Assembly: GCA_021811865.1 (NCBI GenBank)
Contig: JAKAQB010000005.1
Span: 39,449-103,448 of the forward strand
Direction of reading: 5' to 3'
DNA length: 64,000 nucleotides
Origin: Actinomycetes bacterium
Lineage (GTDB): Bacteria; Actinomycetota; Acidimicrobiia; Acidimicrobiales; Palsa-688
The position numbers were made by a program, and so were the translations under genes. Every line of letters begins with the position of its first letter. Positions within the stretch are counted from its first letter, which is position 1. The notes under the pieces are model-generated. The model did no database searches, was not told the origin of the DNA, and worked only from the letters and a program-made list of their open reading frames with translations. Below are positions 1 through 64,000 of this stretch, piece after piece.

Positions 1-2
1 CC

Positions 3-338
3 GTGATCCCCACCTCCCTCGTCGAGGGGCTCGGAGTCGCCCCTCTCAACCGGCGCAGCTTCGCCACCCGCTACGGCCCCGTCGTGGTGGCCAACGACGG
101 CGCCGCACCGACCCGGGGATCGGTGCGCGCCGTCGCCCTCGCCGCCGGCGCACGGGTCGGGGACACGATGATGATCGGCTTCCGCCCCGACGGTCACGCC
201 GTGGTGGAAGTCCGTCACGGCACCGGGCAGGCCCCCACCGCCGCCGAGGCTGGGGCACCACCGGACGCCGCTACCGTCCCCGGCCGCTCTTTCAACGTCA
301 CCCCAACCAACGCCAGCGCAGTCGGAGGCCCCAGTTGA
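3..338 (+). CDS. Unrecognised protein, probably 5'-truncated by the window edge
   Basis: The frame is open from the first bases to a TGA at 336-338. A GTG at position 3 is the first possible start, but the gene probably begins outside the window. The visible 111 residues form a compact first half rich in Val, Arg and Gly and a low-complexity Ala/Pro/Thr tail. No signal peptide, membrane segment or known motif is visible. The stop overlaps the TTG start of the next gene (TTGA), so it belongs to the same operon as the BrxD-like genes downstream. I cannot assign a function. Confidence 0.45.
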   Translation: MIPTSLVEGLGVAPLNRRSFATRYGPVVVANDGAAPTRGSVRAVALAAGARVGDTMMIGFRPDGHAVVEVRHGTGQAPTAAEAGAPPDAATVPGRSFNVTPTNASAVGGPS

Positions 339-1132
339 GCAACCATTCCACCAACCTGGAGACCGCCCTCCAGGGCCTCGAACGTCAGGTCGACGGCGCC
401 CAGAAGGCCCTCGGCGCCGCCCTGAGGGAGGTCAAACGAGCCAAGGCGGCCGCCGCCGTCGGCCAGGTCCGGGAGATCGCCCAGGCCCTCGACAACGCCT
501 CCCAGCTCGCCGACCAGGCCGCCGGCGCCGTCGGCGACGTGCGTGACGGCTGGCGCTTCGACGTCGGCGCCTGGTTCAGCTCCGGCGAGTACGTGAAGGA
601 GCTGCTGGCGACGGCGGCCGACGCCGGCCTCGACGTCTTCGAGTCCGACGACCGGCTCCTTTGCTACCCGGCGGTCGTCCAGGTGTCGCCGGCGGATCTC
701 TCCGTCTCGATCGACAAGCGGCGTGACCGCCGCGTGCGGCCCTCGTTCGTGGTGCGCACCCTCTCCGCTCTCCAAGGGCGCGAGCCGAAGTCCAAGCCGG
801 AGGCCTTCATCGCCGCCCTCGCCGCCGCCTACGACCTCGTCGTCGCCGGCAAGGGCCTCCGCCCAGGGGTGCCGGTCAAGCTGGTCGACGTGCACGGCGT
901 GCTCACGCTCCTGCCCGGCTCGGCGCGCGACTACACCCGCCAGGAGCTCGCCCGCGACATCTACCTCCTCGACCGCTCCGGCCTGGTCACCACCAGGGAC
1001 GGCCGGCGCATGACCCTGCCGGCCAGCGCCACCACCCGCGGCAGCGGCCAGCTGACCACGGTCAGCCAGACCGGCCAGCCCAAGGTGTACATCACCATCG
1101 CCTTCACCGCCCGCCCCGGCACGCAGGGATGA
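335..1132 (+). CDS. Conserved hypothetical protein with N-terminal coiled coil, in a BrxD-like operon
   Basis: The product has 265 residues. The first ~75 are Ala/Glu/Gln/Lys-rich heptad-like sequence, predicted as coiled coil. The rest is a mixed alpha/beta globular part with no catalytic motif I recognise. It starts with TTG at 335 inside the stop of the preceding gene, and its own stop overlaps the ATG at 1129, so translation is coupled on both sides. Its position directly ahead of two DUF2791/BrxD-type P-loop genes and a DEXH helicase suggests an accessory subunit of that putative defence locus. This is inference from context only. Confidence 0.55.
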   Translation: MSNHSTNLETALQGLERQVDGAQKALGAALREVKRAKAAAAVGQVREIAQALDNASQLADQAAGAVGDVRDGWRFDVGAWFSSGEYVKELLATAADAGLDVFESDDRLLCYPAVVQVSPADLSVSIDKRRDRRVRPSFVVRTLSALQGREPKSKPEAFIAALAAAYDLVVAGKGLRPGVPVKLVDVHGVLTLLPGSARDYTRQELARDIYLLDRSGLVTTRDGRRMTLPASATTRGSGQLTTVSQTGQPKVYITIAFTARPGTQG

Positions 1133-2082
1133 TCGGCGCCGGCGAGTACGTCGAGCTGCTCGGGCGCGAGTACCTCGGCGACTACGTGGCCGACGGCGGC
1201 GCGGCGGTGAAGTTCGTCGTCGGCTCCGACGACGCGGTCGCCGACGCCTACCTGAGCGGCCTGCGCACCGCGGCCGGCGACGCCGGCTACCTGGTTGCAA
1301 CCGTGGACGCCGCCACCACCCGGGTCCATCTCTTCGAGCAGGTCTTCTTCGAGGTGGCCCGTCAGGTCGACTGGGAAGCCCTTGCCCGCACCGCCGCCGC
1401 CTCCGCCCTGGTTGCCGCCGGCTACCCTTCGCCGGAGACCCGGGAGCTGTCGCTCGAGCAGGTTGCCGCCCACCATCGGGTCGAGGCCCGTGAGTTGCGC
1501 CGGGACGTCGACCGCGAGCTGCAGCAGCGGGTCCACCGCGACTACGCCATGGTGGCCGAGCTGCGCACCGCCATGCTGCGCCTGTGCCAGGCCCAGCTGC
1601 GGACCGGCCAGGTCGCCGACGCCGAGCACGCCGCCATCCTCGAATGGCTGCACGGCGACCTCCGCCAGATCTCCGCGCTCAAGTCGGCTCTCATCTTCCG
1701 GCGGATCGGGCGGCACAACGCCCGTGGGATGCTGTTCTCGCTGGCCCACTGGCTGGCCGTGCAGGGCCACGCGGGCCTCGTGGTGGTGCTCGACATCCGC
1801 CGGCTCGGTTTCGCCCGCCGGCCCGACCCCGCCGAACGCCACGGCCACTACTACACCAAGGCCGCGCTTCTCGACGCCTACGAGGTGCTCCGCCAGTTGG
1901 TCGACAACACCGACGAGTTGACCTACTGCCTCGTGTCCGTGGTCGCCTCCCCCGCCTTCCTCACCGACCCCGCCCGCGGCCTCGACGCCTACCAGGCGCT
2001 CAAGCTGCGGATCTTCGACGAGGTCCACGACCGCCGCCGCGACAACCCCCTGTCCTCGCTGGTCCGGCTGGGGGCGGCATGA
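1129..2082 (+). CDS. BrxD/DUF2791-like P-loop protein with a degenerate Walker A
   Basis: This 317-residue protein resembles the BrxD (DUF2791) ATP-binding family. The C-terminal half carries a Walker-B-like hydrophobic strand (LVVVLDIRRL, about residue 220), followed by the family's AYEVLRQL, LVSVVASPAFL and DPARGLDAYQAL elements. The N-terminal strand (VKFVVGSDDAVAD, about residue 22) sits where an active paralogue would have GxxGxGKT/S, and it lacks both the Lys and the Thr/Ser. It is therefore probably a non-hydrolysing partner of the intact-Walker paralogue directly downstream. Start and stop both overlap neighbouring genes by 4 bp. Family assignment is moderate; the loss of the Walker A is directly visible. 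Confidence 0.6.
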   Translation: MIGAGEYVELLGREYLGDYVADGGAAVKFVVGSDDAVADAYLSGLRTAAGDAGYLVATVDAATTRVHLFEQVFFEVARQVDWEALARTAAASALVAAGYPSPETRELSLEQVAAHHRVEARELRRDVDRELQQRVHRDYAMVAELRTAMLRLCQAQLRTGQVADAEHAAILEWLHGDLRQISALKSALIFRRIGRHNARGMLFSLAHWLAVQGHAGLVVVLDIRRLGFARRPDPAERHGHYYTKAALLDAYEVLRQLVDNTDELTYCLVSVVASPAFLTDPARGLDAYQALKLRIFDEVHDRRRDNPLSSLVRLGAA

Positions 2083-2570
2083 GCGACTTCCGGAGCGAGG
2101 AGACCAGCACGGGCACCGTCGCCGGCCAGCCTACCGGCGACACGGTCCCGGGCGGCCCGGCAGCGGGCGGCGAGCGCTTCGTGGCCGCCCGCCGCGCCAT
2201 CGAGGCGTTGCGGGCCGGGGTCCCCAACAGCGACGCCGTGGCCTCCCTCGGCTCCATGCAGCAAGGCGTCGAGGACCGCTTCAGCGAGCTGCTCGCCGCC
2301 GCCGACGCCCTCCCGGGCGGCCCGGCGCCGGGGGGCATGCTGATCGGCGGGGGGTTTGGGTCCGGCAAGAGCCACGCGCTCGTGCACCTCGCCCACATCG
2401 CGCTGTCCCAGGGGTTCGTGGTCGCCAAGGTGGTGGTCTCCAAGGAGACGCCGCTGCACGACCCGGCCAAGATGTACCGGGCGGCCGTCGAGGCCGCCAA
2501 GGTGCCCGGCCGGCCCGGGGCCGCCGTCGACGAGATCGCTGCCGGCGTGCACGCCGGCGGCGCCACCCGG
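2079..2570 (+). pseudogene. brxD: BrxD (BREX-type ATP-binding protein), truncated by a deletion into a helicase
   Basis: Starts at ATG 2079 in an ATGA overlap. About 160 residues match the BrxD family well: an intact Walker A (GGGFGSGKSH, near residue 90), then the diagnostic VVVSKETPLHDPAK segment and a following MYRAAVEAA helix. After about position 2565 BrxD similarity stops. The same bases then encode a DEXH helicase in another frame, so this reading frame runs on only as Arg-rich nonsense to a stop at 3344. Full-length BrxD is about 430 residues, so roughly the C-terminal 60% is missing. I read this as a deletion joining brxD to the neighbouring helicase gene. Confidence 0.65.
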
Positions 2571-3906
2571 GCTGTACGCCTGGCAGGCCGACGCCCTCGC
2601 CGCCTGGGAGCGGGCGAGGCGACGGGGTGTGATCGAGGCCGTGACGGGCAGCGGCAAGACGATGGTGGGCGTGGCCGCCACCCTCGCCGAGCTCTCACGC
2701 CGGCGCCAGGTGCTGGTGCTGGTCCCCACGGTCGAGCTGGCCCGCCAGTGGGTGACGACTCTGGTGCCGCGCCTTCCCGCCGGCACCTCCGTTGGCCAGA
2801 TGGGAGCCGGTGCCGGCGACACACTGGCCACCCACGACGTGCTCGTGGCTGTCGTCAACAGCGCCCGGGCCGGCGACGTGCGGCCCATCAGGCCGTGCGG
2901 TCTCCTCGTCGCAGACGAGTGCCACCGCTACGCCGGCGCAGTCAACCGGCTGGCCCTCGACGGGCGCTTCGAGCACCGCCTCGGCCTGAGCGCTACCTAC
3001 GCCCGCGACGACGACGGTCACCTCGCCCGGCTGGACCCCTACTTCGGGGGGACATGCTTCCGTCTCGGCTACGCGCGGGCGGTCAGCGAGAGCGTCACCG
3101 CTCACTTCACCGTCACGCTGGTCGGCTGCCGGCTGTCGCCTTCCGAGCGGGCGTGCTACGACGAGCTCACCGAGGAGCTGCGCAAGCTGTGGGGCCGCCT
3201 CGTCGGCCGCCACGGGTTGCCGGCCCAGCCGTTCGCTGCTTTCCTCGCGGCCGTCGCCGAGCTGGCCGAGGGCGACGGCGACGCCGCCCGCACTGCTCGC
3301 GCCTACCGCCGCAGCGTGCTCGAGCGTCGCCGGCTGCTTGCTGACACCCCCGCGAAGGACGCTGCCGTCGTCGCGCTGGCGCCCGCCGTCGCCGACGCCG
3401 ACCGGGCGGTCGTCTTCACCCAGTCGATAGAGGCAAGTGAGCGAACGGCGCGCCTCCTCGGCGACGCCGGCCTGCGGTCGGCGGCGGTCCACTCCCGACT
3501 CCCGCTGCCCGACCGGCGGGGTGTCCTCTCCCGCTTCGCCCGCGGTGAGCTGGACGTCGTCAGCGCACCCCGGGTCCTCGACGAAGGCGTTGATGTGCCC
3601 GCCGCCGACCTGGCGGTGATCGCCGGCGCGAGCAGCTCCCGCCGCCAGATGGTCCAGCGCATGGGCCGGGTGCTGCGAAGGAAGGCTGACGGGCGGCGCG
3701 CCCGCTTCGCCGTGCTGTTCGTCGAGGGGACCGTCGAGGATCCCGCCGCCGGCGCTCACGAAGGCTTCCTCGACGAGGTCTCGGGTGTCGCTGACGAGCT
3801 GTACCGGTTCCCGTCCGCCCTGCTTGCCGACCGGCCGGGGTTGCTCCGCCAGGCGCTCCGGCCGAGCTGGGGACTGCCGGCCGGCGATCCTGTAGACGGG
3901 TGGTGA
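2571..3906 (+). pseudogene. BrxHI-like superfamily 2 DEXH helicase, 5' end lost at the brxD junction
   Basis: From about 2571 this frame encodes a near-complete SF2 helicase of about 445 residues. It has a Q-motif-like GLYAWQADALAAWE, motif I (TGSGKT), motif II (DECH), motif III (LSATY), the motif V region (VLDEGVDVP) and motif VI (QRMGRVLRR). The domain begins at the truncated brxD without a start codon of its own. Upstream in this frame lies only the antisense-like shadow of brxD, and the first plausible internal start (GTG near 2629) would delete the Q-motif. BrxD followed by a helicase is the gene order of type 2 BREX, which supports a defence origin. It is probably non-functional. Confidence 0.65.
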
Positions 3907-3979
3907 ACCTCTACGTCTAGGGCCGTCCAGGGCGCAGGCCGCTGAGCCAGCGAGCCGGAGACGTGCTACTGAGGATCCG

Positions 3980-4654
3980 ATGGCACGGCTTCGCCGGCGC
4001 AGCACCCTCTGGTTGCTGGTGCTCAGTCAGGTCGCGTTGAGCGGGGGACTCGCGACCTGCGTGGCTCTCGCGCCGGGCGTGGTGCTGGCGGCCAACGAGG
4101 GCGGGGTCAGCAACTATGGCGTGAGGGGCGCCACCGTCGTGCCGTACACGCTGGCCTTCGCCTCGTGTGCCTTGTTCCTCTGGCTCGCGGCGCGGGCAGT
4201 ACCGCCCGCCCTCCCCGCCCGTGGCCGCCTCGCGGCCGGCATGGAGGCCACAGCCGCGGCGTTTGCCGTGGTGCTGGCCTCCACCTACCCCTACAAGCTG
4301 GATCGGGCTCTCGACGATCTGCACCTCGCCCTGGCGGTGCTGCTCTTCTTGATCCAACTCGTCTTCGTCACCTGGCTGACGTTGACCGCCCACCCGCGGT
4401 GGCCTCAGGCGGCGTTCTGGCTGCTCTGGTCCGTCGGGTTCGTGCTGGGAGGGACAACCATCGCCGGCGCCGTCCACCTGCTGTTCGTGGCCCAGGCGAT
4501 GATGACGATCGGGTTCGCTCTCGTCACCGTCACCGTTGTCGCACGCTTGCTCCGCCAGCGGCAGGACGGTGGCGAGGATAGGCGGCCTGCCCAGTGGCGC
4601 AACGGACGCCGAGTGCCCGGCGGCGCCGTTGCGCCGCCCGTGGGCGCGCCCTAG
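3980..4654 (+). CDS. Integral membrane protein of unknown function
   Basis: The product has 224 residues with about six hydrophobic helices (roughly residues 10-32, 52-72, 85-103, 110-132, 137-160 and 163-188), Arg-rich loops and a charged hydrophilic C-terminal tail. ATG 3980 follows GAGGATCC as a weak ribosome-binding site. No family motif is recognised. It sits alone between the decayed defence locus and the trimethylamine dehydrogenase gene, on the same strand as both but separated by 73 and 132 bp, so it may be an independent transcription unit. Confidence 0.6.
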   Translation: MARLRRRSTLWLLVLSQVALSGGLATCVALAPGVVLAANEGGVSNYGVRGATVVPYTLAFASCALFLWLAARAVPPALPARGRLAAGMEATAAAFAVVLASTYPYKLDRALDDLHLALAVLLFLIQLVFVTWLTLTAHPRWPQAAFWLLWSVGFVLGGTTIAGAVHLLFVAQAMMTIGFALVTVTVVARLLRQRQDGGEDRRPAQWRNGRRVPGGAVAPPVGAP

Positions 4655-4786
4655 TGTGAAACATCGTCCACTGAGGTTGATGGCGTCCGAGGGCTTCCGG
4701 GGGAGGGATTCGTTGGCCGTGCCCGTGTCCGCAGCAGCCGGCGATCCCCGCTCCGGCGGGTCCTGGCGCAGGAGGTTCTGTCTGTA

Positions 4787-6991
4787 ATGGCGCGCGACCC
4801 GAAGTACGACGTCCTCTTCGAGCCCGTCAAGATCGGCCCGAAGACGCTCCGCAACCGCTTCTACCAGGTCCCCCACTGCATCGGCGCCGGCTCCGAGAAG
4901 CCCGGCTTCCAGGCCTACCACAGAGGCATCAAGGCCGAGGGGGGATGGGCGGCGTGCTGCACCGAGTACTGCTCGATCAGCCCGGAGTCCGACGACACCA
5001 TGCGCGTGTCCGCCCGCATCTGGGACGACGGCGACGTGCAGAACCTGGCGGCGATGTGCGACAGGCTGCACCAGTACGGGGCGTTGGCGGGGATCGAACT
5101 TTGGTACGGCGGCCCGCACGCCCCCTGCATGGAGACCCGCGACCAGCCGCGGGGGCCGTCGCAGATCGCGTCGGAGTTTGAGGCGAACATCTACCCGCGC
5201 TACGCCGACAAGGACGACATCCAGCTGCTGCAGCGGTACTACGTGGACGCGGCCATCCGGGCGCGGGAGGCCGGCTTCGACATCGTCTACGTCTACGGCG
5301 CCCACAGCTACCTGCCGCTGCAGTTCCTCTCGCCGTGGGCCAACAAGCGCACCGACGAGTACGGGGGCAGCTTCGAGAACCGGGCGCGGTTCTGGAAGGA
5401 GACCCTCGAGAAGGTGCGGGAAGCCGTCGGCGACGACTGCGCCATCGCCTCCCGCTTCGCTGTCGACACCCTCTACGGACCCGCCGGCGTCGAGCTCGAG
5501 AAGGACGGCCTGCGCTTCGTCGAGCACGTGGACCACCTCGTCGACCTCTGGGACCTCACCGTCGGCGACATCGCCGAATGGGGCCAGAACGCCGGACCGT
5601 CGCGCTTCTTCGAGGAGAACCACGAGAAGCCCTACACCGGGCGCATCAAGCCGGGCAACCACACCAACAAGCCGGTCGTCGGCGTCGGGCGGATCGTCAG
5701 CCCGGACACGATGGTGGCGATCATCCAGTCGGGCCAGTTCGACATCATCGGTGCCGCCCGCCCGTCGATCTCCGACCCGTTCCTGCCCAAGAAGATCGAG
5801 GAGGGCCGCCTCGACGACATCCGGGAGTGCATCGGGTGCAACCAGTGCATCTCCCGATGGGAGATCGGAGGTCCGCCGATGGTCTGCACCCAGAACGCCA
5901 CCGCCGGCGAGGAGTACCGCCGGGGCTGGCACCCGGAGAGCTTCCACCGGGCCGCCAACGCCGACAAGGGCGTGCTCGTCGTCGGCGCCGGGCCGGCGGG
6001 CATGGAATGCGCCATGATCCTCGCCAAGCGCGAGATGTCGGCGGTCCACCTCGTGGAGGCCCTGCCCGAGATCGGCGGCAACGTCAACTGGGTGTCGACG
6101 CTCGGTCACTCGGACGGCAAGGAGAACATCTTCCGGGGCACCGCACGTGGCCTCGGCGACTGGAAGCGGGTCGTCAACTACCGCCAGGTCCAGCTCGACA
6201 AGCTGAAGAACGTGGAAGTCCACACAGGTTCGCGGCTGACCGCGGAGCAGGCCAGGGAGTACGGGGCCGAGATCGTGATCGTCGCCACCGGCTGCCACTG
6301 GGCGACCGACGGCCTCAACAGCGTCACCCACGAGACCATCCCCGGCGTCGACACGGCCAACAACGACTGGCAGCTGACCCCGGAGGACGTCGCCCTCGGC
6401 CGCAAAGATGTCGGCCACCGGGTTCTGATCATCGACAACGAGGCGTACTTCATGGGCGTCACCCTCGCCCAGAAGCTCGCCGGCGAGGGCCACCAGGTGC
6501 ACCTGCTCACCCAGCGGGCATCGGTCGGCCAGTACATGGACTACACGCTCGAGGCCCCGATGATGCACCGGGAGCTGCACCGCCTCCACGTGGACATGCA
6601 CACCGAGACCCACATCGAGCGCGTCGACCCGGGGGTCGTCACCGCCTACAACATCTGGGACCCGTCCCACAAGGAGCGGTTCGAGGTGGACACGGTGGTG
6701 CTCTGCACGGCACGGGTGTCCAACGACTCGCTCTACCGGGAGCTCAAGGCCGGCAAGGAGGAGCTGGCGGCGGCCGGCGTCGAGTCCCTCTACCTCATCG
6801 GTGACGCCTCGGCTCCGCGGATGATCGTCGACTGCATCTTCGACGGGCACCGCCTCGCCCGCGAGATCGACAGCGCCAACCCTGCCATCCCCCTGCCGTT
6901 CATCCGGGAGCGGCGCTTGTGGGGCGCCACCTCCAACAAGGAGTTCGAGGTGCAGCTCCTGGCGCAGTCGGACATGGCGCCGATGGCGTGA
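4787..6991 (+). CDS. tmd: Trimethylamine dehydrogenase (FMN / 4Fe-4S / ADP-binding flavoprotein)
   Basis: This 734-residue protein is colinear with TMADH of Methylophilus W3A1, which oxidises trimethylamine to dimethylamine and formaldehyde and reduces ETF. The N-terminal old-yellow-enzyme barrel carries Cys31 (equivalent to the 6-S-cysteinyl-FMN Cys30, motif FYQVPHC), Tyr61 (Tyr60; dimethylamine dehydrogenase has Gln there), and Tyr170 and His173 (Tyr169/His172). It also has the substrate-bowl tryptophan Trp265 and the Trp after the iron-sulfur cysteines. The 4Fe-4S motif CIGCNQC...C lies near residues 348-367. An ADP-binding Rossmann domain (VVGAGPAGME) and a second nucleotide-like domain follow. 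The triad Asp267 is replaced by Asn268. AGGAGG lies 12 nt before ATG 4787. The etfBA pair 6 kb away supplies the expected acceptor. Confidence 0.93.
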   Translation: MARDPKYDVLFEPVKIGPKTLRNRFYQVPHCIGAGSEKPGFQAYHRGIKAEGGWAACCTEYCSISPESDDTMRVSARIWDDGDVQNLAAMCDRLHQYGALAGIELWYGGPHAPCMETRDQPRGPSQIASEFEANIYPRYADKDDIQLLQRYYVDAAIRAREAGFDIVYVYGAHSYLPLQFLSPWANKRTDEYGGSFENRARFWKETLEKVREAVGDDCAIASRFAVDTLYGPAGVELEKDGLRFVEHVDHLVDLWDLTVGDIAEWGQNAGPSRFFEENHEKPYTGRIKPGNHTNKPVVGVGRIVSPDTMVAIIQSGQFDIIGAARPSISDPFLPKKIEEGRLDDIRECIGCNQCISRWEIGGPPMVCTQNATAGEEYRRGWHPESFHRAANADKGVLVVGAGPAGMECAMILAKREMSAVHLVEALPEIGGNVNWVSTLGHSDGKENIFRGTARGLGDWKRVVNYRQVQLDKLKNVEVHTGSRLTAEQAREYGAEIVIVATGCHWATDGLNSVTHETIPGVDTANNDWQLTPEDVALGRKDVGHRVLIIDNEAYFMGVTLAQKLAGEGHQVHLLTQRASVGQYMDYTLEAPMMHRELHRLHVDMHTETHIERVDPGVVTAYNIWDPSHKERFEVDTVVLCTARVSNDSLYRELKAGKEELAAAGVESLYLIGDASAPRMIVDCIFDGHRLAREIDSANPAIPLPFIRERRLWGATSNKEFEVQLLAQSDMAPMA

Positions 6992-6995
6992 GCCG

Positions 6996-7859
6996 TTGGC
7001 GATAGCAGGACAGCCTCTGGCGCCGACGCCGGCGCAGGTATCGCAGTACCGGGCGGACGGCTTCCTGGTCGTCGAGGAGCTCCTCGAGGCCTCGGAGCTG
7101 TCCGCCCTGCGGGACCGGTGGGAGGCGCTTTTCTCGCACGTATGGGAGACCGGCGTGGCACCCGACGAGGTCAACTACACGCCCGGCGTCACTCCTCCCG
7201 ACCGGACCCGGCAGCTGTGCAACGCCTGGAAGGCTGACCGGGTGGTGGCCCGCACCACGCTGTCGGTGCGCAACGCCAGCTTCGCGGCACACCTCGCCGG
7301 ACTCGACGGGCTGCGCATCGGGCAGGACAACCTGATCTGGAAGCCGCCGTCGGGCAAGGCGTTGCTCGCCCACCAAGACGGCGCCTACCTCGACTGGATG
7401 GACCCGCCCAACATGACGACGTGCTGGATTGCGCTCGACGACACGCACGCTGACACGGGCACGATCTACCACGTGCGGGGGTCCCACCGCTGGGAGCGGT
7501 CGCCGGTGGGCGGCGAGTTCCACGCTCCCGACGACTGGCTCGGTCACCTCCGATCGGTGACCGGCGTCGACGGCCCCCTCGACCTGGTGCCCATCCTCGT
7601 GCCCGCCGGCGGCGCAGCCTTCCACGACGCCTGGACATGGCACGGCTCCCCGGCCAACGAGCGGTCCGACGCCCAGCGACGAGCCGTCATCAGCCACTTC
7701 ATCGACGCCCGGACCCGCTGGTCGGCGCATGTCGCCCACCCCGTCTACAGCCGGTACCGCCGGCCGGGGGAGGTGGAGATGGACGAGGCGTTCTTCCCGG
7801 TCGCGTGGCGGGCGGACGGATACCGCACGGCGTGGTTGGACGACTTCGTGGCGGCGTAG
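6996..7859 (+). CDS. Phytanoyl-CoA dioxygenase (PhyH)-family Fe(II)/2-oxoglutarate oxygenase
   Basis: The product has 287 residues with the double-stranded beta-helix metal triad: His-Gln-Asp in LLAHQDG (about residue 125) and the distal His in TWHGS (about residue 215), plus a following Arg that would bind 2-oxoglutarate. It starts at TTG 6996, four bases after the tmd stop, so it is almost certainly co-transcribed and coupled with tmd. PhyH-type oxygenases often hydroxylate N-methyl groups or carbons next to quaternary amines. The context suggests oxidative handling of a methylated amine or betaine, but the substrate cannot be read from the sequence. Confidence 0.8.
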   Translation: MAIAGQPLAPTPAQVSQYRADGFLVVEELLEASELSALRDRWEALFSHVWETGVAPDEVNYTPGVTPPDRTRQLCNAWKADRVVARTTLSVRNASFAAHLAGLDGLRIGQDNLIWKPPSGKALLAHQDGAYLDWMDPPNMTTCWIALDDTHADTGTIYHVRGSHRWERSPVGGEFHAPDDWLGHLRSVTGVDGPLDLVPILVPAGGAAFHDAWTWHGSPANERSDAQRRAVISHFIDARTRWSAHVAHPVYSRYRRPGEVEMDEAFFPVAWRADGYRTAWLDDFVAA

Positions 7860-7868
7860 GCGCCGGCG

Positions 7869-7916
7869 CCGGGGCGCCGGGGCGCCGGGGCGCCGGGGCG
7901 CCGGGGCGCCGGGGGG
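7869..7916 (+). repeat. Tandem GGGGCGCC octamer array
   Basis: About six head-to-tail copies of GGGGCGCC, each containing the palindrome GGCGCC, directly follow the stop of the PhyH gene. A G-rich run follows to about 7930. The array lies in the convergent gap between the PhyH gene (+) and the ETF oxidoreductase gene (-). Such a block could fold strongly and act as a bidirectional transcription barrier, but no classical terminator with a T-run is present. It is also a likely slippage site. Confidence 0.7.
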
Positions 7917-8133
7917 GCGGGGGGGGGCCGGCGGGGCGGCGCACACCTCGGCTACGAAGCCGCCCAAAAGGGACGTATAGACCACGAGCGGAAGGGAAAG
8001 GTAAGTCTCTCGCTTGAGCAACATCCCTCCGCCGACCTGTGCCGGTATCTCTGGATCGCTACCCTCGCGCCACTCCCGCCTCCGCCCTCGCCCCCGCCTC
8101 CGCCCTCGCCCCCGCCCCCGCCCCCTCGCCCGC

Positions 8134-10350
8134 TTACGCCGGCACACCAACCGCTCCCTCCGCCGCCGGCGCCTCCGGCAGGGCCAGCGCCTCCATCACC
8201 ACCTCGGTGATCTCGCGCAGTTGTATGGCGTCGGCGTGGCCGGAGGTCTTGATGGCGTCCTCGAACATCGTGACGTCCTTGGGGCAGCTGACCACGAAGT
8301 GGTCGATGCCCCCGAGGGTGACCGCCTCGTCGATGCGCTGCTCGCTCGGCCTCCGGGAGCCCTCGGCGCGCAGCTCCCTCATCCAGATGCGACCGCCGCC
8401 GGCGCCGCAGCAGAAGGAGTTGTCCCTCGACCGCGGCATCTCCACCAGCTCGACGCCGCACGCCTCGAGCACCTGGCGGGGTGGGTCGAAGACGCCGTTG
8501 TACCGGCCCAGGTTGCACGGGTCGTGGTAGGTCACCCGGTAGCCGAGCTTGCGGACCGGGCGGATGGCTCCGCTGGCGATGAGCTCGAGCAGGAGCTGGC
8601 TGTGGTGGAGCACCGTCCAGCTCCCGCCGGCCTGCGGGTACTCGTTGCGCAGCGTGTTGAACGTGTGGGCGTCGGAGGTGAAGATGCGGTCGAACTCGCA
8701 CGCAGAGATGGTGGACACGTTGTGAGCGGCGAGCTCTGCCCAGAGCCCTTCTTCACCCACACGCCTCACGTCGCACCCGCCGGTCTTCTCGGCATCGAAG
8801 AGGATCCCGAAGTCGACGCCGGCGGAGCGCAGCACCGTCGCCAGGGTGCGGGAGACACGCTGGTTGCGCGGGTCGAAGGACGCGTAGTCCCCCACGAACC
8901 ACAGCAGTGACGCCGGCTCCTTGCGGATGTCCTTGACGGGGAAGTCGAGCTCCGATGTCCACCTCCCCCGCTTGCGCTTCGACTCGCCGAAGGAGTTGCC
9001 GGACCTCTGGATGGTCTCGAGGGTGGTCTGGAGCATCGAGTCCATCTCTCCCTCGTCGACCAGGCGCCGGCGGAGCTGGTTGATGATGGGCACGTGCTCG
9101 ATGCCCACGGGGCAGATCTCGACGCAGGCCATGCACTGCATGCAGGACCACAGCGTCTCGGCCCTGATGGGCCCGGCACCACCACCACCGCCACCACCGC
9201 CACCACCGCCACCACCGCCTACCAACGGCATGGACATCAGCGCCGCCGGCGACTCCGCCAACCCCGCCGCCGCCCCGACGCCTCCCACCCCCGCTGCGGC
9301 GTGGATCCCCAACGACGCGTCGGCGACCTCCCGCAGGTCGAGGATGAGGTCGCGGGGGGACAGCGGGTAGCCGGAGTTGGCCGCGGGGCACGCCTCGGTG
9401 CACTTGCCGCACTTGGTGCAGGCGTCGAGCGACAGCAGGTGCCGCCAGGTCAGGTCGGCGATGCTGCCGTAGCCGATCGAAGCGGCGTCCTCGTCGACCG
9501 CCACCAGCGAGCGCCCCGCAGTCGGGTCACGGACGGTGAGCGTCGCCGGGGCGGCCAGCACGTGCACGGCTTTGGTGTAGGGGATCGACGCCACGAAGGT
9601 GAGCGCCGAAAGCCCGTGGATCCACCACAACACGTGGTGCGCCACGCCGGCGGATCCGCCCGACAGGCCGATGGCGGTGAAGAGCTTGAACAGCACCCAG
9701 CCTACGGGTGTCCAGGCGGCGAAGGACGGGTGGACCGACGCCAGTTGCAGCCCTTCGAGGAGGAAGCCGGTGACGACCAGCCACAGCAGCGTGGTGAGGA
9801 AGACCCAGTCCCCGACGCGGTAGAGGGTCCGGTCGTACGACCCGGGGGTGCGGTCGGGGCGGCGGTAGTCGAGCTTCGGCGGCATGAGCACGCCGCGCCG
9901 GGCGGCCAGCGCCACGAGCCCCACCAGGAGCATGAGCCCGGAGATGTCGAGCACGAGCTTGTAGCCGAGGTAGAAGGCGCCCTGCCAGAAGTACCAGCCG
10001 AACACGGGCGACGCGAAGTCCGTCTGGATCCCGAGGATCGTCGTGCCGACGAAGAGCAGCAGGAACCCGTAGAAGACGAGGAGGTGCGCCATTCCTGCGG
10101 CGTGGTCGCGCCGCTTCAACCGGGAGTGCGACAACGTGACCCTGAGCATGGATGCGGTGCGCCGCCCGAGCGGCGGCGCACCCAACCGGTCGGCCCGTCC
10201 TCGCCGGTACTTCAACACCAGTTGAGCGGCGCCCCAGGCGAAGGCGGCCGTGGACACGACGATCAGCCCGTACCACAGGACGATCTCTCCATGGCTGAGG
10301 CCCTGGAAGGCTTGCCGGCTGACCATGCCGGCTCGAAGGGCACCAGCCAC
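8134..10350 (-). CDS. Membrane-bound ETF:(mena)quinone oxidoreductase-like cytochrome b / HdrD iron-sulfur protein
   Basis: The product has 738 residues. The N-terminal ~260 form a NarI-like membrane domain with five to six helices and conserved histidines for b-type haem. A double 4Fe-4S ferredoxin region follows: CTKCGKCTEACP near residue 320 and CMQCMACVEICP near residue 405. Two HdrD/CCG-type domains come last; the second keeps its cysteines (HDPCNLG, NSFCCGAGGG), while the first lacks several. This architecture matches EMO, the enzyme that transfers electrons from ETF to menaquinone, and resembles DgcB of dimethylglycine catabolism. With etfBA upstream it would connect amine dehydrogenation to the respiratory chain. 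GTG 10350 gives the full frame; ATG 10326 is an equally plausible start. A Gly-only stretch separates the two ferredoxin motifs. Confidence 0.85.
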   Translation of the reverse strand: MAGALRAGMVSRQAFQGLSHGEIVLWYGLIVVSTAAFAWGAAQLVLKYRRGRADRLGAPPLGRRTASMLRVTLSHSRLKRRDHAAGMAHLLVFYGFLLLFVGTTILGIQTDFASPVFGWYFWQGAFYLGYKLVLDISGLMLLVGLVALAARRGVLMPPKLDYRRPDRTPGSYDRTLYRVGDWVFLTTLLWLVVTGFLLEGLQLASVHPSFAAWTPVGWVLFKLFTAIGLSGGSAGVAHHVLWWIHGLSALTFVASIPYTKAVHVLAAPATLTVRDPTAGRSLVAVDEDAASIGYGSIADLTWRHLLSLDACTKCGKCTEACPAANSGYPLSPRDLILDLREVADASLGIHAAAGVGGVGAAAGLAESPAALMSMPLVGGGGGGGGGGGGGGAGPIRAETLWSCMQCMACVEICPVGIEHVPIINQLRRRLVDEGEMDSMLQTTLETIQRSGNSFGESKRKRGRWTSELDFPVKDIRKEPASLLWFVGDYASFDPRNQRVSRTLATVLRSAGVDFGILFDAEKTGGCDVRRVGEEGLWAELAAHNVSTISACEFDRIFTSDAHTFNTLRNEYPQAGGSWTVLHHSQLLLELIASGAIRPVRKLGYRVTYHDPCNLGRYNGVFDPPRQVLEACGVELVEMPRSRDNSFCCGAGGGRIWMRELRAEGSRRPSEQRIDEAVTLGGIDHFVVSCPKDVTMFEDAIKTSGHADAIQLREITEVVMEALALPEAPAAEGAVGVPA
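9178..9222 (-). repeat. Triplet repeat encoding a polyglycine linker
   Basis: A run of CCACCACCG-type triplets on the + strand reads as about fourteen consecutive glycines in the iron-sulfur oxidoreductase gene. It lies between the two ferredoxin motifs, in an already Ala/Gly-rich insert of about 50 residues. The run is in frame and does not break the gene. Triplet slippage is the likely origin, so copy number may vary between strains. Confidence 0.85.
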
Positions 10351-10387
10351 TAGTCCAACCGTTGCTTCGAGACCTGATCAAAGTTGA

Positions 10388-12142
10388 TCACGGTTCGTGC
10401 TCCCGTCCGCCGGCGTGTCGGGGCGGACGGCCCCTCCGTAACGGTGCGGAGGTGTAGGACCGGCTTGAGGCCCGGGGCAAGCCCGGACGGCGGGCCGGGA
10501 GGTGAGCTGGGGCAGGTACGTCGATGTCCTTGCCTGGAGGCTCGGTGTCGAGCCGAGTGCTACGAGAGCACAACCCACTCGGATCCCAGGTCGACCTCCT
10601 ACGGGGGAGGGAACGGGCCAACAGCTTCAGCCCGGCGTGGTGCCGGGAGGCTCCAGCCCCGTCTCCGCTCCTGGGGAGACGGGCGGCCACCTGCGGTCTG
10701 ACGGTTGTGCCCAGACCCAGGGCGCGCCTGGCGATCACACACGCCGCGCCCTGGTCGACCGACACCCCGTGGACCGCGGAGTAGTTGGCCTGTCCGAGGG
10801 CAGAGGTCCACGCCGGGTTCACGGAGATCACGTCCAGGCCCTCGTCGCCGCTGCGGGAGGCGAGGGCCTGGAAGAACTTGTTGTAGGCGAAGGAGGAGAG
10901 GAGCCGCTTCAGCCGGCGGGAGGAGTAGCGCAGTTGGGCTCGGGCCCGGGTGAAGTCGAGCTGCTCGACTGCGATGGCCGCCCCGTGCAGCCTGGCGAGC
11001 CGGCAAAGCTGCGCCACGGCCACGCCGATGCGGTCGGCGTTCTGCTCGGCGCTGCCGGAGAGGTCGAGGTCGATCCTGCCCCAGCGAAGCGGGTTGCCGT
11101 GAGCGTTGACCAGGCTCCAGGCGATGTGGTCGGCGTTGAGGTCGGCCCCGACCACCAGCGACGGGGAGCGGTCCACCGGCTTGCGGGCCGGGCGGTCGAA
11201 GCTCGCCTGCACATGCCACTCGTCGCTCTCTGGAGAAGAGGAGCGCGTGAAGCGGACCGTGACGGGGGAGTGGCAGCAGAGCTTCGGGTCGGTCTTGGGG
11301 GGCTTCTTGGGGAGCGGGACGTGCTGGCCGTCAGCCCTGGCAGCCTTCTGGGCCTCGTAGATGCCCCGGTCCCGCTGCCTGCCGGCCCAGGCGGCGCGCT
11401 GGGTGGCGAGATCGGGGGACATCGCCCAGGCGAGCATCCCCCGGCGGTTCTTCTCGACGAAGCCGACCACGGGGATCTCGACCCACTCGGCCCCGCCCGA
11501 GAGGTGCCGCAGGAAGCCCGGGACCCGAAGCTCGATCGCGTCGCCCCGTCCGTCCTCGGAGAGACGGACCCTCGCCGAGTAGTTGCCGGCGGTCGACTCT
11601 CGGTCTCCGTGAAGGCAGAAGCCGCCAGAGCGCGCCTGCTGCCAGGTCCGCCTCCACTGCGAGCGGTCGGCGAAGCCTGCGGCGGCCGGGTCGTTGCCCG
11701 CCAGGGCGAGCCTGCGGGACCCGAAGCACACCCTCACGTCGTCTCGGGCGAGCCGGCTCTCCATCTCGGAGACGCGAGCCCGCAGCCGGTTCTGGCGCCG
11801 TGACATGCCGTGGCGCTTGGGCTTGTCCTTCTCCCGCCGCCTCGCCTTGGAGAGCCTCTCTTCCAGGACCTCGAGATCCTGGCGGGAGCGCTCCAGGGCC
11901 AGCTTGGTCGACTCGACCGCCCCGGAGTGGGCCCCTTCGGCCGACACGAACAACCCGTTGGCCTCCCGCTGGGACCACCCTCGCCCGATCAGCTCGGAGC
12001 GCACCCCGCCGGTGGGGGTGGCCGGACCGGGGGGGACGAACCACGCCTCGGCGTAGGCCTCGAGCAGCTCTGTGGGGGCGCTGGGGGCAACCTTCGCCCC
12101 CGAGCCGGCCGGGACCGCTTCGATGGCTCTTGCCCGGCTCAT
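10388..12142 (-). CDS. tnpB: TnpB-related RuvC-fold nuclease of IS607 element
   Basis: The product has 584 residues. RuvC-I (VVGADLNADHIAW), RuvC-II (IAVEQLDF) and a RuvC-III-like segment ending in VSVDQGAACVIARR are present, so the acidic catalytic residues seem kept. The zinc ribbon (two CxxC) that normally lies between RuvC-II and RuvC-III is absent. Its place is taken by NPAWTSALGQANYSAVHG, as in the zinc-less TnpB-related branch of actinobacterial elements. An Arg/Lys-rich N-terminal half would bind the guide RNA. ATG 12142 overlaps the tnpA stop (ATGA). The C-terminal ~110 residues are Arg/Pro-rich and look low-complexity; they may in part reflect overlap with the non-coding RNA at the element end. 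Confidence 0.75.
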   Translation of the reverse strand: MSRARAIEAVPAGSGAKVAPSAPTELLEAYAEAWFVPPGPATPTGGVRSELIGRGWSQREANGLFVSAEGAHSGAVESTKLALERSRQDLEVLEERLSKARRREKDKPKRHGMSRRQNRLRARVSEMESRLARDDVRVCFGSRRLALAGNDPAAAGFADRSQWRRTWQQARSGGFCLHGDRESTAGNYSARVRLSEDGRGDAIELRVPGFLRHLSGGAEWVEIPVVGFVEKNRRGMLAWAMSPDLATQRAAWAGRQRDRGIYEAQKAARADGQHVPLPKKPPKTDPKLCCHSPVTVRFTRSSSPESDEWHVQASFDRPARKPVDRSPSLVVGADLNADHIAWSLVNAHGNPLRWGRIDLDLSGSAEQNADRIGVAVAQLCRLARLHGAAIAVEQLDFTRARAQLRYSSRRLKRLLSSFAYNKFFQALASRSGDEGLDVISVNPAWTSALGQANYSAVHGVSVDQGAACVIARRALGLGTTVRPQVAARLPRSGDGAGASRHHAGLKLLARSLPRRRSTWDPSGLCSRSTRLDTEPPGKDIDVPAPAHLPARRPGLPRASSRSYTSAPLRRGRPPRHAGGREHEP

Positions 12143-12792
12143 CGGGCCCCCGCCCTTACGCACGCCTGGAGGGCCCTGGCCTTGGCCGAGCGCTGCCCGT
12201 AGAGCCTCCCCGACAAGGAGGTGACCACTGCGAGCATGTCGCGCACCAGCTCGGGCTCGGCCGAGCCGGAGAGAGCCTCGTCCTCGCCGATGCAGACCAG
12301 GCTCACCCCATAACCGCAGAGCAGCATCTCGATCCAGCCGGTCCCGAAGCGGGCCAGGCGCTCCCGATGGGAGACGACGAGCTCGGAGACCTCCGGCGAC
12401 TGGGCGCGCTGCAACGCCCGGCGCAGACCGGCTCGGCGCTCCGAAAGCCCAGACGCCACGTCCCGGTAGACCTCCAGGGCCAGCCCGGGCCGCTTGGCTC
12501 CTGCCCACCCCTCGAGCCTGCCCACCTGACGCTCGAGGTCTCCTTCGGAGGCCTGACGACGCGAGGACACCCTGGCGTAGGCCACCAAGGTCGTCCCCGT
12601 CTGCGGGCGACGGACCAGCGGCCCTCCGACCGCTGCCTCCAGGTCCGAGACCAGGAACACCCGATGCCCGCCAGCCGAGCGCCGATCGGGGAGCGCGCCC
12701 TTGTCGGTCCATCTCCGCAGGGTCACCGAGGACAGCCCGGTCAGCCGGCGGGCTGACTGCACCGAGACCAACGAAGAGCTATCCACTAACAC
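12139..12792 (-). CDS. tnpA: IS607-family serine recombinase transposase
   Basis: The product has 217 residues. An N-terminal MerR-like helix-turn-helix (LTGLSSVTLRRWTDKG, then the usual GGHRVF segment) is followed by the serine-resolvase catalytic domain with YARVSS, whose Ser is the nucleophile, and the conserved Arg of HRERLARFG. The length is typical for IS607 TnpA. GTG 12792 is the first start in frame; GTG 12786 is also possible. It would catalyse integration through a covalent phosphoserine intermediate with little target specificity. Confidence 0.85.
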   Translation of the reverse strand: MLVDSSSLVSVQSARRLTGLSSVTLRRWTDKGALPDRRSAGGHRVFLVSDLEAAVGGPLVRRPQTGTTLVAYARVSSRRQASEGDLERQVGRLEGWAGAKRPGLALEVYRDVASGLSERRAGLRRALQRAQSPEVSELVVSHRERLARFGTGWIEMLLCGYGVSLVCIGEDEALSGSAEPELVRDMLAVVTSLSGRLYGQRSAKARALQACVRAGAR

Positions 12793-12854
12793 ATTCTACC
12801 ACAGCGTCGGCGGATAGAGAAGCTATGAAGAGCGGAGCTGAGAACTGATCGCCA

Positions 12855-12890
12855 CCCCCCCGCAGAGCCCGCGCCCCCCGCAGAGCCCGC
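12855..12890 (+). repeat. Two direct copies of an 18-bp GC-rich unit
   Basis: CCCCCCGCAGAGCCCGCG is present twice head to tail between the IS607 element and the etfA stop codon. It could be part of the element end or simply slippage. No known binding-site consensus matches. Confidence 0.7.
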
Positions 12891-12924
12891 GCCCCCGCTC
12901 GCCGCACCCCACCACCCGACCCGT

Positions 12925-13872
12925 TCATCGTGCCCACTGCTGCTCCAGCTCCTCCGCCACCTCGAACAGGTCCATGACCGCCCCGTAGTGTGCGACGCGG
13001 AAGATGGCCGCTTCGGGGTCGCTGTTGACGGCGATGATCGTGCCGCTGGCCTTCATGCCGGCGAGGTGCTGGATGGCGCCGGAGATGCCCATGGCCAGGT
13101 ACACCTTGGGCTTGACCGTCTTGCCGGACTGGCCGACCTGGCGGTTGGACGGCATCCAGCCGGCGTCGACGAGCGGGCGGGAGACCGAAAGGGTGGCCCC
13201 CATGGTGCCGGCCAGCTTCACGAAGGTCTCGACGTTGTCCTTCTCGCCGATACCCCGGCCGATCGACAGCAGGAAGTCGGCGGTGGTGATGTCGACGTCG
13301 CCCTGGGGCGCTTCCTCGAAGGAGACGTGCCGCACCCGCCGGGGGACCGGGGGAACGTCGATCGTCGATACGCCGGGCGACGACGAGCCCCCGGCGGACG
13401 GCCATGCGGTCGGCCGCAGGAGCAGGACTGTCGGTCCGCCGGCAGGGAACGCCACCTCGGCGTGGACCTTGGACCCGTAGTACGCACGGGTGGCGACGAG
13501 CGCACCGTCTTGCCGGCGGACCCCGAACACGTCGCTCGCGAACCCCCCGCCCTCCCTCGCTGCCAGCGCCGGCAGGTAGCCCATGCTGTTGACGGTGAAG
13601 CCCGCCAGCACCACGTCGGGCCGGCGCTCGGAGACGGCGGCCGAGACGGCGGCGAGGTATGCGCCCGGCTCGAACGTCGGGGCGTCGACCGTCGCGCACA
13701 CCACCTCGTCGACGCCTTCGACGCTGAGCGGCCCGACGAGAGCGGAGGGGTCGGCGTCGATGGCCAGGACCGTCACCGGGCCGCCGAGCGCGCCGGCCGC
13801 TGTGATCGCTTCGAGCGTCGGCTCCCGCAGCCTGCCCTGCAGGTGCTCGGCGACGACAAGGGCTCCGCTCAT
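12925..13872 (-). CDS. etfA: Electron transfer flavoprotein alpha subunit
   Basis: The product has 315 residues. The N-terminal Rossmann-like domain is followed by the FAD-binding C-terminal domain with ISIGRGIGEKDN-like, VGQSGKTVKPKVYLAMGISGAIQH and AVNSDPEA segments typical of EtfA. ATG 13872 overlaps the etfB stop (ATGA), giving fixed stoichiometry with EtfB. It carries FAD and accepts electrons from dehydrogenases such as trimethylamine dehydrogenase; the acceptor is probably the EMO-like protein beyond the IS607 element. Confidence 0.93.
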   Translation of the reverse strand: MSGALVVAEHLQGRLREPTLEAITAAGALGGPVTVLAIDADPSALVGPLSVEGVDEVVCATVDAPTFEPGAYLAAVSAAVSERRPDVVLAGFTVNSMGYLPALAAREGGGFASDVFGVRRQDGALVATRAYYGSKVHAEVAFPAGGPTVLLLRPTAWPSAGGSSSPGVSTIDVPPVPRRVRHVSFEEAPQGDVDITTADFLLSIGRGIGEKDNVETFVKLAGTMGATLSVSRPLVDAGWMPSNRQVGQSGKTVKPKVYLAMGISGAIQHLAGMKASGTIIAVNSDPEAAIFRVAHYGAVMDLFEVAEELEQQWAR

Positions 13873-14630
13873 GACAGCCTCGCTCCCACGATCTCGATGA
13901 TGCGGCGGGCGACGTCGGCGGGGTTGTCGCCGAGCGGCTCGGCCGTCTCGCCCGCCGGCGGGGCGAACATGGAGGTGACCCGGAGGCATCCGTCGCCGTC
14001 GACGTCGAGGTCCCGGACGGCGATCTCCTTGTCCCGGGCCTGCTTGATCGCCCGCAGGTTGGCGTAGCGCGGCTCGTTGATGCCGGTCTGCACGGTGATG
14101 AGCGCCGGCAGGTCGACGTCCATCACGTCGATGAGGCCACCCTCGAGCTCGCGGTGGACCCGGGCGGTGCCGGCGCCGAGATCGATCTTCTTCACGACCG
14201 CCACGGTGGGCAGGTCGAGCAGCTGCCCGAGCATCGTGCCGGTGGCGGCCTGCACGGCGTCGCTCGACTGGACGCCGGCGAGCACGACGTCGGCCCGCTG
14301 CTCGGAGAGGACACCGGCGAGCGCCCGCGCCACGGTGAGGGGGTCGAGCACGCCGGCGTGGTCACCGGGGTCGATGCGGACGGCCCGGTCGGCGCCCATC
14401 GCCAGCCCGCGCCGCAGGCTCTCGTCGGCCTCGTCGTCGCCGACGGTCAGGAGAAAGACCTCCCCGTCGCCGGCTGTCTCCCGCATGCGGAGAGCCTCCT
14501 CGACGGCGTACGCGTCCCACTCGTTGAGGGTCCACTCGAGGAGATCCGGGTCCACGTCGGTGTGGGTGCCGTCCCATTCCACCTCTTCCCCGAGGATGGC
14601 CACGTGCTTTACGCAGACGGCGATGTCCAT
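13869..14630 (-). CDS. etfB: Electron transfer flavoprotein beta subunit
   Basis: The product has 253 residues with the EtfB signature VDLPALITVQTGINEPRYAN near residue 175 and the AMP-binding region VLAGVQSSDAVQAATG. It heterodimerises with EtfA, whose start overlaps its stop. It is the first gene of the - strand electron-transfer operon and is divergent from the GcvT-like gene at 14808. The ~177 bp between them holds a motif shared with the mgd operon promoter. Confidence 0.93.
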   Translation of the reverse strand: MDIAVCVKHVAILGEEVEWDGTHTDVDPDLLEWTLNEWDAYAVEEALRMRETAGDGEVFLLTVGDDEADESLRRGLAMGADRAVRIDPGDHAGVLDPLTVARALAGVLSEQRADVVLAGVQSSDAVQAATGTMLGQLLDLPTVAVVKKIDLGAGTARVHRELEGGLIDVMDVDLPALITVQTGINEPRYANLRAIKQARDKEIAVRDLDVDGDGCLRVTSMFAPPAGETAEPLGDNPADVARRIIEIVGARLS

Positions 14631-14705
14631 GTCCCCCTCCGGGCCGGTGAGCTGCTGGCGCCGGCGTGCCAGCGCGGTCGGAGCGTACCGGGGACGTCCC
14701 GTAGG

Positions 14706-14744
14706 GTCAACTGTGGCGGGTGACGGGATTCCTCACAGTGAACA
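14706..14744. promoter_or_regulatory. Shared regulatory element in the etfB / gcvT-like divergent promoter
   Basis: GTCAACTGTGG (14706-14716), then 12 bp, then TTCCTCAC (14729-14736). The same two blocks, 11 bp apart, occur in front of the mgd operon (34039-34068). A weak dyad, ATTCC-N7-GAACA (14728-14744), overlaps. The repeated pairing in front of two one-carbon loci suggests a common activator or repressor, not identified here. Confidence 0.45.
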
Positions 14745-14807
14745 GGCCGGCCCTTCCCTGTTGCCGGCCCTTCCGCTACGGTCGGGGGTCGACGAGGGAG
14801 GCGTGTC

Positions 14808-15932
14808 GTGACGGAGATGACCGGGTTCCACAAGTCTGCTGAGGCCGCTGGGGCCCGCTTCGTCGAGTACGAGGGCTACTGGCTGCCCACGGCCTTCGGC
14901 GACGACATCATGGACGAGTACCGGGCGTGCCGGGAGCGGGTGGTCGTCATCGACCTGTCACCGCTGCGGAAGTTCGAGGTCACCGGCCCCGGGGCGCACA
15001 GCCTCCTGCAGGCGACCGTGACCCGGGACCTCACCAGGCTCGCCGACGGCCAGGTGGTCTACACGGCGATGTGCGACGAGGAAGGCGGGATGCTCGACGA
15101 CGGGACGGTGTTCCGCTTCGACGAGCGGACCTTCCGCTGGATCGGCTACACCGACGGCGACGGACCCTGGCTCCAGCGCCACGCCGAGCGCCTCGGTCTC
15201 GACGTCACCGTCGAGCCGAGCACCAACCGCGTGCACAACATCGCCGTGCAGGGACCGGCGAGCCGGGACACCCTGGACGGGTTGTTCTCGCCGGCGGCGG
15301 GCAAGCCGGGCCTCGAGGACCTCACCTGGTTCCGCTTCACCGAGGGGCGGTTGGGGGGCGAGTCGGGCCCTGCGGTGGTGCTGTCGCGCACGGGTTACTC
15401 CGGCGAGCTCGGTTACGAGATCTTCTGCCACCCCGACGACGGGGCCGCGGTCTGGGAGGCCGTGTGGTCGGCCGGGCGGGTCCACGGGATGAGCGGTCTG
15501 GGTCTGGAGGCGCTCGACCCGTTGCGCATAGAAGCCGGCCTCATCTTCAAGGGTTACGACTACGACGCCGGCGTGCAGGACCCCTTCGAGGCGGGCATCG
15601 GCTTCACGGTCCCGGCGGGCAAGGCGGACGACTACGTCGGCAAGGAGGCGATCGCCCGCCGCCGGGCCAACCCCAAGGAGCTGCTGGTCGGCTTGGACAT
15701 CGACCTGCCGGAGCCGCCGGCCGAGACCGACGTGACCCTCGGCGAGGACGGCCCGGTGGTCGGGGTGGTGACGAGCCCGTGTCGCAGCGAGGTCCTCGAC
15801 AAGACGATCGCCCTCGCCCGGGTCCAGGTGGCGCATTCCGGCTCGGCGACGCTGCTCTCGGTCGGCGGAGCGGACGCCACGGTGGTGGCCTTCCCCTTCT
15901 ACGACCCCGACAAGCGCAGGCCCCGGTCGTAG
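14808..15932 (+). CDS. GcvT/DmdA-like tetrahydrofolate-dependent methyl (aminomethyl) transferase
   Basis: The product has 374 residues of the GcvT fold: a folate-binding N-terminal domain with VIDLSPLRKFEVTGPGA and DEEGGMLDDGTVFRF, then the SRTGYSGELGYEIFC element, LEALDPLRIEAGLIFKGYDYD and a C-terminal barrel. The length fits both glycine-cleavage T protein and the DMSP demethylase DmdA. No gcvH or gcvP is nearby, so a role in moving methyl groups from a methylated amine or sulfonium compound onto tetrahydrofolate is more likely than glycine cleavage. GTG 14808 follows GAGGGAGGCG. It is transcribed away from etfBA. Confidence 0.8.
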   Translation: MTEMTGFHKSAEAAGARFVEYEGYWLPTAFGDDIMDEYRACRERVVVIDLSPLRKFEVTGPGAHSLLQATVTRDLTRLADGQVVYTAMCDEEGGMLDDGTVFRFDERTFRWIGYTDGDGPWLQRHAERLGLDVTVEPSTNRVHNIAVQGPASRDTLDGLFSPAAGKPGLEDLTWFRFTEGRLGGESGPAVVLSRTGYSGELGYEIFCHPDDGAAVWEAVWSAGRVHGMSGLGLEALDPLRIEAGLIFKGYDYDAGVQDPFEAGIGFTVPAGKADDYVGKEAIARRRANPKELLVGLDIDLPEPPAETDVTLGEDGPVVGVVTSPCRSEVLDKTIALARVQVAHSGSATLLSVGGADATVVAFPFYDPDKRRPRS

Positions 15933-16169
15933 ATGGGGGCTGTCGCCAACACCACGCTGCGGTCGGTGGCCGTCGGTGGCCGCCACGTCCTGCGGTCGTG
16001 GCCGGGGCTGCTCGTCGTGGCGGCCTCCTACGCCGTGGTGTCCGCACCCCTGGTCGTCGCCGGCGTCGGCTACCCGCAGCTGCTCGGCGTCGTCGCTGCC
16101 GGCGTGGTCGCCGCCGCCTGGTACGGCTCAGCGCTCGGCCGTCGTGAGGCCCGTCGCCGGATCGGCTAG
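15933..16169 (+). CDS. Small two-helix membrane protein
   Basis: The product has 78 residues: two hydrophobic helices (about residues 22-42 and 47-67) and a basic C-terminus. ATG 15933 follows the stop of the GcvT-like gene with no gap, so translation is probably coupled. The stop shares CTAG with the stop of the convergent flavoprotein gene. Function unknown. Confidence 0.55.
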   Translation: MGAVANTTLRSVAVGGRHVLRSWPGLLVVAASYAVVSAPLVVAGVGYPQLLGVVAAGVVAAAWYGSALGRREARRRIG

Positions 16170-17560
16170 CTCCAGGGGAACGGCGAGTGGCTGACCGGGT
16201 GCAGCTCGCCCTTCGCGTACCGGCTGAAGCGGAACGGCTGCAGCAGCGCCTGTGGCGACCCGAGCAGCTCCTCGGCGACGAGGTGGCCGACGCCGATCAT
16301 CTTGTAGCCGTGGTTGGAGTCGGCGATGAAGTAGACGTTGTCGGCGAAGCGGTCGAACACCGGGAAGCTGTCGGGGGTGAAGCAGCCGATCCCGCCGGAC
16401 GGCTCCTTGCCGAAGAGCCGGGACTTGCCCTCGAACCGCTTGTGGCAGTGGGCGAGCGCCGAGGTCCACATGCGGGCGAACTCGGGCCCGACCACGAAGT
16501 CGGGTGACGCCGGGCCGTAGGGGTCGACGGCGACCTCGTCCACCGGCCGGTCGACCACGAACGGCATGGCCCCGCCCTGCACTCCGCCGAAGTTGAAGTC
16601 CGGCTTGTAGTAGATGCCCCACAGCTTGTCGGTGACGAGCGAGCCGTCCCGGTCGTCGTAGAGGGGAGCGTCGGTGTCGACGTGCACGACCGGCGGCATG
16701 TTGCCCCGGTTGTCGACCAGGAAGCCAGGGTCGACCTTGAGCGTCCCCTCCTGCAGCGACCAGTAGGTCCACATGGGGCGGTCGTAGTCCTTGCCGTCCC
16801 GTCCCCGGACGGTGACGGTGTCGGGCAGCTCGAGCAGCTTCCACGCCGTCCGCACCCACGGGCCGAGGGCGATCACGACCTGCTCGCAGGTGACCCGGCC
16901 GAGGTCCTGGTAGTGCTTGTACCCGATGCCGGTCACCGCTCCGCCACCGTCGCGCTCGAGCTCGAGCAGGGTCGTGCGCGGGAAGACGCGGACGCCGGTC
17001 GCCTCCGCCTTGGCCTTCAGGCCCTGGAGGGATGCCTGGTTGTTGGCGTACCCGCCACGCTTCTCGTGCAGGACGACGCTGATGCCCTGCGCCTGCCAGT
17101 CCTCGAAGATGCCCTCCATGTACCTGCGGCAGTCGGCGGCGCCTTGCACCAGCTGCGACTCGTAGCCGATCGCCTCCTGCTCCTTGGCGATCTGGGCTAC
17201 GTCGTCGGCCATGACGTCGGGGCCGAGCTGCATGTAGCCGACCGGGTGGTACGAGAAGGCGCCGGGGTCGGACTCCCACACCGAGACGGAGTGCGCCATG
17301 AGCTCGCGCATCGCCGGCTGGAAGTAGTTGTTCCGGATGACGCCGCAGGCGATCCCCGAAGCGCCCGAGCCGATCTCCCCCTTGTCGATCACGATGACGT
17401 CCCGACCGGAGCCCCGGCCGGTCGCCTCCAGGCGCTCGGCCAGGTGCCAGGCGGTCGACAGTCCGTGGATGCCGGCGCCGACGATGACGTAGGGGGAGTG
17501 CTGCGGCAGCGAGTTGTCGGGCATGCTCGTAGGCAACCACGGGGGGAGGAGGCTGTCCAT
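16166..17560 (-). CDS. FAD-dependent amine/amino-acid oxidoreductase (DAO/DadA family)
   Basis: The product has 464 residues from ATG 17560; ATG 17578 and ATG 17524 are alternatives. The FAD-binding Rossmann motif VIVGAGIHGLSTAWHLAE lies near residue 22, and a C-terminal FAD closure segment GVGHLVAEELLG is present. It belongs to the same superfamily as sarcosine/dimethylglycine oxidases and MgdA, and its GAGIHGL signature is nearly identical to MgdA of this window. The substrate is probably an N-methylated or secondary amino acid. It is divergent from a LysR gene 46 bp away, the usual arrangement for a LysR target. Confidence 0.8.
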   Translation of the reverse strand: MDSLLPPWLPTSMPDNSLPQHSPYVIVGAGIHGLSTAWHLAERLEATGRGSGRDVIVIDKGEIGSGASGIACGVIRNNYFQPAMRELMAHSVSVWESDPGAFSYHPVGYMQLGPDVMADDVAQIAKEQEAIGYESQLVQGAADCRRYMEGIFEDWQAQGISVVLHEKRGGYANNQASLQGLKAKAEATGVRVFPRTTLLELERDGGGAVTGIGYKHYQDLGRVTCEQVVIALGPWVRTAWKLLELPDTVTVRGRDGKDYDRPMWTYWSLQEGTLKVDPGFLVDNRGNMPPVVHVDTDAPLYDDRDGSLVTDKLWGIYYKPDFNFGGVQGGAMPFVVDRPVDEVAVDPYGPASPDFVVGPEFARMWTSALAHCHKRFEGKSRLFGKEPSGGIGCFTPDSFPVFDRFADNVYFIADSNHGYKMIGVGHLVAEELLGSPQALLQPFRFSRYAKGELHPVSHSPFPWS

Positions 17561-17578
17561 GACCAGGATCACCGCCAT

Positions 17579-17597
17579 CGATAGCCAAGCGTTATCG
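17579..17597. promoter_or_regulatory. Candidate LysR operator (perfect dyad)
   Basis: CGATA-N9-TATCG is a perfect inverted repeat containing the LysR T-N11-A signature. It lies in the very short gap between the divergent flavoprotein gene (start 17560) and the LysR gene (start 17607), as expected for an autoregulated LysR pair. Confidence 0.55.
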
Positions 17598-17606
17598 TTG
17601 CCGGTG

Positions 17607-18512
17607 ATGGAGTTGCGACGGCTCCGGTACTTCGTCGCCGTGGCCGAGGAGTTGCACTTCGGGCGGGCGGCGGAGCGGCTCCACGTCGCCCAGCCGGCGC
17701 TCTCCCAGCAGATCCGGGTCCTCGAGCACGAGCTCGGGGCCCGCCTCTTCGAGCGCAACAGCCGGCGGGTGACGCTGACGGAAGCCGGCGCCGCCCTCTT
17801 GGGCGGGGCGCCGCAGCTCCTGGCGGTGGCGGCGGAGCTCGAGGCCCGCGTGCGGGCGGTGGCCGCCGGCGGCGCCGGGTGCCTCCGGGTCCACACCACC
17901 CGGTCGGCCCCGATGGGGATCACCGCAGCGGCGATCGACCGCTTCCGCAGCGAGTGGCCCGCTGTGGCCCTCGACCTCGTGACGGGGTTCACCGGCTGGA
18001 ACCTCGAGGAGCTGCGGGCCGGGCGCAGCGACGTGGTGTTCGTGCGGCCGCCCGTCGACGCCGGCGAAGGCGTCGAGGTGGTGCCCCTCGGCGACGAGGA
18101 GCTGGTGATCGCCCTTCCCGCCGGCCATCGGCTGGCTGCTCGTACCCGCCGGCGGGGGATCAGCGCCGAGGACCTCCGGGGTGAGGACGTCGTCTCGTGG
18201 CCGCGGCGCAACGCGCCGGGCATGCACGACCGCATCGAGGCGCAGGTGTGGGGCGGCACCCGGCCCCGTGTCGTGAGGGAGGAACCCGACGACGAGCAGA
18301 TCCTGCGGGCCGTGGCCGGCGGCGCCGGCCTCGCCGTGATGATCGGGACACGCCTGGCGTCGTTGCGGGTCCCCGGCGTCGCCGTCCGCCGCTTCAGCGG
18401 ACCCGCCCCGACGGTGGGCCTCGCCCTCGCCTGGCGCCCCGACGGTGCGCCGCCGCCGGCGGCCCGCTTCGTCGAGCTCGCCAGCCGCCTGGCTTCCGCC
18501 GCGACCGGATGA
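17607..18512 (+). CDS. LysR-family transcriptional regulator
   Basis: The product has 301 residues. The N-terminal winged helix is classical (MELRRLRYFVAVAEELHFGRAAERLHVAQPALSQQI in part, residues 1-36), followed by FERNSRRVTLTEAG. The C-terminal part is a type-2 periplasmic-binding effector domain. ATG 17607 is chosen because it starts exactly at the family's conserved N-terminus. It is divergent from the DAO-type flavoprotein with a dyad between them, so it probably controls that gene in response to its substrate. Confidence 0.9.
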   Translation: MELRRLRYFVAVAEELHFGRAAERLHVAQPALSQQIRVLEHELGARLFERNSRRVTLTEAGAALLGGAPQLLAVAAELEARVRAVAAGGAGCLRVHTTRSAPMGITAAAIDRFRSEWPAVALDLVTGFTGWNLEELRAGRSDVVFVRPPVDAGEGVEVVPLGDEELVIALPAGHRLAARTRRRGISAEDLRGEDVVSWPRRNAPGMHDRIEAQVWGGTRPRVVREEPDDEQILRAVAGGAGLAVMIGTRLASLRVPGVAVRRFSGPAPTVGLALAWRPDGAPPPAARFVELASRLASAATG

Positions 18513-18522
18513 AGACGGGGCC

Positions 18523-18581
18523 TTGTACCGCGTCGCCCGGTGCTGTATCATCCAGCTAAACGTTGTTCCGTACCAAGAAAC
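18523..18581 (+). promoter_or_regulatory. Promoter and operator of APC permease 1
   Basis: A sigma-70-type promoter TTGTAC-N17-TATCAT (18523-18551) is followed after 13 bp by the inverted repeat GTTCC-N7-GAAAC (18565-18581). The same layout, with the same 13-bp distance, precedes the glutamine synthetase gene at 20649. An operator just downstream of the -10 suggests repression; the XRE-cupin protein at 25726 is the candidate regulator. Confidence 0.6.
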
Positions 18582-18624
18582 AGCCGACGCCAACGTGCCG
18601 GCTGCGACCCGAGGGGGGGAGCGC

Positions 18625-20178
18625 ATGGACACGGCCCCGACGACCACCGGCGTAGCGACGGTCAGCGTCGACGCCCATCAGCTCATCAAGTCGTTGCGCT
18701 GGTGGGACGGCTTCGTCGTCTGCCTCGCCAACCCGGGCTTCTTGATATCCGCTCTCGGGGGGGCGATCGGCTCCCTCGGCACCCTTGGAGCGGTGGTCCT
18801 CTGGACGATCTCGATGGTCTTCGCCGTCGCCAACAACCAGATCTACACCGAGCCGGCCATGATGTTCCCCGAACACCCTGGCGGGGTCCCGGTCTACGCC
18901 AATTTCGCCTGGCGCAAGTACTTCACGTTCTTCGGCCCGATGGCGGCCTTCGGCTACTGGGCCGGCTGGACCTCGGTGCTCGCCATCTTCGGCCTCACGA
19001 TCGGTGACATCATCCAGGGGCAGTGGTTCCCGAAGGCCACCTGGGGCACCAGCGCCACTGGGGCGCACAAGTACCTCGGTTTCATCCACTTCAACCTGCC
19101 GGTCCTGATAGGGATCCTGCTGATCGTGGCGGTGTGGGCGGTCAACACCGTGGGGGTCAAGCCAGCGGTCTGGGTCGGCTACGTGACCGGCGTGCTGCTC
19201 ATGATCCCGCTGGTGGTCTTCATGCTGTTCCCCTACTTCACCGGTGCCTGGCACGCGTCGAACCTCTCGTGGTTCCCGACCAGCGGCAACGCTTGGACCA
19301 ACATCCGGTTGGCGGCGGTCTGGTTGTACCTGATGGGGTGGTCGGCCTATGGCGTGGAGGCGGCCGCCACCTTCGCGCCCGAGTACCACGACAGCCAGCG
19401 CGACGTCCGCCTCGCCCTCCGCTCGGCCGCACTGTTCTCCCTCGTGGTGTTCTTCCTCCTGCCCCTCGGCACCGGCGGTGTGCTCAAAGCGGGGGTGATC
19501 GGCAAGCTGACCATCAACGTCAGCGTCGTGCAGTTCCTCGTCGTGGAGCTCGACAAGATGGTCGGCACCGGCTTCGCCGACGTGGTGCTGGTGTTGCTGA
19601 TGACCTCGTTCGTGCTGTCGATGAACACGGCGACGATGGATGGCTCTCGGGCCCTGTACGGGATCGCCAGGCAAGGCCTCACGGTCAAGTGGCTCGACTA
19701 CGTGAACAAGTACCACGTCCCTTCCCGGGGCATGACCGTCGACATGGTGACCAACGTCGCGCTCCTCCTGCTGTTCGGATCGGTCCTCGACATCTACGCA
19801 GCCAGCAACCTGGGCTACATCTTCACCCACGTGCTGTGCCTGTCGGGTGTGCTGGTCATGCGAAAGACCATGAAGGACTGGCCCCGACCGCTCAAGCTCG
19901 GCCGTGGCTGGCTGTACCTCGCCGGCTTCCTGGCCGTGGTGAACTTCGGCTTCATCGTCATCGGGGCCCCGTCGTTCAGCATCACCGGCTACGGCAACTA
20001 CGTCGAGCTGCTCGCCGGCATCGGGCTCGAGGTCGTCGCCATCCTGCTCTACGTGTACCGACGCAAGGTGCAGGACCGGGGCCGCCTGGAGCTGCGGGAC
20101 CACACCGAGATGGTGCCCGACATGGCACTGTTCCGGGACTACTTCCCTGAGGCGACCTCCGGGGCCGCCAGCGCTTGA
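18625..20178 (+). CDS. APC-family amino acid/amine permease
   Basis: The product has 517 residues with about 12-13 transmembrane helices in an amino acid-polyamine-organocation fold. The N-terminal LRWWDGFVVCLANPGFLISALGGAIGS helix (shown in part by residues 15-40) is the conserved APC helix 1. ATG 18625 follows GAGGGGGGGAGC. It is divergent in position from the LysR gene only in that it lies 112 bp downstream of its stop, with its own promoter. It shares an operator type with the glutamine synthetase operon downstream, so it may import the amine or amino acid processed there. Confidence 0.85.
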   Translation: MDTAPTTTGVATVSVDAHQLIKSLRWWDGFVVCLANPGFLISALGGAIGSLGTLGAVVLWTISMVFAVANNQIYTEPAMMFPEHPGGVPVYANFAWRKYFTFFGPMAAFGYWAGWTSVLAIFGLTIGDIIQGQWFPKATWGTSATGAHKYLGFIHFNLPVLIGILLIVAVWAVNTVGVKPAVWVGYVTGVLLMIPLVVFMLFPYFTGAWHASNLSWFPTSGNAWTNIRLAAVWLYLMGWSAYGVEAAATFAPEYHDSQRDVRLALRSAALFSLVVFFLLPLGTGGVLKAGVIGKLTINVSVVQFLVVELDKMVGTGFADVVLVLLMTSFVLSMNTATMDGSRALYGIARQGLTVKWLDYVNKYHVPSRGMTVDMVTNVALLLLFGSVLDIYAASNLGYIFTHVLCLSGVLVMRKTMKDWPRPLKLGRGWLYLAGFLAVVNFGFIVIGAPSFSITGYGNYVELLAGIGLEVVAILLYVYRRKVQDRGRLELRDHTEMVPDMALFRDYFPEATSGAASA

Positions 20179-20543
20179 TGGCCGTGAAACCCCTCGCGCT
20201 CGTCGTCACCTGCGGGTGCGGCGAGCGCGGGCGCGTCCTGCCCGGCGAGATCTGGACCTGCCCCGGCTGTGGCCGCCAGTACGGCACCGACGCCGTGCAG
20301 GAGGACTACGCCGCCCTGGTGCGCCGGATCAACGCCATCAAGCTGCGGGCGATCCTGGGCATGGCCGTCATCGTCGCCGTCTGGATCCCGCTCGCGATAC
20401 TGCTCGGCGGGGAGGTGTGGTTCACGGGCGCGGTCGTCCTGGCCGTGTTCTACCTGGGCTACGGACCGAGGGTGAAGCGAGAGGTGCGTCGGACACTGCG
20501 CACCCTGCCCACCTGGACCGTCCGTGAGTTGGGGGACGACTGA
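20178..20543 (+). CDS. Small zinc-ribbon membrane protein
   Basis: The product has 121 residues. Four N-terminal cysteines (TCGCGERG near residue 11 and CPGCGRQ near residue 28) form a probable zinc ribbon, followed by two hydrophobic helices (about residues 57-78 and 80-97) and a basic tail. ATG 20178 overlaps the permease stop (TGATG), so it is translationally coupled to the permease and may be an accessory factor. Family not recognised. Confidence 0.65.
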   Translation: MAVKPLALVVTCGCGERGRVLPGEIWTCPGCGRQYGTDAVQEDYAALVRRINAIKLRAILGMAVIVAVWIPLAILLGGEVWFTGAVVLAVFYLGYGPRVKREVRRTLRTLPTWTVRELGDD

Positions 20544-20551
20544 CGGCGGGC

Positions 20552-20610
20552 TTGCGCTGGGCGCGTCCCTTCTGTATCGTCCCAGGGGTCAGGGTTTCTT
20601 GTGACGAAAC
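20552..20610 (+). promoter_or_regulatory. Promoter and operator of glutamine synthetase/Mgs operon 1
   Basis: TTGCGC-N17-TATCGT (20552-20580), then 13 bp, then the perfect inverted repeat GTTTC-N7-GAAAC (20594-20610). Geometry is identical to the permease 1 promoter. The dyad ends 38 bp before ATG 20649, so it lies in the leader and not in the coding region, which supports that ATG over the upstream GTG 20601. Confidence 0.65.
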
Positions 20611-20648
20611 AAGCTCGGACGCCGGGAGCGCCGCGGGGGAGGTCGGGA

Positions 20649-22043
20649 ATGACGGATCTGGAGGAGTTCCTCGCCCAGGACGGGCGTGACGACGCGATCG
20701 GGGAGGTGGCCCGCCGCATCGAGGCGGAGGGCATCACCTACATCTACTACCAGTTCGTGTCGGTGACGGGCCGGATCATGGGCAAGGGCATACCGGCACC
20801 GCACTGGCAGCGGGTCGCCCGCTCCGGCTTCCAACTCGTCTACGGGTCGACCGCCAACCTCTTCGTCGACCGCAACGGCGACTACATCGGATATGGCGCC
20901 GAGGCCGGCGAGCTCGTCGGCCTGCCGGACGTCGAGACGTTCTGCCCCCTGCCGTGGGACCCCAAGGTAGCCCGGGTCTTCTGCACCCTCTTCAGGGGCA
21001 AGGAGGAACGGGAGGACCCCGGCTCGTACCTGAGCTCGGACTGCCGCGGGAACTTGAAGCGGATCCACGCCGCTTTCGAGGCGGAGACGGGCCTCCACCT
21101 CCGAGCGGGCTGCGAGCCGGAGATGATGTGGCTCAAGGCCGACGCCGACGGGAAGCCGACCGTCGAGGGCATGACCAAGCCGTACTGCTACCACATCGAC
21201 CAGTTCTCCGAGCTGCAGCCGATCATCCACAAGGTGGTCGACTACAGCCAGAAGATGGGTCTCGACATGATCCAGGGCGACCACGAGGACGCCCCCGGGC
21301 AGCTCGAGCTCAACTGGCAGTTCGACCGGGCCGAGCTCACCGCCGACCGCCTCACGACCTACCGCCAGGTCTGCCGCCAGGTCGGGCGCGAGATGGGGGC
21401 GTTCGCCTGCTTTATGCCGAAGCCGTTCATGGGCGTGTCCGCCAACGGCTGCCACCACAACATCTCCCTGTGGCAGGGCGACGACAACATGTTCCTGCCG
21501 GACACCGACGACCCGCGGCTGCCCGGCAAGGTCGGGCTGCACGCCATCGGCGGCGTCCTCGAGCACCTGCGGGGCCTCTGCGCCATCACCGCCCCGACGG
21601 TCAACTCCTACCGCAGGTACGCCGACGCCGGCTTCTGGGCGCCGATCTACGCCGACTGGGGTTACCAGAACCGCACGACCGCCTTGCGGATCTCGGCGCC
21701 CGGGCGCTTCGAGTACCGCTCGGTCGACTCCGCCGTCAACCCGTACCTTTCGATGGCCGGCCTCCTCACGACCATCAAGGACGGGCTCGACCGGGGGCTC
21801 GACCCTGGCCAGCCCGAGGAGCGCAACATCTACGACGCCATGAAGGAGGGCAAGCAGGTGACGCGCATCCCCTCGACCCTCGGCGAGGCTCTCGAGGCCC
21901 TCGAGGCGGACCCGGTCGTTCGCTCTGCCATGCCCGGCGAGATGTACAGGGTGTTCATGCACTACAAGCAGGACGAGTGGATCCGGTTCATCTCCTCGGT
22001 CAGTGACTGGGACGTGAAGGAATACCTCGACATCCTTCCTTAG
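20649..22043 (+). CDS. Glutamine synthetase-family ligase (gamma-glutamylamide synthetase-like), copy 1
   Basis: The product has 464 residues. It carries GS catalytic elements: CEPEMMW near residue 170, QGDHEDAPGQLELNW, the FMPKPFMGVSANGCHHN loop, NRTTALRI and the RFEYRSVDSAVNPYLS segment. The usual HxH metal/ATP pair is H-H-N here, so the second His is replaced by Asn. GS-fold ligases of this type join glutamate to methylamine, ethanolamine or other amines. It heads an operon with three N-methylglutamate-synthase-type subunits, which points to a gamma-glutamyl-alkylamide route rather than bulk ammonia assimilation. ATG 20649 has GGGGGAGG 6-13 nt upstream. Confidence 0.8.
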   Translation: MTDLEEFLAQDGRDDAIGEVARRIEAEGITYIYYQFVSVTGRIMGKGIPAPHWQRVARSGFQLVYGSTANLFVDRNGDYIGYGAEAGELVGLPDVETFCPLPWDPKVARVFCTLFRGKEEREDPGSYLSSDCRGNLKRIHAAFEAETGLHLRAGCEPEMMWLKADADGKPTVEGMTKPYCYHIDQFSELQPIIHKVVDYSQKMGLDMIQGDHEDAPGQLELNWQFDRAELTADRLTTYRQVCRQVGREMGAFACFMPKPFMGVSANGCHHNISLWQGDDNMFLPDTDDPRLPGKVGLHAIGGVLEHLRGLCAITAPTVNSYRRYADAGFWAPIYADWGYQNRTTALRISAPGRFEYRSVDSAVNPYLSMAGLLTTIKDGLDRGLDPGQPEERNIYDAMKEGKQVTRIPSTLGEALEALEADPVVRSAMPGEMYRVFMHYKQDEWIRFISSVSDWDVKEYLDILP

Positions 22044-22058
22044 GAGGGGAGCAACGAC

Positions 22059-22988
22059 ATGTGTGGGATAGCAGGGATCATCCACCGCAGCGGACCGAGC
22101 AACCTCGGCCGTGAGCTGACGGCGATGCTCCAGTCGATGAAGCATCGCGGTCCTGACTCGACCGGCTTCGCCCTCTACGGCTCGGGGGCCGAAGGCTTCG
22201 TGCTGCGCATCAAGCTCGCCGACCCGCGCGAGCGGGGCGCCATCGACTGGGAGGAGTCGCTCGAGCACCGCCTGCACGAGATCGAGAACCGCCTCGCCAA
22301 GGTCGGCGCCGACGTGACCGAGGTCGACCGCACCACCGACTACGCCGTGCGGGTCGTGCTCGACTTCCGCGGTGACCTGAAGTCGCTCGTGGACCACGTG
22401 GAAGACGTCGCCGGCTGCGAGATCCTGTCTGCCGGCCACTCCCTCGAGATCGTGAAGGACCTCGGGGACGCCAACGAGGTGGCCGGGGATTACGGGCTCG
22501 CGGGCTTCCGGGGGACCCACGGCATCGGTCACGTGCGGATGGCGACGGAGTCGGACGTGGACATCGCCGGAGCCCATCCGTACTGGGCGTACCCGTTCAG
22601 CGACGTCGCCGTGGTCCACAACGGCCAGCTGACCAACTACCACCAGTGGCGCCGGCGGCTGGAGCGCATGGGGCACCGCTTCGCCTCGGAGTGCGACTCC
22701 GAGATCATCGCCGTGTACCTCGCCGAGAAGCTCGACCAGGGCGCCTCGCTGGAGACGGCGATCAAGGAGAGCCTCGACGACCTCGACGGCGTCTTCACCT
22801 ACGTCGTGGTCACCAAGGACAGCCTCGGCGTGGCTAAGGACGAGATGGCTGCCAAGCCCCTCGTCCTCTACGAATCCGAGGACATGGTCGCCCTCGCGTC
22901 CGAGGAGGTCGCCATCCGGGCGGTCATCGACCACGAGATCGAGACCTACGACCCCTACGAGCGGGAGGCACTGGTGTGGACGCTGTAG
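22059..22988 (+). CDS. mgsA: N-methylglutamate synthase-type glutamine amidotransferase subunit, copy 1
   Basis: The product has 309 residues. The start is Met-Cys, so removal of Met exposes the N-terminal nucleophile Cys of class II amidotransferases. GIGHVRMATES, SDVAVVHNGQLTNY and HRGPDSTG match the glutaminase domain of glutamate synthase. In the N-methylglutamate pathway this subunit (MgsA/GlxB type) hydrolyses the gamma-glutamylamide, releasing the amine. It is preceded by AGGAGGGG and overlaps the start of the next gene by 13 bp. Confidence 0.85.
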   Translation: MCGIAGIIHRSGPSNLGRELTAMLQSMKHRGPDSTGFALYGSGAEGFVLRIKLADPRERGAIDWEESLEHRLHEIENRLAKVGADVTEVDRTTDYAVRVVLDFRGDLKSLVDHVEDVAGCEILSAGHSLEIVKDLGDANEVAGDYGLAGFRGTHGIGHVRMATESDVDIAGAHPYWAYPFSDVAVVHNGQLTNYHQWRRRLERMGHRFASECDSEIIAVYLAEKLDQGASLETAIKESLDDLDGVFTYVVVTKDSLGVAKDEMAAKPLVLYESEDMVALASEEVAIRAVIDHEIETYDPYEREALVWTL

Positions 22989-23770
22989 TCGGCGAGCGCG
23001 CCGTCAGGTACGACGCCCGGGGCCTGGCCGAGCCGGGCGCCGTCGCGCCCGAGGTGGCCAAGGTCGACGGTAACGAGGCCACCTTCGACGCTGCCGACCT
23101 GTCGACACGGCAGGTCAACCTCGAGCTGCGGCGCCTCCTGTACGAGAACGACATCGACAAGGTCACCGTCGTCAACCCGGGCGCCAAGCACAGCCTGGGC
23201 GTCGGGATCCTGCGACGTTGCACGATCGTGTTCGATGGCAGCCTCGGGTACTTCGGTCTCGGCCTCATCGACGGCCCGGAGATCACGATCACCGGACGGG
23301 TCGGCTGGTCGGTCTGCGAGAACATGATGTCCGGTGTCGTCCAGATCGAGCGCAACGCGGGGTCGCTGACCGGCGCTGCCCTCCGGGGCGGTGACCTGGT
23401 GGTCCACGGCAGCGTCGGGGCCCGCACGGGGATCGACCAGAAGGGCGGGACCATCCTCGTCGGCGGCAATGCAGGGCTGCTCACCGGCTTCATGATGCAG
23501 CGGGGTCGGCAGGTCATCTGCGGCGACACCGGTCCGGGCCTCGGGGACTCCATGTACGACGGGACCATCTACGTGGGCGGCAAGGTGGCCGGGCTCGGCA
23601 TCGACTGCGTCGAGGCGGAGCTCACCGACGCCGACGGCGAGATGCTCGACCGCAAGTTCTCGATCTACGGCTGGCAGCAGCCGACGAGCGGCTTCCGCAA
23701 GTTCGTGTGCGGCAAGAAGCTTTACAACTACGACAGCCTCGAGCCCAGCGAGCGCAAGCTCATCCTGTAG
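22976..23770 (+). CDS. mgsB: N-methylglutamate synthase GXGXG (GltB3-like) subunit, copy 1
   Basis: The product has 264 residues from GTG 22976. The core is a right-handed beta-helix of repeated G-x-x-x-G/GG elements (for example YFGLGLIDGPEITITGRVG and TILVGGNAGLLTG), as in the C-terminal domain of glutamate synthase large subunit. It would hold the alpha and FMN subunits together and shape the channel for the released amine. The N-terminal ~45 residues are longer than in copy 2. Confidence 0.83.
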   Translation: MDAVVGERAVRYDARGLAEPGAVAPEVAKVDGNEATFDAADLSTRQVNLELRRLLYENDIDKVTVVNPGAKHSLGVGILRRCTIVFDGSLGYFGLGLIDGPEITITGRVGWSVCENMMSGVVQIERNAGSLTGAALRGGDLVVHGSVGARTGIDQKGGTILVGGNAGLLTGFMMQRGRQVICGDTGPGLGDSMYDGTIYVGGKVAGLGIDCVEAELTDADGEMLDRKFSIYGWQQPTSGFRKFVCGKKLYNYDSLEPSERKLIL

Positions 23771-23789
23771 CCGAGCAAAGGAGCGACCC

Positions 23790-25184
23790 ATGGAAGATCA
23801 GGTCTCGACGCGCAACGTGCTCGGCCACTCACGGATCTTCACCCCGGAGGTCATCAACGACATCCACGTGAAGTCGGAGCTGGGCCGCTACCGGATGCGC
23901 GGCTTCTCGATGTTCAAGCCGATGCCGCACTGGGACCAGCTGATGTTCATGCCGGGCACGCTGACCCGGTTCGTGATCGAGGGTTACCGGGAGAAGTGCG
24001 AGACCAAGACGGTGCTCGGCGCCCGGTTCGCCAAGAACCCGATCGAGCTGGACATCCCCGTCTACATCACGGGCATGAGCTTCGGTGCCCTGTCGATCGA
24101 GGCCAAGATGGCCCTCGCCAAGGGCGCGTCCATGGCCGGCACGGCGACCTGCTCCGGTGAGGGCGGCATGATCCCCCCGGAGCGGGACCTGTCGACCAAG
24201 TGGTACTACCAGTGCATACAGAGCCGGTACGGGTTCAACCCGCACCACCTGATGCTCGCCGACGCGTGCGAGTTCTTCATCGGCCAGGGCTGCAAGGTCG
24301 GCCTGGGTGGTCACCTGATGGGCCAGAAGGTCACCGAGCAGGTCGCCGAGATGCGGTCCCTGCCGGCGGGCATCGACCAACGCAGCCCGGCCCGCCACCC
24401 GGACTGGCTCGGTCCCGACGACCTGTCGCTCAAGATCCAGGAGATCCGGGAGGCGACGGATTACCGCATCCCGATCCAGCTGAAGCTCGGCGCGGCGCGC
24501 GTCTACGACGACGTCCGCATGGCCGCCAAGTGCGGCCCTGACATCATCTACCTCGACGGGGCCGAGGGTGGCACGGGCGCCGGCCCGCACATCGCCACCG
24601 AGGAGACCGGCATCCCCCTCATGGCCGCCATCCCCGAGGCTCGCCGGGCCCTGGAGGACGTCGGGCTCGCCGACGAGATCGACCTTGTGGTCGCCGGCGG
24701 GATCCGCAACGGCGGCGACGTCGCCAAGGCACTCGCCCTTGGCGCGAAGGCCGTCGCCATCGGCCACTCGGCGCTCATGGCGCTCAACTGCAACAAGGAG
24801 ATCCCCGGAGTCACCGACTACGAGGGGACGATCGGGGTTCCGGCGGGGTCGTGCTACCACTGCCACACCGGCCGCTGCCCGGTGGGCGTGGCCACTCAGG
24901 ACCCGGAGCTGCGCCAGCGCCTGGTCGTGGACGAGGCCGCCGAGCGGGTCTACAACTTCCTTCACACCCTCACCCTCGAGGTCCAGATGCTGGCCCGGGC
25001 GTGCGGCAAGACCAACATCCACAGCCTCGAGCCGGAGGACCTCTGCGCCCTCACCGTCGAGGCGGCCGCCATGGCGAAGGTCCCCCTGGCCGGGACCGAC
25101 TACGTCCCGGGGGTGACGGAGGAGCGGACCCTCAACGAGATCAAGGGCCTTCTCGCCAAGCTCGTCGCCAACGAAGGGATGTGA
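23790..25184 (+). CDS. mgsC: N-methylglutamate synthase FMN/3Fe-4S subunit (GltB2-like), copy 1
   Basis: The product has 464 residues of the glutamate-synthase FMN-barrel family. ITGMSFGALSIEAK, GEGGMIPPERD, KLGAARVYDDV, DGAEGGTGAGPHIA and VAGGIRNGGDVAKALALGA line the flavin site. The cysteines of CYHCHTGRCPVGVATQ near residue 355 bind the 3Fe-4S cluster. It would combine the channelled amine with 2-oxoglutarate to give N-methylglutamate. GGAGCG precedes ATG 23790. Confidence 0.85.
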   Translation: MEDQVSTRNVLGHSRIFTPEVINDIHVKSELGRYRMRGFSMFKPMPHWDQLMFMPGTLTRFVIEGYREKCETKTVLGARFAKNPIELDIPVYITGMSFGALSIEAKMALAKGASMAGTATCSGEGGMIPPERDLSTKWYYQCIQSRYGFNPHHLMLADACEFFIGQGCKVGLGGHLMGQKVTEQVAEMRSLPAGIDQRSPARHPDWLGPDDLSLKIQEIREATDYRIPIQLKLGAARVYDDVRMAAKCGPDIIYLDGAEGGTGAGPHIATEETGIPLMAAIPEARRALEDVGLADEIDLVVAGGIRNGGDVAKALALGAKAVAIGHSALMALNCNKEIPGVTDYEGTIGVPAGSCYHCHTGRCPVGVATQDPELRQRLVVDEAAERVYNFLHTLTLEVQMLARACGKTNIHSLEPEDLCALTVEAAAMAKVPLAGTDYVPGVTEERTLNEIKGLLAKLVANEGM

Positions 25185-25186
25185 GC

Positions 25187-25627
25187 GTGAGCAACTACGA
25201 ACGGGACGGGCAGAGGACCATCACCATCGATGCCGAACGTCTCGCAGGCAAGACGTTCGACTACCAGCACGACATCTCGCTGCTCGACGACGTCGACCTC
25301 CTCGCCGCCACCCCGGGCCAGGACATCAACTGGCTGGAGGACGTCACCCTCCTGGTCGAGGACGCGGTGCCGGCGGTGTTCGACCGCTACTCCAACTCCT
25401 TCATCAAGATCTACTTCCCGATCCCGGAGGGACGGGAGGACGAGATCGCCCGCAAGGTCCTCGTCAAGCACCTCCAGTCGGGCAACTCCTACGGGATCCG
25501 GTTGAAGGCCCAGCACGCCAAGTTCCCCCAGCCGGAGCTCGGGCCGTGGGTGCAGCGCTCCCGCACCGTAGGCGAGAGCTGGAAGCGGCCGGCCATGCCG
25601 GAGGACTGGGCGCGCTCGGGCCACTAG
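25187..25627 (+). CDS. Unknown 146-residue protein in glutamine synthetase/Mgs operon 1
   Basis: GTG 25187 follows the mgsC stop by two bases, so it is certainly part of the operon. The product is acidic in its first half (DISLLDDVDLL, EDVTLLVEDAVPAVFDRYSNSF) with a mixed beta/alpha second half, no cysteines and no membrane segment. No family motif is recognised. It has no counterpart in the second mgs cluster of this window, so it is specific to copy 1. A small regulatory or assembly subunit of the synthase complex is the simplest guess. Confidence 0.65.
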   Translation: MSNYERDGQRTITIDAERLAGKTFDYQHDISLLDDVDLLAATPGQDINWLEDVTLLVEDAVPAVFDRYSNSFIKIYFPIPEGREDEIARKVLVKHLQSGNSYGIRLKAQHAKFPQPELGPWVQRSRTVGESWKRPAMPEDWARSGH

Positions 25628-25725
25628 CCTACGGGCGACGTCGAGTGCTCCCGTCAGCGGCGGCTCCAACTCGGACCCGGTGGGGAACCCCGCTTTGCGT
25701 CTGCCCCGCACGGTAGCGTGTGGCG

Positions 25726-26379
25726 ATGGTGGCCAAGCAGCCCCAGACACGGCAACAGCCGGAGCCCGAGGTGGAGGTGCCGCCGGCGGTCGAGCTGGCC
25801 GAGGCAAACGTCGGCTGGGTGATCGCCCGGCGAGTCCGGGAGTGCCGCACCGAGCTCGGCCTCACCGTGGAGCAGCTCGCTGACCGCAGCGGCATCTCCA
25901 AGGGGATGCTGTCCAAGATCGAAAACGCCCAGGCGTCGCCGAGCCTCGGGACCCTGGTCAAGCTGGCGGCGGCGACGTCGGTCCCGCTGACCTCCTTCTT
26001 CCGCGGCCTGGAGGAGGAGCACGGCGCGGTGCTCGTCAAGGCGGGTCAGGGCCTCGACATCGTTCGCAAGGGATCCCGGTCCGGCCACCACTACCAGAGC
26101 CTCGGAGGGGCGCGAGGCGCCCAGCGGGTGATGGAGCCCCTCCTCGTGACCCTCACCGAGCGGACCGAGGTCTTCCCTCTGTTCCAGCACACCGGCGTGG
26201 AGTTCATCTACATGCTGGAGGGCGTCGCCGAGTACGGCTTCGGGGCGGACCGCTACGAGCTGCACCCCGGTGACGCCCTCCAGTTCGACGGCGAGGTCGC
26301 TCACGGACCGACCCGCCTGGTCAAGATGCCGATCCGGTTCCTGTCGGTCATCGCCCACGGGCCACCCGCCCGTCTCTGA
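25726..26379 (+). CDS. XRE-family regulator with C-terminal cupin domain
   Basis: The product has 217 residues. The helix-turn-helix (TELGLTVEQLADRSGISKGMLSKIEN, residues ~36-61) is followed by a linker and a cupin barrel with VEFIYMLEGVAEYGF and LHPGDALQFDGEVAHGP. This is the architecture of PuuR-type small-ligand repressors for amine and amino acid pathways. ATG 25726 has no Shine-Dalgarno; with TAGCGT 7 bp upstream the mRNA may be leaderless. It lies directly after operon 1 and is the best candidate for binding the GTTYC-N7-GAAAC sites before the permease and the glutamine synthetase. Confidence 0.85.
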   Translation: MVAKQPQTRQQPEPEVEVPPAVELAEANVGWVIARRVRECRTELGLTVEQLADRSGISKGMLSKIENAQASPSLGTLVKLAAATSVPLTSFFRGLEEEHGAVLVKAGQGLDIVRKGSRSGHHYQSLGGARGAQRVMEPLLVTLTERTEVFPLFQHTGVEFIYMLEGVAEYGFGADRYELHPGDALQFDGEVAHGPTRLVKMPIRFLSVIAHGPPARL

Positions 26380-26403
26380 CCCCGCTTCAGTGGGTGCGAG
26401 CGG

Positions 26404-27768
26404 TCAGTACAAGGTGAGGTACTGATCGAGCTCCCACGGGCTGACGGCGGCGTGGTAGGCGAAGAACTCGTCGCGCTTCACCTTGGCGAAGTAGTCCACG
26501 TAGTCGCCGTGCGGGGTCTTTCCGAGGGCGTCGCGGAGGACGGCGTCGTCGACCAGCCGGTCGACGGCGTGCGCCAGCGTGGGTGGCATGGGTGCGATGC
26601 CCCGGGCCGCCACCGTGGCCGGGTCGGCGAGGAACAGGTTGTCCAGGTTGGGGTTGCCCGGGTCGAGGCCCCTGTCGACGCCGTCCATCCCGGCCGCTGC
26701 CATCGCCGTGATGGCCAGGTACGGGTTGGCGGACCCGTCGCATCCCCGGTTCTCGACGCGGCCGGCGTCGGGGATGCGGAGCATCTGGGTCCGGTTGTTG
26801 CCCCCGTAGGTCGCGTACACCGGCGCCCAGGTGGCGCCCGACTGCGGGGCTCCGACACCCATCCGCTTGTAGGAGTTGACCGTCGGGCAGGTCACCGCCA
26901 CCAGGGCGGGGGCGTGGTCGAGGATGCCGGCGACGAAGGAGTACCCGAGCGGCGACATCCCGAGACCCCGCGGGTCGTGGTGGTCGGTGAACAGGTCCTG
27001 GCCGCCGGCGTCCCACAGCGAGGAGTGCAGGTGCAGCCCGTTGCCCGTCAGGTTGGCGAACGGCTTGGGCATGAAGGTCGCCGCCATTCCCGCACGGTGG
27101 GCGAGGGTGTGGACCATGTAGCGGAAGAAGATCATCCGGTCGGCGGTCGTGAGGGCGTCGGCGTAACGGAAGTTCTGCTCGAACTGACCGTTGCCGTCCT
27201 CGTGGTCGTTGGCGTAGTTGCCCCACCCGAGGGTGTTCAGGTACCGCGACACGGTGGTGAGGTGGTCGTACATGCGCGTGAGCGCCTTGGCGTCGTAGCA
27301 GGGCGCCTTGGCGGTGTCGAGCTCGTCGGCCAGCTCGATGCCGCCGCCGGCCCGGCGCCGCACCAGCATGTACTCGGCCTCGGCGCCCACGTTGAGGACC
27401 ATGCCCCGCTCGGCCAAGCGCTCGATCATGCGCTTCAGGATCACCCGCGGCGAGTAGGGCCACGGCTCGCCCTCGACGTGGACGTCGCAGTGCACGACCG
27501 CCAGGCCCGGCTGCCAGGGGGCGGGCGTGTACGAGGCCGGGTCGGGCACGGCGATCAGGTCGGGATCGGCCGGTGTCTGGCCGAGGGGACCGGCGGCGAA
27601 GCCGGCGAAGCCGGCCCCGCCGCCCATCAGGACGTCGAAGGCCTCGACCGGGACCATCTTGGCGCACGGCTTGCCGTGCATGTCGACGAACATGGCGAAG
27701 AAGAATTCGATGCCGTCGTGACGGGCCTGCTCCAGGAGCTGGTCGGCTGAGCTGATCGTCGATGTCAT
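26404..27768 (-). CDS. gmaS: Type III glutamine synthetase-like gamma-glutamylmethylamide synthetase, copy 2
   Basis: The product has 454 residues and begins near ATG 27768 with the FFFAMFVDMHGKPCAKMVP strand typical of the GlnT/GMAS branch. Catalytic elements are complete: VGAEAEYML, NDHEDGNGQFEQNF, FMPKPFANLTGNGLHLHSS with both histidines, NRTQMLRIP and RVENRGCDGSANPYL. GMAS joins glutamate and methylamine with ATP. It is the last gene of the - strand mgsABC operon (20 bp after mgsC), the canonical partner set of the N-methylglutamate pathway. Of the two ligases here this is the better GMAS candidate. Confidence 0.82.
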   Translation of the reverse strand: MTSTISSADQLLEQARHDGIEFFFAMFVDMHGKPCAKMVPVEAFDVLMGGGAGFAGFAAGPLGQTPADPDLIAVPDPASYTPAPWQPGLAVVHCDVHVEGEPWPYSPRVILKRMIERLAERGMVLNVGAEAEYMLVRRRAGGGIELADELDTAKAPCYDAKALTRMYDHLTTVSRYLNTLGWGNYANDHEDGNGQFEQNFRYADALTTADRMIFFRYMVHTLAHRAGMAATFMPKPFANLTGNGLHLHSSLWDAGGQDLFTDHHDPRGLGMSPLGYSFVAGILDHAPALVAVTCPTVNSYKRMGVGAPQSGATWAPVYATYGGNNRTQMLRIPDAGRVENRGCDGSANPYLAITAMAAAGMDGVDRGLDPGNPNLDNLFLADPATVAARGIAPMPPTLAHAVDRLVDDAVLRDALGKTPHGDYVDYFAKVKRDEFFAYHAAVSPWELDQYLTLY

Positions 27769-27788
27769 TGCGGGTTCCCCCATTCGGG

Positions 27789-29171
27789 TCAACCCAGCGG
27801 AGCGGCGCTCCCTGGGATCCAGTCCGTCCCGGCCAGCGGGACCTTGGCCATGGCGGCGGCCTCGATGGTGAGGGCCACCAGGTCCTCCGGCTCGAGGTTG
27901 TGCACGTCGGACTTGCCGCACGCTCGGGTGAGCGTCGTCAGCTCCATCGTCAGGGCCTTCAGGTAGTTGGTCACCCACCGGGCGCCGACGGCCGGGTCGA
28001 GCCGGGCGGACAACTCGTCCTCCTGCGTCGTCACACCGACAGGGCAGCGCCCCGTCTGGCACTGGTTGCAGAAGCCCGGGGTCGTGCCGAGGGCCCGGTA
28101 GTCGGCGGTGGCGTCGTGCTCGGTGCCGTCGGCCCGCCACGACGGGCGGTTGCAGCCCAGCGCGAGCAGCGCCCCGACACCGATGGAGACGGCGTCAGCG
28201 CCGAGCGCCAGCGCCTTGGCGGCGTCCGCACCCGACCGGATGCCCCCGGAGACGATCAGATCGACCTCGTCCTCCATGCCGATCTCCCGCAGCGCCCCGG
28301 CGGCCATGCGGACCGCCGGCAGGGTGGGGATGCCGGTGTGCTCGATGAACACGGTCTGGCTGGCGCCCGTGCCGCCCTGCATGCCGTCCACCACCACCAC
28401 ATCGGCACCGGCGGCGACCGCCAGCTTCACGTCGTTGGTGACGCGGGTCGCGCCGACCTTGACGTAGACGGGCTTCTCCCAGTTGGTGGCCTCCCGCAGC
28501 TCCTCGATCTTGATCCGCAGGTCGTCCGGCCCGGTCCAGTCGGGATGCCTGGACGCGGAGCGCTGGTCGACGCCGACGGGCAGGGTTCGCATGCTCGCCA
28601 CCCGTTCGCTGACCTTGTGGCCGAGGAGCATGCCGCCCCCGCCCGGCTTCGCACCCTGGCCGATCACGACCTCGATGGCGTCGGCGGCGAGCAGGTCGGC
28701 GGGGTTGAACCCGTAGCGCGACGGGAGGCACTGGTAGACGAGGTGCTCGGAGGCCTTGCGCTCCTCGGGGGTCATGCCGCCGTCCCCGGTCGTCGTCGAC
28801 GTCCCCACGGCGGTGGCGGCGCGCCCCAACGCTTCCTTGGCGTTGGCGGACAGCGCCCCAAAGCTCATGCCGGCGATGGTGATGGGTATGGCCAGCTCGA
28901 GGGGCCGCGACGCGAAGCGGTGGCCGAGGACCGTGCGGGTCTCGCACTTCTCCCGGTAGCCCTCCAGGGGGTAGCGGGACGCCGACGCTGTGAGGAAGAC
29001 CAGGTCGTCGAAGGTCGGCAGCTTGCGCTTGGCCCCCCAGCCCCTGATCTCGTAGCGACCGAGCTCGCTCATGCGGTGGATCTGGGAGATCACCTCCAGC
29101 GGGAAGGAGTAGCTCTCCTGGAGGGGGTCGAGCCCGCCACCCTGCGAGCTGCTGTAGTTGTGGCTGTCCAT
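27789..29171 (-). CDS. mgsC: N-methylglutamate synthase FMN/3Fe-4S subunit, copy 2
   Basis: The product has 460 residues, colinear with copy 1 after a different, Ser/Gly-rich N-terminus. IAGMSFGALSANAKEALG, TGDGGMTPEER, VDGMQGGTGASQ and VSGGIRSGADAAKALALGA line the FMN barrel, and the cysteines of CNQCQTGRCPVGVTTQ bind 3Fe-4S. The two copies differ at many positions, so this is an old paralogy or separate acquisition and not a recent duplication. ATG 29171 overlaps the mgsB stop by one base. Confidence 0.87.
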   Translation of the reverse strand: MDSHNYSSSQGGGLDPLQESYSFPLEVISQIHRMSELGRYEIRGWGAKRKLPTFDDLVFLTASASRYPLEGYREKCETRTVLGHRFASRPLELAIPITIAGMSFGALSANAKEALGRAATAVGTSTTTGDGGMTPEERKASEHLVYQCLPSRYGFNPADLLAADAIEVVIGQGAKPGGGGMLLGHKVSERVASMRTLPVGVDQRSASRHPDWTGPDDLRIKIEELREATNWEKPVYVKVGATRVTNDVKLAVAAGADVVVVDGMQGGTGASQTVFIEHTGIPTLPAVRMAAGALREIGMEDEVDLIVSGGIRSGADAAKALALGADAVSIGVGALLALGCNRPSWRADGTEHDATADYRALGTTPGFCNQCQTGRCPVGVTTQEDELSARLDPAVGARWVTNYLKALTMELTTLTRACGKSDVHNLEPEDLVALTIEAAAMAKVPLAGTDWIPGSAAPLG

Positions 29172-29863
29172 CAGTACCTCTGGTCCTTTAGGGCGTCGAA
29201 GTTGTAGAGCTGGCGTGCCGACGCCACCTTCGTCACCCGCTCGGGATCGACGTGGTCGAACCCTGCCGCCTCGACCAGATCCCGCACGGCAGTGACGTCG
29301 GCGTCGGTGAGCTCCTCGACCCGGGCGTCGGCCCCCAACGATCGGAACTTGCCGGCGACGTAGATGACCGCCTCGTACAGCGAGTCCCCGAGCGACTCGC
29401 CGGCATCGCCGCCGACGAGGATGGTGCCGGCTTGCGCCATGAAGCCGCTCATGTGGCCCACGTCCCCCGCGACGGCCACGGTGCCGCCCTTGAGGGAGAT
29501 CCCGGCGCGGGAGGAGGCGTCGCCGTCGATGACGATCAGGCCGCCGTGGGCCGATGCCCCAGCGCACTCCGAGGCGTTGCCGCGCACCCGTATGGTGCCC
29601 GACATCAGGTTCTCGCCGAGCGACCAGCCGACGAAGCCGTCCACCGTGATGTCGGGTCCGTCGCACAGGCCGCCGATGAAGTACCCGGCGTTGCCGTCGA
29701 TGGTGACCGCGAGGCGGTTGTGCAGGCCGACGGCCAGGTTGTGGCGCCCGCGGGGTTGGACGATCCGTGCCACGGTGCCGTCGGCGGCGGCTCGCAGCGC
29801 CCGGTTGATCTCGCTGGTGGACAGCTCGCGGCAGTCGAGGACCAGTTCGCTCACCGTGACCAT
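29171..29863 (-). CDS. mgsB: N-methylglutamate synthase GXGXG subunit, copy 2
   Basis: The product has 230 residues: a glycine-rich beta-helix domain (YFIGGLCDGPDITVDGFVG, then repeated GG pairs) equivalent to copy 1 but with a shorter N-terminus. It overlaps mgsA by 13 bp upstream and mgsC by 1 bp downstream, keeping the A-B-C order. It ends in the same LYNFDAL-type tail as copy 1 (LYNYDSL). Confidence 0.85.
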   Translation of the reverse strand: MVTVSELVLDCRELSTSEINRALRAAADGTVARIVQPRGRHNLAVGLHNRLAVTIDGNAGYFIGGLCDGPDITVDGFVGWSLGENLMSGTIRVRGNASECAGASAHGGLIVIDGDASSRAGISLKGGTVAVAGDVGHMSGFMAQAGTILVGGDAGESLGDSLYEAVIYVAGKFRSLGADARVEELTDADVTAVRDLVEAAGFDHVDPERVTKVASARQLYNFDALKDQRY

Positions 29864-30726
29864 ACGTGCAGCTCCCCGGGCATGGGTTCGAACACCCGGG
29901 CGTCGGCGATGCCCGGCAGGTCGCCGAGGGCGACGTACTCGGAGGCGACGGCCACGTACTCCGGCGTCTCGGCCACCACCAGGGGCTTGCAGGCGAACGA
30001 GTCGCGCACGACGGCGAACTGGTCCTCATTGGCGACCAGCAGGGTGAAGAACCCGTCGAAGGTCTTGACCACCATGCGCAGGGCGTCGCCGAGGTCCTTG
30101 CCCTCCTCCACCTGGCGGGCCACGAAGCGGGCGGCGACCTCCGAGTCGTTGTCGGTCTCGAACCTGACGCCCTCCTCGGCGAGACGCCGGCGGATCGTGG
30201 CGTGGTTGGAGAAGCTGCCGTTGTGCACGAAGGCCAGGTCGTTCCCCGGGGCGAAGGGGTGGGAGTGCTCGGTGGTCACCGCCGACTCCGTCGCCATGCG
30301 GGTGTGGCCGATCCCCTGGTATCCGGCCACGCCGGAGATGCCGTAGCGCTCGGACACTGTGGCGGCGTCGCCCACGTCCTTCACCACCTCGATCGCCCGA
30401 CCCCAGCCGACGACACGCACGCCCGGGGGGATCGCGGCGAGAACGTCGGGAGCCGCCGCCGGCGTCACGAGGACGGCGCTGTCGCCGGCGACCCGCACGG
30501 TCGTGGCCTCGCCGATGCGGTCCGCCAGTGCGTCCCAGTCCACGCGGCCCCCTGGCGCCTGGAGCGAGAACTTCAGCCGGTCGGCGGGCACGTCCCGGCG
30601 GTAGACGGCGATGCCGGTCGAGTCCGGCCCCCGCACGGCCAGGGCGTCGAGCATCGGCACCATGAGCTCGCCCAGGCGGCCCTCCAGAGCCGGCGTCTTC
30701 AGGTGGAGTCCCACGATCCCGCACAC
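29851..30726 (-). CDS. mgsA: N-methylglutamate synthase-type glutamine amidotransferase subunit, copy 2
   Basis: The product has 291 residues. GTG 30726 is chosen because it puts Cys at position 2, as class II amidotransferases require, and because GGGAGGC lies 4-10 nt upstream. Motifs are GIGHTRMATES, DLAFVHNGSFSN and VRGPDSTG. It is the first gene of the - strand operon mgsABC-gmaS and has a strong promoter at 30792-30821. Confidence 0.85.
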   Translation of the reverse strand: MCGIVGLHLKTPALEGRLGELMVPMLDALAVRGPDSTGIAVYRRDVPADRLKFSLQAPGGRVDWDALADRIGEATTVRVAGDSAVLVTPAAAPDVLAAIPPGVRVVGWGRAIEVVKDVGDAATVSERYGISGVAGYQGIGHTRMATESAVTTEHSHPFAPGNDLAFVHNGSFSNHATIRRRLAEEGVRFETDNDSEVAARFVARQVEEGKDLGDALRMVVKTFDGFFTLLVANEDQFAVVRDSFACKPLVVAETPEYVAVASEYVALGDLPGIADARVFEPMPGELHVWSR

Positions 30727-30779
30727 GTTGCCTCCCACGGAGCCCGACGAAGGCGGGCATTCCGTCTCAATCACCTCAG

Positions 30780-30821
30780 TTTGGTCAGTCCATTTTATCG
30801 CCGGGCGATCCTGCATGTCAA
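30780..30821 (-). promoter_or_regulatory. Promoter of mgsABC-gmaS operon 2 with candidate GntR element
   Basis: On the - strand, a consensus -35 TTGACA (30816-30821) and -10 TAAAAT (30792-30797) are 18 bp apart. GACCAAA (30780-30786) follows 5 bp after the -10. The same heptamer lies at the same relative place in the permease 2 promoter. On the + strand the site reads TGGTCAGTCCA, a near-match to FadR/FCD-type operators (TGGTNNNACCA). Confidence 0.6.
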
Positions 30822-30901
30822 GCGCCCATGGGAGATGCTCGCCCGCCGGCGGCTGGACCGGCGGGAGCGGTGGAGCGGACTTCGACACCTTTGGCATGCC
30901 G

Positions 30902-31411
30902 TCACCTGCCTGGCGGCGGCTCGGCCACGAGAACCACGACATCAGGATCGAGGTGCCGGCGGAGGCTGGTCGCAGGGTCACCCTCGATCAGGCGCCTGAT
31001 CCGGCCGGACCTCCCGGGCTCGAGGACGACACATTGGACCGAGTACCGGGTAGCTGCCCTCAGGAAGGTCTTGGCGTTGTCGCGAGTCGCGATCACCTCG
31101 CCGGTCGCCTGTCCCTTCGCTGCCTTTATGCGCCGGACAGCTTTCGCGACGATCTCCTCCTGACCGGCCATCTCCGCCTTGCTCGGGAGCAGGCCGGGAT
31201 GCTGCATGCCGAGCGCCGTGCCGTAGATCTTCGCAACGGAGAGGACCTTGATCGGTCGCCCCGCTGCTCGTGCGAGAGCTGCCTTGATGGCCCAATCACT
31301 GTACGGCACCCCCTCGGAAGCAAGTAGCACTGACGCCCCGCCTTGGGGGCGCGGGCTGGCGGAGGGCCTCCTCCGTGTCCGGAACAACGACGACAACACC
31401 CAGGCCGACAC
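30902..31411 (-). CDS. Universal stress protein (UspA) domain protein
   Basis: The product has about 169 residues from GTG 31411; GTG 31399 is also possible. It has a single Usp alpha/beta domain: the strand VLLASEGVPYSDWAIKAAL, a central VLSVAKIYG strand, and a C-terminal CVVLEPGRSGRIRRLIEGDP segment resembling the ATP-loop of the family. It starts 17-29 bp after the permease 2 stop on the same strand, a common pairing in which the Usp domain is thought to tune the transporter. It is followed by 175 bp holding the mgsA promoter. Confidence 0.7.
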   Translation of the reverse strand: MSAWVLSSLFRTRRRPSASPRPQGGASVLLASEGVPYSDWAIKAALARAAGRPIKVLSVAKIYGTALGMQHPGLLPSKAEMAGQEEIVAKAVRRIKAAKGQATGEVIATRDNAKTFLRAATRYSVQCVVLEPGRSGRIRRLIEGDPATSLRRHLDPDVVVLVAEPPPGR

Positions 31412-31427
31412 CGAGGGCGACTCGCCG

Positions 31428-32933
31428 TCAGGCCGCTCGCAGCCGGGCCGCTCGGTCGCTGCGCTTGCGCCACCACCAGAGCGGGAACCATGCCAGGACG
31501 ACCACCCAACCGAGGAAGTACTGCGGGAGCTCGTTCCCCGAGCCCACTGCGCAACCGTGCATGGAGCACAGCGGGATGGCATAGGCCCAGGTGAAGAAAT
31601 AGAACGCAGCCAGGAGCAGGGCCACGTACTTCATCCACTCCGGCAGCCGGAAGGGCCGGTGCAAGTTGGGCCTCCAACGCCGCAGGAAATAGTATCCGAG
31701 GAGCACCGGCACAAAGGAGCCCACATAGCCGACGTTGCTGAAGATGTAGATGACAGCCGGCGCACCGAAGACGATCAACACGACATTCAGGAACACGTTG
31801 AGGGCCATCGAGAAGTCGGGCACGTTGTGTCTGTTGCGGTGGGCGAAGATCTTCGGCAGATCGCCGTCCATCGAAGCCTGGTACAGCGACCGGGCCGGTC
31901 CCATGATCGCGTTGAGGCTGGAGAGCATCAGCGCCAGGACCAGCACCACGTCGACGACGTCTTGGAGAGCCCGGACGTGGATGACATGGATTGCGAACCC
32001 CCCGAAGAGGGCACCAGGGTCAGCTGCCGTGCTCGCGATGGCCGAGAAGCCGAGAACGCCAAAGAAGACGAGGGGGATCACCGTGTAGATGAAGACGCCG
32101 TAGCCGCCCTCGAGCGCCATCGCGATCGGGGCGTCGCGAGATGGCTGGTGGCACTCACCCAGGTAGCAGGCCGCCGCCTCCATGGCGATCACGTTCCATG
32201 TGAGAAGGGCGGTGTACTCGATCAGCAGGGTCCAGGTGTGGCCCGAGAAGAAGGCGTGATGGCCCGGGGTGGTCAGGGGCCAGATGTTGGACCCATGGAA
32301 GGCCGCCGGGTGGAAGATGGGGAGGATCGCGAGCAGGGTGAGCGGCAGCATGGAGCTGAGACCGAGGACAGTGGCGAATGCGGTTCCCAGGCGGATCCCG
32401 AGATAAGATGGGATGAACAGCGCGACGCAGATGACCGTGCCGATGATCAAGCTGAACACGGGGATGGGCACCGCCCCGGCCATGAACTTGATCGTGTGGC
32501 TGATGTTGATGTTGAACAGCGAGGCGAGGATGCCGCCGATCAAGATGTTGTTGACAGCCATGACGGGCCACCAGCCGAGCCAGTACATCCAGGCTGTCAC
32601 CCCGTTGATGATTGGCGAGCTGCGCGGAAAGCGGTCCTTGAATGCAAAGTAGGCGTAGGCGGGGCAGCCGCCGGTGCGCTCGGGGAGCATGGTGGCCATC
32701 TCGGCCACGAAGAGGCAGAGGAGCGCGCCGGTCACCGTGACGACGAAGAACTCCGGGATGGCCGCTGAGCCCGCACCTGCGAGAACGGGGCCGGTGACGC
32801 CGGTCACGAGGATCGTGCCTGCCAGGCCCACAACAAACGCACCCCACCAGTTGGTGCCCTTGGTGAGCCCACCTCCTTGGTAGTCGCCGACGTGGACGTC
32901 ACTCGTAGTCGTCGGTACTGGTTCTTGTGTCAC
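31428..32933 (-). CDS. APC-family amino acid/amine permease 2
   Basis: The product has 501 residues with about 12 transmembrane helices. Helix 1 (WWGAFVVGLAGTILVTGVTG) and the conserved charged segment after helix 2 (FVAEMATMLPERTGGCPAYAY in part) match the APC superfamily. GTG 32933 has GGAGGA about 10 nt upstream. The paired Usp gene follows. It is transcribed from a strong promoter at 33226-33253, downstream of the gntR gene, and probably feeds substrate to the second Mgs module. Confidence 0.85.
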   Translation of the reverse strand: MTQEPVPTTTSDVHVGDYQGGGLTKGTNWWGAFVVGLAGTILVTGVTGPVLAGAGSAAIPEFFVVTVTGALLCLFVAEMATMLPERTGGCPAYAYFAFKDRFPRSSPIINGVTAWMYWLGWWPVMAVNNILIGGILASLFNINISHTIKFMAGAVPIPVFSLIIGTVICVALFIPSYLGIRLGTAFATVLGLSSMLPLTLLAILPIFHPAAFHGSNIWPLTTPGHHAFFSGHTWTLLIEYTALLTWNVIAMEAAACYLGECHQPSRDAPIAMALEGGYGVFIYTVIPLVFFGVLGFSAIASTAADPGALFGGFAIHVIHVRALQDVVDVVLVLALMLSSLNAIMGPARSLYQASMDGDLPKIFAHRNRHNVPDFSMALNVFLNVVLIVFGAPAVIYIFSNVGYVGSFVPVLLGYYFLRRWRPNLHRPFRLPEWMKYVALLLAAFYFFTWAYAIPLCSMHGCAVGSGNELPQYFLGWVVVLAWFPLWWWRKRSDRAARLRAA

Positions 32934-33269
32934 TGTGGTGCTGTCCTCCTCTCTTGGGCTGGACCAAGCGAACTAGCGGGCAGGCGTCAGGTGCAGGTGT
33001 GCAGGCAATGTGCGCCACGGCCGGGGCTGGGCATCTCGGCCGGGTGGGTGTGCGGCACGGTTCCGACCGTGGGCAACGCACCGCTGGGGCGAGCGCTGAC
33101 CGGCCGGGTAGGTGGGGGAGAAGGGACCACCGATGCAGCCAAGTTGTGCGATCCCACCCAACCCTCCCCAAGGGTTAGCCCGCCAAAGGACCGTCCGTTA
33201 GCCGGCCCCTACGGTATTTGGTCTGATCTTAGCAGGCGGCTCGGCCGTGTCAAGTGTGCCGCCGGCCGG
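32934..33269 (-). promoter_or_regulatory. Long leader and promoter of permease 2
   Basis: This 336-bp gap holds no gene. On the - strand TTGACA (33248-33253) and TAAGAT (33226-33231) are 16 bp apart, a near-consensus promoter just after the gntR stop. GACCAAA (33217-33223) follows the -10 by 2 bp, and GGTCTG (+ strand, 33220-33225) matches the half-site before gntR. The resulting 5' leader is about 280 nt. It is C/G-rich with several short inverted repeats; I do not recognise a known riboswitch in it. Confidence 0.6.
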
Positions 33270-34001
33270 TCAGGCGAGGAAACCCCTGAGGAGTGCTGCT
33301 GTCGCCTCGAGGTGGGCCTCCATCGCCCTGCCGGCCGCCGCCGGCTCCCCGGCGAGGATGGCCGCGGCGAGGTCCTTGTGCTGGGTGTTGGAGTGGATGA
33401 CCGGGCGCTGCCTCGTGGGCAAGGCGTCGAGGAGGTCGTTGGTGCGCATCCGCACGTCGGAGACTGCTCTCGTGAGCATGGGCGAGCCGCTCAGCTCGGC
33501 GATGAGCAGGTGGAGCTGAGAGTCGGCGTAGCGGTACTCGTCGAAGGGCGCCGCCTCGGCGTCGCGGACGGCGTCGGCGAGGAGGTGCCGTTCGCTCGGC
33601 TGGAGGACCCGGCCGGCTGCGAGGGTGGCAGCCCCCACCTCGACGACGCGGCGGAACGCGAGGATGTCCTCCAGGCGTCCCACGTCAGAGCGTCGGAGCC
33701 TGGCGCGTCCGGGCTGGCCAGGGTCGTAGGTGACGAAGGTCCCGCCTGCCCGGCCCCGGCGTGCCTCGACGTACCCAGCCTCGGCGAGGGCACGGATCGC
33801 CTCTCTCAGGGTCACCCTGCTGACGTTGAGCCGGAGGGCGAGATCTCGTTCGGGAGGCAGGCGCTGGCCGGTTGGCACGGCGCCGGACCTGATGGCGTGC
33901 AGCACCTGCTCGACGGTCTTCTCGAAGGCGCCACCGGCCTGGACCGGGCGAAACGGGCTCGTTGGCTCCTCGGCGACCTCGGCCGGGCGGGGTTTCGCCA
34001 T
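33270..34001 (-). CDS. GntR-family regulator, FadR/FCD subfamily
   Basis: The product has 243 residues. The winged helix (GQRLPPERDLALRLNVSRVTLREAIRAL in part, residues ~45-73) carries the GntR signature. The C-terminal FCD helical domain has the metal-binding set Asp/His (YADSQLHLLIAELSG), His in NTQHKDL and His in MEAHLEAT. It sits between permease 2 (same direction) and the divergent mgd operon, so it is placed to control both. A dyad lies directly before its start. Confidence 0.9.
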   Translation of the reverse strand: MAKPRPAEVAEEPTSPFRPVQAGGAFEKTVEQVLHAIRSGAVPTGQRLPPERDLALRLNVSRVTLREAIRALAEAGYVEARRGRAGGTFVTYDPGQPGRARLRRSDVGRLEDILAFRRVVEVGAATLAAGRVLQPSERHLLADAVRDAEAAPFDEYRYADSQLHLLIAELSGSPMLTRAVSDVRMRTNDLLDALPTRQRPVIHSNTQHKDLAAAILAGEPAAAGRAMEAHLEATAALLRGFLA

Positions 34002-34004
34002 GGG

Positions 34005-34020
34005 CAGACCTTATGGTATG
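34005..34020. promoter_or_regulatory. Candidate GntR autoregulatory operator
   Basis: CAGACC-N4-GGTATG is an inverted repeat with one mismatch (perfect would be GGTCTG). It lies 4-19 bp upstream of the gntR ATG. The GGTCTG half-site recurs at the permease 2 promoter and, with one change, at the mgsA copy 2 promoter. Confidence 0.45.
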
Positions 34021-34038
34021 AAGGGCGGTGATGGGGTT

Positions 34039-34079
34039 GTCAACTGTGGGTGGACAGTGTTTCCTCACTCCACTACAGT
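34039..34079 (+). promoter_or_regulatory. Promoter and shared motif of the mgd-fhs-folD operon
   Basis: A promoter TGGACA-N17-TACAGT (34051-34079) lies 29 bp before the mgdA ATG. It is overlapped by GTCAACTGTGG (34039-34049) and TTCCTCAC (34061-34068), the same two blocks found between etfB and the GcvT-like gene. The blocks flank the -35, consistent with a regulator contacting that region. Confidence 0.5.
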
Positions 34080-34108
34080 CCCGCAGCGACGGCAAGGGTG
34101 GGAGGCAC

Positions 34109-35401
34109 ATGCGGAACGCCAACGGGAAGCTCAACGGTTACCGGGGCAGGAAGCCGGCCCGCTACTCCGCCTTCGACCTGGTCCGCTACGGGATCCGCCA
34201 CGGTCAGTGGCCCCGGGTGTGGCGGGAGCACGACCTGTCGCCGACCTACGACGTGGTCATCGTCGGCGCCGGCATCCACGGCCTGGCGACGGCGTACTAC
34301 CTGGCCGTCAACCACGGCGTCGGCCGCATCGCCGTCGTCGACCGCGGCTACGTGGGCGGCGGCAACTCGGGGCGCAACACCGCCATCGTCCGGTCCAACT
34401 ACCTGACCCCCGAAGGGGTGCGCTTCTACGACCGGTCGCTCGACCTGTACGAGCACCTCTCCGCCGACCTGAACTTCAACGTGATGTTCTCCCAGCGGGG
34501 TCACCTGACCCTGGCCCACACCGACGCGTCCCTCCGGACGATGGCGTGGCGCGCCGAGGTCAACAAGGTGGAGGGGATCGACTCGTCGGTGATCGGCCCG
34601 GAGGAGATCAAGAAGCTCGTCCCCTACCTCGACACCTCCGGCCGCACCCGCTACCCGGTCCTCGGTGCCCTGTACCACCCGCCGGGGGGCACCGTCCGCC
34701 ACGACGCCGTCAACTGGGGCTACGCCCGGGGCGCCGACGCGCGCGGCGTCGAGATCCACCAGAGCACCGAGGTGCTCGGCATCGACGTCGTCGGCGACAA
34801 GGTGACCGGTGTGCGGACCAACCGGGGCCGCATCTCCACGCCGGTGGTCGTCAACTGCACGGCCGGCCACGCCACGCTGCTGTCCGACATGGTGGGCGTG
34901 AAGATGCCGGTGATCACCCACCCGCTGCAGGCGGCGGTGACCGAGCCGGTGAAGATGTTCCTCGACACCGTCGTCGTCTCCGGGACGCTGCACGTGTACG
35001 TGAGCCAGACCGACCGGGGCGAGCTCGTCTTCGGGGCGAGCACCGACCCCTACGCTTCGTACTCGATGCGGGGGTCGCTCGAGTTCACCGAGGAGCTCGC
35101 CGGCCACATCCTCGAGCTGATGCCGTCGATCGGAAAGTTGCGCCTGTTGCGCCAGTGGTCGGGCCTGTGCGACATGACGCCCGACTTCTCGCCGATCATG
35201 GGCACCACGCCGGTCGAGGGGTTCCTCGTCGACGTGGGTTGGGGCACGTATGGCTTCAAGGCCGGCCCGGTCGCCGGCGAGACCATGGCCGAGCTGATCG
35301 CCACCAAGAAGACCCCCGAGCTGATAGCGCCGTTCGATCTGGCCCGCTTCGCCGAAGGGCGGCTGGTCGGGGAGAAGGGCGCGGCATCCGTCGGTCACTG
35401 A
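34109..35401 (+). CDS. mgdA: N-methylglutamate dehydrogenase / sarcosine oxidase beta-type subunit
   Basis: The product has 430 residues of the SoxB type. The FAD-binding motif VIVGAGIHGLATAYYLA starts near residue 50. His198 in GGTVRHDAVNWG aligns with the histidine that carries covalent FMN in heterotetrameric sarcosine oxidase. A C-terminal SGLCDMTPDFSPIMG segment closes the flavin site. ATG 34109 has GGTGGGAGG upstream. It is the catalytic amine-oxidising subunit; in this context the substrate should be N-methylglutamate made by the two Mgs modules, although sarcosine cannot be excluded from sequence. Confidence 0.85.
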   Translation: MRNANGKLNGYRGRKPARYSAFDLVRYGIRHGQWPRVWREHDLSPTYDVVIVGAGIHGLATAYYLAVNHGVGRIAVVDRGYVGGGNSGRNTAIVRSNYLTPEGVRFYDRSLDLYEHLSADLNFNVMFSQRGHLTLAHTDASLRTMAWRAEVNKVEGIDSSVIGPEEIKKLVPYLDTSGRTRYPVLGALYHPPGGTVRHDAVNWGYARGADARGVEIHQSTEVLGIDVVGDKVTGVRTNRGRISTPVVVNCTAGHATLLSDMVGVKMPVITHPLQAAVTEPVKMFLDTVVVSGTLHVYVSQTDRGELVFGASTDPYASYSMRGSLEFTEELAGHILELMPSIGKLRLLRQWSGLCDMTPDFSPIMGTTPVEGFLVDVGWGTYGFKAGPVAGETMAELIATKKTPELIAPFDLARFAEGRLVGEKGAASVGH

Positions 35402-35415
35402 CAGGGAGCACGAAC

Positions 35416-35673
35416 ATGATCCGGATCCCGTGCCCGTTCTGCGGGCCGAGGAACTCCAATGAGTTCGCATACAAGGGGGAGAGCAAGCGCCGCCCCGACC
35501 CGGCGACGGCGACGGCCGAGGAGTGGCGCGCCTACCTCTACGACCATGACAACCCCGAGGGGTGGGTCCGGGAGGGCTGGTACCACCGCGCCGGCTGCCG
35601 GCGGTACCTGAAGGTCGAGCGCCATACCCTGACCAACGAGGTCCGCAGCGCCGAGCCGGCGGTCGGGGCATGA
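35416..35673 (+). CDS. mgdB: N-methylglutamate dehydrogenase / sarcosine oxidase delta-type subunit
   Basis: The product has 85 residues of the SoxD type. Zinc ligands are visible with the family spacing: Cys6, Cys9, His57 and Cys61 (IPCPFCG; YHRAGC). It is a small structural subunit of the heterotetramer. ATG 35416 lies 14 bp after mgdA, and its stop overlaps the mgdC start (ATGA). Confidence 0.9.
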   Translation: MIRIPCPFCGPRNSNEFAYKGESKRRPDPATATAEEWRAYLYDHDNPEGWVREGWYHRAGCRRYLKVERHTLTNEVRSAEPAVGA

Positions 35674-38519
35674 CGGCGACGATGAAGTCGGGCGTCGCCA
35701 CCCGCCGGCTGCCGCCACAGGAAGGGGAGGTGATCGACCGGGGTGCGGCCCTGACGTTCAGCTGGGCCGGGCACAGCCACCGGGCGTACCGGGGCGACAC
35801 GATCGTCTCCGCCCTGCTCGCCGCCGGCGTCACCGTGTTCTCCCGCGGCTTCAAGTACCACCGGCCCCGCGGCGTGCTGAGCGCCAGCTCCCTCGACCCG
35901 GGCTGCCTGCTGCAGGTGGGAGACGAGCCCAACGTGCGGGGCGCCCACCGGCGCGTCGAGCCGGGCATGGAGGTCCACCCCCAGAACGTGTGGCCCTCGT
36001 TGCGTTACGACGTGAAGTCGGCCAACCAGCTGGTCGGCCGGTTCCTCGGCGCCGGCTTCTACTACAAGACGTTCATGAAGCCCGAGCGGCTGTGGCCGGC
36101 GTACGAGCAGGTGCTCAAGCGCTTCGCCACCGGCGGCAGGGTCTCTGCCCACTCGCCGCACGGCTACTACGACAAGCGCTACGCCCACCCCGATGTGCTC
36201 GTCGCCGGCGGCGGGCCGGCGGGGATGGCGGCCGCCGTCGCCGCTGCCGACGCCGGGGCCGGCGTGCTGCTCGTCGAGGAGGAGTACGAGCTCGGTGGCC
36301 ACCTGCGCTGGGGTGACGCGACGGAGCGGGTGGCTCTCGCCGAGCTTCGCGCCGCGGTCGGTGCTCACCCGGGCATCGAGGTGCTCACCAACTCCGTCGT
36401 CACCGGCCGCTACGACGACAACTGGGTGGCGGTCCTGCAGCGCCGGCACCCCGACGTGACGGGCGGCGGCTTCGGCCCTGCCGGGTCGCGGGTGCAGGAG
36501 CGCCTCGTCAAGGCCCGCGCCGGTGCCCTCGTCGTCGCCCCTGGGCTCGTCGAGCGGCCGTACGTCTTCGACGGCAACGACCGGCCGGGCGTGATGCTGT
36601 CCACCGCCGCCCGCCGCCTCGTCAACCTGTGGGCGGTCAAGCCCGGCGACCGGGCGGTGGTGTTCACCGCCAACGCCGCCGGGGACGCCGCCGTGACCGA
36701 CCTCCAGCGCGTCGGCGTGGACGTCGCCCGGGTGGTGGACGCCCGCCGGGGCGGCGACGTGGTCAGCGCCATCGGCGGCCGCAACGGGGCCGTCGCCGCC
36801 GTCGAGCTCGCCGACGGGACCAAGGTCGACTGCGACCTGCTCGTCACCGCCGTCGGCTGGACGGCTCCGACCTCGCTGCTCAACATGTCCGGCGACAAGC
36901 CCCTCTACGAGCCCCGGGCCGCCCGGTTCCTCCCCGGCGGGCGCCTGCCCGACACGGTGTACGTCACCGGCGGGATCGCCGGCGACGGGTCCCTCGACGA
37001 GCTCGTCGCACACGCCCGTGCCATCGGCGCGGCCGCTGCGGCGGGCGAAGGCTCGCGCGCCGCCGGCGCTCCCACCCTCGGCGTCGACGCCCACCCGGCG
37101 CTGTTCAAGGGCCGCACCCACGGCATGGTCGACTTCTCCGAGGACATATCGTCCAAGGACCTGGTGGCCGCCGCCAAGGAGGGCTACGACTCGATCGAGC
37201 TCATGAAGCGCTACACGACGGTGACGATGGGGCCATCGCAGGGCAAGCTCGAGACCGTCAACGCCGTGGCCGTGCTGTCCGAGGCGACGGGTCGCACCAT
37301 CGGCGAGACCGGGACCACCGTGTGGCGGCCGCCCTACACACCCATCAGCCTGGGCGCCCTCGGCGGCCGCATCCTCGAGCCCGTTCGCTACTCGCCGATG
37401 CAGCCGTGGCACGAGGCCCACGGAGCCCGGCCGCTGATCGCCGGGCAGTGGATCCGTCCCGACCACTACGGCAACCCGGAGGCCGAGGTCCGCAACGTCC
37501 GCCACGCGGTGGGCATCATCGACGTCACACCCCTCGGCAAGCTCGACCTGCGCGGCCCGGACGTCCCCAAGCTGCTCAACCTCCTCTACGTCAACAAGTG
37601 GTCCAAGCTGGCGATCGGAGGCGTCCGCTACGGGGTCATGTGCGCCGAGGACGGCGTGGTCATGGACGACGGCGTCACCGGGCACCTCGACGAGGACCAC
37701 TACTTCATGTCGACGACCACCTCGGGGGCGGCGACGGTGTGGGAGTGGATGGAGAACTGGCTGCAGACCGAGCGTCCCGACTGGCAGGTCCACGTGACGC
37801 CCGTGAGCACGGCGTTTGCGTCCGTGAACATCGCAGGCCCTCGCTCGCGCGAGCTGCTCGGACGCCTGTGCACGGACGTGGAGCTCGGGGGCGAGGACTT
37901 TCCCTACATGAACGTCCGCAAGGGGACCATCGCCGGCGTCCCCGGTTGCTATATGTGGCGGATCGGTTTCACCGGCGAGCTGAGCTACGAGATCCACGTG
38001 CCCGCCTCCTACGGGCTGCACGTCTGGGAGTCCCTGCTGCGCGCCGGCGAGGACCTCGGCGTGGACGCCTTTGGCGTGGAGGCCCAGCGGGTCATGCGCC
38101 TGGAGAAGGGTCACTTCATCGTCTCCCAGGACACCGACGGGCTGACCAAGGCGTCGGGGGCGGGCCTCGACTGGCTGGTCAAGCTCGACAAGGACGACTT
38201 CGCCGGCAAGCCCGAGCTCGTCTGGCAGCAGGGGGAGCGCTATCAGCGCCTCGTGGGGTTGCAGCCCGTGGACCCCTCGGTCGTCCCCCCCGAGTCGAGC
38301 CTGATCGTGCGGGGCGAGTCCGACATCGTCGGGCGGATCACCTCCAGCCGGCGCTCCCCCACGCTCGGCCGTGCGATCTGCCTCGGCTTCGTCGCCCCCG
38401 AGCTGGCCTCGGCGGGCACCACCGTCACCGTGTTGCTCCCCGACAAGCGCCGCATCCCGGCACGCGTCATGGAGCACCACGCCCACTTCGACCCAGAGGG
38501 GGTGCGCCTCCGTGGCTGA
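35670..38519 (+). CDS. mgdC: N-methylglutamate dehydrogenase / sarcosine oxidase alpha-type subunit
   Basis: The product has 949 residues of the SoxA type. The N-terminal FSWAGHSHRAYRGDT domain has the ferredoxin-like fold. The pyridine-nucleotide/flavin domain begins at VLVAGGGPAGMAAAVAAADA (~residue 175). The C-terminal ~380 residues are a GcvT-like tetrahydrofolate-binding domain (GIIDVTPLGKLDLRGPD, GFTGELSYEIHVPASYG, EAQRVMRLEKGHFIV). That domain captures the oxidised methyl as 5,10-methylene-tetrahydrofolate, which explains the fhs and folD genes that follow. Confidence 0.88.
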   Translation: MTATMKSGVATRRLPPQEGEVIDRGAALTFSWAGHSHRAYRGDTIVSALLAAGVTVFSRGFKYHRPRGVLSASSLDPGCLLQVGDEPNVRGAHRRVEPGMEVHPQNVWPSLRYDVKSANQLVGRFLGAGFYYKTFMKPERLWPAYEQVLKRFATGGRVSAHSPHGYYDKRYAHPDVLVAGGGPAGMAAAVAAADAGAGVLLVEEEYELGGHLRWGDATERVALAELRAAVGAHPGIEVLTNSVVTGRYDDNWVAVLQRRHPDVTGGGFGPAGSRVQERLVKARAGALVVAPGLVERPYVFDGNDRPGVMLSTAARRLVNLWAVKPGDRAVVFTANAAGDAAVTDLQRVGVDVARVVDARRGGDVVSAIGGRNGAVAAVELADGTKVDCDLLVTAVGWTAPTSLLNMSGDKPLYEPRAARFLPGGRLPDTVYVTGGIAGDGSLDELVAHARAIGAAAAAGEGSRAAGAPTLGVDAHPALFKGRTHGMVDFSEDISSKDLVAAAKEGYDSIELMKRYTTVTMGPSQGKLETVNAVAVLSEATGRTIGETGTTVWRPPYTPISLGALGGRILEPVRYSPMQPWHEAHGARPLIAGQWIRPDHYGNPEAEVRNVRHAVGIIDVTPLGKLDLRGPDVPKLLNLLYVNKWSKLAIGGVRYGVMCAEDGVVMDDGVTGHLDEDHYFMSTTTSGAATVWEWMENWLQTERPDWQVHVTPVSTAFASVNIAGPRSRELLGRLCTDVELGGEDFPYMNVRKGTIAGVPGCYMWRIGFTGELSYEIHVPASYGLHVWESLLRAGEDLGVDAFGVEAQRVMRLEKGHFIVSQDTDGLTKASGAGLDWLVKLDKDDFAGKPELVWQQGERYQRLVGLQPVDPSVVPPESSLIVRGESDIVGRITSSRRSPTLGRAICLGFVAPELASAGTTVTVLLPDKRRIPARVMEHHAHFDPEGVRLRG

Positions 38520-39159
38520 GAGCGCCGTCACCGTCATTCCTCCGGTCGCCCGCAGCCCCATCGCCCCGGTCGGCGGCGCCACCGTCGTCGACGGCTGGGA
38601 GCGTGCCACCCGCGCGACGCTGGCGGTCCTGCGGCTGTGCGACCTGTCGTTCCTCGCCAAGGTCCAGGTGCGCGCGCCGCGCCAGGGCGGCGTGGGCGAG
38701 CTCCTCGGCGTCCCGATGGGCCGGGCGGCGCGCCAGGGCGGGCGGCTCGTCGTCGGGGCCGGCCCGGGCGAGTGGCTCGTGCTCGGACCGCAGGGCCAGG
38801 GCGAGTCCATCGCCGCCGAGCTCGGGGACAGGGTCGCCGGCACCGGCGGGCTCGTCTCGGTTGTCGACCTGACGCACGGGCGGGCGTTGATGCGGCTCAC
38901 CGGGGACGCCGCCGTCACCGGTGTGCTCTCCAAGCTCTGCGCCGTCAACCTCTCCGACAAGGCCGCACCCGACGGCACGGCGCTGCGCAGCTCCGTCGCT
39001 TCGCTCGTCACCGACGTCGTGCGCGACGACCGGGACGGGCAGCGCAGCTTCCTGCTGCACTGCGAGCGCTCGTCGGGGCAGTACCTCTTCGACGCCCTCC
39101 TCGACGCGGGGGCCGACCACGGCATCGAGGCCTGCGCGGCCGACGAAAGGGATTGGTGA
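38512..39159 (+). CDS. mgdD: N-methylglutamate dehydrogenase / sarcosine oxidase gamma-type subunit
   Basis: The product has 215 residues of the SoxG type, which is a divergent GcvT-like fold. Evidence is mainly position (fourth gene in the B-D-A-G order), length and the VDLTHGRALMRLTGDAA core. GTG 38512 overlaps the mgdC end by 8 bp and is preceded by GAGGGGGTG. The stop is 2 bp before the fhs ATG. Confidence 0.78.
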   Translation: MAESAVTVIPPVARSPIAPVGGATVVDGWERATRATLAVLRLCDLSFLAKVQVRAPRQGGVGELLGVPMGRAARQGGRLVVGAGPGEWLVLGPQGQGESIAAELGDRVAGTGGLVSVVDLTHGRALMRLTGDAAVTGVLSKLCAVNLSDKAAPDGTALRSSVASLVTDVVRDDRDGQRSFLLHCERSSGQYLFDALLDAGADHGIEACAADERDW

Positions 39160-39161
39160 CC

Positions 39162-40859
39162 ATGGCATTCCCCTCCGACCTGGAGATCGCACGCAACGCC
39201 GACCTGAAGCCCCTGACCGAGGTCGCGGCGTCCATGGGCATCGGCGAGCACCTCCTCGAGCCCTACGGCGCCACGGTGGCGAAGGTCAGGCTCGACGCCG
39301 TCGAGGAGCTCGCGGACCGCCCCAAGGCGAGGTACGTGGTCGTCTCGGCGATCACGCCCACCCCCCTTGGCGAGGGCAAGACCACGACGACCGTCGGGCT
39401 CGGGCAGGCGATGAAGCACATCGGCAAGCAGGCGACCGTCGCCATCCGCCAGCCGTCGATGGGGCCGACCTTCGGCATCAAGGGCGGAGCCGCCGGCGGC
39501 GGCTACAGCCAGGTCGTTCCGATGGAGATGCTCAACCTCCACCTCACCGGCGACTTCCACGCCGTCACCGAGGCCCACAACATGCTGTCGGCGATCGTCG
39601 ACAACCACCTGCACCAGGGCAACCGCCTCGGCCTGTCCCTCGATGACATCACCTGGCGGCGGGTGCTCGACGTCAACGACCGGGCCCTGCGCAACATCGT
39701 CATCGGCCTCGGCACCAAGGAGGACGGGGTCACCCGCCAGACCGGCTTCGACATCACGGCCGCCTCGGAGGTCATGGCGATCTTCGCCCTGGCCACGTCG
39801 CTCAGCGACCTGCGCACCCGCCTCGGCCGGATCGTCGTCGGCTACACCAGCGCCGGCGAGCCGGTGACAGCGGAGGAGCTGAAGGGTGCCGGCGCCATGG
39901 CGGTCATCATGCGCGACGCCCTCAAGCCCAACCTGCTGCAGACCCTCGAGAACACGCCGGTGCTCGTGCACGCCGGCCCGTTCGGCAACATCGCCCACGG
40001 CAACAGCTCGATCCTCGCCGACCAGATCGGCATCCGCGGAGGTGACTTCCTCATCACCGAGGCTGGCTTCGGGGCGGACATGGGAGCAGAGCGGTTCTTC
40101 AACATCAAGTGCCGGTATTCCGGGCTGACCCCCGACGCCGCCGTGGTCGTGGCCACGGTCCGGGCGCTCAAGGCCCACTCCGGCAAGCACCGCATCGTCG
40201 CCGGCAGGCCGCTGCCGGAGGCGCTGCTCGCCGAGAACCCCGACGAGGTGCACGAGGGCGGCGCCAACCTCCGCAAGCAGATCGAGAACATCAAGATCCA
40301 CGGGGTCACCCCGGTCGTGGCCGTCAACGCCTTCCCGACCGACCATCCGTCGGAGTGGGAGGCCATCGAGGAGATCGCCGCCTCGATGGGGGCACGCAGC
40401 GCCGTCTGCCAGCACTTCTCCCAGGGCGGCAAAGGGGCGACGGAGCTGGCCGAGGCCGTCGTCGAGGCGGCCGCCGAGCCGTCACAGTTCCAGATGCTGT
40501 ACCCCGACGCCATGCCCCTGCGGGAGAAGATCGAGACCGTCGCCCGCAAGGTGTACGGCGCCGACGGCGCGTCCTACACCGCCCTCGCATCGCGCCAACT
40601 CGACCGCTACGAGGCGGCCGGCTTCGGGAACCTCCCTGTCTGCATCGCGAAGACCCACCTGTCGATCTCGTCGGACCCGTCGCTCAAGGGCGCGCCGACG
40701 GGATGGACGTTGCCGGTCCGGGAGGTGCGGGCGTCGGTCGGTGCCGGCTTCGTGTACCCGATCTGCGGCGACATGCGCACCATGCCGGGCCTCGGCACCA
40801 ACCCCGCCGCCTTCTCCATCGACCTCGACGCCGACGCCAACATCGTCGGGCTCTTCTGA
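39162..40859 (+). CDS. fhs: Formate-tetrahydrofolate ligase
   Basis: The product has 565 residues, the usual length. The ATP-binding loop is TPTPLGEGKTTTTVGLGQ near residue 65, followed by RQPSMGPTFGIKGGAAGGGY and the EAGFGADMGAERFFNIKCR signature. It interconverts formate + ATP + tetrahydrofolate and 10-formyl-tetrahydrofolate. Downstream of a methylene-tetrahydrofolate-forming dehydrogenase it probably runs towards formate, recovering ATP, or supplies one-carbon units. It is the fifth gene of the mgd operon. Confidence 0.96.
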   Translation: MAFPSDLEIARNADLKPLTEVAASMGIGEHLLEPYGATVAKVRLDAVEELADRPKARYVVVSAITPTPLGEGKTTTTVGLGQAMKHIGKQATVAIRQPSMGPTFGIKGGAAGGGYSQVVPMEMLNLHLTGDFHAVTEAHNMLSAIVDNHLHQGNRLGLSLDDITWRRVLDVNDRALRNIVIGLGTKEDGVTRQTGFDITAASEVMAIFALATSLSDLRTRLGRIVVGYTSAGEPVTAEELKGAGAMAVIMRDALKPNLLQTLENTPVLVHAGPFGNIAHGNSSILADQIGIRGGDFLITEAGFGADMGAERFFNIKCRYSGLTPDAAVVVATVRALKAHSGKHRIVAGRPLPEALLAENPDEVHEGGANLRKQIENIKIHGVTPVVAVNAFPTDHPSEWEAIEEIAASMGARSAVCQHFSQGGKGATELAEAVVEAAAEPSQFQMLYPDAMPLREKIETVARKVYGADGASYTALASRQLDRYEAAGFGNLPVCIAKTHLSISSDPSLKGAPTGWTLPVREVRASVGAGFVYPICGDMRTMPGLGTNPAAFSIDLDADANIVGLF

Positions 40860-40872
40860 GGTCCCGGGGTCA

Positions 40873-41766
40873 TTGGCGACCGTCCTCGACGGCCGCGCCC
40901 GACGGGACGAGATCCTCGAGTCCCTCCGGGCCGAGCTGGCCGCCGCCGGCCGGCCGGCGGTCATCTTCGCGACCGTCCTCGTCGGCGACGACGAGGCGAG
41001 CGTCCGTTACGTCGGGCTGAAGCACCGAGCGGCGGAGCACATCGGGGTCACTGTCCGCGGCGTCCACCTGCCGGCGACGGCGACCCAAGCGGACCTCGAA
41101 GAGGAGATCGCCGCCCTCTCCGCCGACCCGGCGGTGCACGGCATCCTGCTGCAGTTGCCCCTGCCTACCGGCCTCGACGAGTCGGCCGCCGCCGCACGCA
41201 TAGACCCCGCCAAGGACGTGGACGGCATGACCGCCGTCTCCCTCGGCCGCCTCCTCCTCGGCGTCCCCGGGCACCGCCCCTGCACCGCCGCCGGGATCGT
41301 CGACCTCCTCAACCGCCACCACGTGCAACTCGCCGGCCGGCGGGCGGTGGTCGTCGGGCGGGGAGCGATGGTTGCCCTGCCGCTGGCGCTGATGCTGGCA
41401 TCGCCGGCGGCGTCGGGTGGGCTGGGCTGCGCCGCGGTCACGGTCCTCGATCCGGACGCCCCCGGTCTGGCCAACGCCTGCCGGGCTGGCGACCTCGTGG
41501 TCGCCGACGTCGGGCGCCCCCACCTCGTGAGGGCCGACTGGATCAGGCCAGGCGCGTCGGTGGTGGACGTCGGGGTGTCGTCCGTCGAAGGGAGGCTGCT
41601 CGGCGACGTCGACCCCTCCGCCGCCCTGGTAGCGGGGGCGTTCGCCCCCAACCCCGGCGGGGCGGGACCGATGACCGTCGCCCTGCTGCTGCGCAACACC
41701 GTCCAAGCGGCCCGCAGCGCCGGGGTCCTCCGCGACCGTGGCGGCGTCGCCGGCGTGGGAGGCTGA
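40873..41766 (+). CDS. folD: FolD: methylene-tetrahydrofolate dehydrogenase/cyclohydrolase (canonical copy)
   Basis: The product has 297 residues from TTG 40873. The catalytic SVRYVGLKHRA motif keeps Tyr46 and Lys50, GILLQLPLP keeps the Gln, and KDVDGM keeps the Asp. The NADP loop is somewhat divergent (VVGRGAMVALP instead of GRSxxVGxP). It would oxidise methylene-tetrahydrofolate and hydrolyse the methenyl form to 10-formyl-tetrahydrofolate for Fhs. No strong Shine-Dalgarno is seen at the TTG. Confidence 0.88.
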   Translation: MATVLDGRARRDEILESLRAELAAAGRPAVIFATVLVGDDEASVRYVGLKHRAAEHIGVTVRGVHLPATATQADLEEEIAALSADPAVHGILLQLPLPTGLDESAAAARIDPAKDVDGMTAVSLGRLLLGVPGHRPCTAAGIVDLLNRHHVQLAGRRAVVVGRGAMVALPLALMLASPAASGGLGCAAVTVLDPDAPGLANACRAGDLVVADVGRPHLVRADWIRPGASVVDVGVSSVEGRLLGDVDPSAALVAGAFAPNPGGAGPMTVALLLRNTVQAARSAGVLRDRGGVAGVGG

Positions 41767-41771
41767 AGGCC

Positions 41772-42701
41772 ATGGGAGCGACGATCATTGACGGCACGGC
41801 GGTGTCGCGCGAGCTGCGGGCCCGGCTGCACGGGGAGCTCGACGCCGTGAGGAGCTCCGGAGCGGACCCAGGCCTCGCCAGCGTGGTCGTCGGCGACGAT
41901 TACGCCGCCCACGCCTACGAGCGGCGCCTCCGCCGGTTGGCCGAGGCGGTCGGCTGCCGCTTCCAGGCCGAACGCCTCCCCTTCGACGTGGAGCGCGCCG
42001 AGGTCCTCGCCACCATCGGCAAGCTCAACGCCGACCCGCGCATCACCGGCATCCTGGTCCTGCGCCCGCTGCCGCCCCAGCTGTCGGAGGTGGAGATCTA
42101 CCCGACGCTCGACCCGTTGAAGGACGTCGAGGCCGTCCACCCCGTAAACGCCGGGCTCATGGCCCGCGGCACGCCGCGGTTCGTGCCGTCCACGCCGGCC
42201 AGCTGCTTTTGGATCCTCGACGACTACTTCCGGTCCTCCGGTCGCGAGCCGGCGACCGCCCTCCAGGGCAGGACCGTCGTGATAGTCGGTCGCAGCCACA
42301 ACGTCGGCAAGCCCGCCGTGTGGCTCGCCCTCGACCGGGGTGCCATCGTCATCGACTGCGACGAGCACGCCTTCCACGCCGGACGGCTCGCCGAGTTCAC
42401 CCGTCAGGCCGACGTCCTCGTCGTCGCCGCCGGCTCGCCGGGGCTGATCACCGGCGACATGGTGAGCGACGGCGTCGTCGTCGTCGACGTGGGCATCAAC
42501 GCCGTACCCGCCGGTGCCGGCGGTCGGGTGCGCCTCGTCGGCGACGTCGACTTCGACAGCGTCGCGCCGCGCGCCGAGGCGATCACGCCGGTGCCCGGCG
42601 GTGTCGGCCCGGTCACCGACGTGTGGCTGGTGCGCAACACCGTCCTCGGTTCGGTGATGCAGCATACGAGCCTCGACATCGGGCCCTGGCCGCCCGCCTG
42701 A
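41772..42701 (+). CDS. FolD-like paralogue lacking the cyclohydrolase residues
   Basis: The product has 309 residues and starts 5 bp after the canonical folD. The fold and the NADP loop are intact (VVIVGRSHNVGKPAVWLAL; GDVDFDSV; TPVPGGVGPVTDVWLVRNT). The active-site triad is changed: Tyr49 remains but the Lys is Leu53, the Gln of QLPLP is Arg98 (VLRPLPP), and KDVDG is KDVEA (Glu120). In studied FolD enzymes the Lys is essential for cyclohydrolase but less so for dehydrogenase activity. This copy is probably a monofunctional dehydrogenase, or acts on another folate-like substrate. It is the last gene of the operon. Confidence 0.85.
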   Translation: MGATIIDGTAVSRELRARLHGELDAVRSSGADPGLASVVVGDDYAAHAYERRLRRLAEAVGCRFQAERLPFDVERAEVLATIGKLNADPRITGILVLRPLPPQLSEVEIYPTLDPLKDVEAVHPVNAGLMARGTPRFVPSTPASCFWILDDYFRSSGREPATALQGRTVVIVGRSHNVGKPAVWLALDRGAIVIDCDEHAFHAGRLAEFTRQADVLVVAAGSPGLITGDMVSDGVVVVDVGINAVPAGAGGRVRLVGDVDFDSVAPRAEAITPVPGGVGPVTDVWLVRNTVLGSVMQHTSLDIGPWPPA

Positions 42702-42751
42702 GCGGCTGCCTCCCTACCGAGGCGCTGCGGTCCGGGCGCCCACGCACTCCA

Positions 42752-44092
42752 TCAGCAGGTGACCTCGAAGTGGTGGCTGCGGAACTTCGCCGGAGCCTGC
42801 ACCGACCGCTCGCTCTCCGCGTAGGCACCGAGGTGCTCGGTGTAGCTCGTCCACAGGGGACCCTCCGGGTCGAACGGGCGTGCCAGGGACCGCACCGCGA
42901 GCTTGCGGTTCCTCTCCGCGGTCCGAACGACCGGCGAGAGGTCGTCGAGGGGGCGCACGTCGAGTGCTCCGCTCGCCGCCGCCCAGGCGTCCCTCCCGGC
43001 CCCCGTGCGCACGAGCACGGTGGAGCGACCCGGCTCGCTCGCAAGGTTCCCGACGGCGAGGTCGGCACCGAGCCCCGTGAAGTCGGCGCACTCGTCGCAG
43101 CCCTTCAGGCTCGCCGCGCGGAGCTCCTTCACCGGACGGCGCAGCAGCTCGGTGCTCGCCGAGCGCACGACCAGCTCCCCGTCCCGCACGTCGACCCGAG
43201 CCACCTCCGACGTTGCCACGCCGGCCGCACCGACCGCCTCCTCGAGCTTGTCGGGCTCGAACGACCTCGTGCAGAACAGCCCGATCACCAGCACCACCGC
43301 TCCCGCAGAGGACCGGCGGTACTTCCAGGGGAATCGTTGCAGCGCGCGCAGCACGCTGATCTGGCACGGCGTGCCGACGAAGGCAATGCGCTCCACGCCC
43401 TTTCCCAGGGGCTCGTTGAGCACTTTGAGGGGGTGGGACTGGTGGTAGACGCTGCCGGCCGCGGCGCGCACCTCGTCTGGGGAGGTCGCGAGGAACGCCT
43501 CGCCGTGGAAGGCGTCGACCTGCCTGGTCACGATCGCGCCGTCTACGAAGCTGGTCGCGAGCAGGTGCGAGAGCAGCGCGGTCACCGCGCCGCCGTCTTG
43601 GACCCCGGCGGCGTTGCCCCGTCCCGCTGCTGACCAGGCTGAGTGGATGAGGCCGAGCTCGATCGGGACGGCCGTGCCGTGTGCCGCCGCGGGCCCGCCG
43701 GCGCCGTTCGCCGGCGCCGGCGCGTTGCCGGGGCCGGGAGCGGGGGCGTGCAGCGCCTCGGTATTCAGCCCGGCGAGGGGGCAGTAGTCCCAGCATGCCG
43801 AGCAGCCGGTGCACATCTTGACGAGCGTCGGCTTGCCGTCCTCGGCGACGCCGATCGAGCGGGACGGGCAGGCGGCGATGCAGCCCCCGCAGCCCACACA
43901 GCGCCCGGCGTCGATGACCGCGGCGGCAGTCTTGTGGAACCAGATCTTGTCGGGCAGCTCGGGCATGCCGCCGGCGGTGGCGATCTCGTCGCGCAGGTCC
44001 GCCGCCGGGTCGCAAGACGGGGCCCACATCCCCCTTGCCACCGGAGCACCCGTTCGGGTCGCGCCGGCCGGGTGGTCTTCCGTGAGGGTCAT
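42752..44092 (-). CDS. FrhB/FdhB-family F420-dependent iron-sulfur flavoprotein
   Basis: The product has 446 residues from ATG 44092 (GGAG 9 nt upstream). Two ferredoxin-type 4Fe-4S motifs (CVGCGGCIAACP near residue 75 and CTGCSACWDYCP near residue 105) precede the FrhB domain with VGTPCQISVLRAL and a later CDEC motif. FrhB-type proteins bind FAD and oxidise reduced F420 or related donors. It starts 28 bp after a siroheme nitrite/sulfite reductase gene on the same strand. In methanogens the same two modules are fused as Fsr, so it is probably the electron-input subunit here. Confidence 0.8.
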   Translation of the reverse strand: MTLTEDHPAGATRTGAPVARGMWAPSCDPAADLRDEIATAGGMPELPDKIWFHKTAAAVIDAGRCVGCGGCIAACPSRSIGVAEDGKPTLVKMCTGCSACWDYCPLAGLNTEALHAPAPGPGNAPAPANGAGGPAAAHGTAVPIELGLIHSAWSAAGRGNAAGVQDGGAVTALLSHLLATSFVDGAIVTRQVDAFHGEAFLATSPDEVRAAAGSVYHQSHPLKVLNEPLGKGVERIAFVGTPCQISVLRALQRFPWKYRRSSAGAVVLVIGLFCTRSFEPDKLEEAVGAAGVATSEVARVDVRDGELVVRSASTELLRRPVKELRAASLKGCDECADFTGLGADLAVGNLASEPGRSTVLVRTGAGRDAWAAASGALDVRPLDDLSPVVRTAERNRKLAVRSLARPFDPEGPLWTSYTEHLGAYAESERSVQAPAKFRSHHFEVTC

Positions 44093-44120
44093 CGGGGTGC
44101 TCCTTTGCTCGTGGCTTCGC

Positions 44121-45698
44121 TCATGGCGCCGTCCCGACGCCGGTCCAGGGTGCGAGCGCCGCAGAGATCTCGTCGAGTGCCAGCTCGCCGCGGGCGACCC
44201 TCGCAAGCAGTGAAGCGATGCCGTCGAAGGCGGCACCGGTCGGGACGTCGCCCCTCGCCCACCGGGCGAGGCGCCCCGCGCCGGCGTCTCCCCCCAGCGC
44301 GACGTCGAACCCCTCGTAGTGGTCCTCCCCGTCCTTGCCCATCGTGGCGCGGATCCCTACGTGCGCGGTCGGGATCTGCGCGCAGGACGCCTTGCAGCCC
44401 GACAGGTGGATCCTCAGGCCGTCCAGACGGTTCCAGCCCCCTGGAGGCACTTCGGTGCGCAGGTGGTCGATGAGCCGCTGGCCGTAGGGCTTCATTGCCA
44501 GGATCGCGAACTTGCAGAACGGAGCGCTCGTGCATGCGACCACGCCCCGCTCGAAGGGGTCGGGCTCGGGCGAGAGGCGCTCGAGCAACGGCTCGGCGAG
44601 CAGAGCGTCGACGCCGGCGACTCCGGTCAGGATCACGTTCTGGCGCTGGGTGAAGCGCACCCGCCCGTCGCCGTGGACGCGGGCACAGCGCGCGAGCTCG
44701 GAGAGCTCGCCGGCTGAGAGCCGCCCAAGGGGGACGCAGAGCCCCACGTAGCTCGTGCCATCTCGGTCTGGGTGCACCCCGATGTGGTCTTCGGCGCGCC
44801 AGGTCGTGAGGTCATCGCCGGCTGCCGGGACCGCGAAGCCCAACCGATCGCGCACCTCGGTGGCGACGCGCTCGGGACCGAGCTGGTGGACGAGGGCGCG
44901 GAACCGGTTGAGGCTCGGGTTCTCGTAGTCGCCGTGCTCGGCGTAGACTTGCAGGGCCGCGCGCACCACGGCAGGCGCCTGGCCGGGCTCGACGAACAGG
45001 TCGAGCGCGGTCGCGAGCCTCGGGTAGTCCGAGAGCCCGCCGCCGGCGTGGACGTTGAAGCCGAGGGTGCCGTCCCTGTGCGCCGGGGTGAAGGCGACGC
45101 AGTGGATCCTGGCGACAGCGCAGTCCGTCGGGCAGGCGGTGAGCACGACCTTGAACTTGCGGGGGAGGAAGGCGGTCAGCCGGGGCTCGTCGCGGCCGAT
45201 GGCGCCGATGGCGTCGACGATCGGTCCGACCTCGAAGGCTGCCTGTGGGTCGATCCCGTCGACGGGGCAGGCCGTGACGTTGCGCATCGAGTTGCCGCAC
45301 GCCTGGAGGGACCCGAGCCCCACCTCCCCGTAGCGCCGCCAGATCTCGGGGAGGTGCTCGAAGCGGATCCAGTGGATCTGGAGGTCCTGGCGCGTCGTCA
45401 CCTCGCCGAAGTGGTCCGGCTCGTCCTCGAACCCTTCGGCGTGCACCGAGAAGTCGCGGACGACGCCGGCGAGCACGTCGACCTGAGCGGCCGTGAGCCG
45501 CCCGCCCGGGATCCGGGTGCGCAGCATGAAGGTGCCCTCGAAGCGGTCGTCGTAGACGCCGACCAGGCGCAGGCGGGCGTTGCCGACGCTGCCGCGGTCG
45601 GAGGGGTGCAGGTCTTCCCAGCGCAGTGGGCCCGCGCCGACGATCGCCGCCAGGATCGCCTCCGGGACCTGCTCGGGATGGAAGAGCGGTTCACGCAT
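44121..45698 (-). CDS. Siroheme / 4Fe-4S nitrite or sulfite reductase
   Basis: The product has 525 residues with two pseudo-symmetric NIR/SIR halves. The substrate-side TRQDLQIHWI and SMRNVTACPVDG elements lie in the first half, RFTQRQNVILTG in the second, and the 4Fe-4S/siroheme cysteines are CTSAPFC and SGCKASC. ATG 45698 has AGGAGGT 6 nt upstream. It reduces nitrite to ammonia or sulfite to sulfide with six electrons; sequence alone does not decide which. The partner is probably the FrhB-like protein rather than ferredoxin. A divergent siroheme-biosynthesis gene lies upstream. Confidence 0.85.
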   Translation of the reverse strand: MREPLFHPEQVPEAILAAIVGAGPLRWEDLHPSDRGSVGNARLRLVGVYDDRFEGTFMLRTRIPGGRLTAAQVDVLAGVVRDFSVHAEGFEDEPDHFGEVTTRQDLQIHWIRFEHLPEIWRRYGEVGLGSLQACGNSMRNVTACPVDGIDPQAAFEVGPIVDAIGAIGRDEPRLTAFLPRKFKVVLTACPTDCAVARIHCVAFTPAHRDGTLGFNVHAGGGLSDYPRLATALDLFVEPGQAPAVVRAALQVYAEHGDYENPSLNRFRALVHQLGPERVATEVRDRLGFAVPAAGDDLTTWRAEDHIGVHPDRDGTSYVGLCVPLGRLSAGELSELARCARVHGDGRVRFTQRQNVILTGVAGVDALLAEPLLERLSPEPDPFERGVVACTSAPFCKFAILAMKPYGQRLIDHLRTEVPPGGWNRLDGLRIHLSGCKASCAQIPTAHVGIRATMGKDGEDHYEGFDVALGGDAGAGRLARWARGDVPTGAAFDGIASLLARVARGELALDEISAALAPWTGVGTAP

Positions 45699-45797
45699 GG
45701 ACACCTCCTGACTCGGGATCACGGGGCCCGCGCATGGCGCCCAGACCCGGCCTTCTCTTGTGACCTCTTGTGACGGCGCCGTCCCCTCCACTATATA

Positions 45798-45812
45798 TGA
45801 CCTATCAAGTCA
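45798..45812. promoter_or_regulatory. Dyad in the divergent siroheme reductase / siroheme synthase promoter
   Basis: TGAC-N7-GTCA is a perfect inverted repeat in the only A+T-rich patch of this region. On the - strand CTGAAA-N18-TATATA could serve as promoter for the reductase operon, with the dyad inside the spacer, so a repressor bound here would block it. Rrf2-type regulators use sites of similar size, but no such gene is in the window. Confidence 0.4.
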
Positions 45813-45925
45813 GGTTTTCAGTTCCAAGCGGCACCAAGCGGCACGCAGGTGAGCGAGGGCACCAACGCGGTGGCAGCCGGGATGGTTGGTCGCCCCCGGC
45901 TGGCCGAGCCCGCGGGCTGACGCTG

Positions 45926-46681
45926 GTGCGGAGCGACCACTATCCGGTCAGCCTGGTGGTGGCCGGCCAGCCCTGCTTGGTGGTCGGGGGCGGGTCGGTG
46001 GCAGTCCGCAAGGCCGAGGGGCTCGCCCGGAGCGGGGCTCGGGTGACGGTCGTCGCCCCCGAGGTCGACCCGGCGATCGAGTTGCTTCCTGTCGCCGTCG
46101 AGCGGCGCCCCTATCGGCCAGGCGAAGCGGGCCGCTACCGGCTGGTGATCACCGCCACCGGAGTCCCCGAGGTGGATACCTCGGTGGCCGCCGACGCCGA
46201 AGCGGCGGGGGTGTGGGTGAACAGCGCCGACGACGCCGCTCACTGCACCTTCCTCCTGCCCGCCGTCCACCGGGACGGGCCGGTGACGGTGGCCGTGTCG
46301 ACGGGCGGGGCCAGCCCGGCCCTGGCCACGTGGCTCCGCCGCCGGCTCGCCGAGGCGTGCGGCGAAGGGCTGGGAGTGCTGGCCGAGGCGCTGGAGGAGG
46401 CCCGGCGCAAGCTCCAGGCGTCCGGACGGCCGACTGGATCGCTCGACTGGCACGCCATCCTCGACGGCCCGCTGACGAGGCTTGTCCTGGACGGCAGACT
46501 TGACGAGGCCCGCAGGCTCCTCGAGGACCTCCAAACAGCTCTCGCTACCTGTGACGACGTGGAAGGGCCGGAGGAGCCAGGAGGGACGGAAGCTCCAGAG
46601 GAGCCAGGAGGGACGGAAGCTCCAGAGGGACCGGCAGGGTCGGCAATGAGGCCGCGGCCGTCGCGTTGTTTGGGCAGTTGA
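45926..46681 (+). CDS. Precorrin-2 dehydrogenase / sirohydrochlorin ferrochelatase (CysG N-domain type)
   Basis: The product has 251 residues from GTG 45926, which begins at the family's conserved DHYPVSLVVAGQPCLVVGGG strand. The NAD-binding GGGSVAVRKAEGL motif and the GASPALATWLRRRLAE helix match CysG/SirC/Met8. It makes siroheme for the divergent reductase. The C-terminal ~35 residues are low complexity and come from a duplicated 27-bp unit. The stop codon lies inside a long inverted repeat. Confidence 0.85.
   Translation: MRSDHYPVSLVVAGQPCLVVGGGSVAVRKAEGLARSGARVTVVAPEVDPAIELLPVAVERRPYRPGEAGRYRLVITATGVPEVDTSVAADAEAAGVWVNSADDAAHCTFLLPAVHRDGPVTVAVSTGGASPALATWLRRRLAEACGEGLGVLAEALEEARRKLQASGRPTGSLDWHAILDGPLTRLVLDGRLDEARRLLEDLQTALATCDDVEGPEEPGGTEAPEEPGGTEAPEGPAGSAMRPRPSRCLGS
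46571..46624 (+). repeat. Two direct 27-bp repeats at the 3' end of the siroheme synthase gene
   Basis: Two exact head-to-tail copies starting at 46571 and 46598, each encoding EEPGGTEAP, followed by a partial third. They extend the C-terminus beyond the conserved domain. Confidence 0.85.
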
Positions 46682-46713
46682 CCGCGATAATCGCAGACAA
46701 CTGCCCAAACAAC
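46665..46713. terminator. Long perfect hairpin at the siroheme synthase stop codon
   Basis: GTTGTTTGGGCAGTTG (46665-46680) and its exact complement (46698-46713) form a 16-bp stem around a 17-nt loop. The loop itself contains the short palindrome GCGAT-A-ATCGC. No T-run follows, as is usual for high-G+C terminators. The stem begins inside the last codons of the gene. It could also be a protein-binding site. Confidence 0.6.
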
Positions 46714-46760
46714 GTACCGGAGCCCGCCCTCCTTCCGGTATGGACCTATACCTCCCATCC

Positions 46761-46848
46761 GAGTGGGCGAGTGGGCGAGTGGGCGAGTGGGCGAGTGGGC
46801 GAGTGGGCGAGTGGGCATGTGGGCATGTGGGCATGTGGGCGAGTGGGC
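46761..46848 (+). repeat. Eleven tandem octamers GAGTGGGC / ATGTGGGC
   Basis: Seven GAGTGGGC, three ATGTGGGC and one more GAGTGGGC run head to tail without spacers. Together with the hairpin at 46665 this fills most of the 384-bp gap between the siroheme synthase and the PNPOx gene. The unit has no spacer structure, so it is not CRISPR. The remaining ~215 bp up to 47065 hold only a GGAGGAG ribosome-binding site and nothing else I can name. Confidence 0.9.
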
Positions 46849-47065
46849 ACACCCGATGCGCTCAGGCGCTCCCTGGGGGAAGGCGACGTGGTGTACCCGT
46901 GTGTTGAGCGCCGCAGCGACCCCAGCGATCCTGCGACCAGGCGATCCGCTGACCTCGGGAGATCCTGCAGGCTGGTTGGTCGGGCATCCTCGAGCCGCCG
47001 GCCGGCGCCTCCGGGGTGCAAGACTCCCACCGTCCCTTGCACCCATCCAGGAGGAGCATGCTCCC

Positions 47066-47548
47066 GTGGTAGAACAACCCGCCCCGACCGTTCCCGAAGG
47101 CCCGACGAACCTGCGATGGGAGGACGTGGCCGCCCGCCTCGCGGCGGCCCGCAGCTACTGGTTGGCGACCGTCGGTCCCGACGCGGCACCGCATGCCGTC
47201 CCGGTGTGGGGCGCGGTGGTCGGCGATGCCCTGCACTTCTACACCCAGCGCAGCACCGCCAAGGCCCACCACATCTCCGCCAACCCCCGTGTCGCTGTCC
47301 ACTTGGAGAGCACCGAGGACGTCCTCGTCGTCTACGGCGAGCTCGAGGACCTCGGGCTGCCAGCGGGCAACCCCGCCGTGCTGGCCGCCCTCGACGCCAA
47401 GTACCCAGACCCCGACGACGCCGCCTACCTGCCCTCCCACGAGCCGGCGTACGACGTCATCTTCCGCCTGCGGCCCGCTCGGGCCCTGGCGTGGAGCCTC
47501 GCCGACTTCGACGGCTCCCAGGCGAGGTGGAGCGCCGGCGCCAGCTGA
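47066..47548 (+). CDS. Pyridoxamine 5'-phosphate oxidase-family (flavin/F420-binding) protein
   Basis: The product has 160 residues from GTG 47066, with GGAGGAG 10 nt upstream. The split-barrel fold is indicated by YWLATVGPDAAPHAVPVWGAV (in part, residues ~30-50), FYTQRSTAKAHHISANPRVAVH and a C-terminal FRLRPARALAW strand. This branch includes FMN- and F420-dependent reductases; which cofactor is used cannot be told from sequence. It is convergent with the folD at 47568. Confidence 0.75.
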   Translation: MVEQPAPTVPEGPTNLRWEDVAARLAAARSYWLATVGPDAAPHAVPVWGAVVGDALHFYTQRSTAKAHHISANPRVAVHLESTEDVLVVYGELEDLGLPAGNPAVLAALDAKYPDPDDAAYLPSHEPAYDVIFRLRPARALAWSLADFDGSQARWSAGAS

Positions 47549-47567
47549 GCGCGACCACCCCCAGGGC

Positions 47568-48431
47568 TCAGGTCGCCAGCCCCGCCGCCCTCGCTGCCGC
47601 CCCGGCGGTCTGGTCGAGCAGCACGGCGATCGTCATCGGCCCCACACCGCCCGGCACCGGCGTGATCAGCCGGGCCCGGGCGGCGGCCTCGCCGAATTCG
47701 ACGTCCCCCACGTTGCCGGGGTTGTAGCCGGCGTCGACCACGATCGCGCCCGGCTTGATCCACTCTCCCCGCACGAGCTCCGGCTTCCCCACGGCAGCGA
47801 CCACGACATCGCCGGTGGCGACGATCGACGGCAGGTCCCGGGTCCGCGAGTGGCAGTAGGTGACCGTGGCGTCCCGGCGCAGCAGCAGCATGCCCATCGG
47901 CTTGCCGAGGATGGGGCTGCGACCGATGACGACCGCCCGAGCCCCGGCCAGCTCGACGCGGTACTCGTCGAGGAGCCGCATGATCCCCTCCGGCGTGCAC
48001 GACGCCGGGCCCGGGACGCCCATCGCCATGGCGGCGAATGAGTGCATGGTCACGCCGTCGACGTCCTTGGCGGGGGCGATCGCCTCGAACACGGCCCGCT
48101 CGTCGACCTGGGGGGGAACGGGGTGCTGCACGAGGATGCCGTCGACGGTGGGGTCGTCGGAGAGGGCCCGCACGGTGGAGACCACGACCTCCGTCGAGGT
48201 CCCGGCGGGCAGCTCGACGAGGCGCGAGACCATGCCCACCTGCTCCGCCCGCCGCCGCTTCATGCGCACGTAGGTGACCGAGGAGGCGTCGTCGCCCACG
48301 AGGACCGCCGCCAGGCACGGACGCCGCCCGGTGGCGTCGAGGACGGCGCGAGCCCGCCCGGCCGTCGCCTCGAGGACCCGGTTGGCGAGGCTGGCCCCGT
48401 CCATCAACCCGGCGGATGCGGTGTGAACCAT
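47568..48431 (-). CDS. folD: FolD: methylene-tetrahydrofolate dehydrogenase/cyclohydrolase (third copy)
   Basis: The product has 287 residues with a complete active site: SVTYVRMKRRRAE (Tyr54, Lys58), GILVQHPVPP, KDVDGV, and the NADP loop GRSPILGKPMGMLLL. ATG 48431 is used, although Met10 would fit the family's usual N-terminus. It stands alone, unlike the pair in the mgd operon, and is more like a housekeeping FolD. Confidence 0.9.
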   Translation of the reverse strand: MVHTASAGLMDGASLANRVLEATAGRARAVLDATGRRPCLAAVLVGDDASSVTYVRMKRRRAEQVGMVSRLVELPAGTSTEVVVSTVRALSDDPTVDGILVQHPVPPQVDERAVFEAIAPAKDVDGVTMHSFAAMAMGVPGPASCTPEGIMRLLDEYRVELAGARAVVIGRSPILGKPMGMLLLRRDATVTYCHSRTRDLPSIVATGDVVVAAVGKPELVRGEWIKPGAIVVDAGYNPGNVGDVEFGEAAARARLITPVPGGVGPMTIAVLLDQTAGAAARAAGLAT

Positions 48432-48527
48432 GGCGCGCTCCTCGTCTCTGGGCGCCTTCCCCGGAGGGCGCCAGGCCCTCGGCGAAGTGTACCGGCGAGG
48501 CCGCCCCGCTCACCGTTCCAACCCAGC

Positions 48528-49442
48528 TCACCGTTCCAACCCAAACGCCCGGCCCATCGACGTCGCCCTGCTCGCCGCCCCGAGCAGCGGGTGCAGCCCG
48601 AGCATCTCCTCGGTGGTGCGCAGCAGGGAGTAGTGGGACAGGGCTTCGTGCACCCGGGCTCCCGGCCTGACGCTCGGCGCGATCACATACAGCGGCACCT
48701 GAGACCCGCCGGCGTCGTTCTCGTCCCAGGTGATGAACACCGCCGTGTCTTCGGCCCTGTAGGCGGCGCTCGAGAAGATGAGAGGGAGCTCCCGCGACAG
48801 CCAGGCGTCACCGGTCGCGGTCGAGCAGTCGTGCATGTCGTTGCAGAGGTTGGGCACGATGAGGGTGAAGGCGGCGGACAGGTCGGGCGTCCTCCCGAGG
48901 GGGACGTCCTGGCGGGCGCAGGCCGCCCGGATGGATGTGTAGTAGACGGCGGGGTTGTGCTTGACGGCGTAGTTGCCTGACGGCTGGCGGTCACAGGCGA
49001 GCGGCATGGACTCGGCGAGGGTGCGCCAGCGCGACCCGAGCAGCGAGAAGATGCTGGGCCCGGCTATGGGGTGGGCGGAGGGCCCGGCGTCGTCGACGAC
49101 GCCGTGGGTCGAGCCCGAGGTGAGCGCCAGGTAGTTGGGCAGGCTCGGGTGGGCGACGCCGGCGTAGTCGGTGGCGAGCCCGCACTCACGGGCCAGCCCG
49201 GCGAGGTAGGGGGCGGCGGGGGAGCCGACGACCTGGTTGTAGGAGCGGTTCTCCTCGATGATCCACACGACGTGGCGCCACACCGGGGGCTTGGTGGCCG
49301 TCCCACACGGCTTCGCCGAAAGAGCGGCCGCTGTGACCGCCGGTCCCGTGCTGCCCGGCGGGGGGGCGGCGCCGGACCCGGCCCCGCAGGCGGCGACCAG
49401 TGGGAGCAGTGGGGCCAGCCATGAGAGGGGCGAGCGTCGCAT
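48528..49442 (-). CDS. Lipoprotein phosphoesterase (AcpA / phospholipase C superfamily)
   Basis: The product has 304 residues. A signal peptide ends in a lipobox (LVAAC, Cys ~19), so the protein should be anchored outside the membrane. The phosphoesterase domain has IIEENRSYNQVVG, HPSLPNYLALTSGSTHG and the C-terminal metal-binding FITWDENDAGG and LSHYSLLRTTEEMLGL. It would hydrolyse a phosphomonoester or phosphodiester. It follows the B12 transporter operon on the same strand, 47 bp after the S-component stop, so weak co-transcription is possible. Confidence 0.85.
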   Translation of the reverse strand: MRRSPLSWLAPLLPLVAACGAGSGAAPPPGSTGPAVTAAALSAKPCGTATKPPVWRHVVWIIEENRSYNQVVGSPAAPYLAGLARECGLATDYAGVAHPSLPNYLALTSGSTHGVVDDAGPSAHPIAGPSIFSLLGSRWRTLAESMPLACDRQPSGNYAVKHNPAVYYTSIRAACARQDVPLGRTPDLSAAFTLIVPNLCNDMHDCSTATGDAWLSRELPLIFSSAAYRAEDTAVFITWDENDAGGSQVPLYVIAPSVRPGARVHEALSHYSLLRTTEEMLGLHPLLGAASRATSMGRAFGLER

Positions 49443-49489
49443 CGCCCCATCCTTGCGGAGCAGGCCCGCTCACGTGCGACCCGCCGGCG

Positions 49490-50320
49490 TCAGGCGGCGG
49501 GCTGCCCGGCAGGGCCGGGGTCCTCGAACGAGACGGGAGCGTCGAAGGCGGCCCGGCGGGAGGCACGCCGGAAGGCGGCGAGCAGCACCGGCCCGAGGGT
49601 CAGGAGGGCGACGACGTCGGTGATCGCCCGGCCGGTGTCCCACCCGAGCGAGGTCGTGGCGTCGAAGACCACGTACCTGCGGAGGTTGGCCAGCAGGGGC
49701 GCACCCGGCAGGTAGGCGATCGAGCTGTGGGGGTCGAGTGCGAACGGCCAGAACGACAGGTTGACGGCCAGCCCGTAGGCGTACCCGGAAACCACCCCGT
49801 AGCCGGCGAGGAGGACCCGCTCCCAGCGGGGCGGCACACGCGGGAGCAGGCCGGCGCCCATCCCCACCCAAGCCGACGCGAACATCTGATAGGGCATCCA
49901 CGGCCCGACGCCGCCGGTCAGGAGCGCGGACGTGAAGATCGTGACGCTGCCGAGGGCGAAGCCGAAGCCGGGCCCGAACACCCGCCCGGCGACGATCATG
50001 AGGAAGAACACGGTCTCGATCCCCGCCGTGCCGGCGCCGAGCGGGCGAAGCGCAGCCCCGACGGCGGCGAGCACCCCGAGCAGGGCGACGGCCTTGGAGT
50101 CCATGCCCCCGTCGGCCAGCTCGCTCAGCACGACGGCCAGGACGAGGAGCAGCAAGGCGCCGAACATCAGCGGGGGGACCAGGCTCTCTCCGAGCCGCCC
50201 GGGGGCGACGAAGAAGGGCCAGCCGAAGGCAACCGCTCCGAACCCCGAAGCCAGGCCGATGGCCGCCCGGCTGCGCCCCGCCACCGGGAGCGCCGCCGCC
50301 GCCGGCGGCACGCGGCTCAC
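49490..50320 (-). CDS. cbrT: ECF transporter S component, probably cobalamin-specific
   Basis: The product has 276 residues with about six membrane helices. GTG 50320 overlaps the ATPase stop (GTGA). Conserved-looking elements are RPLGAGTAGIETVFFLMIVAGRVFG in part (residues ~90-115) and LTGGVGPWMPYQMFASAWVGMGAG in part (~135-155), characteristic of the CblT/CbrT-type S component. It captures the vitamin; specificity for cobalamin follows from the riboswitch heading the operon. Confidence 0.82.
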   Translation of the reverse strand: MSRVPPAAAALPVAGRSRAAIGLASGFGAVAFGWPFFVAPGRLGESLVPPLMFGALLLLVLAVVLSELADGGMDSKAVALLGVLAAVGAALRPLGAGTAGIETVFFLMIVAGRVFGPGFGFALGSVTIFTSALLTGGVGPWMPYQMFASAWVGMGAGLLPRVPPRWERVLLAGYGVVSGYAYGLAVNLSFWPFALDPHSSIAYLPGAPLLANLRRYVVFDATTSLGWDTGRAITDVVALLTLGPVLLAAFRRASRRAAFDAPVSFEDPGPAGQPAA

Positions 50321-51939
50321 GCCCTCACCGCCAGAGCGCCGGCGACCTGGTCGACGGTGAGGAACGCAAGCGGGGCGAGGATCTTGGCCACCTGCGGAGC
50401 GAAGGCGGGTGACGCTGTCACCACGCCGGCGGTCGCACCGTCCGCCACCACCTCTCCGGTGGCCATCACGATCACGCGGTCGGCGACAGCGGCCACGAAC
50501 TCCACGTCGTGGGTCGCCACCAGGATCGCCCTGCCCTCGCCTGCGAGCTGGCGCAGGACGCCGGCGAGGGCCGCCTTGGCTGCGTAGTCGAGGCCGCGGG
50601 TCGGCTCGTCCAACAGCACGACGCCCGGCCCGGCGGACAGCTGGATGGCGAGGGCCAGCGCGAGCCGCTGGCCCTCGGACAGGTCCCGTGGGTGGGCGCC
50701 GCCGTCGACGCCGGGCGCGAACTGATCCAGCAGCCCCGACGCGGTCCCCGCTGCGGCCGGGCCGCAGGCTCGGTCGGCCTCGGCGCATTCGGCGTCCACG
50801 GTGTCCAGGTAGAGGAGATCCGCCGGGTCCTGGGGTACCAGGCCCACGACGCGGCGAGCCTCCAGCGGTCGGAGCCGCGACGGGTCGCGGCCGCCTACGT
50901 CGACACGGCCCGCCTGGCGCCCCCCGCTGCCCTGGAGCGCCCACAGCAGCGACGACTTGCCCGAGCCGTTGCGCCCCATCATCCCGGCCACCTCCCCCGA
51001 ACGTAGGTGGAGGGACACCTCGCGCACGGCAACGACCGCCCCGTGGCGGACGGTGACCCCCTGCGCCGACAAGGCTGGCGCGGCGCGGGGACTTTGGGCG
51101 GGCTCCCAATCGCCGGCGACGGATCGGCGCTCCAGCCGGGCCCGCAACGGTGCCGCCTGCCTGCGGGCGTCGCGCACCGACAGCGGGAGCGGGTCCCACC
51201 CGGCCAGCCGCCCCAGCTCGACGACCGGCGGGGCCACCCCCGACGCCACCAGCACCTCTGCCGGCGGCCCGCAGCGCACCCCGCCCCCGCCCAGCACCTC
51301 CACCACACGGTCGGCGTACTGGACGACGCGCTCGAGGCGGTGTTCGGCGAGCACCACCGTCATCCCGAGGTCGTGCACCAGTCGTGTGACCACGGCCAGC
51401 ACCTCCTCGGCCGCCGGGGGGTCCAGGGCCGAGGTCGGCTCGTCGAGGACGAGCACCGACGGGTGTGCCGCGAGGACCGACCCGATGGCGACCCGCTGCT
51501 GCTCCCCGCCCGAGAGGGTGTCGAGGGACCGCTCCCGCAGCGGAGCAATCCCGAGGACGTCGAGGGTCTCCTCGACCCGCTTGCGCATCGTTGCGGCCGG
51601 CACGCCCAACTGCTCCATGCCGTAGGCCAGCTCCTCCTCGACCGTGTCGGTGACGAAGCCCGCCCGTGGGTCCTGGCCGACCACGCCGACGACGTCGGCC
51701 AGCTCCCGCGGAGGGTGGGTGCGGGTGTCCCGCCCGGCGACGACGACCCGGCCGGCGAGGGTGCCCCCGGTGAAGTGTGGCACCAGGCCGTTGATCGCCT
51801 GCAGCAGCGTGGACTTGCCGGCGCCGGTCCGCCCGACGACCAGCACCAGCTCCCCCTCCGCCAAGTCGAGGCAGACATCGCGGAGGACGGGCGCGCCGGC
51901 GCCGGCGTAGGTGACGCTCACATGCTCGAAGCGGATCAC
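50317..51939 (-). CDS. ECF transporter ATPase with two fused nucleotide-binding domains
   Basis: The product has 540 residues. The first ABC domain has Walker A GRTGAGKST, signature LSGGEQQR and Walker B VLVLDEPTSALD. The second has GRNGSGKSS, LSEGQRLAL and VVLLDEPTRGLD. A linker of about 60 residues joins them, so EcfA and EcfA' are one polypeptide. GTG 51939 overlaps the EcfT stop. It energises the T/S complex. Confidence 0.9.
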   Translation of the reverse strand: MIRFEHVSVTYAGAGAPVLRDVCLDLAEGELVLVVGRTGAGKSTLLQAINGLVPHFTGGTLAGRVVVAGRDTRTHPPRELADVVGVVGQDPRAGFVTDTVEEELAYGMEQLGVPAATMRKRVEETLDVLGIAPLRERSLDTLSGGEQQRVAIGSVLAAHPSVLVLDEPTSALDPPAAEEVLAVVTRLVHDLGMTVVLAEHRLERVVQYADRVVEVLGGGGVRCGPPAEVLVASGVAPPVVELGRLAGWDPLPLSVRDARRQAAPLRARLERRSVAGDWEPAQSPRAAPALSAQGVTVRHGAVVAVREVSLHLRSGEVAGMMGRNGSGKSSLLWALQGSGGRQAGRVDVGGRDPSRLRPLEARRVVGLVPQDPADLLYLDTVDAECAEADRACGPAAAGTASGLLDQFAPGVDGGAHPRDLSEGQRLALALAIQLSAGPGVVLLDEPTRGLDYAAKAALAGVLRQLAGEGRAILVATHDVEFVAAVADRVIVMATGEVVADGATAGVVTASPAFAPQVAKILAPLAFLTVDQVAGALAVRA

Positions 51940-53147
51940 GGCGGCACCGCCGGGGACAGCGACGGGGCGGGCGCGCCCGCCGGTGGCGGGGGTGAGGCGG
52001 GGGCGGCGGCCCGTGCCCGGTGCTCGCCCCCGGGTCCGGCGGTTACGGCACGCCGGGGTGGCGGGGCGGCGACAGCAGCGAGGGCGGCGACCACGACGGC
52101 GACGGCCGGGATCAGCGGCACCGACGGCCAGGCCGGCGGGTCGGTCGGCGGGTTGAAACCGCTGGCGCCTGCTCCGAGGCCGGCGGCCAGGACGGCGGCG
52201 GGCACCAGGCCTGCGACACAGACCGCCCACTCCGGCCACCGCCAGGCGTCGGGCCGGTAGGAGCTGCGGCGCACCCGCCGGCCTCCGAGCGCAAGGCCGG
52301 CCACGCAGGCGGCGATGCCCACCGCCAGCGTCATGACCTCCACCCACCCCGGTCCGGCCGCGGCCAGGAGCCCGTAGGCGCCGACCGAGATCCCGACCAT
52401 GCCGCCGAGAAGACCGGCCGCGCCGAGCCGGCGGACCCGGGCCGGCGCCTCGCCGCGGCGCCCGTATCCTCGTGAGTCCATGGCGGCGGCCAGGTGGATG
52501 GAGCGCTCGAGCGCGTCTTCGAGGACCGGGACGGCCACGGCCCGCAGGCCGTGCAGCCCCCGGGCGGGGCGACCCCGCAGGCGCTGCGCACGCCGGGTCC
52601 GCTGCGCCGCCTCCACCAGCAGGGGGGCGACGCTCACCGCCACCACGACGGCCACCCCGACCTCGTACAACGCCCGGGGGAGCACCCGCAGCACCCGCCG
52701 GGGGTTGGCGAGCGTGTTGGCCGCGCCGACACATGCGATCAGGCCGGCGAGCACGAGCCCGCCGTAGACGGCTGCCAGCATCTCCTGGGCAGTGACCGGC
52801 CCGCCGACCTGCACCCCCGCCGCCCAGGACGGCAGCGGGACCCGGGGCAGGCGGAACAACACCGCCTGGCCGGCGGTGACGTCCCCGCCGAAGACGGACC
52901 GCAGCACGACCCGCACGGCGATCACGACCGCGCCCATGACGAGGTAGTACTTCAGTCCCCGGGCCCACGGCGCGTCGCCCCGCCGGCTCGCCACGACCAC
53001 TCCGAGCACGGAGACGACCAGGGCCACCAGGATCGGGTTGGTCGTCCGGGTGATGGCGACGCCCAGACCGAGCGCCCAAACCCACCACGCCACCGGGTGG
53101 AGGTCCCGCGGCACGCGCCCGCTCCACCACCGGCTCATCCCGCTCAC
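51936..53147 (-). CDS. ECF transporter transmembrane T component
   Basis: The product has 403 residues with about eight hydrophobic helices. The cytoplasmic coupling motif appears as AAMDSRGYGRRGEAP, the usual A-R-G-type EcfT signature. The Pro/Ala-rich C-terminal tail is long. GTG 53147 overlaps the SCO2322-like stop (GTGA). It couples the ATPase to the S component. Confidence 0.85.
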   Translation of the reverse strand: MSGMSRWWSGRVPRDLHPVAWWVWALGLGVAITRTTNPILVALVVSVLGVVVASRRGDAPWARGLKYYLVMGAVVIAVRVVLRSVFGGDVTAGQAVLFRLPRVPLPSWAAGVQVGGPVTAQEMLAAVYGGLVLAGLIACVGAANTLANPRRVLRVLPRALYEVGVAVVVAVSVAPLLVEAAQRTRRAQRLRGRPARGLHGLRAVAVPVLEDALERSIHLAAAMDSRGYGRRGEAPARVRRLGAAGLLGGMVGISVGAYGLLAAAGPGWVEVMTLAVGIAACVAGLALGGRRVRRSSYRPDAWRWPEWAVCVAGLVPAAVLAAGLGAGASGFNPPTDPPAWPSVPLIPAVAVVVAALAAVAAPPPRRAVTAGPGGEHRARAAAPASPPPPAGAPAPSLSPAVPP

Positions 53148-54043
53148 GCGGCCCGCCTCCGCCGCCGGGCCACCACCCCGGCGCCGGCGGCGAGCACGGC
53201 GACGGCAGCAGCGCCGGCGATGAGCCCCGCCGGCGAGCCCCGGCTCCCACCGCTTCGTGGGCCGGTGCCGGCGGCGGCATCCACGATGCGGGTCGTGGTC
53301 GTAGTCGTGGTGGTCGCCGCTCCCGCTGGCCGCCCGGTTGTCGTCGCCGGGTTCGGAGCGGTGGCGGGTGGCCGGGTGGTGGCGGGTGGCCGGGTGGTGG
53401 TCGCTGGCCGGTCCGGGGCGGTGGTCACCGGTGGGGCGGTGGTCGCCGGTGGGGGGGTGGTGGTCGCCGGTGGGGGGGTGGTCGCCGGTGGGGCGGTGGT
53501 GGGTGGGCGGCTGCGCAGTCGGGTCGGCGGGACAGCCGGCGGGCGGCCCGCCCCGAACTCCCACGCCTCGACGCTCCCGGCGGCCGGCCTGAACGTGGCA
53601 GCGCCGGTCGGGCTGTAAGCCCACCTCGACTGGCCGGCGTCGGCGTACCAGAACGACCAGTAGGCCGTCGCCGGCGGAGTGGCGACGCACGGGTCGGAGG
53701 AGGGGGTCGGCCGCTCGCTGGACGACCCCTTGCTGGCAAGCCCGATCCGGCACACGAAGGCGCTGCCGCTGGCCTCGTCCCCGGCGGTCAGGAACCCCGC
53801 CGCGTGCATGGCAGCCATGGCGTCGGCGGGCTGCTCGGAGCAGCCTCTCACGATCGGGCCGCCCCAGTGGCCGAAGTCGACCGCCACGAGCACCCCGGCG
53901 GTCGTGGTGCAGTCCGCCACCGGGGTGAGGCCGGCGCCGCCGGGTGAGGGCGTTGCCGACGCCGGCCTCACCCCCCCGGCGAGCAGCCAGCCTGCGGCGA
54001 CGAAGGCGAGCAGCGAGGCCAGGCGCCGGGGTGATCCGCTCAA
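53144..54043 (-). CDS. SCO2322-like anchored surface protein (transcobalamin beta-domain-like)
   Basis: The product has 299 residues from TTG 54043. A signal peptide (residues ~1-30) precedes a small beta-rich domain with cysteines and the segment AYWSFWYADAGQSRWAYSP then VEAWEFGAGRPP. This resembles the DUF4430/transcobalamin C-terminal pattern of an aromatic W-x-F-Y strand followed by a W-x-F/Y strand. A Thr/Pro stalk of ~85 residues and a C-terminal membrane helix with an Arg cluster follow. It is probably tethered to the outer face of the membrane next to the ECF importer it is co-translated with. A B12-binding role is inferred. Confidence 0.7.
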   Translation of the reverse strand: MSGSPRRLASLLAFVAAGWLLAGGVRPASATPSPGGAGLTPVADCTTTAGVLVAVDFGHWGGPIVRGCSEQPADAMAAMHAAGFLTAGDEASGSAFVCRIGLASKGSSSERPTPSSDPCVATPPATAYWSFWYADAGQSRWAYSPTGAATFRPAAGSVEAWEFGAGRPPAVPPTRLRSRPPTTAPPATTPPPATTTPPPATTAPPVTTAPDRPATTTRPPATTRPPATAPNPATTTGRPAGAATTTTTTTTRIVDAAAGTGPRSGGSRGSPAGLIAGAAAVAVLAAGAGVVARRRRRAA

Positions 54044-54051
54044 CGGACCAA

Positions 54052-55188
54052 CTAGCAGTGCTCCACCGGGAGCTCGGAGGATGCCGGGCCCGGCCTCACC
54101 GGGTAGGGCACCTGCGCCGCGGCGGGGATGGCCTGGATGGTGGCGTACAGGTTGGGGCCGGCTGCGCCCGGGTACCGGTAAGCGCCACGGGCGAAGGACG
54201 GCGCCCCGCAGCGGAACTGGAAGGCGGCCAGGCCGGTCAGCGCGTCGTGCCCGTTGCGGCGGGTGACGGAGAGGTGGCGCAGCGCCAGGAGTGCCTGGGC
54301 GACGACCGCCGTCGAGTCCGGGTCGGCGGGCTGGGCGGCGGAGTCAGTGCCGTAGTAGCCGAACCCGCCGCTCGGGTACTGGGCGCGACGGAAGAAGGGC
54401 AGGGGGTCGTGCCGGGGCGACATCCCCGTGGCGACCAGCCCTTCGACGGCAAGGGCGGTCGAGTTCGTGTCGGGGCCCTGGAACTTGGCCGGGTCCGGTG
54501 CTACGCATGGAGCGGGGGAGGACCGGTAGGACTCCCAGCCTCCGCCGTAGCACTGCTGGCGGAGCAACCAGCCGGCGCCCGGGCGGTTGGGCTCGCCCGC
54601 GGCGGCAAGGGCGAGCAGCGACAGGCCCTGGGTGTAGGCGGAGGAGTACGTCGGCGCCGCCGGGGAGCCGAAGAGCCCCGCATCGGGCCCGCTGTGCGCC
54701 TGGGTGGCGAGCAGCCGCGCGACGAGGTCGTTCGCGTGAGCCGTGCCGCCGAACGCCCGGGGATCGGCCTTGGCGGCGACCGCAGCGAGGATCACCTCGG
54801 CCAGGCGGCCGGGGGAGTCGACGGTGCTGGTCCTGCTCGCCGGGATCCGGACGTAGGACTCGAAGTGCGACTCAAGGAAGCGGATCCCGGCGTGGACCTG
54901 CGCCGAGCCGGTGCGAGCCGCTGCGAGGGCGACGATGCCGAGGGGCAGGTAGTCGATGCCGGGCTCGCCGGCGGAGGCGGGGAGGTTGCCGTCGGGTTGG
55001 AAGTGGCGGGCGAGCCAGCCGGCAGCCAGGCTGGCGCCCACGGGGACGGGGCCGGGGGCTGCGGTTGCGGCGGCTGTGGCCGCGGGGCCGGGGGCTGCGG
55101 TTGCGGCGGCTGTGGCTGCGGGGCCGGCGGCTGCGATGAGGGCGGCCAGCGACACCCGGGCGGCGGTCAGGCGGGACATGAACGGCAC
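54052..55188 (-). CDS. Secreted alpha/alpha-barrel protein (prenyltransferase/squalene-oxidase repeat, transcobalamin alpha-domain-like)
   Basis: The product has 378 residues. GTG 55188 is chosen because GGAGAGGG lies 6-13 nt upstream; ATG 55179 is the alternative. A signal peptide and two Ala/Pro-rich repeats (TAAATAAPGP) lead into a toroid of helix pairs. Each pair is marked by an L-A-L-A-A motif after an acidic/Thr turn: AYTQGLSLLALAAAG, DTNSTALAVEGL, DPDSTAVVAQALLAL. The same fold makes up the alpha domain of human intrinsic factor and transcobalamin. It is the first gene after a cobalamin riboswitch and ahead of the ECF importer, so an extracellular B12 scavenging role is likely. Confidence 0.75.
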   Translation of the reverse strand: MPFMSRLTAARVSLAALIAAAGPAATAAATAAPGPAATAAATAAPGPVPVGASLAAGWLARHFQPDGNLPASAGEPGIDYLPLGIVALAAARTGSAQVHAGIRFLESHFESYVRIPASRTSTVDSPGRLAEVILAAVAAKADPRAFGGTAHANDLVARLLATQAHSGPDAGLFGSPAAPTYSSAYTQGLSLLALAAAGEPNRPGAGWLLRQQCYGGGWESYRSSPAPCVAPDPAKFQGPDTNSTALAVEGLVATGMSPRHDPLPFFRRAQYPSGGFGYYGTDSAAQPADPDSTAVVAQALLALRHLSVTRRNGHDALTGLAAFQFRCGAPSFARGAYRYPGAAGPNLYATIQAIPAAAQVPYPVRPGPASSELPVEHC

Positions 55189-55189
55189 T

Positions 55190-55425
55190 TGAACCCTCTC
55201 CGGAGACTGGAGATCCGAGAGGGGCAGAAGCTGACCGCGGATTCGGATCCCCGACTCCCGTGTTCCTCGACGGTGACAGGGTGGTATCGGCGCCGTCGAG
55301 TGCTCCGACTCGTGAGAGCCGACCGGGGTCGGTCTCACCTACGGTTGCGGGCCAGTGCCGGGATTGGACCGGACTTCCCTCTCGGGCGACGGGAGAGTGC
55401 GATGACGCTCCGTCCGGGCACGATA
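55190..55425 (-). ncRNA. Cobalamin (adenosylcobalamin-type) riboswitch
   Basis: On the - strand the leader contains GGGAAGTCCGGTCCAATCCC, CGGCACTGGCCCGCAACCG and, further on, the B12-box-like GAGTCGGAGCACTCGACGGC, in consensus order. The 3' end forms CCCTCTC (5', at 55217-55224) pairing with GAGAGGG (at 55194-55200), which is the ribosome-binding site of the barrel-protein gene. This indicates translational control: B12 binding should favour the SD-sequestering stem. It fills most of the gap to the divergent ABC gene at 55511. The exact 5' limit is uncertain. Confidence 0.88.
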
Positions 55426-55510
55426 GCAGAGCCGCCGGGGACCTGGCGGGGCCGTCCGGTGCTTCGATGCGGATGGGCGCCGAGATGAGGCGCCGGCGTA
55501 GGCTCCGGCG

Positions 55511-56410
55511 GTGGGGGAAGTGCTGGAGGTCGACGGCCTGACACGTCGCTTCGGCCCGGTCACGGCTCTCGACCGCCTGACCTTCACGGTCCCCTCGGGG
55601 CAGGTCGTCGGTTTCCTCGGACCCAACGGCGCAGGTAAGACGACGACGATGCGCGCCATCTTCGGCCTCACCGACCTCGACGCTGGATCGGTGCGATGGG
55701 GCGGGACGCCTGTCGGGCCATCGCAGCGGCGCCGGTTCGGGTACATGCCGGAGGAGCGGGGCCTGTACCCCAACATGCTGGTCGTCGAGGAGATCGAGTA
55801 CCTCGGGCGGCTGCACGGGATGGATGCCGGCACGGCAGCGACGGCGGCGAGGCGGTGGCTGGAGCGGCTGGAGGTCGCAGACCGGGCGCGCAGCAAGGTG
55901 GAGTCGTTGTCGCACGGCAACCAGCAGCGCGTCCAGTTGGCGGCCGCCTTGGTGCACGACCCGGAGGTGCTCGTGCTGGACGAGCCGCTCGCCGGCCTGG
56001 ACCCGACCGGCATCGACGCCATCGGCCGGGTCCTCGTCGAGCAGGCACGGTCGGGGCGTTGCGTGCTGTTCTCCAGCCACCAGCTCGACCTGGTCGAGGA
56101 CCTCTGTGAGTCGGTGGCCATCATCGACCACGGCAGGCTGGTGGCGGGCGGGACCGTGGACGAGCTGGCGGCGGGCGGCGCGCGGCGGCTGAGCGTCCGG
56201 GTGGAAGGGGACCGCGACGGGGCGTGGGCCAGCTCGATCCCCGGAGCGGAGCTGTCGCAGGTGAGCGGAGGGGAGGTGCGGCTGGTTCTCGACGATGCCA
56301 CCGACAGCGACGCCGTGCTCGACGCGGCGCGGGCCGCCGGGCACGTTACGCAGTTCGTCTTCGAGCGCCGGCGCCTGTCAGAAGTGTTCCGGGAGGCGGT
56401 GGGCCGATGA
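55511..56410 (+). CDS. ABC transporter ATPase, NatA/CcmA type
   Basis: The product has 299 residues from GTG 55511. Walker A GPNGAGKTT, a degenerate signature LSHGNQQR and Walker B VLVLDEPLAGLD are intact, followed by the H-loop SSHQ. A C-terminal extension of ~80 residues is typical of exporters in this branch. The stop overlaps the permease start (ATGA). It lies 70 bp from the riboswitch leader on the other strand, so it is not part of the B12 regulon. Confidence 0.9.
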   Translation: MGEVLEVDGLTRRFGPVTALDRLTFTVPSGQVVGFLGPNGAGKTTTMRAIFGLTDLDAGSVRWGGTPVGPSQRRRFGYMPEERGLYPNMLVVEEIEYLGRLHGMDAGTAATAARRWLERLEVADRARSKVESLSHGNQQRVQLAAALVHDPEVLVLDEPLAGLDPTGIDAIGRVLVEQARSGRCVLFSSHQLDLVEDLCESVAIIDHGRLVAGGTVDELAAGGARRLSVRVEGDRDGAWASSIPGAELSQVSGGEVRLVLDDATDSDAVLDAARAAGHVTQFVFERRRLSEVFREAVGR

Positions 56411-57747
56411 AGGCACTGCCGATCGTCATCGCCGCCCTGGCGGCCTTCGCCGTGGTCCTCGCCCGCCGGCGTCGTCGGGGCCGGGGCTCGTCGCGTCCCC
56501 GGGGTGGCGTTTCCGCCCGCCTGCGCGATGCCAACCTCCTCGGCGGCACCGGGCTGGTTGCCGGGCGTGAGATCCGTGAACGGGTGCGGGGACGGGTGTT
56601 CCGGGTCGTCACGCTCATCCTCTTCCTCGCCGTGGCGGCCGTGGTGGTCATCCCGGCGCTCGACAGCGGGTCGTCCAAGGCCCAAAGGGTGGGGGTGGTC
56701 GGGGGTTCGGCGGCGTTCGACGCCGGACTGGAGCAGCTGGCCACGTCTGTGGGGCTGTCGGCGGCCGTGGTAGGGGTGTCCGACTGGAAGGCGGGGCGTG
56801 TGGCCCTCGGCGCCGGTCGGCTCGACATGGTGGTCGACGCGGCGGGGCGGATCCTCGTGCCCAGGCCGGTGCCTTCCACCGACACGTCTCCCACGGCGCG
56901 CTACGCCCGGACGCTTGCCTCGGCCATGGGAGCCCGCCGGGCGTTCGCCCGGGCCGGTCTGACGCCGGCGCAGGCAGCCATCGTGGCGAGGGCGAGACCT
57001 CTGGGTGTGGAGAGCCTGCACCCGGGCCGGAAGGCACGCAGCACGGCGGAGACGACGGCGCTGGTCGGTGTGATCCTCATCTTTGTCGTCCTCACCCAGT
57101 ACCTGACCTGGACCCTCATGGGCGTGATGGAGGAGAAGGCCAGCCGGGTGGTCGAGGTGCTGCTCGCCACCGTGCGGCCCCTCCAACTGCTCGCCGGCAA
57201 GCTGCTCGGCATCGGGGTCGTGGCCATCCTCCAGGCCGGCGCCCTGGTCGTGTTCGCCCTCCTGGTAGCCAAGGCGGTCGGGTCCAGCGTGGTGCAGGGC
57301 GCGTCGCCCGGGGTGGTGGCGGCCATCCTCGTGTGGCTTGTCCTCGGCTACGCCTTCTACAGCTGGCTGTACGCCGCCGCCGGTTCGTTGGCGGAGCGCC
57401 AGGACCAGGTCCAGAGCCTGGCGTTGCCGCTCAGCGTACCCCTCCTCCTCGGTTACGTCGTCTCGCTCACCGGCGTCAGCTCCGGGAACGCCTCCCTCCT
57501 CCTCAAGGTCCTCGCCTACCTGCCGCCCACCGCTCCCTTCGCCATGCCGACACTGGTCGGCTTCGGCGCCGTCACCTGGTGGCAGTTCCTCCTCTCCGTG
57601 TTGGCCAGCCTCGGATGCACTGCCCTCGTGGCGCTGGCGGCGGCCCGCGTTTACCGCACCGCCGTTCTCCGCACCGGCAGCCGGGTGCGCCTGCGAGAGC
57701 TGCTCGGCAGGGGGGCGAGCGTTCCGGCCGCCTCGGGCTCGGGGTAG
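56407..57747 (+). CDS. ABC-2 type permease, NatB-like
   Basis: The product has 446 residues. A short N-terminal hydrophobic helix and Arg cluster precede the ABC-2 domain: a first helix at ~residue 65, a large extracytoplasmic segment, and five more helices from residue ~220. The LMGVMEEKASRVVEVLLATV coupling motif is diagnostic of the NatB family. It pairs with the ATPase upstream, likely exporting ions or small molecules. Confidence 0.88.
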   Translation: MKALPIVIAALAAFAVVLARRRRRGRGSSRPRGGVSARLRDANLLGGTGLVAGREIRERVRGRVFRVVTLILFLAVAAVVVIPALDSGSSKAQRVGVVGGSAAFDAGLEQLATSVGLSAAVVGVSDWKAGRVALGAGRLDMVVDAAGRILVPRPVPSTDTSPTARYARTLASAMGARRAFARAGLTPAQAAIVARARPLGVESLHPGRKARSTAETTALVGVILIFVVLTQYLTWTLMGVMEEKASRVVEVLLATVRPLQLLAGKLLGIGVVAILQAGALVVFALLVAKAVGSSVVQGASPGVVAAILVWLVLGYAFYSWLYAAAGSLAERQDQVQSLALPLSVPLLLGYVVSLTGVSSGNASLLLKVLAYLPPTAPFAMPTLVGFGAVTWWQFLLSVLASLGCTALVALAAARVYRTAVLRTGSRVRLRELLGRGASVPAASGSG

Positions 57748-57796
57748 TGGGCATGGCGAGAGCCCCACGCGTTGCCGAGACGGGCGATCAGTAAGA

Positions 57797-58408
57797 GTGG
57801 CTCGCTTCCCACGAGCACTTCGGATCCTCGCGGTCAACAACCTCGACCGAGCGCAACCGCCGGTCATGGTCCCCACCCACTTCAGCGTGGCTGGGGATGA
57901 GCTGCTGATCCACCTGGCCCGCCCCAACCCGGTCTGGCCGCACATGGAGGTGGCTGCGCTGGTCAACGTGACCACGATCGGCGACTACGCCTTCATCCCC
58001 AGCTACTGGCGAGCCAGAGCGGGCGGTCCCGATGAGGACGGGGTGCCCACCAGCTACTACAGCGCCGTGCAGTTCACCTGCCGGCCCAGGATCGTCGACG
58101 ACCCGGCCGGCAAGGTCGAGATCCTCGCAGCACAACTCGCCGAGCTCCAACCCGAAGCAGGCCACGCCCCCCTCGCCGTCGACACCCCACCGTACGGTCG
58201 CATGCTGACGGCGATCCGCGGCGCCCACCTCGAGGTGTTGAGCGTGAACGCCAAGTTCAAGTACGACGACGCCAACCCGGTCGAGCACCGCCAGCGGGTC
58301 ATCACCAACCTCCAACAGCGCGACCGGGGCCTCGACGCAGCGGCCGTCGCCCAGCAACGCCGGCGCCTCGCCGCCATCGGCGAGTGGCGCGCCCGCAAGG
58401 ACATGTGA
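57797..58408 (+). CDS. PaiB-like FMN-binding protein
   Basis: The product has 203 residues. From about residue 24 it matches the PaiB/FMN-binding family: MVPTHFSVAGDELLIHLARP, NPVWPHME, a Y-A-F-I-P-S-Y-W strand and PTSYYSAVQFTCRPRIVDDP. The first ~23 residues are extra. GTG 57797 is the start fitting the upstream spacing. PaiB proteins are split-barrel FMN binders of uncertain role, originally described as regulators. It stands alone after the ABC pair. Confidence 0.75.
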   Translation: MARFPRALRILAVNNLDRAQPPVMVPTHFSVAGDELLIHLARPNPVWPHMEVAALVNVTTIGDYAFIPSYWRARAGGPDEDGVPTSYYSAVQFTCRPRIVDDPAGKVEILAAQLAELQPEAGHAPLAVDTPPYGRMLTAIRGAHLEVLSVNAKFKYDDANPVEHRQRVITNLQQRDRGLDAAAVAQQRRRLAAIGEWRARKDM

Positions 58409-58603
58409 CTGCAGGCTCTGGTGGCGCCACACCGGGGGGCGTGCCCGGGGACTTCCGCGGGGCCAAGCTGTCCCGCGTGCGGCCCGGCGAACGCCTCGGG
58501 TCATTTGAGGTCACTGCTGGGCGCGACCAGGGCCAAGGTTCCGGTCGCGTCTCACCATCTTGAGTGGCGCTCAACACCTCGGAGATCGAGCGACTAACAG
58601 TAT

Positions 58604-58642
58604 TTGACGTATACCAGTCTGTGACGTTAGAATCCTACTGGT
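58604..58642 (+). promoter_or_regulatory. Promoter and inverted-repeat operator of the PadR cluster
   Basis: TTGACG-N18-TAGAAT (58604-58633) is embedded in ACCAGT-N18-ACTGGT (58613-58618 and 58637-58642), a perfect inverted repeat that brackets the -10. This is the expected place for PadR autorepression. The ~195 bp upstream, back to the PaiB gene, contain no other recognised feature. Confidence 0.6.
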
Positions 58643-58668
58643 GTGTGACCCGGCCGTGAGAGGAGGTC

Positions 58669-59058
58669 GTGATCCGAGGCCCAAGGTGCCGTTCGGCAGC
58701 CGTGCCGGGACAGTGGGCGGTGCAGGCGCGAGTGGAGCGGTTCGTCGAGCCCGCTCTGCTCCTTTTGTTGCGGGAACAGCCCGCGCACGGCTATGGGATC
58801 CAGGAGCGCCTGCCCGCGTTCGCCGGCGAGGCCGGGCTTGACCTCGGTAACCTCTACCGCATCCTTCGGGGCCTCGAGCAGGAGGGCATCGTCGCCTCGA
58901 CCTGGCAGGGAGAGCTCCCCGGACCGCTCAGGCGCACCTACCGGCTGACCGAGGACGGAGGCCGGCTGCTCGATCGGTGGGCAGAGGCCCTCCGGGCGAA
59001 CCAGGACGTCATCTCCAGGTTCTTGAACCGCTACGACGAGATTGAAAGGAGCAAGTGA
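58669..59058 (+). CDS. PadR-family transcriptional regulator
   Basis: The product has 129 residues from GTG 58669, preceded by GAGGAGGTC. The winged helix shows the PadR pattern ALLLLLREQPAHGYGIQERL, then GNLYRILRGLEQEGIVAS and RRTYRLTEDGGRLL. It heads a four-gene cluster and probably represses its own promoter. Confidence 0.88.
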   Translation: MIRGPRCRSAAVPGQWAVQARVERFVEPALLLLLREQPAHGYGIQERLPAFAGEAGLDLGNLYRILRGLEQEGIVASTWQGELPGPLRRTYRLTEDGGRLLDRWAEALRANQDVISRFLNRYDEIERSK

Positions 59059-59061
59059 GCC

Positions 59062-59310
59062 ATGTGTCAGATGTGCGGATGTGAGTGCGGTTGGTCAGGC
59101 TACGAGGGGGGCCACGAGCACACCGGTCCCTGGCGCGGCATCGAGCTTGCTCGTCGGAGAGCCTCAGGCTGGTCGTGGGGCTCGCCGCGCTACGTCGGGC
59201 GAAGCGCGCAGCTCCGCTGGCTCGAGGAGCGCCAGCGCGACCTCGAGCAGGAGGCCGCCGACGTGGCCGACGCCATCGGCCGCCTGCGCCAGGAGGCGGG
59301 CGAGCCCTGA
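59062..59310 (+). CDS. Small cysteine-rich coiled-coil protein
   Basis: The product has 82 residues. The N-terminus is MCQMCGCECGW, four cysteines in nine residues, a probable metal or cluster site. The C-terminal ~40 residues are an acidic coiled coil (RQRDLEQEAADVADAIGRLRQ). It starts 3 bp after padR, and its stop overlaps the next start. Small proteins of this kind often accompany NifX/NafY-domain genes; the role is unknown. Confidence 0.7.
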   Translation: MCQMCGCECGWSGYEGGHEHTGPWRGIELARRRASGWSWGSPRYVGRSAQLRWLEERQRDLEQEAADVADAIGRLRQEAGEP

Positions 59311-59936
59311 TGTTGCGAAGGCAGGCGACGATCGCCTCGGAGAGACTGCCAGGTGGGGAGGTGGCGCGCGGCGACAGGGTCGCGCAGAGCGAGGAGGCGG
59401 GCGCGGCGCCGGTGTCGTACCTCGCGGCCGCTGGAGCCGCCGCCGCCGCGATCGCCGCCGCAGTCGCCCTCGTCGTTGGCGACGGCCTCGCCAGAGGCGT
59501 GAGCTGGCGTTACCACGAGGTGGCCTCGGCTGCGCCGCTGTTCCTCGTTGCCGCGGCGATCGCCGCCGCCAGCCTCAGGCGGCGACCGACCGGTGTGAGC
59601 GCGGTCATGCGGCTGGGGGAGATCGCCGCGTTCTCGGTCTGGGGCGCCGCCCAGCTGTGGCCCACATCAGGAGCCGGAGGCGGCCTGAACGACCTCGCGG
59701 TCGTCCTGTTCGTGGGAGGCAGCGGGTACTTGGTTCTCTCCGACGTGCGACCCCACCTGAGCGCGCGGCGGTCTCGGGTTGGCTCGGCGCCGGCTCGACG
59801 CCGCGAACCGCTCTCGACCAGGGAGTCGCCCCGCGACGTCGTCCAACCGGACATGGCGAGCTGCAGGCGCTTCGCGACCTATTGCATCGAAAGACAACCG
59901 TCGTCAACGACCAGCCCGTGGAGGTACAGGAGATGA
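59310..59936 (+). CDS. Membrane protein in the PadR-NifX cluster
   Basis: The product has 208 residues with about four hydrophobic helices between residues ~35 and ~140, flanked by Arg-rich ends. ATG 59310 overlaps the previous stop (TGATG), and its stop overlaps the NifX-like ATG (ATGA). The last ~55 residues are low complexity. No family recognised. Confidence 0.55.
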   Translation: MLRRQATIASERLPGGEVARGDRVAQSEEAGAAPVSYLAAAGAAAAAIAAAVALVVGDGLARGVSWRYHEVASAAPLFLVAAAIAAASLRRRPTGVSAVMRLGEIAAFSVWGAAQLWPTSGAGGGLNDLAVVLFVGGSGYLVLSDVRPHLSARRSRVGSAPARRREPLSTRESPRDVVQPDMASCRRFATYCIERQPSSTTSPWRYRR

Positions 59937-60259
59937 TCGTCTGCGTGCCCGTCACCAGCGATGGCGTCGTCGACCCCCGGTGGGGTCGTGCCGACCGGGT
60001 TGCCCTTGCCGAGACAGAGGGCGGTGAGATCAACGGCTGGCGCGAGGTCCAAGTTGGCTGGGACGTCCTCCACGACAGCGGGACTCCGGCAACTCATCAT
60101 GCCCGCGTGGCCCGTTTCCTGAAGACGCAGCACGTAGAGGCCGTTGTGGCCGACCACATGGGCCCGCCCATGCAGGACATGTTGGTACGCATGCACATCA
60201 GGGTCCTGCTCGGCGCTGGCGGCGACGCTCGTGAGGCCGTGATGGCGGCGATCCGGTAG
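59933..60259 (+). CDS. Dinitrogenase iron-molybdenum cofactor-type (NifX/NafY) domain protein
   Basis: The product has 108 residues. The ribonuclease-H-like fold is indicated by MIVCVPVTSDGVVDPRWGRA at the N-terminus, then ARFLKTQHVEAVVADHMGPPM and a final ALVLL-type strand with GAGGDAREAV. Standalone proteins of this family bind iron-sulfur or molybdenum clusters outside nitrogen fixation, and no nif genes are present here. AGGAG precedes ATG 59933. Confidence 0.8.
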   Translation: MIVCVPVTSDGVVDPRWGRADRVALAETEGGEINGWREVQVGWDVLHDSGTPATHHARVARFLKTQHVEAVVADHMGPPMQDMLVRMHIRVLLGAGGDAREAVMAAIR

Positions 60260-60367
60260 CAGGACGAAGGGCCAGGCGGTTCGGCGCCGACCTGCTCGAC
60301 GCGGACGGGCTGTTCCGCCACGACCCGATTGGTCCCAGGCAGCGCTGGCTGGGTGCGGAAGGTGAAC

Positions 60368-60538
60368 CTAGCGGCGGCGGAAGAGCCGTCCGAGCACCGA
60401 CGCCCGCTCCGACGCAACCCGGGGATGGCCGGGGCAGCGATCAGCCGCCGGCACCGACGCCATCACGTGTTGGACGTGCTGGCCGCATCCCGCCCACGTC
60501 GTCCTGCCACACGTCTTGCACTTCACCGCACGACACAT
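60368..60538 (-). CDS. Small zinc-binding protein (56 residues)
   Basis: ATG 60538 has GGAGGA 13-18 nt upstream. Cys/His pattern: C2, then CKTCGRTTWAGCGQH, then a later C-x-G-H, enough for one or two zinc sites; the C-terminus is basic. Short proteins with a CxxCGxxTWxGCGxH motif are widespread in actinobacteria. A CsoR-like operator lies in its leader. The ~100 bp between this gene and the NifX-like stop hold nothing recognisable. Confidence 0.65.
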   Translation of the reverse strand: MCRAVKCKTCGRTTWAGCGQHVQHVMASVPAADRCPGHPRVASERASVLGRLFRRR

Positions 60539-60576
60539 CAGGCCACTGTCCTCCTCGACGCGACAATTCCGACAGC

Positions 60577-60592
60577 ATACCCCCCAGGGTGT
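60577..60592 (-). promoter_or_regulatory. CsoR/CstR-like operator before the small zinc protein
   Basis: ATACCCCCCAGGGTGT is an imperfect palindrome close to the G/C-tract operators of CsoR-family copper or persulfide repressors. It lies ~40 bp upstream of ATG 60538. A perfect version stands before the DUF302 gene. Confidence 0.45.
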
Positions 60593-60620
60593 CGGAGGTG
60601 GGCGCGGCTGGCCTGCCGGT

Positions 60621-61052
60621 TCACGCCGCCGGGACCGCGAGCCTGGAGCGTAGCCAGGACTGCAATGCCGGGGTGGTGGTGGCACCGACCTGACGGCCGA
60701 GCACCGCACCGGCCCGGAGGAGGAGCAGGGTTGGGATGCCCTGCACCCCGTAGGCTGCAGCGACGTCCGGCATCTCGTCGACGTTGACCTTGACCACCTG
60801 GAGCTGCCCGGCAAGAGCAGTCGCGGCAGCTTCGACGGCGGGGCCGACCATCCGGCACGGCCCGCACCAAGGGGCCCAGAAGTCGACCAGCACCGGCACC
60901 GGGGAGTTGGTGAACCGGTCGAGCTCGCCGGGTCGGGCGTCGACGACCCACGGCAACGGCGTCTTGCAGCGGGCACAGCGAGGTGTGCCCGAGGCTGCGT
61001 CTGGCACCCTGTTGCGGACGGCGCAGGACGGGCAGGCGACGGTGACGCTCAC
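60621..61052 (-). CDS. trxC: Thioredoxin 2 type protein with N-terminal zinc finger
   Basis: The product has 143 residues. Two CxxC pairs at the N-terminus (CPSCAVRN, CARCKTP) form the TrxC zinc finger. The redox site is DFWAPWCGPCRMVGP, followed by VNVDEMPDVAAAYGVQGIPTL with the cis-proline. GTG 61052 overlaps the DUF302 stop (GTGA), so the two are co-translated. Confidence 0.93.
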   Translation of the reverse strand: MSVTVACPSCAVRNRVPDAASGTPRCARCKTPLPWVVDARPGELDRFTNSPVPVLVDFWAPWCGPCRMVGPAVEAAATALAGQLQVVKVNVDEMPDVAAAYGVQGIPTLLLLRAGAVLGRQVGATTTPALQSWLRSRLAVPAA

Positions 61053-61459
61053 CGCTGCATCCCGGCGAGCCCGGATGCGAGCTCGTCGAGGGCTTCGCCG
61101 ACGAGACGGCTGGCCTCCTCGGCGATGGGAGCGAGATCGGGGTTCCCCGGTACGCTCGCCATGATCGAGGGATCCAGCGCATCCACGATCACCCCACCAT
61201 CGGCCGCCCGGACCACCACGTTGCACGGCAGGAGGAGGCCGATCTCCCGCTCCGTGTCCAAGGCCCGCCGCGCCAGGTTGGGATTGCAGGCGCCGATGAT
61301 CAGGTACGGCTCCATCTCGGTGCCGAGCTTCTCCTGCAGCGTGGCCCTTACGTCGATCTCGGTGAGGGTCCCGAAGCCGTGCTGCTTGAAGACCTCCTTG
61401 ACCCTGGGAACGGCCTCCTCGTAGGGCAGGTCCAAGCGAACTGTCTTCGCGTACGCCAT
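61049..61459 (-). CDS. DUF302-family protein
   Basis: The product has 136 residues from ATG 61459 with GGAAGGAGAG upstream. The DUF302 pattern is clear: a leading YEEAVPRVKEVFKQHGFGTLTEID helix-strand (in part, residues ~13-36), YLIIGACNPNLARRAL and the GLLLPCNVVVR strand with its Cys. DUF302 genes are often found with thioredoxins under CsoR-family control in copper or reactive-sulfur responses, which matches the palindrome at its promoter. Confidence 0.85.
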   Translation of the reverse strand: MAYAKTVRLDLPYEEAVPRVKEVFKQHGFGTLTEIDVRATLQEKLGTEMEPYLIIGACNPNLARRALDTEREIGLLLPCNVVVRAADGGVIVDALDPSIMASVPGNPDLAPIAEEASRLVGEALDELASGLAGMQR

Positions 61460-61503
61460 TGCTCTCCTTCCTCGACTCCAGACGCGTCCATCCAGGGCCA
61501 AAT

Positions 61504-61517
61504 ACCCCGCGGGGTAC
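61504..61517 (-). promoter_or_regulatory. CsoR/CstR-like operator before DUF302-trxC
   Basis: TACCCCGCGGGGTA is a perfect 14-bp palindrome 45 bp upstream of the DUF302 start. On the - strand it overlaps a possible -10 (TATTTG). The repressor gene itself is not in the window. Confidence 0.55.
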
Positions 61518-61684
61518 GGTGGGCAACGTGGGCCGGCGGCCGGCTATTCCCCGGCCCTCCGTGGGCCGGCTCCTCGGGGTAGGCGGCGGCGGTCACCACG
61601 CCGGGTCTTGATCCCGCCGCACAGCGACCCAAGTGGAATGGGGCTCTCAGCGGTACCCCAAACGGTCTTGGGCCTCCTGCCGCC

Positions 61685-61789
61685 TTGCACCGGGCGCTCA
61701 AGCTCCGTGCCGTCGACCTCGACCTGCCGATGGCCGATCTTCTCCGAGCCCTCATCGAGCAGGCACTCAGTCAGCCGTCGACCTTCTGA
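61685..61789 (+). pseudogene. C-terminal remnant of a ribbon-helix-helix (antitoxin-like) protein
   Basis: This short + strand frame ends in LHRALKLRAVDLDLPMADLL then RALIEQAL and a stop at 61787-61789. The pattern is like the last helices of small ribbon-helix-helix antitoxins. No good start or N-terminal strand is present upstream, and no toxin follows, so it is at best a fragment. The rest of the 366-bp gap between DUF302 and the DUF499 gene holds only the palindrome at 61504. Confidence 0.3.
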
Positions 61790-61825
61790 AGACTGGCCGA
61801 CGACCTCCGCAGACGGTGAATGTGG

Positions 61826-64000
61826 CTACTCGGATTCGAAGCCCTGGTCGGTGAAGTGCAGGGTGCGGGCGTTCTCGGTGACGGTGCGGATGACCGCTTC
61901 GTCGAAGCCGTCAGGGGTGCCGGCGGAGATCTCGACGGTGACCTCGACGGTGGTCGTGGAGTCGGCCAGGTGCTGGACGACCTCTTGGACCACCCGGCCG
62001 AACTCCAGGCTGAGCCGCTCGGAGCGCAGCACGACGCTGCCGTGGAATCGCCGCGGCCTGGCCGGACCGGCGGCCGGCGTGGCCGTCGTCCCGGTCGGCG
62101 CCGGCGCGGCACTGGGCGTCACGTTCGTGGTGGCATCTGGCGCCGGTCGGCTGACCGCTTCTTCGTCGGCTCGTAGCTGCGCCATGGCCACCGCTGGCCG
62201 CACGAGCAAGGTGGACGGCGACGTACCGCTCGATCCTCCAGGTCCGACGACGAGCCCGAGGTACCGGCCGCTGGCGGCGTCGTAGCCCTCGGCGAGCGCG
62301 AAGCCCTCTTCGGTCCAGGCGAACCCGGCGGGACCATCTTGCACGCTGCGCTGGAGCACCAGACGATCCCTGAGCCGTGGCAGGTATGGATAGCGGGCGA
62401 GCGCCTCCCACAGCTCACCGCCGGAGGCATGCCCGCCCTCCCACAGCGAGGCGAGCGGGCCGCCGAGCACCAGGGTGCGCAGCAGCGACGGGGCATACAC
62501 GACGTTGAGGTGACCCTTGTCGACGAGGCGGCGAGCCGTGCGAGCGGGTAAGGCGCCCTGGCCTTCGATGCGGACCGGGTCGAAGACGATCGGCCCGGTC
62601 GGCTCAGGCTGGGTCGGCACGAGCGCCCAGCCGTAGGTCTCGGCCAGGCGACGCTCGACGGTGCCCTCGGCCTCTTGCGCCTTCGTCGCCGCCTGCGCGG
62701 CCTGCTGGGCGCTGAGACCGAGCTCGTCGGACTCAGCGGCGATCGATCCCCAGGCGAGCGCCTCGGCCATACCTTGACGCAGGTCCTCGACCCGGCGGTG
62801 ATCCGCGGCGAGGAACACCACCATGTTGCGGTACAGGCGCGGCGCGCTGCCGCGGTGCTCGAGGATCTCTCGTGCTGCGCCGAGGGCGGGGGAGTCCTCG
62901 GTCTTGGCGACGTGGGCGCGCTCGGGGGGAAGCACGACGAGGCGGACCTGATCGTCGTCGTCGACGTCGGCCGAGGACTGTGGGGCGACGTGCACCCCGG
63001 CGAGCTCTCCTCGGTCCCGCTGGCGGCGGATCCGCTCGCAGAGCGCCCGGTCGACCTCGGCGATCCCGGTGGCGAGCCAGCGCTCGGCCCGGTCGCGGGC
63101 CATGCGGGACATGCTCGGGCTGAGGCCGTACCAGTAGCGGTCGCGATCGACGTAGAGGTAGGTGGCCCGGTCCGACAGGCGGGCGAGAGCGTCGGCATAG
63201 GTGGCGACCGCCTCGCCCGGCGCAGCGCAGCCGAGCCGGACCCGTGCCGCCTCGACGCCGCGATGCGGCGAGTGCACCGTCGGAGCCGAGCCCAAGAACA
63301 CCGCCCGAGCGACCTTGCGTGTGGCGCCATAGCGACCGAGGTTCTGGTAGGTGGCATCGAGCTGGGCAGGAAGCGACGCGGCACCGTCGACGTCGGCGTC
63401 CATCACCGGCTTCCAGGAGTCCTCCAGGTTCCGTGCCAGCTCGGAGGCGACCGGAGCATCGTCGAGGGGGATCGTCCCGGGCAGGATGAGCGGGGACTGG
63501 TCCCCGCCGCGCCACAGCGCTCCGACCACCTGGGCCATGAGCCGCAGCACTCCCCGGGTGCGCTGGAAGCGCTCCAGGGTCGACCAGTCCTCGTAGAGCC
63601 GGTCGAACAGCTCAGGGTGGATCGGGTACGCGGCGCGGAGCCGCCGTTCGTAGGCGGCTTCGCGGCACTCGGTCGGGAACTCCGCGGCCTGGGCCTGGTA
63701 CATCTGGGCGAAGGCCTGTGCCGTCGCGTCTCGATGGGCGAGGGCTGATGCGTCGATCGGCCGGAACAGGCGGCGGCGGACGATCTCGAAGCCCTCCTCG
63801 GCGGATGCGGGGCGCCAGGAGGACTCCACCCTTCCGATCACGCTGCGCAGCCGGCGGAGCGCTTCCGCGCCGCCGGGACCGCCGAGCTCGACACTCGAAC
63901 CACCGCTCGCCGGCGCACTGGGGGAGGGGTCGGTCGAGACCGAGGCGGGCAGGCTCACGACGAGGAGTGCCTGGTCGGTCGCCCGTGCCGCCTCGGTGAG
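61826..64000 (-). CDS. DUF499 (PglY/BrxC-like) ATPase, 3' part; N-terminus beyond the window
   Basis: The frame is open to the window edge: the last bases still encode LTEAARATDQALLVVSLPAS, the Walker-B-like region of DUF499 proteins. So the first Met in view (63958) is not the start. About 724 residues are present of an expected 1000 or more. Family landmarks are GSAPTVHSPHRGVEAARVRL, YLYVDRDRYWYG and a long C-terminal domain. DUF499 ATPases occur in BREX/Pgl-type and methylase-linked defence loci. The gene on the far side of the edge would tell which. Confidence 0.8.
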   Translation of the reverse strand, partial: LTEAARATDQALLVVSLPASVSTDPSPSAPASGGSSVELGGPGGAEALRRLRSVIGRVESSWRPASAEEGFEIVRRRLFRPIDASALAHRDATAQAFAQMYQAQAAEFPTECREAAYERRLRAAYPIHPELFDRLYEDWSTLERFQRTRGVLRLMAQVVGALWRGGDQSPLILPGTIPLDDAPVASELARNLEDSWKPVMDADVDGAASLPAQLDATYQNLGRYGATRKVARAVFLGSAPTVHSPHRGVEAARVRLGCAAPGEAVATYADALARLSDRATYLYVDRDRYWYGLSPSMSRMARDRAERWLATGIAEVDRALCERIRRQRDRGELAGVHVAPQSSADVDDDDQVRLVVLPPERAHVAKTEDSPALGAAREILEHRGSAPRLYRNMVVFLAADHRRVEDLRQGMAEALAWGSIAAESDELGLSAQQAAQAATKAQEAEGTVERRLAETYGWALVPTQPEPTGPIVFDPVRIEGQGALPARTARRLVDKGHLNVVYAPSLLRTLVLGGPLASLWEGGHASGGELWEALARYPYLPRLRDRLVLQRSVQDGPAGFAWTEEGFALAEGYDAASGRYLGLVVGPGGSSGTSPSTLLVRPAVAMAQLRADEEAVSRPAPDATTNVTPSAAPAPTGTTATPAAGPARPRRFHGSVVLRSERLSLEFGRVVQEVVQHLADSTTTVEVTVEISAGTPDGFDEAVIRTVTENARTLHFTDQGFESE

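Follow-up and report, generated by a model that had tools for sequence, protein, structure and literature searches.

A cobalamin-riboswitch operon of Actinomycetota with a putative two-part, transcobalamin-like capture system and an ECF importer

Can the two folds of an animal B12 carrier be encoded by a bacterial operon as separate proteins, one diffusible and one tethered, next to an importer? The question is raised by five minus-strand genes in the window, the whole stretch of 64,000 nucleotides analysed here. Together with a leading riboswitch they span 55425 to 49490, in the order A-B-T-AA'-S:

55293..55425, minus strand: cobalamin riboswitch aptamer (RF00174 and covariance model R1)
54052..55188, minus strand: A, secreted alpha/alpha-toroid protein, 378 aa, GTG start (sub-threshold SCO2321_fam match; toroid modelled in the fused homologue P0049)
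53144..54043, minus strand: B, membrane-anchored protein of 299 aa (TTG start) carrying a transcobalamin-type beta domain
53528..53962, minus strand: modelled beta domain, B residues 28-172
53288..53513, minus strand: Thr/Pro-rich stalk of B, approximate limits, from the translation
53147..53224, minus strand: membrane segment at the C-terminus of B with its Arg-rich tail, approximate limits (hydropathy 2.34 over 18 residues)
51936..53147, minus strand: EcfT (PF02361, CbiQ, 37.2 bits)
50317..51939, minus strand: EcfAA', two ABC ATPase domains in a single chain (PF00005, ABC_tran, two stretches)
49490..50320, minus strand: predicted ECF S component (PF12822, 31.4 bits, cut-off 30.7)

Operon, importer and riboswitch

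The operon and its parts were confirmed. The sequence-only reading had described the riboswitch, A, B and EcfT-EcfAA'-S as one operon in which all genes overlap. The single operon stood, but overlaps were found at only three of the four junctions (4-nt GTGA at B/T, T/AA' and AA'/S), and A and B are spaced 8 nt apart. Chance is a poor explanation, because the gene set recurs in related loci.

The importer has the make-up of a group I ECF transporter, with T, two ATPase domains and S all in one operon. A phmmer search with S listed four matches up to E 1. CbrT was absent from them, and the two strongest, at E 0.09 and 0.11, were an S component for folate and an uncharacterised S chain. The nearest of 43 other EcfAA' sequences belonged to an Actinomycetes MAG (L001, 98% over 248 columns).

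With RF00174, the riboswitch scored 25.7 bits at 55425-55312 (E 1.9e-4 in 801 nt), below the gathering score of 31.5, and Rfam at gathering score gave no match over the whole window. Model R1 was trained on 28 related loci, with the window and L001 left out; the training loci were picked by a pattern based on the cobalamin core and the window's own sequence. It matched the window at 55379-55293 with 69.6 bits (E 9.8e-16), compared to 17.1 bits (E 0.012) at the second-best site within the 64 kb, and a chance riboswitch was rejected. R1 matched 75 of 80 related loci, its 28 training loci among them, on the strand of A. Seventy-three of these matches sit at most 402 nt 5' of the toroid; the remaining two lie ahead of a second A (L020) and of a beta-then-alpha frame (L052). 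In the five loci lacking a match (L005, L051, L066, L069, L070), the sequence begins within 100 nt of A. Rfam at gathering score detected a B12-class switch (RF00174 or RF01689) in 14 of 18 related loci examined, missing L005, L042, L047 and L049. The operon's switch was the sole RF00174 match at E ≤ 0.01 in five of eight genomes carrying the operon, and the weakest of three in the genome of the nearest relative (G001). RNA folding was no better than for shuffles (z -0.57 for the expression platform, -0.75 for the aptamer). Tandem B12 riboswitch matches (6337-6413 and 6751-6833) precede the operon in L023.

A secreted toroid and a tethered beta domain

As had been proposed, the design is split. 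A and B both have a signal-like hydrophobic N-terminus; A lacks a hydrophobic membrane segment at its C-terminus, and B has one, together with a Thr/Pro stalk and an Arg tail. In NCBIfam, A scored 99.7 bits with SCO2321_fam and B 17.3 bits with SCO2322_fam, both under the respective cut-offs (300 and 85). Against solved structures, phmmer searches with A and with B gave nothing useful.

Structures were predicted for the beta domain of B and, for the toroid, for an intact A-B fusion homologue (P0049), 42% identical to window A and 35% to window B (alignment A4). Animal B12 carriers, namely transcobalamin, intrinsic factor and haptocorrin, came first among solved structures for both models, in agreement with the folds that the sequence-only reading had assigned. 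On its model, the B domain is a beta-grasp like the C-terminal domain of transcobalamin; by strand count, five strands follow the helix, versus three in the core fold as given in the available text of PMC1796856, a surplus that might correspond to the beta-hairpin inserted at this point in the transcobalamin-like SLBB clade. Homologue searches scored only the ~8000 candidates sharing most words. The resulting alignments comprised 78 of 100 beta hits (A1) and 48 of 97 alpha hits (A2), and A4 omits A homologues with propeller-like tails, selected by eye.

Related loci, rearranged forms and DUF4430

Genome contigs were scanned for relatives, and the best 80 of the 115 obtained were retained; these loci are not independent, and some are near-copies. 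The beta domain was found in 51 of the 80 and EcfT in 43. All 43 EcfT loci had the beta domain, which in two of them emerged only when a wider beta profile was used for rescanning. A C-terminal membrane segment was present in 31 of the 38 unpermuted beta frames and in 13 of the 14 that are permuted; for uncut A frames in loci with beta, the counts were 4 of 37 unpermuted and 3 of 16 permuted. A tethered hook and a free lid are therefore the usual design.

In the other 29 loci, A occurred with no beta domain detected, and at least 2 kb of downstream sequence was available in 17 of them. The switch was present in 27 of the 29, the exceptions (L051, L070) being cut loci. Many of these A frames end in what we take, by eye, to be propeller-like repeats, IPT-like domains or FTG tails. 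The 17 loci with no beta or importer detected in at least 2 kb downstream of the toroid (L014, L027, L034, L039, L042, L045, L049-L051, L053, L056, L058, L059, L067, L068, L070, L076) encode secreted toroids, nearly all behind a B12 switch. The records of three loci carry names from groups that were not expected here, namely Rubrivirga (L073), Bifidobacterium breve (L070) and Acidobacteriota (L025). Their sequences cluster with contigs of actinobacterial MAGs (for L073, in the EcfAA' tree), and they are perhaps misbinned.

In 17 fused homologues, toroid and then beta domain form one chain. Two versions coexist in Amycolatopsis suaedae (G003), both preceded by a switch: one is fused, with no importer found in the ~7 kb that follow it, and the other is split and accompanied by the importer. 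The combination of a fused alpha-beta protein and an additional, importer-associated beta was seen in L004, L066 and G003 (L109, L110).

The toroid was circularly permuted in 16 of the 80 loci, where A reads model positions ~111-333 and then ~6-124. In 13 of these, the script rule called beta permuted as well (~84-132 followed by 15-84). The three exceptions are L074, which read 33-133 then 17-83, and L072 and L079, where only the later half of beta was seen. Permuted toroids were noted in L041, L043, L047, L062, L063, L065, L069, L071-L075, L077-L080 and L108. The last is Streptomyces avicenniae, with both domains permuted, the order A-B-T-AA'-S and a switch. The permuted label clusters in the EcfAA' tree (3 changes versus a shuffled mean of 10.6), which fits one or several origins. 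A tie between permutation and anchoring of A was rejected on the frame counts given above.

A likeness of B to DUF4430 had been proposed. In a profile comparison, window-type beta against DUF4430 scored 32.7 over 95 columns (probability 71%); the best of 30 shuffles reached 19.6, and the reversed control 9.7. B itself, like A, matched no Pfam family at E ≤ 1. DUF4430 (PF14478) had no over-cut-off match in the eight genomes with the operon, and was found in 51 of 296 Actinomycetota genomes. At least 25 of the 51 have an A-like match no more than 6 kb away, on the contig and strand of DUF4430, and in 24 of the 25 it lies downstream of DUF4430; many of these A-like matches are weak (E from 1e-8 down), and other toroids may be among them. 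Six loci (L111-L115, L117) were chosen from the 25, which makes their toroid a matter of choice, and only switch, EcfAA', T and S are tests there. All six had RF00174 at 70.7-115.7 bits, DUF4430 1.1-3 kb further, then EcfAA', then A. With the window sequences as single queries, EcfT was found in three (L111, L112, L117) and S in four (L111, L112, L113, L117). By eye, L114 has an EcfT-like frame ahead of EcfAA'. The switch does not always adjoin DUF4430, since a secreted propeller-like frame of 848 aa lies between them in L111 (448-2994). L116 combines window-type beta, T, AA', S and A with a subsequent weak DUF4430-like match.

Corrinoid capture, alternatives and known systems

Fold and genomic context of a capture system are well supported, and the recurrence of the operon, its riboswitch and the similarly composed DUF4430 operons favour the two-fold capture that the sequence-only reading had put forward. 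We consider it quite probable that the operon captures and imports corrinoids under B12 control, with cobalamin sandwiched between A and B and released near EcfT-AA'-S. B would be held at the membrane by its stalk, presenting its transcobalamin-type beta domain, and A would be a secreted, unanchored alpha/alpha toroid. One half probably binds cobalamin first and the other would then close over it, as in a sandwich of the animal type; cobalamin would be let go near EcfT-AA'-S and imported by it. Cobalamin as ligand, ligand-induced pairing of A and B and hand-over to S are all predicted steps, and the riboswitch would turn the operon off with B12. According to the available text of PMC5599065, PMC11107200 and PMC6257451, cobalamin lies between the domains of the animal carriers and is required for their association. 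The two-part trap probably serves to catch scarce B12. B12-binding domains were present in all eight genomes with the operon.

A more specific reading is offered tentatively. Actinomycetota may have a naturally split intrinsic factor, whose secreted toroid 'lid' and tethered beta 'hook' pair only via bridging B12. Some species might in addition make a fused protein that lacks the tether and scavenges B12 freely. Both halves would have been circularly permuted in some lineages, for example Streptomyces, Frankiaceae and Nanopelagicales, with operon and switch kept.

The same machine could act on cobinamide or another cobamide instead of cobalamin itself. The present data would fit more than one lower ligand, and ECF-CbrT also imports cobinamide (available text of PMC5997447); the missing CobD/CbiB in seven of the eight genomes is silent on late salvage steps. 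We regard this ligand as unlikely.

Still less likely is A being an enzyme, terpene-cyclase-like or cobamide-altering, rather than a binder. DxDD is the catalytic acid motif of squalene-hopene and terpene cyclases. It occurred in 0 of 97 A homologues, and its position aligns with the DTN site of the A family, where 80 of 97 have GxDTN; a terpene cyclase identity was rejected on the absence of DxDD. The transcobalamin toroid shares the same kind of fold, as far as stated in the available part of PMC1796856.

Cobalt uptake is also under the control of B12 riboswitches. A CbiMNQO-type cobalt importer, to which A and B would be unrelated as surface proteins, would agree with this and with the CbiQ match of EcfT, but it is very improbable and was rejected in its CbiM form: S matched PF12822, CbiM was not among its Pfam matches, A and B match B12 carriers in the models, and, in incomplete MAGs, CobD/CbiB was found in one of eight operon genomes (Amycolatopsis suaedae) and CbiG_C in none, so that most hosts would not use cobalt for making B12.

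For the capture-and-import system, the animal carriers are among the closest known likenesses, with toroid and beta domain in the same order as in the fused homologues. They are one chain, whereas the window has two genes, for a diffusible and a membrane-tethered protein, adjoining an importer. Profile searches for a sequence-level link between the window proteins and the animal carriers found none. The system nevertheless bears on the origin of these carriers, because single-chain toroid-then-beta proteins exist in actinobacteria.

The general idea of bacterial transcobalamin-like B12 scavenging was already predicted in 2007. In the available text of Burroughs et al. (PMC1796856), bacterial transcobalamin-like SLBB domains (DUF4430 type) are secreted beta-grasp proteins, often fused to an alpha/alpha toroid, in CbiO/CbiQ operons; they are predicted B12 scavengers, and their hosts usually lack B12 synthesis. 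That text names low-GC Gram-positives, planctomycetes and euryarchaea, whereas the window represents an actinobacterial branch, and split diffusible and tethered chains, the riboswitch and permuted forms go beyond its account. ECF-CbrT, a B12 importer, shares the ECF module, one S component and the B12 context; the available text of PMC5997447 mentions no extracellular capture protein, and window S did not retrieve CbrT at E ≤ 1. The Streptomyces families SCO2321_fam and SCO2322_fam share operon order and riboswitch in S. avicenniae, with permuted proteins unlike those of the window. In the open-licence literature, preprints excluded, no paper was found on these two families or on the split form, and the actinobacterial branch, the split design and the rearranged forms seem undescribed.

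A function is thereby suggested for two NCBI families known only by Streptomyces locus tags, and a capture step is added ahead of an ECF importer. The natural split pair, possibly joined by B12, occurs in a genetically tractable host genus, Streptomyces.

Elsewhere in the window, 46666-47189 carries repeats on both strands (for example GRVGEWAS and HSPTRPLA) in overlapping frames, likely a short DNA tandem repeat.
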